Shown here piece after piece: positions 1 to 32,234 of a stretch of 32,234 bases of DNA. The translations under genes and the position numbers were made by a program. Within the stretch, counting starts at the first letter, position 1. Each line of letters starts with the position of its first letter. Under the pieces are notes generated by a model. It did no database searches. It had not been told where the DNA came from and saw nothing but the letters and a program-made list of their open reading frames with translations. The stretch comes from Armatimonadota bacterium (lineage in GTDB: Bacteria; Armatimonadota; UBA5829): positions 1-32,234 of the forward strand of contig JAPLCU010000044.1 of assembly GCA_026392045.1 (NCBI GenBank), in the 5' to 3' direction.

Positions 1-42
1 AACTTCCGTTTCAGCAACAAAAGCGATAAACCCAATAAAGCC

Positions 43-86
43 AAAGGGGACAAAATCCCTTTGCAGTTAAGGGGACATTTTCCCTT
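43..86. repeat. Two consecutive short hairpins
   Basis: Two similar palindromic units stand side by side upstream of the first GH127 gene: AAAGGG/CCCTTT (arms 43-48 and 57-62) and AAGGG/CCCTT (arms 69-73 and 82-86). Both have the core GGGGACA followed by an A/T run. This is a degenerate tandem inverted repeat of unknown role. It could be the end of a terminator for a gene left of the window or part of a dispersed repeat. Confidence 0.5.
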
Positions 87-122
87 TGCTTAAACAGAGG
101 TGATATGGCAGCCAGCAATCCT

Positions 123-150
123 TTGAGTTCAGGCACGTCTATGGTATACT
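123..150 (+). promoter_or_regulatory. Putative sigma70 promoter of GH127
   Basis: A TATACT box at 145-150 lies 16 bases after TTGAGT (123-128), which is a fair match to -35/-10 consensus. Transcription would start near 157, giving a leader of about 37 bases before the ATG at 194. AGGAG at 176-180 is the only ribosome binding site candidate and sits 13 bases from the ATG, which is rather far. Confidence 0.45.
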
Positions 151-193
151 GGATTATCCCAATGCAAACTACCAAAGGAGACATTATTCGGCA

Positions 194-2593
194 ATGAAAG
201 CTACAAGACTAATTATCGCTGCAATCCTCACGCTTTGCGCAGGGGCGGGCTATGGCGCAATGAAAGACTACACTTTCCAACCAGTCCCGGTAACCAGTGT
301 GCATATAAACGGCGGGTTCTGGCAGCAGAAGATGGAGATCGCCGTTAATAACACGGTGCCTCATAACCTCCAAAAATGCGAAGAGACTGGCCGGATCAGC
401 AATTTTGCGATAGCCGGCGGGCTTGAAACAGGCCAGCATAGAGGCGCGGGATTCAACGATTCCGACCTTGCCAAGATACTAGAGGGCGCTGCATATTCCC
501 TCGCCATCAAGCGCGACCCTAAGCTTGAGAAATATACTGATGAAATTATCGCAAAGATAGTAGCCGCCCAGGAGCCGGACGGCTATCTTTACACCCAGGC
601 CAAAAGAGGTAACCTTGAGGCACGCTGGGTTGGGCTTGGCGGAAGTCATGAAATGTATAATGTAGGCCACATGATGGAGGCCGGTGTGGCTTATTTTCAG
701 GTGACGGGCAAGCGCAGCCTGCTCGATGCCATGTGCAAAAATGCCGACCTTCTCTGCAAGACTTTCAACGAATCCGGCATTCAGCAGCCCGATGGCCATG
801 AAGAAGTGGAGCTTGCGCTTGTGCGGCTATATCGCGCTACCGGTAATGAGAAATACCTCAATCAGGCGAAGTTTTTCATAGACCAGCGCGGACGCAAAGG
901 CCGAAAAAATGCGAATGGCAGCAGCGACCTCTACGGCACCTATTCCCAAGACTATAAACCCGTAATTGACCAGGATCAGGCCGTCGGTCACGCTGTGCGC
1001 GGCGCTTACCTCTATTGCGGAATGGCGGATGTCGCCGCTATTACCGGCGACAAAAATTACACAAAAGCTATAGATAAGATTTGGGAGAACGTCGTCGGAA
1101 AGCAGATGTATGTCAATGGCAGTATCGGATCGAGCTGGGGGCTGGGCGAGGCTTTCGGCGGCGATTATGATCTGCCAAACCTCACCGGTTACTCTGAGAC
1201 CTGCGGCGCCGTTGCCAACGCTATGTGGAACTATCGGATGTTCCTCCTGCACGGCGACGGCAAATACATGGATGTCTTCGAGCGAGCTGCTCTAAACGGG
1301 TTCCTGAGCGGCATGTCACTGGACGGCAAGAATTATTACTACACAAACCCTCTAGGAAGTATGCGGGGCAATATCCGTGCGCCGTGGTATGATTGCGCTT
1401 GCTGCCCGTCAAATGCCGCAAGATTCCTGCCCGGTATGCCAGGCTATGCTTACGCTGTGAGCGGCAGTTCGGTGTATGTCAATCTCTTTATGACATCCGA
1501 ATCGTCTATTAAGACCTCGGCGGGCACGGTCAATATCAAGCAGGCAACCAACTATCCCTGGGATGGCGCGGTCAATATGACTATCAACCCATCCAAACCC
1601 GGCAAGTTCGCGCTGCGTATTCGCATTCCTGGCTGGGCGCAGAATCGACCGGTTCCCAGCGCTCTTTATACTTATGAAGACAAATCCACAGAGCCGATTT
1701 CGCTAAAGATCAACGGCAAGCCCATTACAGTAACCCCTAAAAACAATTATGCCGTGCTGGACCGCGCCTGGAAAAAGGGCGACAAGGTCGAGCTTAATCT
1801 GCCCATGCCTGTGCGCAAGGTCATTGCTAATCCAGTTTGCAAATGGGATGCTGGCAGGGTCGTTTTGGAGCGCGGGCCGCTTGTTTATTGTGTTGAGGGT
1901 GTAGACGTTCCATCAAAGCGCGTTTTCAGCCTAATGGTTTCAGATGATGCCCAGCTCAAGCCTGAGTTCAACAAAGACCTCTTCGGAGGCGTGACGGTTC
2001 TCAAAGGCACAGTGCAAGAGGCTTTCCGCGCGGCGGATCAGAAATCCATAGAGAAAAAAGATACGGAAATTACTGCGATTCCTTGCTATACCTACGCTAA
2101 CCGCGAAAGAACCCCGATGATCATCTGGCTCGCGAGGGATGAGACAGCCGTGCAAGCGGTTCCATCACCCACCATCGCAAACCAGGCAACTATAACGGCT
2201 TCGCAAGGCAGAGGTCAATTGACGTCGTTCTGCGATCAGATCATTCCAAATGGAATCGGTCTGGATGCTGTGCCGTCGCTTACATGGTGGCCTAGAAACG
2301 GTGCGCTTGAGTGGGTGCAGTATGCTTTCGCGAAAGAAGAGACTGTTTCCAGAGCCAAAGTCTATTGGTTCGATGACCGTCCGGGCGGGGGCGTGCGCAC
2401 TCCGCAATCATGGCGAGCGCTCTACAAAGACGGCGACGTTTGGAAGCCCGTTACTAATCACGAGCCGTACTCAATGGATCTGGATAAGCTGATCACTGTC
2501 AACTTCGACCCGGTCAAAACAACCGCGATCAGGTTCGAAATACAGTCCATCAACACCCATTCCTCAGGGGTCTATGAACTGACTATCGAGTAA
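194..2593 (+). CDS. Secreted GH127 beta-L-arabinofuranosidase-like protein
   Basis: This is a 799-aa glycoside hydrolase of family GH127 (DUF1680), expected to remove terminal beta-L-arabinofuranosyl residues from plant-type glycans. Residues 1-21 form a signal peptide (MKATRLIIAAILTLCAGAGYG), so it acts outside the cytoplasm. The (alpha/alpha)6-barrel core carries the zinc/catalytic set of the family: Glu319 in the GEAFGG motif, Cys337 in SETC, and Cys403-Cys404 in CACCPSN. These correspond to Glu322, Cys340, Cys417 and Cys418 of Bifidobacterium HypBA1, where Cys417 is the nucleophile. Beta-sandwich domains follow, and the C-terminal ~120 residues (WWPRNGALEWVQY onward) look like a discoidin/F5-8C-type carbohydrate-binding module. 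A homologue without signal peptide lies at 19803-22196, so the two may act successively outside and inside the cell. Family assignment is firm; exact substrate specificity is inferred. Confidence 0.93.
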   Translation: MKATRLIIAAILTLCAGAGYGAMKDYTFQPVPVTSVHINGGFWQQKMEIAVNNTVPHNLQKCEETGRISNFAIAGGLETGQHRGAGFNDSDLAKILEGAAYSLAIKRDPKLEKYTDEIIAKIVAAQEPDGYLYTQAKRGNLEARWVGLGGSHEMYNVGHMMEAGVAYFQVTGKRSLLDAMCKNADLLCKTFNESGIQQPDGHEEVELALVRLYRATGNEKYLNQAKFFIDQRGRKGRKNANGSSDLYGTYSQDYKPVIDQDQAVGHAVRGAYLYCGMADVAAITGDKNYTKAIDKIWENVVGKQMYVNGSIGSSWGLGEAFGGDYDLPNLTGYSETCGAVANAMWNYRMFLLHGDGKYMDVFERAALNGFLSGMSLDGKNYYYTNPLGSMRGNIRAPWYDCACCPSNAARFLPGMPGYAYAVSGSSVYVNLFMTSESSIKTSAGTVNIKQATNYPWDGAVNMTINPSKPGKFALRIRIPGWAQNRPVPSALYTYEDKSTEPISLKINGKPITVTPKNNYAVLDRAWKKGDKVELNLPMPVRKVIANPVCKWDAGRVVLERGPLVYCVEGVDVPSKRVFSLMVSDDAQLKPEFNKDLFGGVTVLKGTVQEAFRAADQKSIEKKDTEITAIPCYTYANRERTPMIIWLARDETAVQAVPSPTIANQATITASQGRGQLTSFCDQIIPNGIGLDAVPSLTWWPRNGALEWVQYAFAKEETVSRAKVYWFDDRPGGGVRTPQSWRALYKDGDVWKPVTNHEPYSMDLDKLITVNFDPVKTTAIRFEIQSINTHSSGVYELTIE

Positions 2594-2610
2594 AATGCTT
2601 TGAACTATTG

Positions 2611-2637
2611 GGTGGCGATTCTTTGAGGATCGCCACC
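2611..2637. terminator. Hairpin after GH127
   Basis: A perfect 9-bp stem (GGTGGCGAT at 2611-2619, ATCGCCACC at 2629-2637) closes a 9-base loop 17 bases after the GH127 stop. No U-run follows on either strand, so it may be a 3' end stabiliser or a weak terminator. It also abuts the stop codon of the minus-strand small ORF. Confidence 0.5.
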
Positions 2638-2714
2638 TAAGACCCCACCCTGGCCGCCACAATAATCGCCACTATTCCAGCCGCAAGCAAGATTATAAAC
2701 TGAATTCGATACAT
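2637..2714 (-). CDS. Possible 25-aa membrane peptide
   Basis: This is a very short open frame of 25 codons reading MYRIQFIILLAAGIVAIIVA and then ARVGS. One hydrophobic helix spans almost the whole peptide, and an Arg lies near each end. The ATG at 2714 is preceded by an unusually strong Shine-Dalgarno tract (GGAGGAGGGG, plus-strand positions 2719-2728) at good spacing, which is the main reason to believe it. The gene points away from the c-di-GMP riboswitch that starts about 100 bases to the right, so the two could share a divergent promoter region. A longer overlapping frame in the same strand (2605-2796) has no such support. No family is recognised. It could be a small regulatory membrane peptide or a chance ORF. 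Confidence 0.5.
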   Translation of the reverse strand: MYRIQFIILLAAGIVAIIVAARVGS

Positions 2715-2810
2715 ACGACCCCTCCTCCATTGCATCAGCATGTTTAATTATGGGAAATACAGGTAATATCTCCAGTCGTCCACCCGCAGTCTGCATGGCA
2801 TAACTAATTG

Positions 2811-2905
2811 GAAGTTAAAGGCAAACCTCGGGAAACCGTGGGACGCAAAGCCATTGGGACTAAACCCTGTATTGGGGTAGGTTTGCCAGGCTGCCGAAGT
2901 AAACC
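2811..2905 (+). promoter_or_regulatory. Cyclic-di-GMP-I (GEMM-I) riboswitch
   Basis: The conserved GEMM-I core can be read directly: GGCAAACC at 2820-2827, a GAAA tetraloop closed by CGG/CCG, then GGGACGCAAAGCC (2840-2852), the tetraloop receptor CUAAACC with its partner GGGUAGG (2876-2882), and the 3' consensus GCCAGGCUGCCGAAG (2885-2899). This aptamer binds the second messenger c-di-GMP. It sits about 140 bases upstream of a small Cys-rich gene and a GGDEF-family gene, which it presumably controls. The downstream segment CAGCCTGGC (2976-2984) is exactly complementary to GCCAGGCTG (2885-2893), giving a plausible switching helix. The P1 boundary is approximate. Confidence 0.93.
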
Positions 2906-2975
2906 GGCTTTAATCGTTCGCTACAGGATTGTTTATGGGCTGCAGATATGCGAGCGAGAGGCGGGTTGACTACGA

Positions 2976-3035
2976 CAGCCTGGCATTATTACGTCAGATG
3001 GCTACTCTGACTTCCAAAGCGTCACAGCAAGGAGG
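2976..3035 (+). promoter_or_regulatory. Putative riboswitch expression platform and RBS
   Basis: CAGCCTGGC (2976-2984) can pair over 9 bp with the 3' strand of the aptamer. A hairpin GTCAGA/TCTGAC (2993-2998 with 3006-3011) follows, then a strong ribosome binding site AAGGAGG (3029-3035) 8 bases before the ATG at 3044. There is no U-tract terminator, so control at the level of translation or mRNA stability is more likely than attenuation. This is an inference from pairing potential only. Confidence 0.45.
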
Positions 3036-3043
3036 GTAGAACG

Positions 3044-3241
3044 ATGCCAAACACATGTGGCAATTCTGAATATAAAGGCTGCCCGGCTAGTTTTTACTTG
3101 AACTGCAAAGGTTTTTCGGAGGGACTCAATTGCTGGGATTTATCAGAAAAACCTTGTTGTCAGAATAGTAATTTATCAATATGCGCGGAATGTAAGGTAT
3201 ACAAAAAGTATAGCCAATTATTATCAGCAGGCTCTGGGTAG
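3044..3241 (+). CDS. Small Cys-rich protein under c-di-GMP riboswitch
   Basis: This 65-aa soluble protein has eight cysteines (5, 13, 21, 30, 38, 39, 47, 50) arranged as C-x7-C-P-A-x5-C-x8-C-W-x6-C-C-x7-C-x2-C-K-V-Y. There is no signal peptide or membrane segment. The CW, CC and CxxC pairs suggest a metal site (zinc or Fe-S). The pattern resembles the small 'two-CW' type Cys/Trp proteins known from Geobacter-like bacteria; that link is from memory of the pattern and is not certain. The same spacing signature recurs in residues 185-270 of the membrane protein at 30373-31467. It has a strong RBS, is the first gene after the riboswitch, and precedes the degenerate GGDEF gene by 42 bases, so the two are probably one transcript. 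Function is unknown; redox or metal sensing tied to c-di-GMP is possible. Confidence 0.8.
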   Translation: MPNTCGNSEYKGCPASFYLNCKGFSEGLNCWDLSEKPCCQNSNLSICAECKVYKKYSQLLSAGSG

Positions 3242-3283
3242 ATCTCGGGCAATTATAACTGAGCGCCTGCTCTGGTCAGGAAA

Positions 3284-4510
3284 ATGATTGAAAAGAGTAA
3301 TTGCAATCTAAAAATCGCCAATAATGCGCTTTGGGGTAAGCTTCTCCCCTTCGCTGTCCTCAGCGTGGGGATTGTCTGCATTGTAAAAGGCTTATTCAGC
3401 CCGGATTTAGACTGCCGCGCTCTTGTCATAGCATTGTTCGCGATAGCGCTGAGGCTTCTTCGTGTAGAAATTCGACCACGAGGCGCCCAAGAGACCTTAT
3501 CGTTATCTATATGGCATGCTGCGATGTTCGCGGGAGCCATAACGCTCGGTCCGTATGTGGCTGCGCTGCCCGCGGTTTTCTGCGGGAGTTCAAGACTGAT
3601 CTTCGGCCCCAAGGTCGATATGGCGCTGCACGACGCGCTATACATGATCTTAAAGCCTGCGGCGGCATGCGCGGCATCTTCGATGATCTATGTTGCGTTA
3701 GGTGGAAATTTGCTGCGCCCGCAAGGCGTGGATTCAATGATTCCGATCCTTGCTGCGGGTCTCGCCTATGTAGTAATTACAGCGCTGACCTCACAAAGAA
3801 ATCCGGCGATGTCACGCGCCTATTTTGCCGATTGGGCAATCTGCTTATCCATAGGCTGCGCTCTTGCGACGCTCTCTGCAATAGCTCCAACCTATGCGCT
3901 AATCACCCCATGCATAGCCGCAGGATTCGCGGTTTTGGCGCTTCGCGAGCCGAAGCAGAAAGCCGCTCCTGACCCGGTAAAGCAGCAGCAAGAAGCTACT
4001 TCGAACGAGCTAGACACCTTTGTCGACTCGATGACCGGCCTCGCAAATGAACGCTATCTAACCCAGTTTCTCCAACGCGAGCTGGCCAGGTCTACGCGTT
4101 CTGATGTGCCTTTGTCGATTGCGCTCTTTGACATTGACGACGCTAAAACACTCGGCGGCAGAAGCCAGGAGTTGCTGGATAATTCAATAATTGAGCTTGG
4201 CAACCGGCTCAAGAACGGGGTCAGGGAATACGATCTTGTAGCAAGGCATTCCGCCCACAGATTATTGGTCGTGCTCCCGGAGGCATCGGCAGAGGATGCT
4301 TATGAGGTTATAATCAGGCTGCATTGTGAAGCGACTTCCTCTCCGGTCGATGGCCATCCGCTCTCCGCGAGCGTCGGCATCGCTTCTTTCCCGGAGGACG
4401 GCGGGGATATCCAAGAACTCATCAATTCAGCTCATCGCATTCTAAACCACGGCCGTTTCAATGACCTAAACTGCGTGCATATCAACCACAAGCTGGCAGA
4501 AACAGGCTAG
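3284..4510 (+). CDS. Membrane GGDEF-family protein, catalytic site lost, I-site kept
   Basis: This is a 408-aa protein. Residues ~18-225 form a polytopic membrane domain with several hydrophobic helices, followed by a short linker and a GGDEF domain starting at DSMTGLANERYL (Asp248). The active-site signature that should read R-[HY]-GGDEF is instead R321-H322-S-A-H-R-L (323-327). All five signature residues are replaced, so diguanylate cyclase activity is not expected. The inhibitory-site motif RxxD, which binds c-di-GMP, is preserved as R314-E-Y-D317 at the canonical five-residue distance. Established precedents (PelD-type and other degenerate GGDEF receptors) show this combination in c-di-GMP effectors. 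The gene lies downstream of a c-di-GMP riboswitch and of a small Cys-rich gene. I infer a membrane-bound c-di-GMP receptor. The start has only a modest RBS (TCAGGAAA). Confidence 0.88.
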   Translation: MIEKSNCNLKIANNALWGKLLPFAVLSVGIVCIVKGLFSPDLDCRALVIALFAIALRLLRVEIRPRGAQETLSLSIWHAAMFAGAITLGPYVAALPAVFCGSSRLIFGPKVDMALHDALYMILKPAAACAASSMIYVALGGNLLRPQGVDSMIPILAAGLAYVVITALTSQRNPAMSRAYFADWAICLSIGCALATLSAIAPTYALITPCIAAGFAVLALREPKQKAAPDPVKQQQEATSNELDTFVDSMTGLANERYLTQFLQRELARSTRSDVPLSIALFDIDDAKTLGGRSQELLDNSIIELGNRLKNGVREYDLVARHSAHRLLVVLPEASAEDAYEVIIRLHCEATSSPVDGHPLSASVGIASFPEDGGDIQELINSAHRILNHGRFNDLNCVHINHKLAETG

Positions 4511-4512
4511 AT

Positions 4513-5352
4513 CTATTTGAACCTTGTGCTGGTTATAGTTGCTTCTTGATTGAATTCCATCGGCGTAGAAGAACCATTCGCACCCATGGACATGCTCATC
4601 TTTATGATAGCTTTTTGCTGGCTGGTTGCTGTTAGCAGCAATCCCTTGCTTTGCGAGAAGAGGCATACGGTGGTCCCGCTTAAATCCATTGTGCCGGTTA
4701 TGTTAAATGAGCCCACGGGCTGCCCTCTGTCCGCCGCCATTTGTTTGACCAGCTTCTCTAAATCTACATTAGCGCTATACACTTGCTTAATCTTGGAAGC
4801 CTTCTGGCCCCAAATGGTCTCAGAATCTGAGAGCAAAGTGGAGGCAATATGCATATCAGCCCCGTAACCGGGGATCTGGACAACCGAATCCCAAGTATCT
4901 CCAACCGAAATCGGTTTTGCCGGGAACATAATCTGTTCTCCTACTGTATATGCCGATTCAAACGGATTTTCGGTGTTCGCATCAAGGCCCTGAATATTCG
5001 ACCTTCGCCCATCTTTCGCAACAAACATGGTGATTGATGCGTTCTTAGGCTTATAATTGTTGCCTGCAGGCATATTACCATACTTCATATCGGTTATGGT
5101 AGACTTAATAAGCCCCATGCCGTCTTGCGATACTTCCGTGGTTCTCTGCATCAAGGTCAAAGTCATGGACATGGTCATCGGCTTATTATCTCGCGACCCA
5201 GGCATCTGCATGTTCAGAACGGTCTTCACTCTGTATTTGCCCAGCGCGCCTTTAGTAAACTTATGCTTGTAAATCAAGGGCTCAGACCAGACCGCCGACA
5301 CCGAAGCGAATAAAAATACCGATGCAAATATTGCTGCTATTGCTTTTCTCAC
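4513..5352 (-). CDS. Exported protein, paralogue of Met-rich neighbour
   Basis: This is a 279-aa protein of unknown function. The start is a GTG at 5352 because GGAGGAGA stands just upstream; a longer frame to 5403 lacks this. Residues ~1-24 form a signal peptide (RKAIAAIFASVFLFASVSAV, cleavage near WSE). The mature part is beta-rich, with the order YKHKFTKGALGKYRVKT, an SQDGMGLIKSTITDMK strand pair, FVAKDGRRSNIQG, and the motif ISVGDTWDS, then WGQKASKIK. The same order (KFKPGQIDKYKM, VNPDGSAKIKASVSNMK, MSKDGKVLSTEG, VSVGDTWKS, GGQKVSKIK) occurs in the next gene, so they are tandem paralogues in one minus-strand unit. The pattern resembles periplasmic or lipoprotein-like proteins of the DUF6263 type, but I cannot confirm a family. 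It stops 3 bases from the convergent GGDEF gene, with no room for a separate terminator. Confidence 0.82.
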   Translation of the reverse strand: MRKAIAAIFASVFLFASVSAVWSEPLIYKHKFTKGALGKYRVKTVLNMQMPGSRDNKPMTMSMTLTLMQRTTEVSQDGMGLIKSTITDMKYGNMPAGNNYKPKNASITMFVAKDGRRSNIQGLDANTENPFESAYTVGEQIMFPAKPISVGDTWDSVVQIPGYGADMHIASTLLSDSETIWGQKASKIKQVYSANVDLEKLVKQMAADRGQPVGSFNITGTMDLSGTTVCLFSQSKGLLLTATSQQKAIIKMSMSMGANGSSTPMEFNQEATITSTRFK

Positions 5353-5405
5353 GATTCTCCTCCGATTAAATAAAACGTTAACTTGGCAGATTCGGATGAC
5401 CACTT

Positions 5406-5457
5406 ACGGGCGGGATTGCAAATCCCGCCCGAACAATCGTTGGCCCGAACAATCGTT
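5406..5457. repeat. REP-like palindrome with tandem tail, copy 1
   Basis: A perfect 10-bp inverted repeat (GGGCGGGATT 5408-5417, AATCCCGCCC 5421-5430, loop GCA) is followed by two copies of CCCGAACAATCGTT (5428-5441 and 5444-5457, period 16). The same palindrome stands at 22968-22990, and a variant at 8575-8627. It lies between the two minus-strand paralogues and could also act as a transcript-end hairpin for the upstream one. Confidence 0.85.
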
Positions 5458-5478
5458 AGTTAGTTCAGTCTATGCGCT

Positions 5479-6393
5479 TTAGTTTACTTTCTCCATGCGC
5501 ATCTTCATTTTCATATTCGTATTCACATTCATATTCGTATTCACACTTTTTTGCCCGCCTGGCATAGCCCCCTGCGGCATCTCCATGTTCATGGTCATAT
5601 CCATAGCCATGTCAGTCTGAACCATCTTACCCTCTGCGCGGTTAAAGAATGTATTGCCTTCACCTTTCATGGAGACTTTGCCTTTCATTCCAGGAGGCAT
5701 CTTGCCAGCGCTTTGGCCTGTCTGTTTCGCCCAGTCAGCCAAGTCGCCATCGTAGTTGAAATTACTCTTAATCTTTGAGACTTTCTGGCCTCCGATGGAT
5801 TCGTTCTCACCAACTAATTCGTTTACGACTTCCATGTCCCCGCCAATCGGCATAGCAACTTTACTCTTCCAGGTATCGCCAACAGAAACTGACTTTCCTG
5901 GCAATGATCCAGACATCTGATTCGCCATTTGCTTCATGTCCACACCAGACATTCCTGGCATGTCATCCATTCCCTCAGTGCTCAGAACCTTGCCATCTTT
6001 GGACATGGTCATCGTGAACTCAGTCTTTGGCATATCGGGCATAGCGCCGCCGGGCATCCCCGGCATATTCATTTTCATATTGCTGACGGAAGCCTTTATC
6101 TTTGCTGATCCGTCCGGGTTTACCGACACAACCTCCTGGGTTATATCAGCGGTCATATTCATAGTTGTCTTTGACGGTGCGCCAGCAGCCTTGGGCATGT
6201 TGGGCATATCCATAGTCATGTCCATGGTCATTTTATATTTGTCTATTTGACCTGGTTTGAACTTCATCTCAAAGCTCAAAGATTGATTGTGCTTCGGGAA
6301 CATAAAGAACAATGCCCCCGCCAACACTGCAACAATCAGCAGAATCGGCAATAGTTTCTTCATCGGATTCGGTCTTGCGGTGCCTTCTAACAT
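5479..6393 (-). CDS. Methionine-rich membrane-anchored or exported protein
   Basis: This is a 304-aa protein with about 44 methionines (roughly one residue in seven), concentrated in MTMDMTMDMPNMP, MKMNMPGMPGG, MAMDMTMNMEM and the C-terminal NMNVNTNMKMKMRM. I chose the ATG at 6393 because GAGGAAGG precedes it; an in-frame ATG at 6363 has no RBS. Residues ~11-33 (MKKLLPILLIVAVLAGALFF) form a signal anchor or signal peptide. The core aligns by eye with the paralogue at 4513-5352 (VSVGDTW, GGQKVSKIK), so the Met-rich tracts are an elaboration on a shared fold. Met-rich extracytoplasmic segments are known to bind Cu(I) or to scavenge oxidants in CopA/PcoA-type or CueO-type proteins. That role is only a possibility here, since no other copper gene is adjacent. 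Confidence 0.85.
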   Translation of the reverse strand: MLEGTARPNPMKKLLPILLIVAVLAGALFFMFPKHNQSLSFEMKFKPGQIDKYKMTMDMTMDMPNMPKAAGAPSKTTMNMTADITQEVVSVNPDGSAKIKASVSNMKMNMPGMPGGAMPDMPKTEFTMTMSKDGKVLSTEGMDDMPGMSGVDMKQMANQMSGSLPGKSVSVGDTWKSKVAMPIGGDMEVVNELVGENESIGGQKVSKIKSNFNYDGDLADWAKQTGQSAGKMPPGMKGKVSMKGEGNTFFNRAEGKMVQTDMAMDMTMNMEMPQGAMPGGQKSVNTNMNVNTNMKMKMRMEKVN

Positions 6394-6594
6394 AGAATTT
6401 TCCTTCCTCAGTCTCAAGATATTGTTGTGTGCAAGCCACATAATCATTCAGGCATGCATTAACATATAACAGTTATTCTACATCGCCATCCCGCATTCCT
6501 TCATAATAACGCAAGACTAAGAAATAACTTTTGACGATCTCTTGCAAAATCACTCTCCCATTCACCGACAGCATGAGCGAGCATTTCAAACATC

Positions 6595-6603
6595 TGCTAT
6601 AAT
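6595..6603 (+). promoter_or_regulatory. Extended -10 promoter of accDA
   Basis: TGCTATAAT (6595-6603) is a perfect extended -10 element. No good -35 box lies at 17 bases. Transcription would start near 6610, leaving a leader of about 80 bases before accD. The efp promoter at the right end of the window shares the same TGCTATAAT core. Confidence 0.6.
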
Positions 6604-6690
6604 ATAGCTTCGGTAAGGCTATTGATTGTAGATATAGGTTTGCCGTAAAGAACTGCGAGAACAGCGAATTACCTGAGGGAGGCAAAGAAA

Positions 6691-7560
6691 ATGGCCCCTG
6701 CACCGTGGTTCGGGCTTAAGGGAAAGGCCGCGCGCAAGACTGCGAGGCAAAGCATTGATGCTCTGCCGGATGGCCTGTGGACTAAATGCCCGAAATGTAA
6801 TGAAATACTCTTCAATAAAGAATTGGAAAAAAACCTGCGAGTCTGCAATAAATGCGGGTATCACTATAGGCTTCGAGCGAGTGAGCGGCTGGCGATAACC
6901 ATTGATGACGGCACTTTCGTTGAGTTTGATGCCCATCTGGCGCCGGCAAACCCGCTTGATTTTCCGGATTACGATATCTCAATTAAAAAAGACCGCCTCA
7001 AAAGCGGACTAGAAGACGCCATAGTTACCGGCGCAGGCGAAATGGGAGATCACAAGGTCGTCATCGGCGTTGCTGATTTCGCGTTTCGCGGCGGAAGCAT
7101 GGGTGGGGTGGTCGGTGAGAAGATCGTTCGAGCAATGGAATATGCCATTGCCAACAATCTTCCGGTGATAATGTTCACCACATCCGGCGGCGCGAGAATG
7201 CAGGAGGGAATCCTCTCGCTTATGCAGATGGCCAAAACCGCCGCTGCGTGCGCAAAAGTGCATGAGGCCGGTCTGCCCTACATAGTTGTTTTCGCCGACC
7301 CGACCACAGCAGGCGTGCATGCCAGTTATGCATCGCTGGGCGATTTCATTTTCGCTGAACCGGGCGCGCTGGTTGGTTTTGCTGGGGCAAGAGTTGCCCA
7401 GCAGGCTGGGCTGATTCACAGGCCGGACAATTTCCAGACCTCTGAGTTTCAGCTTGAGCACGGAATGATCGACCGGATAGTTCCCCGCAGGGAGATGAAA
7501 TCCACATTGATCAAGATTCTCGATTTCTGCGCGAAGGAGGATGCATCTGATGGCGTCTAG
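6691..7560 (+). CDS. accD: Acetyl-CoA carboxylase carboxyltransferase subunit beta
   Basis: This is a 289-aa AccD, the beta subunit of the carboxyltransferase that moves the carboxyl group from carboxybiotin to acetyl-CoA, the first committed step of fatty-acid synthesis. The N-terminal zinc ribbon is intact: Cys33 and Cys36 (CPKC), Cys52 and Cys55 (CNKC). The crotonase-type core shows the family segments GGSMGGVVGEKI, TTSGGARMQEG, DPTTAGVHASYASLGD and EPGALVGFAGARV. The ATG has a strong RBS (GAGGGAGG). The last 11 bases overlap accA, so the two subunits are probably translationally coupled, matching their alpha2beta2 stoichiometry. The biotin carboxylase and carrier genes are in a separate cluster at 28-30.4 kb. 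Confidence 0.97.
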   Translation: MAPAPWFGLKGKAARKTARQSIDALPDGLWTKCPKCNEILFNKELEKNLRVCNKCGYHYRLRASERLAITIDDGTFVEFDAHLAPANPLDFPDYDISIKKDRLKSGLEDAIVTGAGEMGDHKVVIGVADFAFRGGSMGGVVGEKIVRAMEYAIANNLPVIMFTTSGGARMQEGILSLMQMAKTAAACAKVHEAGLPYIVVFADPTTAGVHASYASLGDFIFAEPGALVGFAGARVAQQAGLIHRPDNFQTSEFQLEHGMIDRIVPRREMKSTLIKILDFCAKEDASDGV

Positions 7561-8551
7561 TGACTGGAATATTTTAGACTTTGAAAAGCCGATTATGGAA
7601 CTCGATGCCCAGATCGCTGAGATCAAGCGCCTTACTATAGAGCGCGGCGAGGACCGATCTGCCGATATCGAAATACTTGAGAAAGACCGCGACAGGCTTC
7701 TGAATGAGATATTCACAAATCTGACCGCTTGGGACAGGGTTTTGCTCGCGAGGCATCCCAGGCGGCCATATACTTTAGACTATGTGCGCGTGATGTTCGA
7801 TGATTTCACCGACCTGCACGGCGACAGGCTATTTGCGGATGACCATGCGATGGTGGGTGGAATCGCAACCCTTGAGGGCAGGCAGGTGATGTGGGTCGGT
7901 CAGCAAAAAGGCCGCAACCTCAAAGAGCGCCAATACCGCAACTTCGGCAGCGCGAAGCCCGAAGGCTATCGCAAGGCTATGAGGCTGATGCATTTGGCGG
8001 AGAAGTTCGGCAAACCGATAATCTGCCTTGTTGACACTCCCGCCGCAGACTGCAGCGTCGGCGCTGAAGAGCGCGGAATCAGCGAAGCTATCGCACGAAA
8101 TCTCATGGAGATGTCTACTCTTAAGACGCCCGTCATCTGCGTGGTGCTGGGCGAGGGCGGCAGCGGCGGCGCGTTGGGAATTGCTGTTGCGAACAAAGTC
8201 ATTATGCTGGAGCATTCGATTTATTCGGTAATTCCCCCGGAAAGCTGCGCAGCTATTCTCTGGCGCGACCCCACCAAGCACAAAGAGATGGCCGAGGCGC
8301 TCAAAATCTCAGCCAAAGACGCTCTAAGGCTCGGCATCATAGACGAGATAATCCCGGAACCAGCCGGCGGCGCGCATCGAAACGTCGACCTGGCCGCCCG
8401 CTATGTTAAAGATGCCATCCTGAAATATCTTGATGAACTCGACAAATTGACCCCAGACGAGCTGGCCGCGCAGCGCTACGATAAGTTCCGCAACATGGGC
8501 GTTTTCGTAGATAGCGCAAAAAAGGCAAAAAAGAAGAAGACTGAGGAATAA
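7550..8551 (+). CDS. accA: Acetyl-CoA carboxylase carboxyltransferase subunit alpha
   Basis: This is a 333-aa AccA, partner of AccD in the carboxyltransferase complex. The start at 7550 (MASSDWNILDFEKP) is preferred over an in-frame ATG at 7541 because AAGGAGG (7534-7540) touches 7541 but lies at a normal 9 bases from 7550. Family landmarks are the N-terminal helix FEKPIMELDAQIAEIKRL, then HPRRPYTLDYV, FTDLHGDR, VGQQKGRNLKE, RNFGSAKPEGYRKAMRLM, the GEGGSGGALGI oxyanion loop and YSVIPPESCAAILW. The length is near the usual ~320 residues, with a Lys-rich C-terminal tail (KKAKKKKTEE). A hairpin with a T-run follows at 8604-8643. Confidence 0.97.
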   Translation: MASSDWNILDFEKPIMELDAQIAEIKRLTIERGEDRSADIEILEKDRDRLLNEIFTNLTAWDRVLLARHPRRPYTLDYVRVMFDDFTDLHGDRLFADDHAMVGGIATLEGRQVMWVGQQKGRNLKERQYRNFGSAKPEGYRKAMRLMHLAEKFGKPIICLVDTPAADCSVGAEERGISEAIARNLMEMSTLKTPVICVVLGEGGSGGALGIAVANKVIMLEHSIYSVIPPESCAAILWRDPTKHKEMAEALKISAKDALRLGIIDEIIPEPAGGAHRNVDLAARYVKDAILKYLDELDKLTPDELAAQRYDKFRNMGVFVDSAKKAKKKKTEE

Positions 8552-8574
8552 TCGTTATCTTGGGATTTCGGTTT

Positions 8575-8643
8575 CCATGTTCGGGCGGAATCTTAACCAT
8601 GTTCGGGCGGAATCTCTGATCCGCCCGTCCCAGATATTTTTTT
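8575..8643 (+). terminator. REP-like repeat copy 2, doubling as accA terminator
   Basis: CCATGTTCGGGCGGAATCT occurs twice (8575-8593 and 8597-8615). The second copy forms an 8-bp stem CGGGCGGA (8604-8611) with TCCGCCCG (8620-8627), followed shortly by a T-run (8637-8643). Read on the minus strand it has the same order as the copies at 5406 and 22964: palindrome, then a CCGCCCGAACA edge, then a tandem duplication. It may work as the Rho-independent terminator of accDA. Confidence 0.7.
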
Positions 8644-8699
8644 GAAATACATCTTACGGGATATTCCTGCATGGTATAATGTGCTGTGAGGGTGACGCT

Positions 8700-8888
8700 A
8701 TGACTGAAAAAATCGAATTTCTTGTTGATGAAAAAGGCAGGCGTAAGTCTGTTCTGATGAGCTATCGGACTTACATGGAGCTGATGCAAGACATCGAAGA
8801 TCTGCGCGTAAAGATGGAGCGCAGTGAAGAGACTCCGGAAGATTTCGATAAAGTTCTGAAGGAACTCAATAATGCCGGACGTTTATAG
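8700..8888 (+). CDS. Type II antitoxin, Phd/YefM- or RelB-like
   Basis: This is a 62-aa acidic protein starting at the ATG at 8700, with a GAGGGTG ribosome binding site. The N-terminal half (KIEFLVDEKGRRKSVLMSYRTYMELM) has the short beta strand and helix typical of Phd/YefM-type antitoxins. Next comes DIEDLRVKMERSEETPEDFDKVLKEL, the acidic toxin-binding tail seen in RelB/Phd partners of RelE toxins. The last 17 bases overlap the start of a relE-type reading frame in the usual antitoxin-toxin order, but that toxin is broken. The antitoxin itself looks intact and may still autoregulate or neutralise a related toxin encoded elsewhere. The exact antitoxin family is not certain. Confidence 0.8.
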   Translation: MTEKIEFLVDEKGRRKSVLMSYRTYMELMQDIEDLRVKMERSEETPEDFDKVLKELNNAGRL

Positions 8889-9013
8889 AATCACCATTCT
8901 GCCGTCCGCTCGACGCGAGTTTGAATCTCTTCATGATCCTCTGCGACGTAAATGACACCCAGAAAACCGTCAATGTTTACCGAATCCGGCACCGCGGAAG
9001 GGCATATTCATAG
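8872..9013 (+). pseudogene. Decayed RelE-type toxin with internal deletion
   Basis: From the ATG at 8872 the frame reads MPDVYRITILPSARREFESL and then HDPLRRK before a stop at 8953-8955. This is a typical RelE/ParE N-terminus. In the +1 frame from 8942 the sequence reads DVNDTQKTVNVYRIRHRGRA and YS, then stop (9011-9013), which is the C-terminal end of the same family (compare the usual YEVDDE-KTVTV-RI-HRREAY). The two ends are directly joined, so about 40 codons carrying most of the catalytic fold are missing and the frame has shifted. The toxin cannot be functional. The antitoxin upstream survives, consistent with selective loss of the toxin. Confidence 0.85.
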
Positions 9014-9063
9014 CTTTGTTATTCGGAACAGCCCTGTCCCGAAATCTCTGTGCATGCGGCGTT

Positions 9064-9085
9064 ATCGGGACAAGGGTGTCCCGAT
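9064..9085. repeat. Hairpin between relE remnant and MFS gene
   Basis: ATCGGGACA (9064-9072) and TGTCCCGAT (9077-9085) form a perfect 9-bp stem with an AGGG loop. A partial copy of one arm (CTGTCCCGAAAT) stands at about 9034-9045. It may serve as the 3' end of the MFS transcript (minus strand), although no U-run follows. It resembles the CGGGAAA hairpin at 19723-19748. Confidence 0.6.
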
Positions 9086-9130
9086 ACAACAATATATTGA
9101 GAACTTAAGAGGACGCTGATTCCCATATTC

Positions 9131-10501
9131 CTACCCCGCCCCTGCTTTCAAAGTAGACAAAGCCGCCCCAACTGCGCTGAACACAGCGGATGCCAGCATC
9201 GCAGCCTTGAGACCCTCCAGAGTGAACTGCGGCGAGACCGATGCGATAATCGCTCCGGCTATTGCCATCCCGCTCACCATGCCCAGATTGCGCACCAGCG
9301 CGACCGTCCCAGAAGCCACCCCAAGGTCCTGGCGCTTCACCGAACCCATTATCGAGCTCGAATTTGGAGATGTGAATACCGCCGAACCAAAACTCGCCAA
9401 TACCAGCCTCCAGATGACATCAAACCAGGTCGAGGTTGGGGTGAGCGTTCGAATAGAAAGAAGCCCAACTGTCAACAGAACCAATCCGACGGTAGTAAGC
9501 GCCCGTGAGCCGAATCTATCAGAAAGCGAACCTGCCACCGGAGCAACCACCACAAGCGTCAACGGCCCGAAAGCAAGCGTCAGCCCGAGCCTGTCCGGCG
9601 CATAACCCAGAACATATTTCAGATAAAATGGAATGAGTAAAGAAACCGGCATTATGGCGGCATAATTTGCCCAACCCGTTATGCAGCCAAGCGAGAATGT
9701 GCGGTTATTGAAAAGTTTCAGGTCCAGAATGGGGTTTGCCACCCGCTTTTCAACAATCACAAAAGCCGCCGTAAGGATGACTCCCAACGTGAAGAGCGAT
9801 ATCGCGCCTATCTTTCCAAGATGGTGGTGTTGAGTAAGCGCCAGCGTGACAGCCGCCAAAGCAAGCGCCATGAGCGCCGCTCCGGTCAAATCCAATTTGC
9901 CATCTCTGCGGCTATCGAACCCTCGAATCTTCGTCATAAGAAGCATTGTCAAGACAAGCCCTATCGGAACGTTAATATAAAACATCCAGCGCCAGGATGC
10001 GTATTTGAGAATCAATCCTCCGACAACAGGGCCAGCGCACAAGCCCATCGCCACAGACATGCCTATGAAGCCCATAGCCTTTCCGCGCTGGTTGTCGGGA
10101 AAGGCCTCTGTAACCATCGCAGGTCCCGCTGCCATCATTATCGCGGAACCAATCGCCTGGATCGCCCTTGCGGCTATCAGCATGATGGCCGTCATAGAAA
10201 ACCCACACAAGATAGAACTCAGCACAAAGCTGATAATTCCCCACTCATACATTCGGCGCCTGCCGCAGATGTCACCAAGCTTGCCAAGGGGCAAGAGAAG
10301 AATGGTTACGACCAGTGTATAGGCCAGCGCAAACCATTGGCTGGTTAAATCGGAGGTTCTTAATTCGATTCGAAGCGATGGCAGGGCCGCCATTACGATA
10401 CTAACATCCAGAGTGCTCATGAATGTCCCAATACTCACCAACCCCAACACGAGCCAACACTGAGAATGAGCGCCATGATCTGAAACCCGATTATTATCCA
10501 T
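9131..10501 (-). CDS. MFS exporter, DHA2 (EmrB/QacA) type
   Basis: This is a 456-aa polytopic membrane protein of the major facilitator superfamily, likely a proton-driven efflux pump. Signature segments are STLDVSIVMAALPSL in TM1, motif A GKLGDICGRRRMYEWG after TM2, and motif C GPVVGGLILKYASWRWMFYI with NVPIG in TM5, which is characteristic of the DHA2 drug:H+ antiporters. A second motif-A-like loop (GSLSDRFGSRAL) lies in the C-terminal half. The length and hydrophobic blocks suggest 12-14 helices. No TetR/MarR regulator or membrane-fusion gene is adjacent, so the substrate cannot be inferred. The ATG at 10501 lacks a clear Shine-Dalgarno, so the start is the least certain part. The gene is divergent from the small ORF at 10720. 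Confidence 0.93.
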   Translation of the reverse strand: MDNNRVSDHGAHSQCWLVLGLVSIGTFMSTLDVSIVMAALPSLRIELRTSDLTSQWFALAYTLVVTILLLPLGKLGDICGRRRMYEWGIISFVLSSILCGFSMTAIMLIAARAIQAIGSAIMMAAGPAMVTEAFPDNQRGKAMGFIGMSVAMGLCAGPVVGGLILKYASWRWMFYINVPIGLVLTMLLMTKIRGFDSRRDGKLDLTGAALMALALAAVTLALTQHHHLGKIGAISLFTLGVILTAAFVIVEKRVANPILDLKLFNNRTFSLGCITGWANYAAIMPVSLLIPFYLKYVLGYAPDRLGLTLAFGPLTLVVVAPVAGSLSDRFGSRALTTVGLVLLTVGLLSIRTLTPTSTWFDVIWRLVLASFGSAVFTSPNSSSIMGSVKRQDLGVASGTVALVRNLGMVSGMAIAGAIIASVSPQFTLEGLKAAMLASAVFSAVGAALSTLKAGAG

Positions 10502-10603
10502 AGATCAATGATAATCGCTTTTGCCTCAGATTGGAAGAGATCACAGGATATTAGCAGCAATTAGCGATTTGAAAATGCGCGGCGCAGTGTAACGTCATAA
10601 ATA

Positions 10604-10633
10604 TTGCAGCTATTCACATTGTTGTACTATAAT
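10604..10633 (+). promoter_or_regulatory. Promoter of the 52-aa ORF
   Basis: TTGCAG (10604-10609) and a perfect TATAAT (10628-10633) are separated by 18 bases. The leader from about 10640 to 10719 contains overlapping short inverted repeats (GGAACA/TGTTCC at about 10647-10666, and GCCGG/CCGGG flanking 10690-10705) just ahead of the ribosome binding site. Confidence 0.6.
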
Positions 10634-10719
10634 AATTTTGGCGAACCGGAACAGTTCGGGTTGTTCCATCGTCAAAGAAAGTGGTTGCCGGCACCGCCTA
10701 CCGGGGGAGTGAGCAAGAG

Positions 10720-10878
10720 ATGGCAATTGTCAATCTGTACAGCCTGCTCCGCGAACCGACATATCGGTTGACGGACAAAGCGGCATTTACTCAGGCGATC
10801 TCCAGAATCTCTGCTATACAAAGTAAGAGAGAGAAAGAGGCCGCTCAGCCGCCCAGGGAAAGGCAGAAAGAAGCCTGA
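10720..10878 (+). CDS. 52-aa hypothetical protein
   Basis: This is a 52-residue charged protein reading MAIVNLYSLLREPTYRLTDK, then a helix-prone middle (AAFTQAISRISAIQSKREKE) and a Pro/Arg/Lys-rich tail. I recognise no family. A start at 10720 is preferred over the GTG at 10681 because GGGGGAG lies 10 bases upstream. It is an isolated transcription unit: a good sigma70 promoter at 10604-10633, an 80-base structured leader and a perfect intrinsic terminator at 10897-10932. That is strong evidence that the segment is expressed. The product could be this small basic protein, or the transcript might itself be functional as RNA. Confidence 0.65.
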   Translation: MAIVNLYSLLREPTYRLTDKAAFTQAISRISAIQSKREKEAAQPPRERQKEA

Positions 10879-10896
10879 TCTGGCGCAAAGTAAGAT

Positions 10897-10932
10897 GAGG
10901 AGAGGATGAGCAGATCCTCTCCTCGTTCTTTT
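10897..10932 (+). terminator. Intrinsic terminator
   Basis: GAGGAGAGGAT (10897-10907) and ATCCTCTCCTC (10914-10924) form a perfect 11-bp stem with a GAGCAG loop, followed by GTTCTTTT. It ends the transcript of the 52-aa ORF. Confidence 0.9.
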
Positions 10933-10984
10933 GCACCCCCCTCACAACCATTCCTAAAAAAATTAAATATTTTTGCATTAGCCC

Positions 10985-11013
10985 TTGACAAACGGCTCAT
11001 TCGCAGGTATAAC
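10985..11013 (+). promoter_or_regulatory. Strong sigma70 promoter of TIGR03790 gene
   Basis: A perfect TTGACA (10985-10990), a 17-base spacer and TATAAC (11008-11013). Transcription would start near 11020, about 30 bases before the ATG at 11052. A very similar TTGACAA box opens the PEP-CTERM unit at 13173, so the two units may be expressed together. Confidence 0.8.
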
Positions 11014-11051
11014 TCAATAAGTATTAGTCATGTGACCACGAAGTATTACAA

Positions 11052-13142
11052 ATGCTGGGGCTATTAGCTATGTTCATTCATGTCAGGCGCCTCGCCATGT
11101 ATTATCCAAGCCTTTTGCTATGCTTATTCCTACCGTTTCTGGCTCCAAACATAGCCAACGCCGGTGGGGGGCAGAAGAATGTAATGGTGGTGCGTAATTT
11201 AGATAGTCTCACCTCTATGCAGATTGCCAACTACTACATTGCCAAGCGCCACATCCCTCCAGAGAATATCTGCAATATTCACGCAAGCACGGCAGAGCTT
11301 ATTACGCAAGCTCAGTGCATAGAGCAGTTGATCACACCCATTCGAGCGTTTCTTAGCAATCCCGCCATCGCGGACAAAATCGATTACATCGTTCTCACGA
11401 AGGACATGCCTCTTGCTGCAAATTATGGTTATTCGAGCGGCCCATTATCTGTAGCAAGCATTCTGACCTGCGTAGGCGAACCGACTCTTACTCAATACAT
11501 CCGAAACCCCTACGGCCCTACGGCGTTATCTCCCGTGGAAATTGCTTTCTCGCATCAGCTCACTCTCGAAGGCAAGCGCCTTTACCTCGTGACTCGCTTA
11601 GATGCTTTCACGAAGGAAGAAGTTCTGGAAATGATTGACCGCAGCCTGGCAGCTTCTTCCAGCGGGTCTATACTACTTGATGCCCAATTGCACTCGAGCC
11701 TACCGCCCTGCAACAAAATTCTCAACGGCAGGATACAAAACGCAAACACCATCTTACAGTTAAAGGAATTACCCACTATCTACGATGAGACCACCGCGTT
11801 CATCGGCAACCGCACTAATCTTATCGGGTACTTCAGTTGGGGCAGCAACGACAGCGCCTACACCTCAGCGGCATACAAGAGCAATACATTTCTGCCGGGT
11901 TCGATCGCGGATACATTCGTCTCTACCAGCGCGCGAACATTTTTCCCGACGACTTCGGGGCAGTCTCTTATAGCTGATCTGATCACATCCGGCGCATGCG
12001 GTGTGTCTGGATATGTTTCAGAACCATACACTCAGTTTTCTACGTACCCTAACGTGCTTTTTGATAGATATTCCATAGGCTATAATATGGCGGAGAGCTT
12101 TTTTGCGGCAATGCCAGAGCTTTTCTGGAAATCGGTGGTGATTGGTGACCCGCTTATGGCTCCGTATGCTAGGCCTCCGATTGTTTATGTGAATGCTTCT
12201 TCTCTGCCTTCTGGCAGCAATGCTGGCCTCAAGTCGCTTTCTGGCAGCAATGATGTTACCATTTCACTCACTGGCAGCGATGCTGTTCTCAGCGCCACGC
12301 CGGATATTTCGGCTAGTGTTTCAAAAGTAGACTTTTACTTTGATGATAAATTTATCGGGACCAGTACGGTGGCCCCATTCTCGGTAGTTCTTGACACCAC
12401 CACCTACGCGGTAGGGAATCATCACGTAGATGTTACTGCTTACGAAAATAGCCCCGTCGCAACGCAGGGCTACGCGGCTGCAACCGTAGCCATAAGCAAC
12501 CCGGTATCCGTTATGTCCAAAGTTCCTGATGCTTACCACAGCGCTGATGGGCAAGGTGTCAGGACGGTATCAATGATAGTTACCGCTGGAGCTGCGGAGC
12601 TCGGCGGAGAAGAATTTTACATTCAAGATGCCAACCGAGCGGGCGGAATTCGTGTGATCAGCAACACAGAAGTTGAGGAAGGCGATTGGGTCACCGTACA
12701 TGGTGAAATGACGACCCAATCGGGGGAACGCAGCATTGCGGCATCGAGCGTAGAAGTGGGCAAACATCAAATAACGCCCACGCGGCCCATTTTTATATGC
12801 AACAGAGCGGTTGGCGGAGAGGATTTGTGCAACCAAACCAAGGGAGTGACAAATGGCAAAGGCTTACGGAACATTGGGCTGCTGATCAAGACTTTGGGTA
12901 AGGTCACTTATGTTGGAAACACAAACGAGCCATTCTTCTATATAGATGACGGCAGTAATCTGCACGATCCCTCCGGTTACACGGGTCTGCGTATCCTTTG
13001 CCGCGGCATCTCCAAACCCCTGTATGGTTCATTTGTGTCGATTACCGGGATAAGCAGTTGCTTCGTTTTTGATGCTTGCGTGGCTCCTGCTGTGAAAATA
13101 AGAACTATCAGAGATATAACTGTGCTCAAATTGCCGGTATAA
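11052..13142 (+). CDS. TIGR03790-family secreted protein with Ig-like and OB-like domains
   Basis: This is a 696-aa exported protein. Residues 1-37 hold a signal peptide ending in FLAPNIANA; the start could also be at 11070 or 11097, and none has a good RBS. Residues ~38-375 match the TIGR03790 family seen in Planctomycetes and relatives (NVMVVRNLDSLTSMQIANYY, the IDYIVLTKDMPL strand, GYFSWGSND, TSGACGVSGYVSEPY and the FWKSVVIGDPLMAPY ending). Its biochemical role is not established. Residues 387-416 are three 10-residue repeats beginning S/T-G-S-N/D. Residues ~422-480 look like an Ig-like domain (KVDFYFDDKFIGTSTVAPFS). Residues ~490-600 resemble an OB-fold domain (GGEEFYIQDANRAGGIRV, EEGDWVTVHGEM). 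The gene precedes two PEP-CTERM genes, so a surface role is likely. Confidence 0.87.
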   Translation: MLGLLAMFIHVRRLAMYYPSLLLCLFLPFLAPNIANAGGGQKNVMVVRNLDSLTSMQIANYYIAKRHIPPENICNIHASTAELITQAQCIEQLITPIRAFLSNPAIADKIDYIVLTKDMPLAANYGYSSGPLSVASILTCVGEPTLTQYIRNPYGPTALSPVEIAFSHQLTLEGKRLYLVTRLDAFTKEEVLEMIDRSLAASSSGSILLDAQLHSSLPPCNKILNGRIQNANTILQLKELPTIYDETTAFIGNRTNLIGYFSWGSNDSAYTSAAYKSNTFLPGSIADTFVSTSARTFFPTTSGQSLIADLITSGACGVSGYVSEPYTQFSTYPNVLFDRYSIGYNMAESFFAAMPELFWKSVVIGDPLMAPYARPPIVYVNASSLPSGSNAGLKSLSGSNDVTISLTGSDAVLSATPDISASVSKVDFYFDDKFIGTSTVAPFSVVLDTTTYAVGNHHVDVTAYENSPVATQGYAAATVAISNPVSVMSKVPDAYHSADGQGVRTVSMIVTAGAAELGGEEFYIQDANRAGGIRVISNTEVEEGDWVTVHGEMTTQSGERSIAASSVEVGKHQITPTRPIFICNRAVGGEDLCNQTKGVTNGKGLRNIGLLIKTLGKVTYVGNTNEPFFYIDDGSNLHDPSGYTGLRILCRGISKPLYGSFVSITGISSCFVFDACVAPAVKIRTIRDITVLKLPV

Positions 13143-13172
13143 AAAATATTTTGTTTTTTTTGAAAATAGGAC

Positions 13173-13201
13173 TTGACAAGCGCTATATACTAGGATAAAC
13201 T
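13173..13201 (+). promoter_or_regulatory. Promoter of PEP-CTERM pair
   Basis: A perfect TTGACA (13173-13178) followed after 17 bases by TAAACT (13196-13201); read one base earlier, it is ATAAAC with a 16-base spacer. It stands just after a T-rich stretch (about 13150-13161) that may end the previous transcript. No sigma54-type TGGC...TGC element was seen. Confidence 0.6.
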
Positions 13202-13207
13202 ACAGTC

Positions 13208-13370
13208 AGAAGTCATGCTTGCATGTAAATCTGTCGGTCAGGCGCAGGCTGGACAGTAAAGAGAAATGAGCGCAAAACAAAGCGGTGATGCTTAGGCATT
13301 CAAACCGCTATCACAATACAGAAGTGCATAAGCAGCATCTCATTTATGCATGTTCTTGGAAGGAGACGAG
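13208..13370 (+). promoter_or_regulatory. Long structured 5' leader of PEP-CTERM unit
   Basis: About 160 bases of untranslated leader separate the promoter from the ATG at 13371. It can form a hairpin AGCGGT/ACCGCT (13281-13286 with 13304-13309) enclosing ATGC-TTAG-GCAT, and another, TGCATAA/TTATGCA (13325-13331 with 13344-13350), just upstream of AAGGAGA. It matches no riboswitch class I know. It may be a regulatory leader or a small RNA. Confidence 0.4.
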
Positions 13371-13916
13371 ATGAAAAACAAATTCAGACTGCCTCATGTA
13401 TTAACCGCTGCGATCATTGTTGCTATAGCTCTGAGCGTCCCCGCAAGTGCATTAACATTAGACACCACACTAACGGGCTACTTGGGTGCAGGCAATGTTG
13501 ATGTTCATGCCGTAGTTACAAAGACCGCCAACATCTACGACTACAACTACACGATTTCCTATGTTACTGGCGCTACTCTCCATTTGTTTGGCATAGCAAA
13601 TGACAGTGGCGTAAGTTACTTCGATGCTGCAAACAATGGCGGTTTTATCAATCCTGAGTACAATGCACTTGATGCGTATGCGGATATTGAGTGGCTTGGA
13701 AGTGCAATCGAGGCTGGCCAGTCAAGAACATTCTCATATCAATCGGAATATGCACCTATGGACATCACTGTCTACGCCTATGCGCTTAATAGCGCCGGTT
13801 ATGCAGAGGGAGATACTCTTGGAATGGGCGCCATGATTCCCGAACCGAGCAGCATTCTTGCCTTGGCGCTCGGCCTCACGGGCTGCGCACCGTTTGTTAT
13901 AAGACGCAAGAAATAA
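13371..13916 (+). CDS. PEP-CTERM sorting-domain protein 1
   Basis: This is a 181-aa exported protein starting at the ATG at 13371 (AAGGAGACGAG upstream; an earlier in-frame ATG at 13350 is not favoured). Residues 1-28 are a signal peptide (HVLTAAIIVAIALSVPASA). The mature region is short and beta-rich with many Tyr and Asn and no enzyme motif. The C-terminus has the complete tripartite sorting signal: the IPEPSS motif, the helix ILALALGLTGCAPFVI and the basic tail RRKK. PEP-CTERM proteins are processed by an exosortase (EpsH family) and are typically surface or exopolysaccharide associated. No exosortase is in the window. It forms a unit with the second PEP-CTERM gene 27 bases downstream. Confidence 0.9.
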   Translation: MKNKFRLPHVLTAAIIVAIALSVPASALTLDTTLTGYLGAGNVDVHAVVTKTANIYDYNYTISYVTGATLHLFGIANDSGVSYFDAANNGGFINPEYNALDAYADIEWLGSAIEAGQSRTFSYQSEYAPMDITVYAYALNSAGYAEGDTLGMGAMIPEPSSILALALGLTGCAPFVIRRKK

Positions 13917-13943
13917 TATTAGTTGGAGAATAGGGGAAAGGAA

Positions 13944-14474
13944 ATGAGCAGAAGAATTGGGGCAATACTTAAATTAGTCTTAACTATAGGATTAGCTGTT
14001 TTTGTAGCTTCTATGGTTTCTGCAACATTAAACCCGCTGACTACCACCTTGACCAGTAGTTATGGTTTTTCGGATGAACTAACAGCCACTGTAACATACT
14101 CTGGCGGGTTGTACCATTATTTGTATGAGCTTTCTTATTTCCAGTCATACAATTCAGGTGCGTTGACTTTGTTTTCTATCAACAAACCGATAGGCGCTGT
14201 CCAGACAAATGCAGGAAATGACAAAGGTTTTATTAACCAACCTAGCGAGAACTCTATTCTTTGGTCTGGGAGCGCTTCGGTCGGTCAGATATGCACGTTC
14301 TGGTTTGATTCGATACATTCATATACAACGGTTGGCGTTACGCTCAAGGGGGGCAAATTTGCATCAGGAGACACCCTTGGTTTGATAATTCCTGAGCCTG
14401 GCGTCATAGCTTCTCTTGCAATCGGCATGACCGGACTACTGGGTTTTGCTTTAAGAAAGCGCAGTTCAAAATAA
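13944..14474 (+). CDS. PEP-CTERM sorting-domain protein 2
   Basis: This is a 176-aa paralogue-like neighbour of the preceding gene. The ATG at 13944 is preceded by AGGGGAAAGGAA; a TTG frame extension from 13923 is unlikely. It has a signal peptide (LVLTIGLAVFVASMVSA), a beta-rich Ser/Thr/Tyr-rich mature part of about 110 residues and a C-terminal sorting signal IPEPG-VIASLAIGMTGLLGFAL-RKRSSK. Both proteins share the order Tyr-rich strand, LTLFSI/LHLFGI, NDKGFINQ/NNGGFINP, then FASGDTLG/YAEGDTLG just before the PEP motif. They therefore probably arose by duplication. An intrinsic terminator follows at 14500. Function beyond surface sorting is unknown. Confidence 0.9.
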   Translation: MSRRIGAILKLVLTIGLAVFVASMVSATLNPLTTTLTSSYGFSDELTATVTYSGGLYHYLYELSYFQSYNSGALTLFSINKPIGAVQTNAGNDKGFINQPSENSILWSGSASVGQICTFWFDSIHSYTTVGVTLKGGKFASGDTLGLIIPEPGVIASLAIGMTGLLGFALRKRSSK

Positions 14475-14499
14475 TAGAATATTGATTCCGATTATCATT

Positions 14500-14532
14500 T
14501 GGCCCGAGATATTATATCTTGGGCCATTTTTT
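14500..14532 (+). terminator. Intrinsic terminator of PEP-CTERM unit
   Basis: TGGCCCGAGATA and TATCTTGGGCCA (14500-14511 with 14515-14526) pair over the whole arm with one G-U wobble and are followed by a TTTTTT run (to 14532). Confidence 0.88.
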
Positions 14533-14683
14533 ACGTACGTGTTATGAGATTTGGAGTTAGTAATTGAAAGATAAAGCAGCGCATTGACCAGCAAATCACC
14601 CGTCTGTGAACTTTTGCCAGGCATTCAAAAAAATCAGAATTAACAAAGGGCTTCTCGCACCCGATCTCTAAGCAAGTATTATT

Positions 14684-15181
14684 ATGAACGATCAAATCAA
14701 CACAAGATGGGCAGAGAACGCAGACAAGCAGGCTGTTGCCAAAGTGCTGCGGGGTCTTATGGTATACACGGCCGCCCTCTACAAAAAACCTGAGTCTGAT
14801 ATAAAAAGCCTGGAAGAAGTGCAGGCAGGCTTAGATAAGACCTTTGCGGGGCCAAACAATATTCGATACGTGGTGGCGGAGTGCGACGGCGAGGTCACGG
14901 GCATTTGCGCCGTGGAAACCTCCTACAGCACATGGCATGCAAAACCCTATATCGTGCTCAATGATCTATTCGTCGATCCCAAGTTTCGCAATGCCGGTGT
15001 AGCTAAGGAACTGCTGCAGTTCGTAACCGACCATGCCTACGCAATCGGCTGCTGCAGGCTTGATCTGTTTGTGGAAGACCAAAACAAACCCGCGCTAAAG
15101 CTCTACGAATCGTTCGGCTTCGATAAGCTAAAACAAGTCAGCTATTCACTGCCTATAAAGCCTTCTGAGGGGCTGCCGTAA
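14684..15181 (+). CDS. GNAT-family N-acetyltransferase
   Basis: This is a 165-aa acetyltransferase of the GNAT superfamily. The N-terminal helix pair (TRWAENADKQAVAKVLRGLM) is followed by the strand VVAECDGEVTGICAVE. The acetyl-CoA-binding motif A is VLNDLFVDPKFRNAGVAKEL (the R/Q-x-x-G-x-G/A loop is RNAGVA), and motif B is CRLDLFVEDQNKPALKLYES with FGF. No substrate can be named; similar enzymes act on small molecules, peptides or antibiotics. The start at 14684 has no clear Shine-Dalgarno. It is separated by 25 bases from the GrpB-family gene, with which it probably forms a unit. The upstream spacer (14533-14683) shows no further feature. Confidence 0.88.
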   Translation: MNDQINTRWAENADKQAVAKVLRGLMVYTAALYKKPESDIKSLEEVQAGLDKTFAGPNNIRYVVAECDGEVTGICAVETSYSTWHAKPYIVLNDLFVDPKFRNAGVAKELLQFVTDHAYAIGCCRLDLFVEDQNKPALKLYESFGFDKLKQVSYSLPIKPSEGLP

Positions 15182-15206
15182 AACAAAACCATGTGAGGTG
15201 TCCATT

Positions 15207-15752
15207 TTGAGTGATGCAATTGTAGTAGTGCCTTATGACCATGAATGGCCGACCCTATTCAAAAGTTTGGGTGCAGACCTGCGTGGGGTGCTGGGGGATA
15301 ATGCCTTACGAATTGACCACATAGGGTCAACGTCCATACCCGGACTGGATGCCAAGCCGATTATTGACGTGCAAGTCTCCGTTGCTTCTTTCGATCCTCT
15401 CGATGCCTATCGAATACCATTAGAAAACCTGGGGTATGTGTTTAGATGCAATAATCCTGACCTGAATAAGCGCTATTTTCGGGAGCAGCCTGGACAGCGC
15501 AGGACTCACATCCATGTGAGGCGCACAGGAAGCTTTTCGCAGCAGTTGCCGCTACTATTCCGGGACTATATGCGTACCCATGTCGAGGATGCGCAGCACT
15601 ACGCCGAGTTAAAAAATCGCTTAGCTGCGGAATACAGCGGTGATCGCTTAGCATATGCAAATGCCAAGGGTCCGTTCATATGGGAGATAATGAAAAAGGC
15701 AGATGAATGGGCTCAGAACATCGGCTGGCAGCCTGGGCCGACTGATGCCTAA
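15207..15752 (+). CDS. GrpB (UPF0157) family protein, nucleotidyltransferase fold
   Basis: This is a 181-aa GrpB/UPF0157-family protein with the nucleotidyltransferase fold. Family marks are the start SDAIVVVPYDHEWPTLF, the glycine-serine strand IDHIGSTSIPGLDAKPIIDV, and RTHIHVRR. A TTG at 15207 is chosen because GAGGTG (15195-15200) lies 6 bases upstream and other family members begin just before this VVPYD segment. A GTG at 15198 would overlap the RBS. The family often appears beside or fused to CoaE or GNAT proteins, and the neighbour here is a GNAT enzyme; its substrate is unknown. The stop lies only 11 bases from the stop of the convergent GH30 gene, so no separate terminator fits between. 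Confidence 0.85.
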   Translation: MSDAIVVVPYDHEWPTLFKSLGADLRGVLGDNALRIDHIGSTSIPGLDAKPIIDVQVSVASFDPLDAYRIPLENLGYVFRCNNPDLNKRYFREQPGQRRTHIHVRRTGSFSQQLPLLFRDYMRTHVEDAQHYAELKNRLAAEYSGDRLAYANAKGPFIWEIMKKADEWAQNIGWQPGPTDA

Positions 15753-15763
15753 GCCCAATTTTA

Positions 15764-17971
15764 CTACATCCCCGAATAAAGCTGGCTCTTAGGAATAACC
15801 TGCCTGCCCTGGCCGCGGCATTCCCATTCAAGCCGGACGCTTGCGTCGCCGGTTGCTTCGTAGAAATCCACTTGTATGTCATACTTTCGGCCTGCTTTCA
15901 TGCTGATTTTGCCGGTGTAGGTGATGTGGTCTTTATCGTTCCACTCGTCAATCAGCAGTTTGCCGTCCAACCACAGCCTGCAACCGTTGTCTGAGGTTAA
16001 GTAGAATGTGTAATTGTCGGTATATCGCGGTTCTATTTTGCCAGTCCATTTTGCTGAGAAGTAATCTGGGTTTATTGATGGGTCCGGGCTTTTGTCCGCC
16101 CAGTCCCAGTCGATTGTCGGATCGATGCGGGTAAGCTTTGGTTCGGAAAGAATTTTGGAGTTGAAATACTGGCCTTGGAGGCCGTCGCCCCTGCCGAGCG
16201 CCGGGACATATCTCTCGAACCTGATCCAGCCGATGTTTTTAGAGGAAATCTTGCCGGTGAGCTTGAGGTAGACATCGTGAAAGCCGTAGCAGTCTTTTAG
16301 AACGCAGTTGGCCTTAGACGCCATGCAAGTGCCGACGAGCTTGCCTTTCGGCCCGTCCAGCCTGATCTCGATTTTGCCGCTTTTGGCGCCCGCGATTCCG
16401 GCTTCAAAATGGCCCGAGCCCATTCCAAAAGCCATATTCTTGAAAACCAGCAGTGTGTTCTTTTTGCTGTTTGCGGACTTTGCGCTGATTCGCTCATAAG
16501 GGTTCTTAACAGGGGCGCTGCCGGGCATGGTGAACGTGTTGAACGACCGCGCGGGCAGCGTGGGCGTGACCACCGTCTTTCCGAACCTGATCGCGACTTT
16601 CTGTGCCTGATCAGAGTTATTTCTGACGATAATTACCTGCTCGCCGTCCGGGTTCACGAATGCGATTTTGTCGCCGCCGGGCCAGGTGTTCTTTTTGGCG
16701 TCGCCTATGCCGTCATAAGTCCCCGAAACGCCTATTCGATACGCGCCAGGCTGCACATAGCAGCTGAAATGTTTTGCGGCGAAGAATTGGGGGTTGTAGC
16801 GCACCTTGCCGGTGTCTTTGAAGACCGTGATCATGGAGTTTTGCGGCCAGCCCCAGCTGCTCTTGCCGGTTGGTTCGAGGATCATGTTCCATTGGGTGTA
16901 GGCGTTGACTCCTGCCTTGAGCCATTCGATCATCGAGCCGAGGGTATAATCGCCATAATACCAATCGTTCGGCGCAGTATCTTTGAATGCGCCCCAGCCC
17001 CAATCACCCCACCAGCAGTTGCCGCATTCGTGCTCGGTGGAGTAGATGCGCATGTCGGGGAAGTCACCGCGGGTCATGGCGGCGGTGGGCCTGCCTCCCC
17101 ACTGGAAACCGCAGCCGCTGATGTATTTAGCTGCTGCCGGGTCCTTGAGGGTATCCTGGACGTAATCTTTGTATTTGTCCTGATTGATAGTCCCCAGCCA
17201 GATTTCTGCATTGACCTTGTCTTTTTTGAACTGCGGGCCGAGGTAGTTCTTGATGAAATCTCGCATCTGCTGGCCTGTCCAAAGGCACGATGGGTAATTT
17301 GGGCCCTCGAAAGGCTCGTTTTGGACGTGCACAGCAAAGACATTTATCCCCTCGGCCTGATATGCCTGCACGTATTTTTCGAAGTAAAGGGCGTAGGCGG
17401 CGAGAGTTTTAGGGTCCTGATTGAGATTCCCACCCGAATAACGCTTTTTGGATTTCATCCATGCCGGCGGCGACCACGGCGAACCCCACATTTTCAGGTC
17501 AGACCTATAATTCATCGCTGCTTTTATATAGGGAATGAGGTATTTGCGGTCGCGATCCAGCGAAAACTTGCTCATGGAATAGTCTTGATCGTTGTCGTTG
17601 AGCGAATAATAGTCCATGGCGTAATCATTCGCGCCAATTGGCATGCGGCAGACATTGAACTTGCAGCCGTCCTTGGGATCGAAGAGCGCTTTGATTACAT
17701 CATCGCGATCTGCTTCGCTTGCTGCTGAAAGGGCATCCCAACCAAGCTCATTGAAACACCCGCCCCAGCCCTCAATCTTCTGATATAGCATGGAGGGGTC
17801 GATCTGTATGACGCTGGGCGCATCGGTTTTTGTGCTTGCTGAAAGCGCGCCTTTATCAACCCAACGCTGGGCATCGGTAGTGCATCGCCATTTTACGGTC
17901 GGCGCGGCTTGTGCAATGCCTAAAGACAGCATTAATACTGCAATTCCCAAAAACAATCTCAAAGTTCGCAT
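15764..17971 (-). CDS. Secreted GH30 glycosidase with CBM6 and PA14 domains
   Basis: This is a 735-aa secreted glycoside hydrolase of family GH30 (glucosylceramidase / beta-1,6-glucanase / xylanase clan A). The ATG at 17971 gives a clean signal peptide (MRTLRLFLGIAVLMLSLGIA-QA). The core ~60-490 shows YQKIEGWGGCFNELGW, MWGSPWSPPAWMK, the acid/base Glu219 in HVQNEPFE and the nucleophile Glu313 in YSTEHECGN. Residues ~495-590 look like a CBM6-type module (GKIEIRLDGPKGKLVGT, GFHDVYLKLTG). Residues ~595-735 are a PA14 domain (GQYFNSKIL, DNYTFYLTSDNGCRLWLDGK, VRLEWECRG). The two extra modules suggest binding to polysaccharide. It has its own good promoter at 18016-18044. It lies between two arabinofuranosidase-bearing regions, consistent with plant or microbial polysaccharide use. 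Subfamily specificity cannot be read from the sequence. Confidence 0.93.
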   Translation of the reverse strand: MRTLRLFLGIAVLMLSLGIAQAAPTVKWRCTTDAQRWVDKGALSASTKTDAPSVIQIDPSMLYQKIEGWGGCFNELGWDALSAASEADRDDVIKALFDPKDGCKFNVCRMPIGANDYAMDYYSLNDNDQDYSMSKFSLDRDRKYLIPYIKAAMNYRSDLKMWGSPWSPPAWMKSKKRYSGGNLNQDPKTLAAYALYFEKYVQAYQAEGINVFAVHVQNEPFEGPNYPSCLWTGQQMRDFIKNYLGPQFKKDKVNAEIWLGTINQDKYKDYVQDTLKDPAAAKYISGCGFQWGGRPTAAMTRGDFPDMRIYSTEHECGNCWWGDWGWGAFKDTAPNDWYYGDYTLGSMIEWLKAGVNAYTQWNMILEPTGKSSWGWPQNSMITVFKDTGKVRYNPQFFAAKHFSCYVQPGAYRIGVSGTYDGIGDAKKNTWPGGDKIAFVNPDGEQVIIVRNNSDQAQKVAIRFGKTVVTPTLPARSFNTFTMPGSAPVKNPYERISAKSANSKKNTLLVFKNMAFGMGSGHFEAGIAGAKSGKIEIRLDGPKGKLVGTCMASKANCVLKDCYGFHDVYLKLTGKISSKNIGWIRFERYVPALGRGDGLQGQYFNSKILSEPKLTRIDPTIDWDWADKSPDPSINPDYFSAKWTGKIEPRYTDNYTFYLTSDNGCRLWLDGKLLIDEWNDKDHITYTGKISMKAGRKYDIQVDFYEATGDASVRLEWECRGQGRQVIPKSQLYSGM

Positions 17972-18015
17972 GGTCAAGTTAGTTCCTTTCATCAAACTCA
18001 ATATCTTCCAAGCCC

Positions 18016-18044
18016 AGTATAGCTTGAGGTGCGATTGGTGTCAA
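18016..18044 (-). promoter_or_regulatory. Promoter of GH30 gene
   Basis: On the minus strand a perfect TTGACA (plus positions 18039-18044) and TATACT (18016-18021) are separated by 17 bases. Transcription would start about 40 bases before the ATG at 17971. Confidence 0.82.
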
Positions 18045-18204
18045 TGTGGATGACATCTTGCATAATAGCTCAGTTTGTGACAAGATAATACACGATATAT
18101 GGTGGCCAGGCGAGCTTGATGTTTCGGCATTTCAGCCGGAACCGCCGAGCCCGTATGGGCAAAATTGCAAATCCGGACTAACGGTGAATAGAAGGACACA
18201 AAAA

Positions 18205-19617
18205 ATGAGCAATTCAAACGAATGTGGGTGTGGATGCGGCTGCAGTTCAGCCAACGTGCCAGGGATTGATACTCAGGTCGACTGGTATATCGCTCCTGAT
18301 GCGGATTTCGAGCCCAGTTTCCCGCCTATAGAATACACTGAGCGCAGAGCGAAGATGTTCGATGCCATCGGCGAGGCTTTTGCGCTTCTGCAGGGCGCGG
18401 CCCCGGTGAGGGGTTACGACGTTTTTCGCCAGACCAACGAATTTCTTTACACCTGCGGCGTGGAGATTCCGCAGGCGATGCTTTTGCTGGACGGCATTAA
18501 TCGCAAGACCATTCTCTATTTGCCGAGCAGGGGCGACAAGGCATCCAACAGCGAGGGCGCCATTCTCGGAGCTGAGGATGCAGAGCAGCTCATCAAAATG
18601 ACCGGCGTTGACGAGGTATATGCGGCCGAAATGCTGGCTGTGCACCTCAAGGAAGCAAAAATTCTCTACACTCCACATAGCCCCGCCGAGGGCTTGCAGT
18701 GCGCCCGCGACACCCTTAGGCACTCCAACAGCCTTCGCGCATCTGACCCGTGGGACCCCGAAATCGCGCACGAATTCCAGTTTATCGGCAGAATCAGATC
18801 GCGCTACCCGAGGCTTGAGGTCCGCGATCTATCGCCAATTTTGGACAAACTGCGCGATGTCAAAACTCCCCGAGAGATCAAAATGATGCGCCGCGCAGGG
18901 GCGCTTACGGGTGTTGCGGTTCGCGAGGCTATAAAGGTTTCCCGAGAGGGCATGTTTGAATATCAACTCGGCGCTGTTGCGAGTTTTATTTATTTTATGA
19001 ATGGCGCAAAAGGCGATGGCTACCGCGCAATCATCGCAGGCGGCCCCGCGAACACCTGGTTTTCGCATTATTGGAGAAACAACTGCCCTCTCAAAGATGG
19101 CGATATGGCGCTGATGGACGTCGCGCCCGAGGTTGCAGGCTACACCAGCGACATCGGCCGCATGTGGCCCGTTAATGGCAAGTATGCGCCCTGGCAGAGG
19201 GAACTCTATGGCTGGATTGTGGAGTATCAGAAGGTGTTGCTAGCCAAACTGCGCGGTGGGGTTTCAGCCGATCAGGTTATGGACGAATGCGCAGTTGAGA
19301 TGGGCAAATTGCTGGAAACATGGAGTTGGTCCAAGGAAATCTACAAGGAAGCGGCTCGCCGCACGCTAGAGTTCCGTGGGCATCTCTCCCACCCGGTAGG
19401 CATGGCGGTGCATGACGTCGGCAACTACCGCGAGGGCGTGTTGGTCCCTGGCGAGACATTCGCAGTTGACCCGCAGATGTGGATTCCCGAAGAAGAGCTC
19501 TACATAAGAGTCGAAGACACTGGAGTTGTCACTGAGGACGGCTTCGAGGTCTACACCAAAGACGCGCCGCTGGAACTCGACGATGTAGAGGCCTTGATCG
19601 CGGCTTCAAGAAGCTAA
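18205..19617 (+). CDS. M24 family metallopeptidase, aminopeptidase P-like
   Basis: This 470-aa protein resembles Xaa-Pro aminopeptidase/prolidase. The ATG at 18205 with AAGGA upstream is preferred over an open frame reaching 18046. It begins with an odd Cys/Gly tract (NECGCGCGCSSA, four Cys). Residues ~50-230 form a creatinase-type N-domain and the rest the pita-bread fold. Metal ligands line up with E. coli PepP: Asp305 and Asp316 (MDVAPEVAGYTSD), His396 in HLSHPVG (with His403 in VHDVG), and Glu437 in RVEDT. The ligand normally Glu in the x-x-EPG motif is Asp422 here (FAVDPQMW). Asp may still bind a metal but the change is unusual. A dinuclear Mn/Co site and cleavage of X-Pro bonds are expected from the family. 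It is transcribed away from GH30. Confidence 0.9.
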   Translation: MSNSNECGCGCGCSSANVPGIDTQVDWYIAPDADFEPSFPPIEYTERRAKMFDAIGEAFALLQGAAPVRGYDVFRQTNEFLYTCGVEIPQAMLLLDGINRKTILYLPSRGDKASNSEGAILGAEDAEQLIKMTGVDEVYAAEMLAVHLKEAKILYTPHSPAEGLQCARDTLRHSNSLRASDPWDPEIAHEFQFIGRIRSRYPRLEVRDLSPILDKLRDVKTPREIKMMRRAGALTGVAVREAIKVSREGMFEYQLGAVASFIYFMNGAKGDGYRAIIAGGPANTWFSHYWRNNCPLKDGDMALMDVAPEVAGYTSDIGRMWPVNGKYAPWQRELYGWIVEYQKVLLAKLRGGVSADQVMDECAVEMGKLLETWSWSKEIYKEAARRTLEFRGHLSHPVGMAVHDVGNYREGVLVPGETFAVDPQMWIPEEELYIRVEDTGVVTEDGFEVYTKDAPLELDDVEALIAASRS

Positions 19618-19620
19618 CGG

Positions 19621-19697
19621 AATGGGAGGGCGAGGCTCCCGCCGAGCCGTTGTCACTGCGCAGAGATGCGGCTCAGGGGGACCTTCGACCTCCCATT
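19621..19697. repeat. Nested palindromic repeat element
   Basis: A 77-base element begins 4 bases after the M24 stop. Outer arms AATGGGAGG (19621-19629) and CCTCCCATT (19689-19697) are perfect. An inner stem GAGCCG (19644-19649) pairs with CGGCTC (19669-19674). The GGGCGAGGCTCCCGCCGAGC wording resembles intergenic repeats seen in planctomycete and verrucomicrobial genomes (from memory). It may be a dispersed non-coding repeat or an mRNA 3' structure. Confidence 0.7.
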
Positions 19698-19722
19698 GTA
19701 AGCGCAACCAAATGATCAAGTT

Positions 19723-19748
19723 GTTTCGGGAAATCCTTTTCCCGAAAC
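19723..19748. repeat. 11-bp perfect hairpin
   Basis: GTTTCGGGAAA (19723-19733), loop TCCT and TTTCCCGAAAC (19738-19748). No U-run follows. It is probably a terminator-like or REP-like hairpin between the M24 and GH127 genes. The spacer after it (19756-19785) is a run of similar words (GCTGACGGCTGAAAGCTGAT). Confidence 0.7.
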
Positions 19749-19802
19749 CTGCCCAATAAGCTGACGGCTGAAAGCTGATAGCTAAAGAGAGGAACATTCC
19801 AA

Positions 19803-22196
19803 ATGGCAATAAGTGCAGGTGATTCTGCCGAAATGAAGAATGATTACCCGATAAGGCCGGTGGCCTTTACCGCGGTAAAGTTTAATGACAAATTCTGGGC
19901 GCCGCGCATGGAGACAAACCGCGCGGTTTCCATCCCTTTTGCGTTTGAAAAGTGCGAAGAGCATGGCCGAATGGCAAACTTTCAGATAGCAGGCGGCCTT
20001 ATTGAGGGCGAGCACAGAGGCGAGTATCCGTTCGATGAAACGGACGTTTATAAGATCCTCGAGGGCGCATCCTACGCGCTTATGGTGCAGCCGGACCCTA
20101 AGCTGGACAAATATTTGGACAATATCATCGCAATGATCGCAGGCGCGCAGGAAGAGGACGGCTATCTCTATCTCCCGCGCACAAATAAGGCCGAGCATTT
20201 ACGAGATTGGTTTGGGGCTGAGCGCTGGAGCAACCTCGCGCGCAGCCATGAGCTATATAACCTCGGTCATCTGTATGAGGCGGCTGTTGCTCATTATCAG
20301 GCGACAGGTAAGCGCACGCTTTTGGATGTTGCGCTCAAAAGCGCTGATTTTTTGTGTGAGAGCTTCGGGTGGGACAAAAATGTCTCGCCTCCCGGCCATC
20401 AGGTAGTCGAAATGGGTCTCGCCAAGCTCTACCGTGTGACCGGTGATGAGAAATATATCAAGCAGGCGAAGTTCTTCCTCGAAGCACGCGGACATGCGCG
20501 GACCAACGATGGCAAACCGACCGGCGAGGGCGCAAGGCTCTGGAGCGAATACACTCAAGATCACAAACCCGTTCTTGAGCAGGACGAAGCCGTCGGGCAT
20601 GCCGTCCGCGCGGTCTATATGTATGCGGGAATGGCGGATGTTGCCGCTCTGACAAGCAATCCAGAGTTCACCGAGGCTATCGATAAGCTTTGGGAGAATG
20701 TGGTTCAGAAGAAACTATACATAACCGGCGGCGTCGGCGCCTGCGGCGACGGCGAGAGATTTGGAGCGAATTACGAGCTGCCGAACATGACCGCCTACTG
20801 CGAAACCTGCGCTCAGATCGGCTATGTATACTGGAATCATCGCCAATTCCTGCTCCACGGCGAAGGCAAGTATTTCGACATCCTTGAGAGAACACTTTAC
20901 AACGGCCTGATCTCCGGCGTGAGCATGGATGGCAAGCTTTTCTTCTACCCGAACCCGCTCAGCTCGTTCGGCCAGCACGCCCGCAGCCCCTGGTTTGGCT
21001 GCGCCTGCTGCCCCGGCAATGTCACCCGATTTATGGCAAGCATTCCCGGCTATGTTTACGCTCACAAAGACGACATGCTCTATGTGAATCTGTTCGTTTC
21101 GGGCGAAGCGACCATCGCAATGGACTCCGGCAAGGTGAGTATCGCCCAGGAAAGCAATTACCCGTGGTGCGGCAAGATCGCCATCACGGTAAACCCCAAG
21201 AACAGCGGCGAGTTCACGCTGGCTGTTCGTGTTCCAGGTTGGGCGCATAACGAGGTCGTTCCGAGCGACCTCTACAGCTATGTGGAGAAATCAGACGAGA
21301 AATACACCGTCACGGTCAACGGCGAGGAAGTCCGCGGATGCCTGACCAAAGGCTATGTATTGATCAAGCGCAACTGGGCCGCTGGCGATAAAGTTGAAGT
21401 CGATCTCCCGATGCCTGTCCGCCGCGTGATCGCCAACGATCTGGTTGCTGAAGACAGAGGACGTGTCGCAATCGAGCGCGGGCCAATTGTTTTCTGCGCC
21501 GAGTGGCCGGACAACAAAGACGGCAACATCTTCAATATACTCCTTAACGATGATGCGCCGCTCGCAGCCCAGTGGCGCGGCGATATGCTAAATGGCGTCA
21601 AGGTAATCACCGGCAAGGCTATGGGTCTTTCAAAGGAATCCAAAGACGGCCCAGTTATCCGCGAAGAGCAGGAAATCACGCTTATTCCATACTATGCGTG
21701 GGCGCACAGAGGCAAGGGCCAGATGGCTGTTTGGCTCGCTCGCACCGAAGATGCCGCCAAGGCGCTGATGCCGGGCAACGCCACCTCCGAGGCCATTCCA
21801 AACTCCTCAAACGAGGGCGAAGCCGTTATGGTTGCCATGCCGGATGATCCAAGCGGTTCATTCGACCCAAGCGCAGGTTTCTTCAGTTGGTGGCCGAGAA
21901 AAGGCAGCGCCGAGTGGCTGGAATACACCTGGAAAGAGCCGATCACAGTGAGCTCGGTTGACGTTTATTGGTTTGATGACACAGGTCACGGCGAATGCCG
22001 CACTCCTGAGAATTGGAAAATCCTCTACAAGGATGGCAACGACTGGAAACCCGCCGAAAACCAGCAGGGCGGCGGCATCACGAAGGACATGTATAACCAT
22101 CACACATTCACTGAAGTCACCACCGATGGCCTGAGGCTGGAAGTGAAACTTCAGGAAGGCTTCTCTTGCGGCGTTTTGCGATGGAGAGTTAATTGA
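19803..22196 (+). CDS. Cytoplasmic-type GH127 beta-L-arabinofuranosidase
   Basis: This 797-aa GH127 (DUF1680) enzyme is clearly homologous over its full length to the one at 194-2593. Shared blocks include KCEE-GR-NF-IAGGL, PKL-KY-D-II, DGYLY, DKLWENVV, LPMPVR-VIAN and the C-terminal YWFDD. The catalytic/zinc set is intact: Glu318 (GERFG), Cys336 (CETC) and Cys402-Cys403 (CACCPGN). Unlike the first copy it lacks a signal peptide (MAISAGDSAEMKNDYPIRPV), so it probably acts on oligosaccharides taken into the cell. The ATG has GAGAGGA about 9 bases upstream; a second ATG at 19833 is possible. The C-terminal discoidin-like region is retained, which is unexpected for an intracellular enzyme. It stands downstream of two palindromes that insulate it from the M24 gene. 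Confidence 0.94.
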   Translation: MAISAGDSAEMKNDYPIRPVAFTAVKFNDKFWAPRMETNRAVSIPFAFEKCEEHGRMANFQIAGGLIEGEHRGEYPFDETDVYKILEGASYALMVQPDPKLDKYLDNIIAMIAGAQEEDGYLYLPRTNKAEHLRDWFGAERWSNLARSHELYNLGHLYEAAVAHYQATGKRTLLDVALKSADFLCESFGWDKNVSPPGHQVVEMGLAKLYRVTGDEKYIKQAKFFLEARGHARTNDGKPTGEGARLWSEYTQDHKPVLEQDEAVGHAVRAVYMYAGMADVAALTSNPEFTEAIDKLWENVVQKKLYITGGVGACGDGERFGANYELPNMTAYCETCAQIGYVYWNHRQFLLHGEGKYFDILERTLYNGLISGVSMDGKLFFYPNPLSSFGQHARSPWFGCACCPGNVTRFMASIPGYVYAHKDDMLYVNLFVSGEATIAMDSGKVSIAQESNYPWCGKIAITVNPKNSGEFTLAVRVPGWAHNEVVPSDLYSYVEKSDEKYTVTVNGEEVRGCLTKGYVLIKRNWAAGDKVEVDLPMPVRRVIANDLVAEDRGRVAIERGPIVFCAEWPDNKDGNIFNILLNDDAPLAAQWRGDMLNGVKVITGKAMGLSKESKDGPVIREEQEITLIPYYAWAHRGKGQMAVWLARTEDAAKALMPGNATSEAIPNSSNEGEAVMVAMPDDPSGSFDPSAGFFSWWPRKGSAEWLEYTWKEPITVSSVDVYWFDDTGHGECRTPENWKILYKDGNDWKPAENQQGGGITKDMYNHHTFTEVTTDGLRLEVKLQEGFSCGVLRWRVN

Positions 22197-22351
22197 GTAA
22201 GATAGGTTGGGGCAGGATTTCCGAATCGCCACCTATCAACCAAACCCACGCTCCAATCCATCCAACACCCAACCCTGTCGAGGTGTAGAACACCGGCCAA
22301 GTGTACAACACTGATCATGACGACATTTCAGGTCAGGGGGTGAGGAGGGCT

Positions 22352-22954
22352 ATGAAGTATACCGCAACTGTTCTCGCGTTGCTTATATTAACCGCTGTTT
22401 CGGCAGATGGATCAGTTATGTGCGGGCCCGGAAATCTGGGCTACAACTCTTACAATGGCTATCTAACCCGAGGTGCCGGCTTGAAGAACTATTTCGGACC
22501 GGGGGTTGGCTACGGCGTACCTTCGGGCACTTTCGGTGACTATCAAAACGCAGGCGACTATTTCCGCCGCTATGTTCCTCCTGGACAATGGGGGAGATTT
22601 GGCTATGGAACGGGTCATTTGGGGCAGGGCTACGGTCCTTACATTTTCGGTCGGCAGAATGGACCGCCCCCTCCGGGAATGAATGATCCTCTGCCGGGCG
22701 CTTATGAAGATGCTCCTGCGCCTAAGATCAAGGTTGGGCGGGGTTTGATATCCGTGAGCCTCCCGCGCAATCTGCCGGGAGTTCGATGTGTGACGGTGAC
22801 GATACTGGCTTTCAACGGGGCGGAATTAACCGCTGCGACCCTTCAGCAGCCTCCGTGGCTTTTCACGATTCCAGTTATGGATGGCTGCAAGAATGTGAGG
22901 GTACGAATAGATTATGTCAATAGTGGTCTTTCAGCCACTTCTTATCCGCTGTAA
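22352..22954 (+). CDS. Exported Gly/Tyr-rich hypothetical protein
   Basis: This is a 200-aa protein starting at the ATG at 22352, with a very strong GAGGAGGG site; an open frame from 22301 is not preferred. Residues 1-20 are a signal peptide (MKYTATVLALLILTAVSADG). Residues ~25-110 are rich in Gly, Tyr, Asn and Phe with low-complexity wording (GPGVGYGVPSGTFGDY, GRFGYGTGHLGQGYGPY). A Pro-rich hinge (PPPPGMNDPLPGAYEDAPAP) follows. Residues ~125-200 look like a beta-sandwich domain (KIKVGRGLISVSLPRN, CVTVTILAFNGAELTAATLQ, VRVRIDYVNSG), perhaps Ig-like. No known family is recognised. It could be a cell-surface or spore/sheath-type structural protein. The spacer before it (22197-22351) carries no other supported gene. 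Confidence 0.8.
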   Translation: MKYTATVLALLILTAVSADGSVMCGPGNLGYNSYNGYLTRGAGLKNYFGPGVGYGVPSGTFGDYQNAGDYFRRYVPPGQWGRFGYGTGHLGQGYGPYIFGRQNGPPPPGMNDPLPGAYEDAPAPKIKVGRGLISVSLPRNLPGVRCVTVTILAFNGAELTAATLQQPPWLFTIPVMDGCKNVRVRIDYVNSGLSATSYPL

Positions 22955-22963
22955 GCGATCACA

Positions 22964-23034
22964 GGACGGGCGGGATTGCAAATCCCGCCCGAACAAAGAC
23001 TTTTCCGCAACAATGACTTTTCCGCAACAATGAC
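22964..23034. repeat. REP-like palindrome with tandem tail, copy 3
   Basis: The palindrome GGGCGGGATT-GCA-AATCCCGCCC (22968-22990) is identical to the one at 5408-5430 and shares the flanking ACGGG and GAACAA. It is followed by a perfect 17-base tandem duplication GACTTTTCCGCAACAAT (22998-23014, 23015-23031). It lies between convergent genes and could terminate both. Confidence 0.87.
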
Positions 23035-23062
23035 GCTCCTCCATTTTGAATGGTCGAAAGGA

Positions 23063-24094
23063 TCAGGCGGCTTTATTAAGAGGGGATTTGATATCGGCTT
23101 TTCGCTCCAAAACTCGGGCAAAACTCTCAACTATCTGCGCATCGAATTGAGTGTTTGATGTGCGGCGGAGTTCGGCTAGAGCGTCTTCCCAGTTGCAAGC
23201 ATGTCGATAGGGCCTATCGGCGGTCATAGACTCGAAAGCGTCCGCGACCGTCAATATTCGCGCCAAGAATGGAATCGCCTCACCATTAAGCCCATCAGGA
23301 TATCCCGAACCATCCAAGTGCTCATGATGATGCCGCACAATGTTCGCCACTTCCCGAAGCTCATCAATGCCTGCCAAAATGTCGGCGCCTATGCCTGGGT
23401 GTTTCTTTATGCATTCCCATTCATCGGCAGTAAGCTTACCGGGCTTGGCTAACACAGCGTCCGGAGTGCCTATCTTACCAACATCATGGACATTCGCTGC
23501 CAGTTCCAATGTGTAAAGCGATTGGTCATCAAGCTGCATCTCCTGACCTATCTCAACAGAAAGCTCGGTTACGCGGTCGGAATGGCGGCCTGTATAATAG
23601 GACTTCGCATCAATCGCAGAAGCAAGAGCTCTGATTGCTTTGAATAGGACGTCGGCGCGCTGTTCATAGAATTTTCGCATCTCAATGCGCTTGCGCTGGA
23701 TGTTGTTTTGCAGGGTCACGTGAAGCTTTGGGAGTTCCAGAGGCTTGGTGATAAAATCAGAAGCTCCGGCTTCCAGAGCATGCCTTCCGGCATCTCTATC
23801 GCCGAACTCGGTCACAAGCACTACGGGCATCTGAGGGTGTATGCGGCAAATAGAGCGGGTGAGTCCAAAACCATCGATTTGTTGTGTGCGAAGGTTGCAC
23901 AGAACAATATGGTATTGGTGTGCTTTGACCAAATCCAAAGCTTCATCTGTTCCGCTTGCCATCGTAATCCGATAATCGCCACCATCCGGCGATTCTTCAA
24001 ACACCGCTTGGATTTCAGGGTCATCATCGACCAGCAAAATATGCACAGGCGTTTGTGGCTCATTAAATGGCAAGGCAATGACACATTGATTCAC
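23063..24094 (-). CDS. Receiver-HD-GYP protein, pseudo-receiver
   Basis: This 343-aa protein is a c-di-GMP phosphodiesterase of the HD-GYP type. Residues ~16-135 are a CheY-like receiver with the acidic pocket (VDDDPE, Asp23-25), Thr95 and Lys117. The phosphoacceptor position is Asn67 (HIVLCNLR, where LLDLR is usual), so normal phosphorylation is not expected. Residues ~150-325 are HD-GYP with all key motifs: GRHSDRV, HDVGKIG (His203-Asp204), KKHPGIGADIL, HHHEHLDGSGYPDGL and ILTVADAFESMTADRPYR. These predict a metal-dependent hydrolase that breaks c-di-GMP down to pGpG or GMP. The start is a GTG at 24094 with GGAG upstream. No histidine kinase is adjacent, consistent with phosphorylation-independent control. 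The c-di-GMP riboswitch at 2.8 kb is a potential downstream target. Confidence 0.93.
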   Translation of the reverse strand: MNQCVIALPFNEPQTPVHILLVDDDPEIQAVFEESPDGGDYRITMASGTDEALDLVKAHQYHIVLCNLRTQQIDGFGLTRSICRIHPQMPVVLVTEFGDRDAGRHALEAGASDFITKPLELPKLHVTLQNNIQRKRIEMRKFYEQRADVLFKAIRALASAIDAKSYYTGRHSDRVTELSVEIGQEMQLDDQSLYTLELAANVHDVGKIGTPDAVLAKPGKLTADEWECIKKHPGIGADILAGIDELREVANIVRHHHEHLDGSGYPDGLNGEAIPFLARILTVADAFESMTADRPYRHACNWEDALAELRRTSNTQFDAQIVESFARVLERKADIKSPLNKAA

Positions 24095-24238
24095 GCTAAA
24101 CTACTCCAGTGTATAATATTGTACGTTTATTATCGGCAGTTACAATGCTATTCTAAAGTGTTCGCCGCTTTAACCACCATTGATCACGTTTGAACCGCCG
24201 ATTCTACGGAAACAGAGAGCACATAATAGGAGGCTGAA

Positions 24239-24427
24239 ATGAAAGCTATAGTTACTGATGATTGTATATCGTGCGATCTTTGCGTGGACACTTGCCCTGA
24301 GGTATTTGAGATGGCTTCAGGCGAAAAGGCGACAGTTAAGACCGATCCGGTGCCGCCTGAGTTTGAGGACACCGCGCGTGATGCCTGCGAGCTTTGCCCG
24401 GTAGACGCAATCATACTCGAAGACTAG
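24239..24427 (+). CDS. Single-cluster [4Fe-4S] ferredoxin
   Basis: This is a 62-aa ferredoxin. The cluster ligands are Cys9, Cys12 and Cys15 (CISCDLC) plus Cys53 in the C-terminal ELCPVDAI motif. Cys19 (CP) and Cys50 are placed like the disulfide pair of Thermotoga-type monocluster ferredoxins. The length is standard and the protein is acidic. AGGAGG stands 7 bases before the ATG. It is a cytoplasmic electron carrier; its partners cannot be read from the context because it is a single gene, divergent from the HD-GYP gene and convergent with the YHS gene. Confidence 0.95.
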   Translation: MKAIVTDDCISCDLCVDTCPEVFEMASGEKATVKTDPVPPEFEDTARDACELCPVDAIILED

Positions 24428-24438
24428 CCAAAATAAAA

Positions 24439-24467
24439 GCAGGTGGTATGGTCAGGATACCACCTGC
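24439..24467 (-). terminator. Terminator hairpin between ferredoxin and YHS gene
   Basis: GCAGGTGGTAT (24439-24449) and ATACCACCTGC (24457-24467) form a perfect 11-bp stem. Reading the minus strand it is followed by TTTTATTTT, so it is best as the terminator for the minus-strand YHS gene. It may also stop the ferredoxin transcript. Confidence 0.82.
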
Positions 24468-24580
24468 TCGGGGCAATAGAGGACGGCTATCTTGCCAGGT
24501 CGGCACCGTCCCGTAGGCACAACGAATATACCCGCCTGCCTTATATATCAAACACCAGTATAAGATCTCCCATACTCGGC

Positions 24581-24757
24581 CTAATCTTCTTCCTTAGGAC
24601 TCCGCCCGACAGGCTCAACAAACTCGTCATCCTCTACGCCAAATTCAAACTCCTCCTGGCATTCCTCGCTGCAGAAATAACGGGTTTCGCCATCCATCTC
24701 GCTCTTGAATGGGGTCTTTTCGTCCACATATTGTCCGCAAACAGGGTCTCTCGGCAT
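24581..24757 (-). CDS. YHS-domain small metal-binding protein
   Basis: This is a 58-aa protein. The ATG at 24757 is supported by GGGAGGAA; the open frame extending to 24844 is not. It begins with the YHS-domain signature MPRDPVCGQYVDEK and continues with F-x-S-E-M-D-G-E-T-RYFCSEEC and QEEFE, so Cys7, Cys29 and Cys33 are the candidate metal ligands. YHS domains occur in heavy-metal ATPases and small chaperone-like proteins and are thought to bind soft metals. The C-terminus is strongly acidic (EDDEFVEPVGRSPKEED). It is cytoplasmic. A spacer of ~105 bases separates it from the zinc-ribbon/TPR gene upstream on the same strand. Confidence 0.87.
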   Translation of the reverse strand: MPRDPVCGQYVDEKTPFKSEMDGETRYFCSEECQEEFEFGVEDDEFVEPVGRSPKEED

Positions 24758-24862
24758 AATGCTTCCTCCCGCATTTGTTGAAATCACATGTGATATTAGC
24801 CGAGGACGGAGCGAGGTAAACACGAGAGCCCAGCAATAGGTCACAGAATATACGCGGCAATT

Positions 24863-25894
24863 TTACTTTGTCTGAATATTCCAGAATTGGTTGGTAAACG
24901 CCTTTTCAAGAGATGCGGTGGCAGGTGACGCGCCAAGAGGCTCCGACGTGGCGCGAGCGATGTCGCCAACGAAAACTATTCTGTTTGGTGAGCTATCTCC
25001 AGATGTAACCAGACACCGAACAGTAACAAACTTCGCCTGGGTATTGGAGGCGAATACCGAACGGGCAATTGCGCCCGCGCTGCTCAGAATATTATCCTTG
25101 TTTGCGGTTGCGGCGGGCATGGAAAATGTGACCACAACAACATCCTGCCGGGGGTCCGCTATGACGTCGTCCACGTTCACCCCCGCAGGCTGCCCCTGCG
25201 CTAAATCGTTCTTGACCTTCGCCTCGCCCTCAGTGCGGAGCGCGGCAGATGTCTTCGCAGGCTGCCCTGCAGACGGCATCGATGCGTTGGGCGAAGGGCT
25301 GCCGGTTATCGGAGCCGTGGGGCCATTTTGAGGGAACTCTGGAGCATGAACTCGAGTAGTGGGCTTGGGAGGAGCGCTTAGATTCGATTGCCCATTCTTG
25401 TTACGCGATACGATAATTGCCACGCAGACAATTATCAGGAGAACCCCCGCCATCACAAGAGCGCCGATTTTTGTGTTCTTGTTGAACGCGCTAAAAGAAT
25501 CCTTAGCCCTGGCGTTTTTTGAGGCCATCTTGCGGCTGACCCGGTCCAGCCTGGTCTTATCAGCGGCGTTATTTGGGTCTGCCTCCAAAGCCATCTGATA
25601 CCAAATGGCGGCCTCATCAAGCATCCCGCGCTGTTCGTAAATCTCACCGAGCATGCTGGGGATGTCAGGATTCTTCGGCTCAAACTTGAGCGCCTCGGTT
25701 GCGTCATTGATCGCCGCGTCCCATTCTTGCCTGATGCGATGAAGATTCGCCGAAGCCAGTATGGAAGCAACATGCTGAGCCCCGTCGAAGCACGACATAT
25801 CACCAGCCTCCTCCGGCGCAATCTGCTTGCCACATTTCGGGCAAAATTTAACGTTGCTATCAAGGATTATTTTGCAGTCTTCACACCTGCGCAT
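24863..25894 (-). CDS. Zinc-ribbon / TPR membrane protein
   Basis: This is a 343-aa protein with a clear modular layout. Residues 1-25 are a zinc ribbon (Cys4, Cys7, Cys18, Cys21; CEDC and CPKC). Residues ~40-120 are two or more TPR-like helical repeats (EWDAAINDATEALKFEPKNP, GMLDEAAIWYQMALEADPNN). One transmembrane helix spans ~143-163. A Pro/Ser/Ala-rich linker (~175-230) follows, and a C-terminal extracytoplasmic alpha/beta domain of ~110 residues (DDVIADPRQDVVVVTFSMPA, FVTVRCLVTSGDSSPNRIVF). The topology puts the zinc ribbon and TPR inside and the last domain outside. No established family; similar zinc-ribbon-TM proteins are often scaffold or stress-sensing proteins. The start has a poor RBS. 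The HEPN gene lies 17 bases upstream. Confidence 0.82.
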   Translation of the reverse strand: MRRCEDCKIILDSNVKFCPKCGKQIAPEEAGDMSCFDGAQHVASILASANLHRIRQEWDAAINDATEALKFEPKNPDIPSMLGEIYEQRGMLDEAAIWYQMALEADPNNAADKTRLDRVSRKMASKNARAKDSFSAFNKNTKIGALVMAGVLLIIVCVAIIVSRNKNGQSNLSAPPKPTTRVHAPEFPQNGPTAPITGSPSPNASMPSAGQPAKTSAALRTEGEAKVKNDLAQGQPAGVNVDDVIADPRQDVVVVTFSMPAATANKDNILSSAGAIARSVFASNTQAKFVTVRCLVTSGDSSPNRIVFVGDIARATSEPLGASPATASLEKAFTNQFWNIQTK

Positions 25895-25911
25895 AGCTAA
25901 TTAACTCAATT

Positions 25912-26310
25912 CTATGGACATTGACCGAGCTGCGATTTTAGTGTTCCAATAAATTCGTTCGCTTCGTCAAGCGCCTCGCGTATATCCTCCTCTGAAATCC
26001 CGGCTGCCATGGGAAGAGGATATCGTTCCAGGAAATAGAAACCGCTCACTCTCTGACATAGCGCTCTGAATGACTCCAGTGAAACATCGTAAACCAGAGC
26101 ATCATTGAGCAATGCTTCAAGATCGTGAATACGTTTCAGTTGCCACTCTTTTGAGAGGAGAAATGCCTTCAGATACTTTTCGATGGCCTGCTGCAGGTAG
26201 AAGCCTGCTCCTTCGGCATCATTGAACGAAAGCAAATTATGGACTCGACGCAAGTCCTTTTCTGCGATACGCAGCCAATCAGCGTAATATGAGGATTCAC
26301 TAGGCGGCAT
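25912..26310 (-). CDS. HEPN-domain protein of an MNT/HEPN pair
   Basis: This is a 132-aa all-helical HEPN protein. The ATG at 26310 (MPPSESSYYADW) has GGAAAGG upstream and overlaps the nucleotidyltransferase gene by 11 bases; an upstream frame to 26373 is not favoured. Landmarks are YADWLRIAEKDLRRVHNLLS, EGAGFYLQQAIEKYLKAFLL and KRIHDLEALL, the typical A-E-x-D-L and Q-Q-x-x-E-K-x-L-K-A pattern. No R-x4-6-H RNase motif could be found. It therefore looks more like the HI0074-type HEPN than like ribonuclease toxins. MNT/HEPN pairs form two-gene toxin-antitoxin or nucleotide-modifying modules; which partner is toxic varies. Confidence 0.9.
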   Translation of the reverse strand: MPPSESSYYADWLRIAEKDLRRVHNLLSFNDAEGAGFYLQQAIEKYLKAFLLSKEWQLKRIHDLEALLNDALVYDVSLESFRALCQRVSGFYFLERYPLPMAAGISEEDIREALDEANEFIGTLKSQLGQCP

Positions 26311-26632
26311 ATAGCACCTTTCCATCCTCAACAATTTTAGCGATAAACTGATCTCCAGCCTCCAACCGTTCACTAAGCTCTGAAGGTGTGAGGATCAATG
26401 TTTCGATAGCGACCGTTCTCTCGCGGTCGGATAGGATTCTTCTCACGGTAGTCCATCTGTCGATTAGCCGCTCCGTGGTTTCCTTGACTATCAGTATATC
26501 TATATCACTATCGGAATGAGGATTGCCGTATGCGTATGAGCCAAACAGAATAATCCTGCTTGGCGCATAGTCGGACATCAGCTTTTCCACTATTTGCTTT
26601 ATTATCAACGCAGCATCTTGACTCTTATTCAT
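26300..26632 (-). CDS. MNT-type minimal nucleotidyltransferase
   Basis: This is a 110-aa minimal nucleotidyltransferase (DNA polymerase beta fold). The signature GSYAYGNPHSDSDIDILI gives the GS-x10-D-x-D motif with Asp43 and Asp45. The third acidic residue would be Glu77 (AIETLIL), where Asp is more common. The length matches stand-alone MNTs. In MntA/HepT systems the MNT protein is the antitoxin and AMPylates the HEPN toxin. Here the HEPN partner lacks the RNase motif, so direct transfer of that mechanism is uncertain. Gene order MNT then HEPN with an 11-base overlap indicates coupled translation. It lies just downstream of folD, across a 59-base spacer of repeated purine-rich words. Confidence 0.92.
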   Translation of the reverse strand: MNKSQDAALIIKQIVEKLMSDYAPSRIILFGSYAYGNPHSDSDIDILIVKETTERLIDRWTTVRRILSDRERTVAIETLILTPSELSERLEAGDQFIAKIVEDGKVLYAA

Positions 26633-26691
26633 CGGATAATCTCCGCATCAATCCCTTCCGGGCTCTCCGCTCTCCACTTTCCACTACCGAC

Positions 26692-27549
26692 CTATTTCGC
26701 GTATTTTTCCGCTGCCTTAACTGTGTGCGAAAGGAGCATGGCTATAGTCATTGGGCCGACGCCTCCGGGAACGGGCGTGATCCAGCTCGCGCGCTCGGCG
26801 GCGGCTTCAAAATCCACATCGCCAACATCGTGTCCCTTGCCTTCAACTCTATTATAACCGGCATCCACCACCACAGCGCCCTCTTTGATCCAGTCGCCCT
26901 TGATAAACTCAGGCTTGCCAATCGCAGCCACGAGAATATCAGCCCTTCGCACAACATCCGGCAGGTTCACGGTGCGGGAATGGCAGATGGTAACGGTTGC
27001 ATGTCTCTCCAAAAGCGCCAGCGCGGCAGGTTTACCCAATATAATGCTTCGGCCAACAACAACCGCCTCTTTGCCCTTGATCGGAATATTATACCTATCC
27101 AACAGTGTCACGATGCCCTGAGGGGTGCAGGAGATATAATCTGCTGTCCCAAGCACCAACCTGCCCAGGCTGAGAGCGCTGATGCCGTCTACGTCCTTTT
27201 CCACAGCAACACTCGCCAGGATATCAAGCTCATCCAAATGCGAAGGCACCGGATGCTGCACCATGATACCGTGCACGCTGGGATCGGCATTAAGCTTGCT
27301 GATAATTTCCTTGACCTGCGCCTGGGTGCTGTCCGCAGGAAGCTCGATCAAATCCGAAAGTATCCCAGCGACCTCGCAGGCCTTTTTCTTCATTCGAGTA
27401 TATGTTACCGAAGCCGGGTCCTCCCCGACCAGGATAACAGATAATCTCGGCGTAATTCCGCGCTCGCTTTTGAGCTTTGCCACTTTCTCGGCCAACTCCG
27501 CGCGAATCTCCTTGGCCATCGCTGATCCATCAAGTATTTTAGCTGTCAT
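26692..27549 (-). CDS. folD: Bifunctional methylene-THF dehydrogenase/cyclohydrolase
   Basis: This is a 285-aa FolD, which interconverts 5,10-methylene-, methenyl- and 10-formyl-tetrahydrofolate in one-carbon metabolism. With the ATG at 27549 (MTAKILDG; GGAG upstream), the catalytic residues fall at the E. coli numbers: Tyr50 and Lys54 (VTYTRMKKKAC), Gln98 (MVQHPVP), Asp121 (KDVDGI). The nucleotide-binding loop GRSIILGKPAA and the C-terminal PGGVGPMT motif are complete. The Q98 motif reads VQHPVP instead of the common VQLPLP, a conservative variant. An open frame continuing to 27615 overlaps nusB and is not needed. It follows nusB by 25 bases and belongs to the accC-nusB-folD run. Confidence 0.97.
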   Translation of the reverse strand: MTAKILDGSAMAKEIRAELAEKVAKLKSERGITPRLSVILVGEDPASVTYTRMKKKACEVAGILSDLIELPADSTQAQVKEIISKLNADPSVHGIMVQHPVPSHLDELDILASVAVEKDVDGISALSLGRLVLGTADYISCTPQGIVTLLDRYNIPIKGKEAVVVGRSIILGKPAALALLERHATVTICHSRTVNLPDVVRRADILVAAIGKPEFIKGDWIKEGAVVVDAGYNRVEGKGHDVGDVDFEAAAERASWITPVPGGVGPMTIAMLLSHTVKAAEKYAK

Positions 27550-27574
27550 TATTCTCAATCTCCACTTCTTTTTT

Positions 27575-28030
27575 TTACTCTTTTTGCCCACGCAGGAACC
27601 CAGCCAGCACTCCATTCACGAACTTGCCGGATTCCGCCGTGCTAAACTTCTTTGCAAGCTCAACTGCCTCATTCACTGCAACAATCGGCGGCACAGACTC
27701 TACGTATATTATCTCATAAATCGCCACACGCAGGATGTTGCGGTCAACGGCCGGCTGACGGTCCAAAGGCCACTCATGCGCCAGAATTGCGATCTGCCCG
27801 TCCAGTTCCGCCAGCTTTTCTCTCACACCCTCAACCAGCAGCCGCGTATATTCCCTGGCTTCAGATGATTGATTATTGTCTTTGATATCAAGCTCGCTGA
27901 GGTCGGCGAACTCAAGCGCCGTGTCAACAGCTTCATCGAACGGTATCCCGCACGAATCCACTTGATATAGTATGTTGAGCGCTAATTCCCTGGACGCTCT
28001 TCTGGATTTTCTTAAGGAGCTGCTTGCCAT
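27575..28030 (-). CDS. nusB: Transcription antitermination factor NusB
   Basis: This is a 151-aa NusB, the all-helical protein that pairs with NusE (S10) on boxA RNA in rRNA antitermination. Diagnostic segments are RRASRELALNILYQVD at the N-terminus, the central LLVEGVREKLAELDGQIAIL, then RNILRVAIYEIIYVESVPPI and VAVNEAVELAKKFSTAESGK with FVNGVLAG at the C-terminus. The length is normal. The start at 28030 has only a weak Shine-Dalgarno. It lies between accC and folD, a fairly common arrangement (accC/nusB/folD) in several phyla. Confidence 0.97.
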   Translation of the reverse strand: MASSSLRKSRRASRELALNILYQVDSCGIPFDEAVDTALEFADLSELDIKDNNQSSEAREYTRLLVEGVREKLAELDGQIAILAHEWPLDRQPAVDRNILRVAIYEIIYVESVPPIVAVNEAVELAKKFSTAESGKFVNGVLAGFLRGQKE

Positions 28031-28086
28031 AATGCCAATGCTTTCAGCGAATCTTTGCCGCTTTTAGTTCTTGCATTCTTCGTTGG

Positions 28087-29436
28087 TTAACCTTCAGTGT
28101 TCATCCTCTTTGGAATAAAACTCGTTGATAGCTCGCCCTTTTCAAAATACGGGTTGGAAATGATCTCAAGCTGATAAGAAATATTAGTCTTGATTCCCTT
28201 GATCTCATATTCAGAAAGACATCGCTTCATACGCGCGATAGCATCTTTGCGGTCAATACCCCACACAATGAGCTTCGCAAGCATCGCGTCATAATAGGGC
28301 GGAATCTGGTATCCGCCGTAGATGTGAGTATCAATGCGAACGCCCATCCCGCCAGGAGCCGCCATAAGTTCTATAGTACCTACGGACGGCGCGAAATTGT
28401 TGGACGGGTCCTCGGCGATGATTCTGCACTCGATAGCATGGCCATGAATCTTGATATCTTTCTGGCTGATGCTAAGCTTCGCGCCCGATGCAACCAGAAT
28501 CTGTTCTTTGAGAATGTCAACGCCGGTGACAGCTTCGGTGACCGGATGCTCCACCTGCACGCGGGTGTTCATCTCCATAAAGTAGAAATCGCCGCGCTTA
28601 TCCAACAAATACTCGACGGTTCCAGCGTTGGCATAGCCAACTGCCCTGGCAAGCTTAATAGCCGCCTCGCCCATTTTCTTTCTGATCGCCGGAGTCACCG
28701 CGCAAGACGGCGCTTCCTCGATGAGCTTTTGATTTCGGCGCTGAATGGAGCACTCGCGTTCGCCAAGGTGAATGTAATTACCATGCTCATCGCCTATAAG
28801 CTGGATTTCGATGTGCCTGGGATCAACTATCTCCTTCTCCATATACAGAAGCCCATTGCCAAACGCAGCCTCAGCCTCGGCTGTAGCGATACGCAGAGCG
28901 CCGGCGAGCTCGTCTTCGCTGTTGACCACTCGAATGCCTCTGCCGCCGCCGCCTGCGGTCGCCTTGAGCCTGACAGGGTAGCCCATCTTAGAAGCAGTAC
29001 GGAACGCGGCTTGCTCGCTCTCAATGGTGCCCTTGCTGCCCGGAATAACCGGCACGCCAGCCTTTGCAGCGGTCTCTTTGGCTCTGGCCTTGTCACCCAT
29101 CAACTCAATCGCGCTCGCCTTTGGCCCGATAAACTTGATGTTACACGCCTCGCACGCCTCCGCAAAGCTTGCCTGCTCGGAAAAATACGCATAACCCGGA
29201 TGAATAGCCTCAGCGCCAGTTACAATCGCCGCGCTTATGATATTGGGCATGTTAAGATAGCTTTCCTTGTTAGGCGCAGGCCCAACGCAGATGGCCTCGT
29301 CGGCCATTCTTACGTGCAGGCTGTTGCGGTCTGCTTCGGAGTAGATCGCGACGGTCGCAATCCCCATTTCCTTGCATGCGCGTATTATTCTTATTGCTAT
29401 CTCACCACGGTTCGCGATAAGGATCTTCTTAAACAA
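28087..29436 (-). CDS. accC: Acetyl-CoA carboxylase biotin carboxylase subunit
   Basis: This is a 449-aa biotin carboxylase, which uses ATP and bicarbonate to carboxylate biotin on AccB. No ATG is available; a TTG at 29436 (FKKILIANRGEIA) is chosen since GGGGGTT precedes it and the product then has exactly the E. coli AccC length. Another TTG at 29448 is possible. ATP-grasp residues fall at E. coli positions or one off: Lys116, Lys158 (KATAGGGGRG), Glu275, Glu288, Arg292, Gln294, Val295 and Glu296 (FMEMNTRVQVEHPVTE). The usual HPGYGFLSEN reads HPGYAYFSEQ, an unusual but probably tolerated change. It is separated from accB by a pilin-like gene and an 88-base AT-rich spacer. A long open frame antisense to it is a shadow. 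Confidence 0.97.
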   Translation of the reverse strand: MFKKILIANRGEIAIRIIRACKEMGIATVAIYSEADRNSLHVRMADEAICVGPAPNKESYLNMPNIISAAIVTGAEAIHPGYAYFSEQASFAEACEACNIKFIGPKASAIELMGDKARAKETAAKAGVPVIPGSKGTIESEQAAFRTASKMGYPVRLKATAGGGGRGIRVVNSEDELAGALRIATAEAEAAFGNGLLYMEKEIVDPRHIEIQLIGDEHGNYIHLGERECSIQRRNQKLIEEAPSCAVTPAIRKKMGEAAIKLARAVGYANAGTVEYLLDKRGDFYFMEMNTRVQVEHPVTEAVTGVDILKEQILVASGAKLSISQKDIKIHGHAIECRIIAEDPSNNFAPSVGTIELMAAPGGMGVRIDTHIYGGYQIPPYYDAMLAKLIVWGIDRKDAIARMKRCLSEYEIKGIKTNISYQLEIISNPYFEKGELSTSFIPKRMNTEG

Positions 29437-29453
29437 AGTAACCCCCAACGTCG

Positions 29454-29489
29454 GGAATTATGAATTATGAATGCTGAATTATGAATTGG
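29454..29489. repeat. AT-rich word repeat before accC
   Basis: A run built from GAATTATGAATT and GAATGCTGAATTATGAATTG words just upstream of accC. On the coding (minus) strand it reads as repeated CATAATTCAT. It could form overlapping weak inverted repeats. Similar word-like runs occur in spacers at 19756-19785 and 26651-26690. Confidence 0.6.
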
Positions 29490-29536
29490 AGTCCCCACAT
29501 CATAACTTCACAACTCCCGCCTACTTACAACTTAAA

Positions 29537-29944
29537 CTAGAAATTCGAATGCCCAGGATATGGGCAATTAACTGCTCCGGTCGTTCGATCATACGTATAT
29601 GGCTGATTGGAAACCGGGCAATTAAAGTAATCTGCTCCCACGCTCAGACCCACATCTTTGAGCGTTGCGGGAAATGACTCATCTGTGCTGGATGCCTTAT
29701 AGGATGCAATGCCCAACTTGATCTGCCTGAGTCTCTCCTGGCAATCAGCCCCTTTGGCAGTGTCCATAGCCTTGCCATAGATGGTGTGCTTTTTGCTGGA
29801 TTGATCCACGAGCTTGCTGTCGCTCCTCACGCTCGACGGCCCAAATCCGTTCTTGCCCAGCATAAAAAACATTACAACGCCGATTATCGCTGCCGTCACC
29901 AGCAGCCCAATTAAACTCCAGTTGCCGCGGTTATTGAGCTTCAT
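29537..29944 (-). CDS. Type IV pilin/pseudopilin-like protein
   Basis: This is a 135-aa protein with the ATG at 29944, preceded by GGAGG. The N-terminus MKLNNRG-NWSLIGLLVTAAIIGVVM resembles a class III/type IV prepilin: short basic leader, Gly before the cleavage site, and a long hydrophobic helix. The residue that should be Glu5 in the mature pilin is Gly here. The rest is soluble: a helix RLRQIKLGIASYKA typical of pseudopilins, followed by FPATLKDVGL, FNCPVSNQPYTYDRTTGAVN and two Cys in a C-terminal D-type loop. It sits between accB and accC, an unexpected place. It may be a minor pseudopilin or a membrane-anchored protein with a pilin-like fold. Functional secretion cannot be confirmed. 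Confidence 0.75.
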   Translation of the reverse strand: MKLNNRGNWSLIGLLVTAAIIGVVMFFMLGKNGFGPSSVRSDSKLVDQSSKKHTIYGKAMDTAKGADCQERLRQIKLGIASYKASSTDESFPATLKDVGLSVGADYFNCPVSNQPYTYDRTTGAVNCPYPGHSNF

Positions 29945-29957
29945 TTTACGCCTCCAA

Positions 29958-30371
29958 TCAGGCTCGCTCTACCTTGCACAAAGGCTGTCCATATTCAACG
30001 GGTGTCCCATCTTCCACCAGAACTTCGCTCACAACTCCCGAAAGGTTGGAGACCACATCGTTGAGCAGCTTCATAGACTCAATCACGCCCACAACCTGCT
30101 CGGACGTAATCGTCTCTCCCACATTCAAAGCGCTCGTCGAGTGAAAAATGCCGACCCTAAGCGCAAGCACATAGTGTTCAGCCGATGCGGCTTCATTGTT
30201 CTCCACGCGCACATTGGCGGGAGCAGGCTTTGCCACAGCGGCTCTTTTCGCGGGCTTCTTTTTCAGGCCTTTCTTGATGTGAACGGAAAACTCGCCCTTG
30301 CGCACGGATATTTCTTCTGTGCGGGAGCCTTCCAAGACCTTTATCAGTTCTTCTATTTTGATCAAATCCAT
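29958..30371 (-). CDS. accB: Biotin carboxyl carrier protein of acetyl-CoA carboxylase
   Basis: This is a 137-aa AccB. The N-terminal helix (MDLIKIEELIKVLEGSRTEE) is followed by a Lys/Ala/Pro-rich linker (~32-55). The C-terminal biotinyl domain carries the biotinylation motif ESMKLLN with Lys101 (the family norm is EAMKM). The sequence VLALRVGIFHSTS, at the usual S-P-M-V-G-T-F-Y site, is diverged. The carrier swings carboxybiotin between AccC and AccDA. The ATG lies one base after the stop of the Cys-rich membrane gene, so the two are tightly coupled. Confidence 0.95.
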   Translation of the reverse strand: MDLIKIEELIKVLEGSRTEEISVRKGEFSVHIKKGLKKKPAKRAAVAKPAPANVRVENNEAASAEHYVLALRVGIFHSTSALNVGETITSEQVVGVIESMKLLNDVVSNLSGVVSEVLVEDGTPVEYGQPLCKVERA

Positions 30372-30372
30372 T

Positions 30373-31467
30373 TTATACCTGCAAGTCGAAAATCAGATAC
30401 TCCAAAGCTCGGAGACAGTAACAAATGGCGATAACCGCCAGCCAAACTACCGTAATGGCCGTCATAATTTGAATGTCGGTATTCGTTCCCTGGATCGAGT
30501 GCGTCGAGCTTACCAGGAACGAGAAAAACCTGTCCGCTTTTGTGAGTCCTATCTCAACCCAATACGCCATCTGAGCGTAGTAATAATAAAAAACTGCGGC
30601 CACCAGCGGAATAACCAATGGGCATATAACTCGGTATTTCTGCCTCTGATGCTCAGAATATATCGAACAGCGCCGACACCTGGCCCGTTTGACGCCAGCA
30701 GGCACGGTGCTTTTAGACGGGCTATCCAGCCCAAGACTTTTCATGATGCCTCTATAAGAATCGTTATCAGGCGCATCCTTAGTCATTGACCGCAGAATTA
30801 TGCCTTCATCGCACATGCATCCTGACTTAATTCGCCAGCACGATTTTTTCTTCTGAAACGCCGGGCAGACATTTCTGACAAATTCTCTGCAGTAAGCCAT
30901 TTCCCAGCACTTGCAGATTAGCTTCTCAGCGCTCCTTTTCTTGGTCAAGCCAGTTGCGGTATTCAGCCTATACTCAACAACGCGACTGGATGATAACCCG
31001 CGCCAAATACGCACCACGCTGTCCCGCAAAACCAGCCAAACGCCCGGAAGCAAAAAAATGAGTCCCGTAAGACAGAGGCTGCTCACTATTTTTGCGGCCA
31101 AGCCGCTGCCGCTGTCCGCTCCGGGATTTGCACGCTCCCAAAGCGCTGGAACCCCAAAGTAGATTACAGCTCCGCCGATGGACATCAGCTGCCCGAGTAT
31201 TTCTTCAAAAAAGAACCGGAGAATCAGCGAACAAACTACTGCAATGCTCGAGTACTTGAGCATCATGCTCGCTGTCTGGATGCTATTGTCAAGGTAAACC
31301 TTATCAGCGGGCTTCATCTTGGGCATCTGGCGTAAATGATCGCCAAAAAGAGTGACCAGCAGATAACCTGCCGTCAAAACCAGTATTGGAACCCCTATCT
31401 TCAGCCCCAGTCCGGTAATCCGTTCGTTGAAAGCCATCAGGCGGTTCTTTTTGTCTTGAGTGACCAT
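30373..31467 (-). CDS. Cys-rich polytopic membrane protein before accB
   Basis: This is a 364-aa protein of unknown function. There are about five or six hydrophobic segments: ~20-40, ~70-88, ~98-110, ~126-148, ~281-303 and ~335-355. Between the fourth and fifth, residues 185-270 form a Cys-rich soluble insert: C185, C187-W, C193, C201-P-A, C210-W, C217, C219, then C264-x2-C267-x-I-Y. The same order (C-P-A, C-W, paired Cys, C-x2-C-x-[VI]-Y) occurs in the 65-aa protein at 3044-3241, which suggests a shared metal-binding module. The ATG at 31467 has GGAAGG. It ends one base before accB, so it is probably co-transcribed with efp/accB. I know of no link to carboxylase function. Confidence 0.82.
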   Translation of the reverse strand: MVTQDKKNRLMAFNERITGLGLKIGVPILVLTAGYLLVTLFGDHLRQMPKMKPADKVYLDNSIQTASMMLKYSSIAVVCSLILRFFFEEILGQLMSIGGAVIYFGVPALWERANPGADSGSGLAAKIVSSLCLTGLIFLLPGVWLVLRDSVVRIWRGLSSSRVVEYRLNTATGLTKKRSAEKLICKCWEMAYCREFVRNVCPAFQKKKSCWRIKSGCMCDEGIILRSMTKDAPDNDSYRGIMKSLGLDSPSKSTVPAGVKRARCRRCSIYSEHQRQKYRVICPLVIPLVAAVFYYYYAQMAYWVEIGLTKADRFFSFLVSSTHSIQGTNTDIQIMTAITVVWLAVIAICYCLRALEYLIFDLQV

Positions 31468-31598
31468 TGCCGGACCTTCCTGTGCGCAATATCGCCGGAC
31501 TCAGACAAGCTCCGGTTGCATTATATTCGCAATACGATTGCTAACTATAGTTGGTTTCCAATAATTAAGCGCAGCGCTTCTCGAAACCTATACCGACG

Positions 31599-32159
31599 CT
31601 AATCCTTACATCTTTCAAGGTATTCATTGGAGCGTGTATCAACCTTTATCCGATCGCCAACATTGATGAAAAACGGCACCGCAACAACAGCTCCGGTCTC
31701 AAGTGTAGCCGGCTTGCTTCCGCCCGACGCGGTATTGCCCTTCTCACCGGGCTCGGTTTCGGATACGATGGCTTCGATGGTGATTGGCAGTTCCACATTT
31801 ATGACCACGCCCTGATGGGAAAGCGCAGTAACCTGAACGCCGTCTTTGAGGTACTTGATGCCGTCTCCGATTTTCTCCCTGGACAGAGGCATCATCTCAT
31901 AGGTCTCGGTCTCCATGAAAAAGTATTCGCCGTCCTGCTCATAGCTGAACTGCAGCGGGAACCTGTCGAGAATCGCCTGTTCCATCTTCTCGCCCGCGCG
32001 CCAGGTCTTTTCGGTAGTTGCCCCGGTTCGGATGTTCTTGAGTTTGCTGCGCACAAAAGCGCCGCCTTTACCGGGCTTCACGTGCTGAAAATCTACGATT
32101 GTATAGATGTCATTATCAAAGATAATCGATATGCCGTTTCTGAAATCACTGGTGTCCAT
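31599..32159 (-). CDS. efp: Translation elongation factor P
   Basis: This is a 186-aa EF-P, which rescues ribosomes stalled at polyproline. The three-domain length is standard. The ATG at 32159 (MDTSDFRNGISI) is favoured because family members start here; GGAGG lies 13 bases upstream, a long spacing, and a TTG closer to it cannot be excluded. The modification loop is HVKPGKGGAFVR with Lys31 at the tip (equivalent to E. coli Lys34). The C-terminal domain shows VGDRIKVDTRSNEYLER. PoxA/EpmA genes are not in the window, so the modification type is unknown. It is the first gene of the minus-strand run toward accB-accC-nusB-folD. Confidence 0.97.
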   Translation of the reverse strand: MDTSDFRNGISIIFDNDIYTIVDFQHVKPGKGGAFVRSKLKNIRTGATTEKTWRAGEKMEQAILDRFPLQFSYEQDGEYFFMETETYEMMPLSREKIGDGIKYLKDGVQVTALSHQGVVINVELPITIEAIVSETEPGEKGNTASGGSKPATLETGAVVAVPFFINVGDRIKVDTRSNEYLERCKD

Positions 32160-32201
32160 CGATGTAGACAATCCTCCAACTTTACTATAAATACCGAACG
32201 A

Positions 32202-32231
32202 ATTATAGCATATCCCGTGCTTAGGCCGCAA
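32202..32231 (-). promoter_or_regulatory. Promoter of efp
   Basis: On the minus strand TTGCGG (plus 32226-32231), an 18-base spacer and TATAAT (32202-32207), with TGC directly before the -10 box making it an extended -10. It is the likely promoter of the efp transcription unit. Confidence 0.7.
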
Positions 32232-32234
32232 ATA

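Follow-up and report, generated by a model that had tools for sequence, protein, structure and literature searches.

The dispersed palindromes in the DNA studied here are copies of a REP-type element, that is, a hairpin with an unpaired tetranucleotide foot. It is very probably a non-autonomous element that was spread by a RAYT of the subclass 2.6/group 5 kind, the gene for which lies between inverted copies of the element in relatives. The stretch analyzed (the window, 32,234 nt) is contig 182 of a MAG of 3.55 Mb (98% complete) from an Armatimonadota bacterium, hereafter the host. Our statistics for the host cover the stretches around the listed sites and 20-kb samples.

Element copies in the window

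The window contains three copies of the element (Table 1). A sequence-only reading had reported three sites, each followed by a tandem duplication with a period of 16, 22, or 17 bases, and its coordinates and periods were confirmed. The three hairpins all terminate in CCCGAACA. The reading had also assigned one palindrome, GGGCGGGATT, to all of the sites. This holds for copies 1 and 3, which share one sequence, CGGGCGGGATTGCAAATCCCGCCCGAACA. The stem and loop of copy 2 are different (GGGCGGATCAGAGATTCCGCCC; full form CGGGCGGATCAGAGATTCCGCCCGAACA), and copy 2 is a relative of GGGCGGGATT, not a copy of it. When copy 1 was folded as single-stranded DNA, the bases left unpaired on the 5' side of the stem were exactly TGTT (−14.5 kcal/mol, z −5.6). 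Of the linker and first hairpin that precede this hairpin in the fuller two-hairpin unit described below, copy 1 retains only the linker, and sequence like this linker precedes CGGGC in copies such as L011, L026, L071, L078, and L001. The tail of copy 2 consists of the foot and the 5' arm cut off in the loop, and the copied part in the tail of copy 3 stops at the foot itself. A megablast search of the window against plasmids gave no match.

Table 1. Element copies and associated features in the window.
Feature	Positions	Strand	Description
Linker remnant of two-hairpin unit	5394..5406	+	GGATGACCACTTA (other copies GGATGGCCACTTA); similar sequence before CGGGC elsewhere
Element copy 1	5407..5435	+	Hairpin CGGGCGGGATTGCAAATCCCGCCCG and foot AACA (minus strand: TGTT and hairpin)
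One-sided tail of copy 1	5427..5457	+	GCCCGAACAATCGTT(G/A), period 16, 1.9 copies; junction is a 15-base run
One-sided tail of copy 2	8575..8596	-	Plus strand CCATGTTCGGGCGGAATCT and TAA; 19-base run, period 22
Element copy 2	8600..8627	-	Hairpin CGGGCGGATCAGAGATTCCGCCCG and AACA, loop class AGA
Element copy 3	22967..22995	+	Hairpin identical to copy 1; between convergent genes
One-sided tail of copy 3	22992..23034	+	AACAATGACTTTTCCGC, period 17, 2.5 copies; begins exactly at the AACA foot

The window also carries a hairpin of another dispersed host family (GGAGGGCGAGGCTCCCGCCGAGCC, 19621-19697). Inverted repeats similar to GGAGGGCGAGGCTCCCGCCGAGCC flank a very divergent RAYT in one relative (L213 in G007). 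Two paralogous genes for GH127 beta-L-arabinofuranosidases (194-2593 and 19803-22196), stretches of which are about 70% identical, and a GH30 enzyme encoded on the minus strand (15764-18001) were found in the same contig. Judged by these GH127 and GH30 genes, the host is presumably a plant-polysaccharide degrader.

The family in the host genome

Further copies had been expected elsewhere in the genome, and they are numerous. The pattern CGGGC-N9-29-GCCCGAACA matched 101 hairpins in the host genome, while the reversed control pattern matched none. The edge CGCCCGAACA occurs 116 times, versus 13 for its reversed pattern. By contig strand, the 101 hairpins are divided into 58 and 43. They have three classes of loop and share common ends: class A is (A/G)GATT-GCA-AATC(C/T), and GGGC is usually followed by one additional base; class B is ATC-AGA-GAT, whose 3' arm carries an additional T or C; and class C is CCCGAT-TAA-ATCGGG. 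Changes in the inner stem keep their partners (G/A...C/T; GG/GC/AG...CC/GC/CT), as do the rarer changes in the outer stem (GGCC...GGCC, GCCC...GGGC). The constant part is the closing C-G pair followed by AAC, which is partly fixed by the search pattern and was also kept when the loop alone was searched; the next base is A in 76 of the 84 host copies. Nearly all of the copies that we read have the foot TGTT (AACA on the other strand). The TGTT strand folds as single-stranded DNA with exactly this tetranucleotide unpaired before the stem, and the stabilities of the hairpins range from −9.8 to −14.5 kcal/mol.

The element is mainly intergenic in the sampled host stretches. In 23 stretches, in which 87% of the sequence is coding, 6 of the 38 pattern matches fall within ORFs, and two of these six resemble chance coding matches. 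The element therefore shares with REPs an imperfect palindrome of 20–50 nt, a high copy number, a mostly intergenic location, and a kept unpaired tetranucleotide at one hairpin foot. Its foot is TGTT, not GTAG (GT[AG]G) or CGTC. Dispersed copies are mostly single or arranged head to tail, and they are not REPINs, in which two inverted REPs form the mobile unit; clear inverted pairs are seen around RAYT genes.

The intergenic host copies have a preferred orientation, with the TGTT strand along transcription: among 32 such copies, 18 lie between co-directional genes read on the TGTT strand and five between genes read the opposite way. Other hairpin families are found near the element. One of them, GTCCGGGAACAGATTTCCCGGACGATC, which was seen at three loci and is likewise dispersed, sometimes lies within 100 nt of the GAACA element, and others (GCTCGGCGGGAGCC, GTTTCGGGATTT, GCTTCGGGAC) often come close after the AACA foot (five loci), as if one hairpin family might serve as a landing site for another.

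The element in relatives and in Bacteroidales

The family is strongly expanded in the host. Up to 11 pattern matches were found in the sister genus g3, and the other relatives are near background. Near relatives within the family of the host, to which G014 also belongs, hold the element in low number or not at all. An exact scan for GATTGCAAATC-N1-2-GCCCGAAC in 84,980 species genomes gave at least 83 matching stretches, and nearly all of the matches listed are from rumen Bacteroidales.

The unit in Bacteroidales is fuller than that in the host. It consists of hairpin 1 (G-C/G-ATT-GCA-AAT-G/C-C), a linker of about 11 nt, hairpin 2, and AAC. A 62-nt tandem array of this unit was seen once, in the Bacteroidales locus L142. 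Of the 87 Bacteroidales copies, 72 have an upstream stem of at least 5 bp, as opposed to 9 after shuffling; for the 84 host copies, the corresponding numbers are 14 and 7. Some host copies retain hairpin 1 and the linker GGATGGCCACTTA, and many have only hairpin 2 and the TGTT foot. The same plan of hairpin and linker is thus present in Armatimonadota and in a second phylum.

RAYT genes and their flanks

In sister species of the host, a RAYT gene is located between two inverted copies of the element (L198 in G002, L197 in G014, and L203 in G011). TTGTTC-hairpin 2-linker-hairpin 1 faces hairpin 1-linker-hairpin 2-GAACA, and the ends consist of inverted TTGTTCGGGCAGAT..ATCTG..CCG..GGCATC on both sides. 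Alignment of the three loci showed that the ends match up to TTGTTC and that the sequence outside is unrelated. The RAYT genes of the Bacteroidales loci L145 and L154 are bracketed likewise, and a fragmentary Bacteroidales RAYT (L125) has one adjoining copy. The arrangement in L197, L198, L203, L145, and L154 is that of a REPtron. The products of these five loci score 95.8–101.7 bits against the NCBIfam model of the REP-associated tyrosine transposase (cut-off 80), and L154 matches the solved TnpArep structure 4er8 weakly. The element-flanked RAYTs all fall within one clade of 13 (support 98/97), which contains no host RAYT.

TnpA subclass 2.6, which corresponds to group 5 of Bertels, occurs chiefly in Bacteroidetes and has been described as "flanked by atypical secondary structures"; its motifs are NH[LIV]H, WQ, and YIH[QN]NP in about 179 residues (PMC6006769). 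L154, as read from the DNA, has NHLH, WQ, and YIHQNP in about 179 residues and fits all of these motifs. L198 has THIH, WE, and YIHQNP and departs from them, in a comparison of motifs only, with a tree built without group 5 references. The best explanation of these features is that the spreading enzyme would be an HUH single-tyrosine transposase (RAYT) of the subclass 2.6/group 5 kind.

The search for a RAYT proposed by the sequence-only reading succeeded in part. Two family searches of the host MAG found RAYTs of five other lineages (C179, C107, C65, C96, and C24) plus fragments, and they detected no member of the cognate clade, which is present in the sister genomes and Bacteroidales. The host RAYTs carry their own, different inverted repeats wherever the flanks are readable. 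Since these searches found no cognate RAYT, either the host copies are orphaned or the assembly has a gap where its gene lies.

RAYT genes are usually single-copy and have not been seen to move. One host RAYT lineage, which has inverted GTTTCGGGATTT ends, was found at six places; the copies are about 95–100% identical, and some of them keep the ends with the middle deleted. With such a distribution, the unit seems to be mobile and to form MITEs.

Gain or loss of the RAYT unit was observed at one locus. The unit with both inverted ends sits between two genes, which we take from their sequences to be dciA and rtcB, in G002 and G014, whereas G007, G013, and the host have a short intergenic sequence without it. 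The comparison shows that the unit comes or goes at this locus, and it does not give the exact target site. Together with the RAYT genes between inverted copies, this locus lends good support, through the relatives, to the original suggestion of a REP-like element moved by a RAYT. Empty sites in relatives had also been proposed as a check; the RAYT unit is absent from this locus in G007 and G013, and no precise empty site was seen for a solo copy. Copy 2 lies downstream of accA, and no element adjoins accA in the ten relatives compared. The genes downstream differ from those of the host, and we therefore rejected this locus as a clean empty site.

One-sided tails

The tandem duplications are on the same side of the element, as had been noticed in the window, where all three are on the AACA side. 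We counted recurrences within 60 nt, using for each side the element's sequence at that end; the search pattern by which the copies were gathered fixes bases at both ends. In the host, 14 of 84 copies have the last nine bases of the element again on the AACA side, and 2 of 84 have the first nine again on the opposite side (sign test, P = 0.004; 0.3 expected for each after shuffling). In Bacteroidales, the recurrence is on the foot side in 17 of 87 copies and on the opposite side in none (P = 1.5e-5). These P values are only a guide because the copies are related. A broader host count of tandem runs of at least 12 gave 16/79 on the right and 4/79 on the left (0.8 expected), and part of these runs are unrelated 7/14-base repeats. 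About one host copy in six has a tail; therefore, the claim that the palindrome is always next to a duplication fails. For the other hairpin families of the host, the test of sidedness is uninformative, since these are symmetric and both orientations entered the count.

Read on the transposase strand, a tail has the form [flank][TGTTC][part of the 5' arm] ahead of the intact element. Typically, 0–11 bases of flank are shared. The copied arm mostly stops 3–5 or 10–12 bases in, which is close to the foot of the stem or within the loop. A fixed cleavage dinucleotide at the junctions, such as C|T in E. coli, was not seen among 27 pairs, in which CT occurs only twice. Independent truncated insertions were considered as a source of the tails and rejected for many of them; the repeated unit includes several flank bases, and many tails are therefore duplications.

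Many intergenic stretches of the host (at five loci, for example) carry 7/14-base tandem repeats (TTCATAATTCAG.., CCTAACACC.., GGAAAGT..) that are unrelated to the hairpins.

Origin of the copies and of the tails

In the explanation that we favor, the RAYT would recognize a strand with 5'-TGTT followed by an imperfect hairpin of 20–36 nt, in which the loop has 3 nt and one base is usually bulged; the fullest form is TGTTC-hairpin 2, a linker of about 13 nt, and hairpin 1. The enzyme would bind the foot and hairpin and move the element as single-stranded DNA. The copy number could instead reflect selection if the hairpins are kept for a role in the host, such as transcription termination or protection of mRNA ends, to which their mainly intergenic location and preferred orientation relative to neighboring genes would correspond. 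We consider this very unlikely. No T run consistently follows the hairpin on either strand, the element is scarce or missing in near relatives of the same family, the plan of hairpin and linker recurs in another phylum, and inverted copies bracket transposase genes. Spread in trans by a host RAYT of another clade is unlikely as well. It would account for a host with five RAYT lineages and none of the cognate clade, but every host RAYT has a different inverted repeat of its own, and the TGTT element goes with its own RAYT clade in the relatives examined.

The TnpAREP of E. coli cuts 5' or 3' of the single-stranded REP and not of its complement (iREP), depends on the tetranucleotide at the foot, and produces a 3'-OH that could serve as a primer for synthesis or attack the bond to the tyrosine (PMC8266576). 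By analogy, a group 5-like RAYT may act in the same way with TGTT as the foot. Less certainly, it would nick the flank at a distance of a few bases from TGTT, on the 5' side; synthesis from the freed 3' end would copy the flank, the foot, and the 5' arm again as far as the stem foot or the loop, and the extended end would then be rejoined to the tyrosine-held strand. Formation of the tails by such nicking, re-copying, and rejoining is possible, at rather less than an even chance. Ordinary replication slippage, which the sequence-only reading had also considered, has a considerable chance of being right, though short of even. The nascent strand would fold, and its 3' end would slip back and re-copy the arm, foot, and flank, with no transposase needed for the tail. 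The stable hairpins favor slippage, as does the presence of tails in the host, where the cognate RAYT was not found, and it accounts equally well for truncation inside the loop or close to the foot of the stem. However, tails would be expected on both sides of a near-palindrome, either strand of which should slip, and the counts are 14 versus 2 and 17 versus 0. Slippage leaves the one-sidedness unexplained because the elements lie in both orientations. Thus, slippage promoted by the palindrome is possible for the tails, but it does not predict their strict sidedness, to which a strand-specific RAYT would be better suited. The sidedness is only suggestive of a RAYT that works on the REP strand and not on its complement. 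As a tentative reading, the truncated one-sided tails may be direct footprints of RAYT chemistry, namely, a nick in the flank, primed re-synthesis, and rejoining.

Relation to known systems

The element resembles the REPs and REPtrons of E. coli, Pseudomonas, and Stenotrophomonas in that its hairpin is short and imperfect and has a one-sided unpaired foot, its copies are many and mainly intergenic, and the RAYT gene lies between inverted copies (PMC8266576, PMC3733652). Their foot is GTAG or CGTC, in contrast to TGTT here, and further differences are the fuller unit, in which a linker joins two hairpins in constant order, and the one-sided tandem tails. It shares with group 5/subclass 2.6 the motifs and length of the enzyme (L154), non-GTAG flanking structures that are copied elsewhere in the genome, and Bacteroidetes hosts. 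The group 5 repeats have been described merely as "atypical" (PMC6006769), whereas the foot, hairpin classes, linker, and tails are given here, and the carriers now include Armatimonadota with variants of the HUH motif (THIH). TIRtrons (TIRYT) also have RAYT genes between inverted repeats, some of which are self-complementary, and dispersed solo copies, but no TGTT foot or tails are reported for their repeats (PMC3733652). The other RAYT lineages of the host look more like these. The ends of IS200/IS605 elements (IS608 and ISDra2) are alike in the HUH-Y1 enzyme, the bulged hairpins, and, by analogy, a tetranucleotide 5' of the foot as a guide. Unlike in IS200/IS605, no left and right pair with defined cleavage sites was recognized, and the dispersed units are mostly solo hairpins.

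The REP/RAYT system itself is already known, while the TGTT tag, the two-hairpin anatomy, and the tails look like new features. Full-text literature searches returned no description of a TGTT foot, the two-hairpin unit, the occurrence in two phyla, or the tails, a weak indication because subscription papers were mostly outside their scope.

The little-described group 5/subclass 2.6 transposases would gain a defined DNA partner, with a TGTT foot, hairpin classes, a linker, and a second hairpin. The mechanism of REP dissemination is open, although the cutting by the enzyme is known in vitro. One-sided partial duplications in two phyla provide many natural candidate reaction products to read. If the proposed origin of the tails is true, RAYTs would copy REPs by a local, replicative, rolling-circle-like step, which is the still unexplained part of the spread of REPs.
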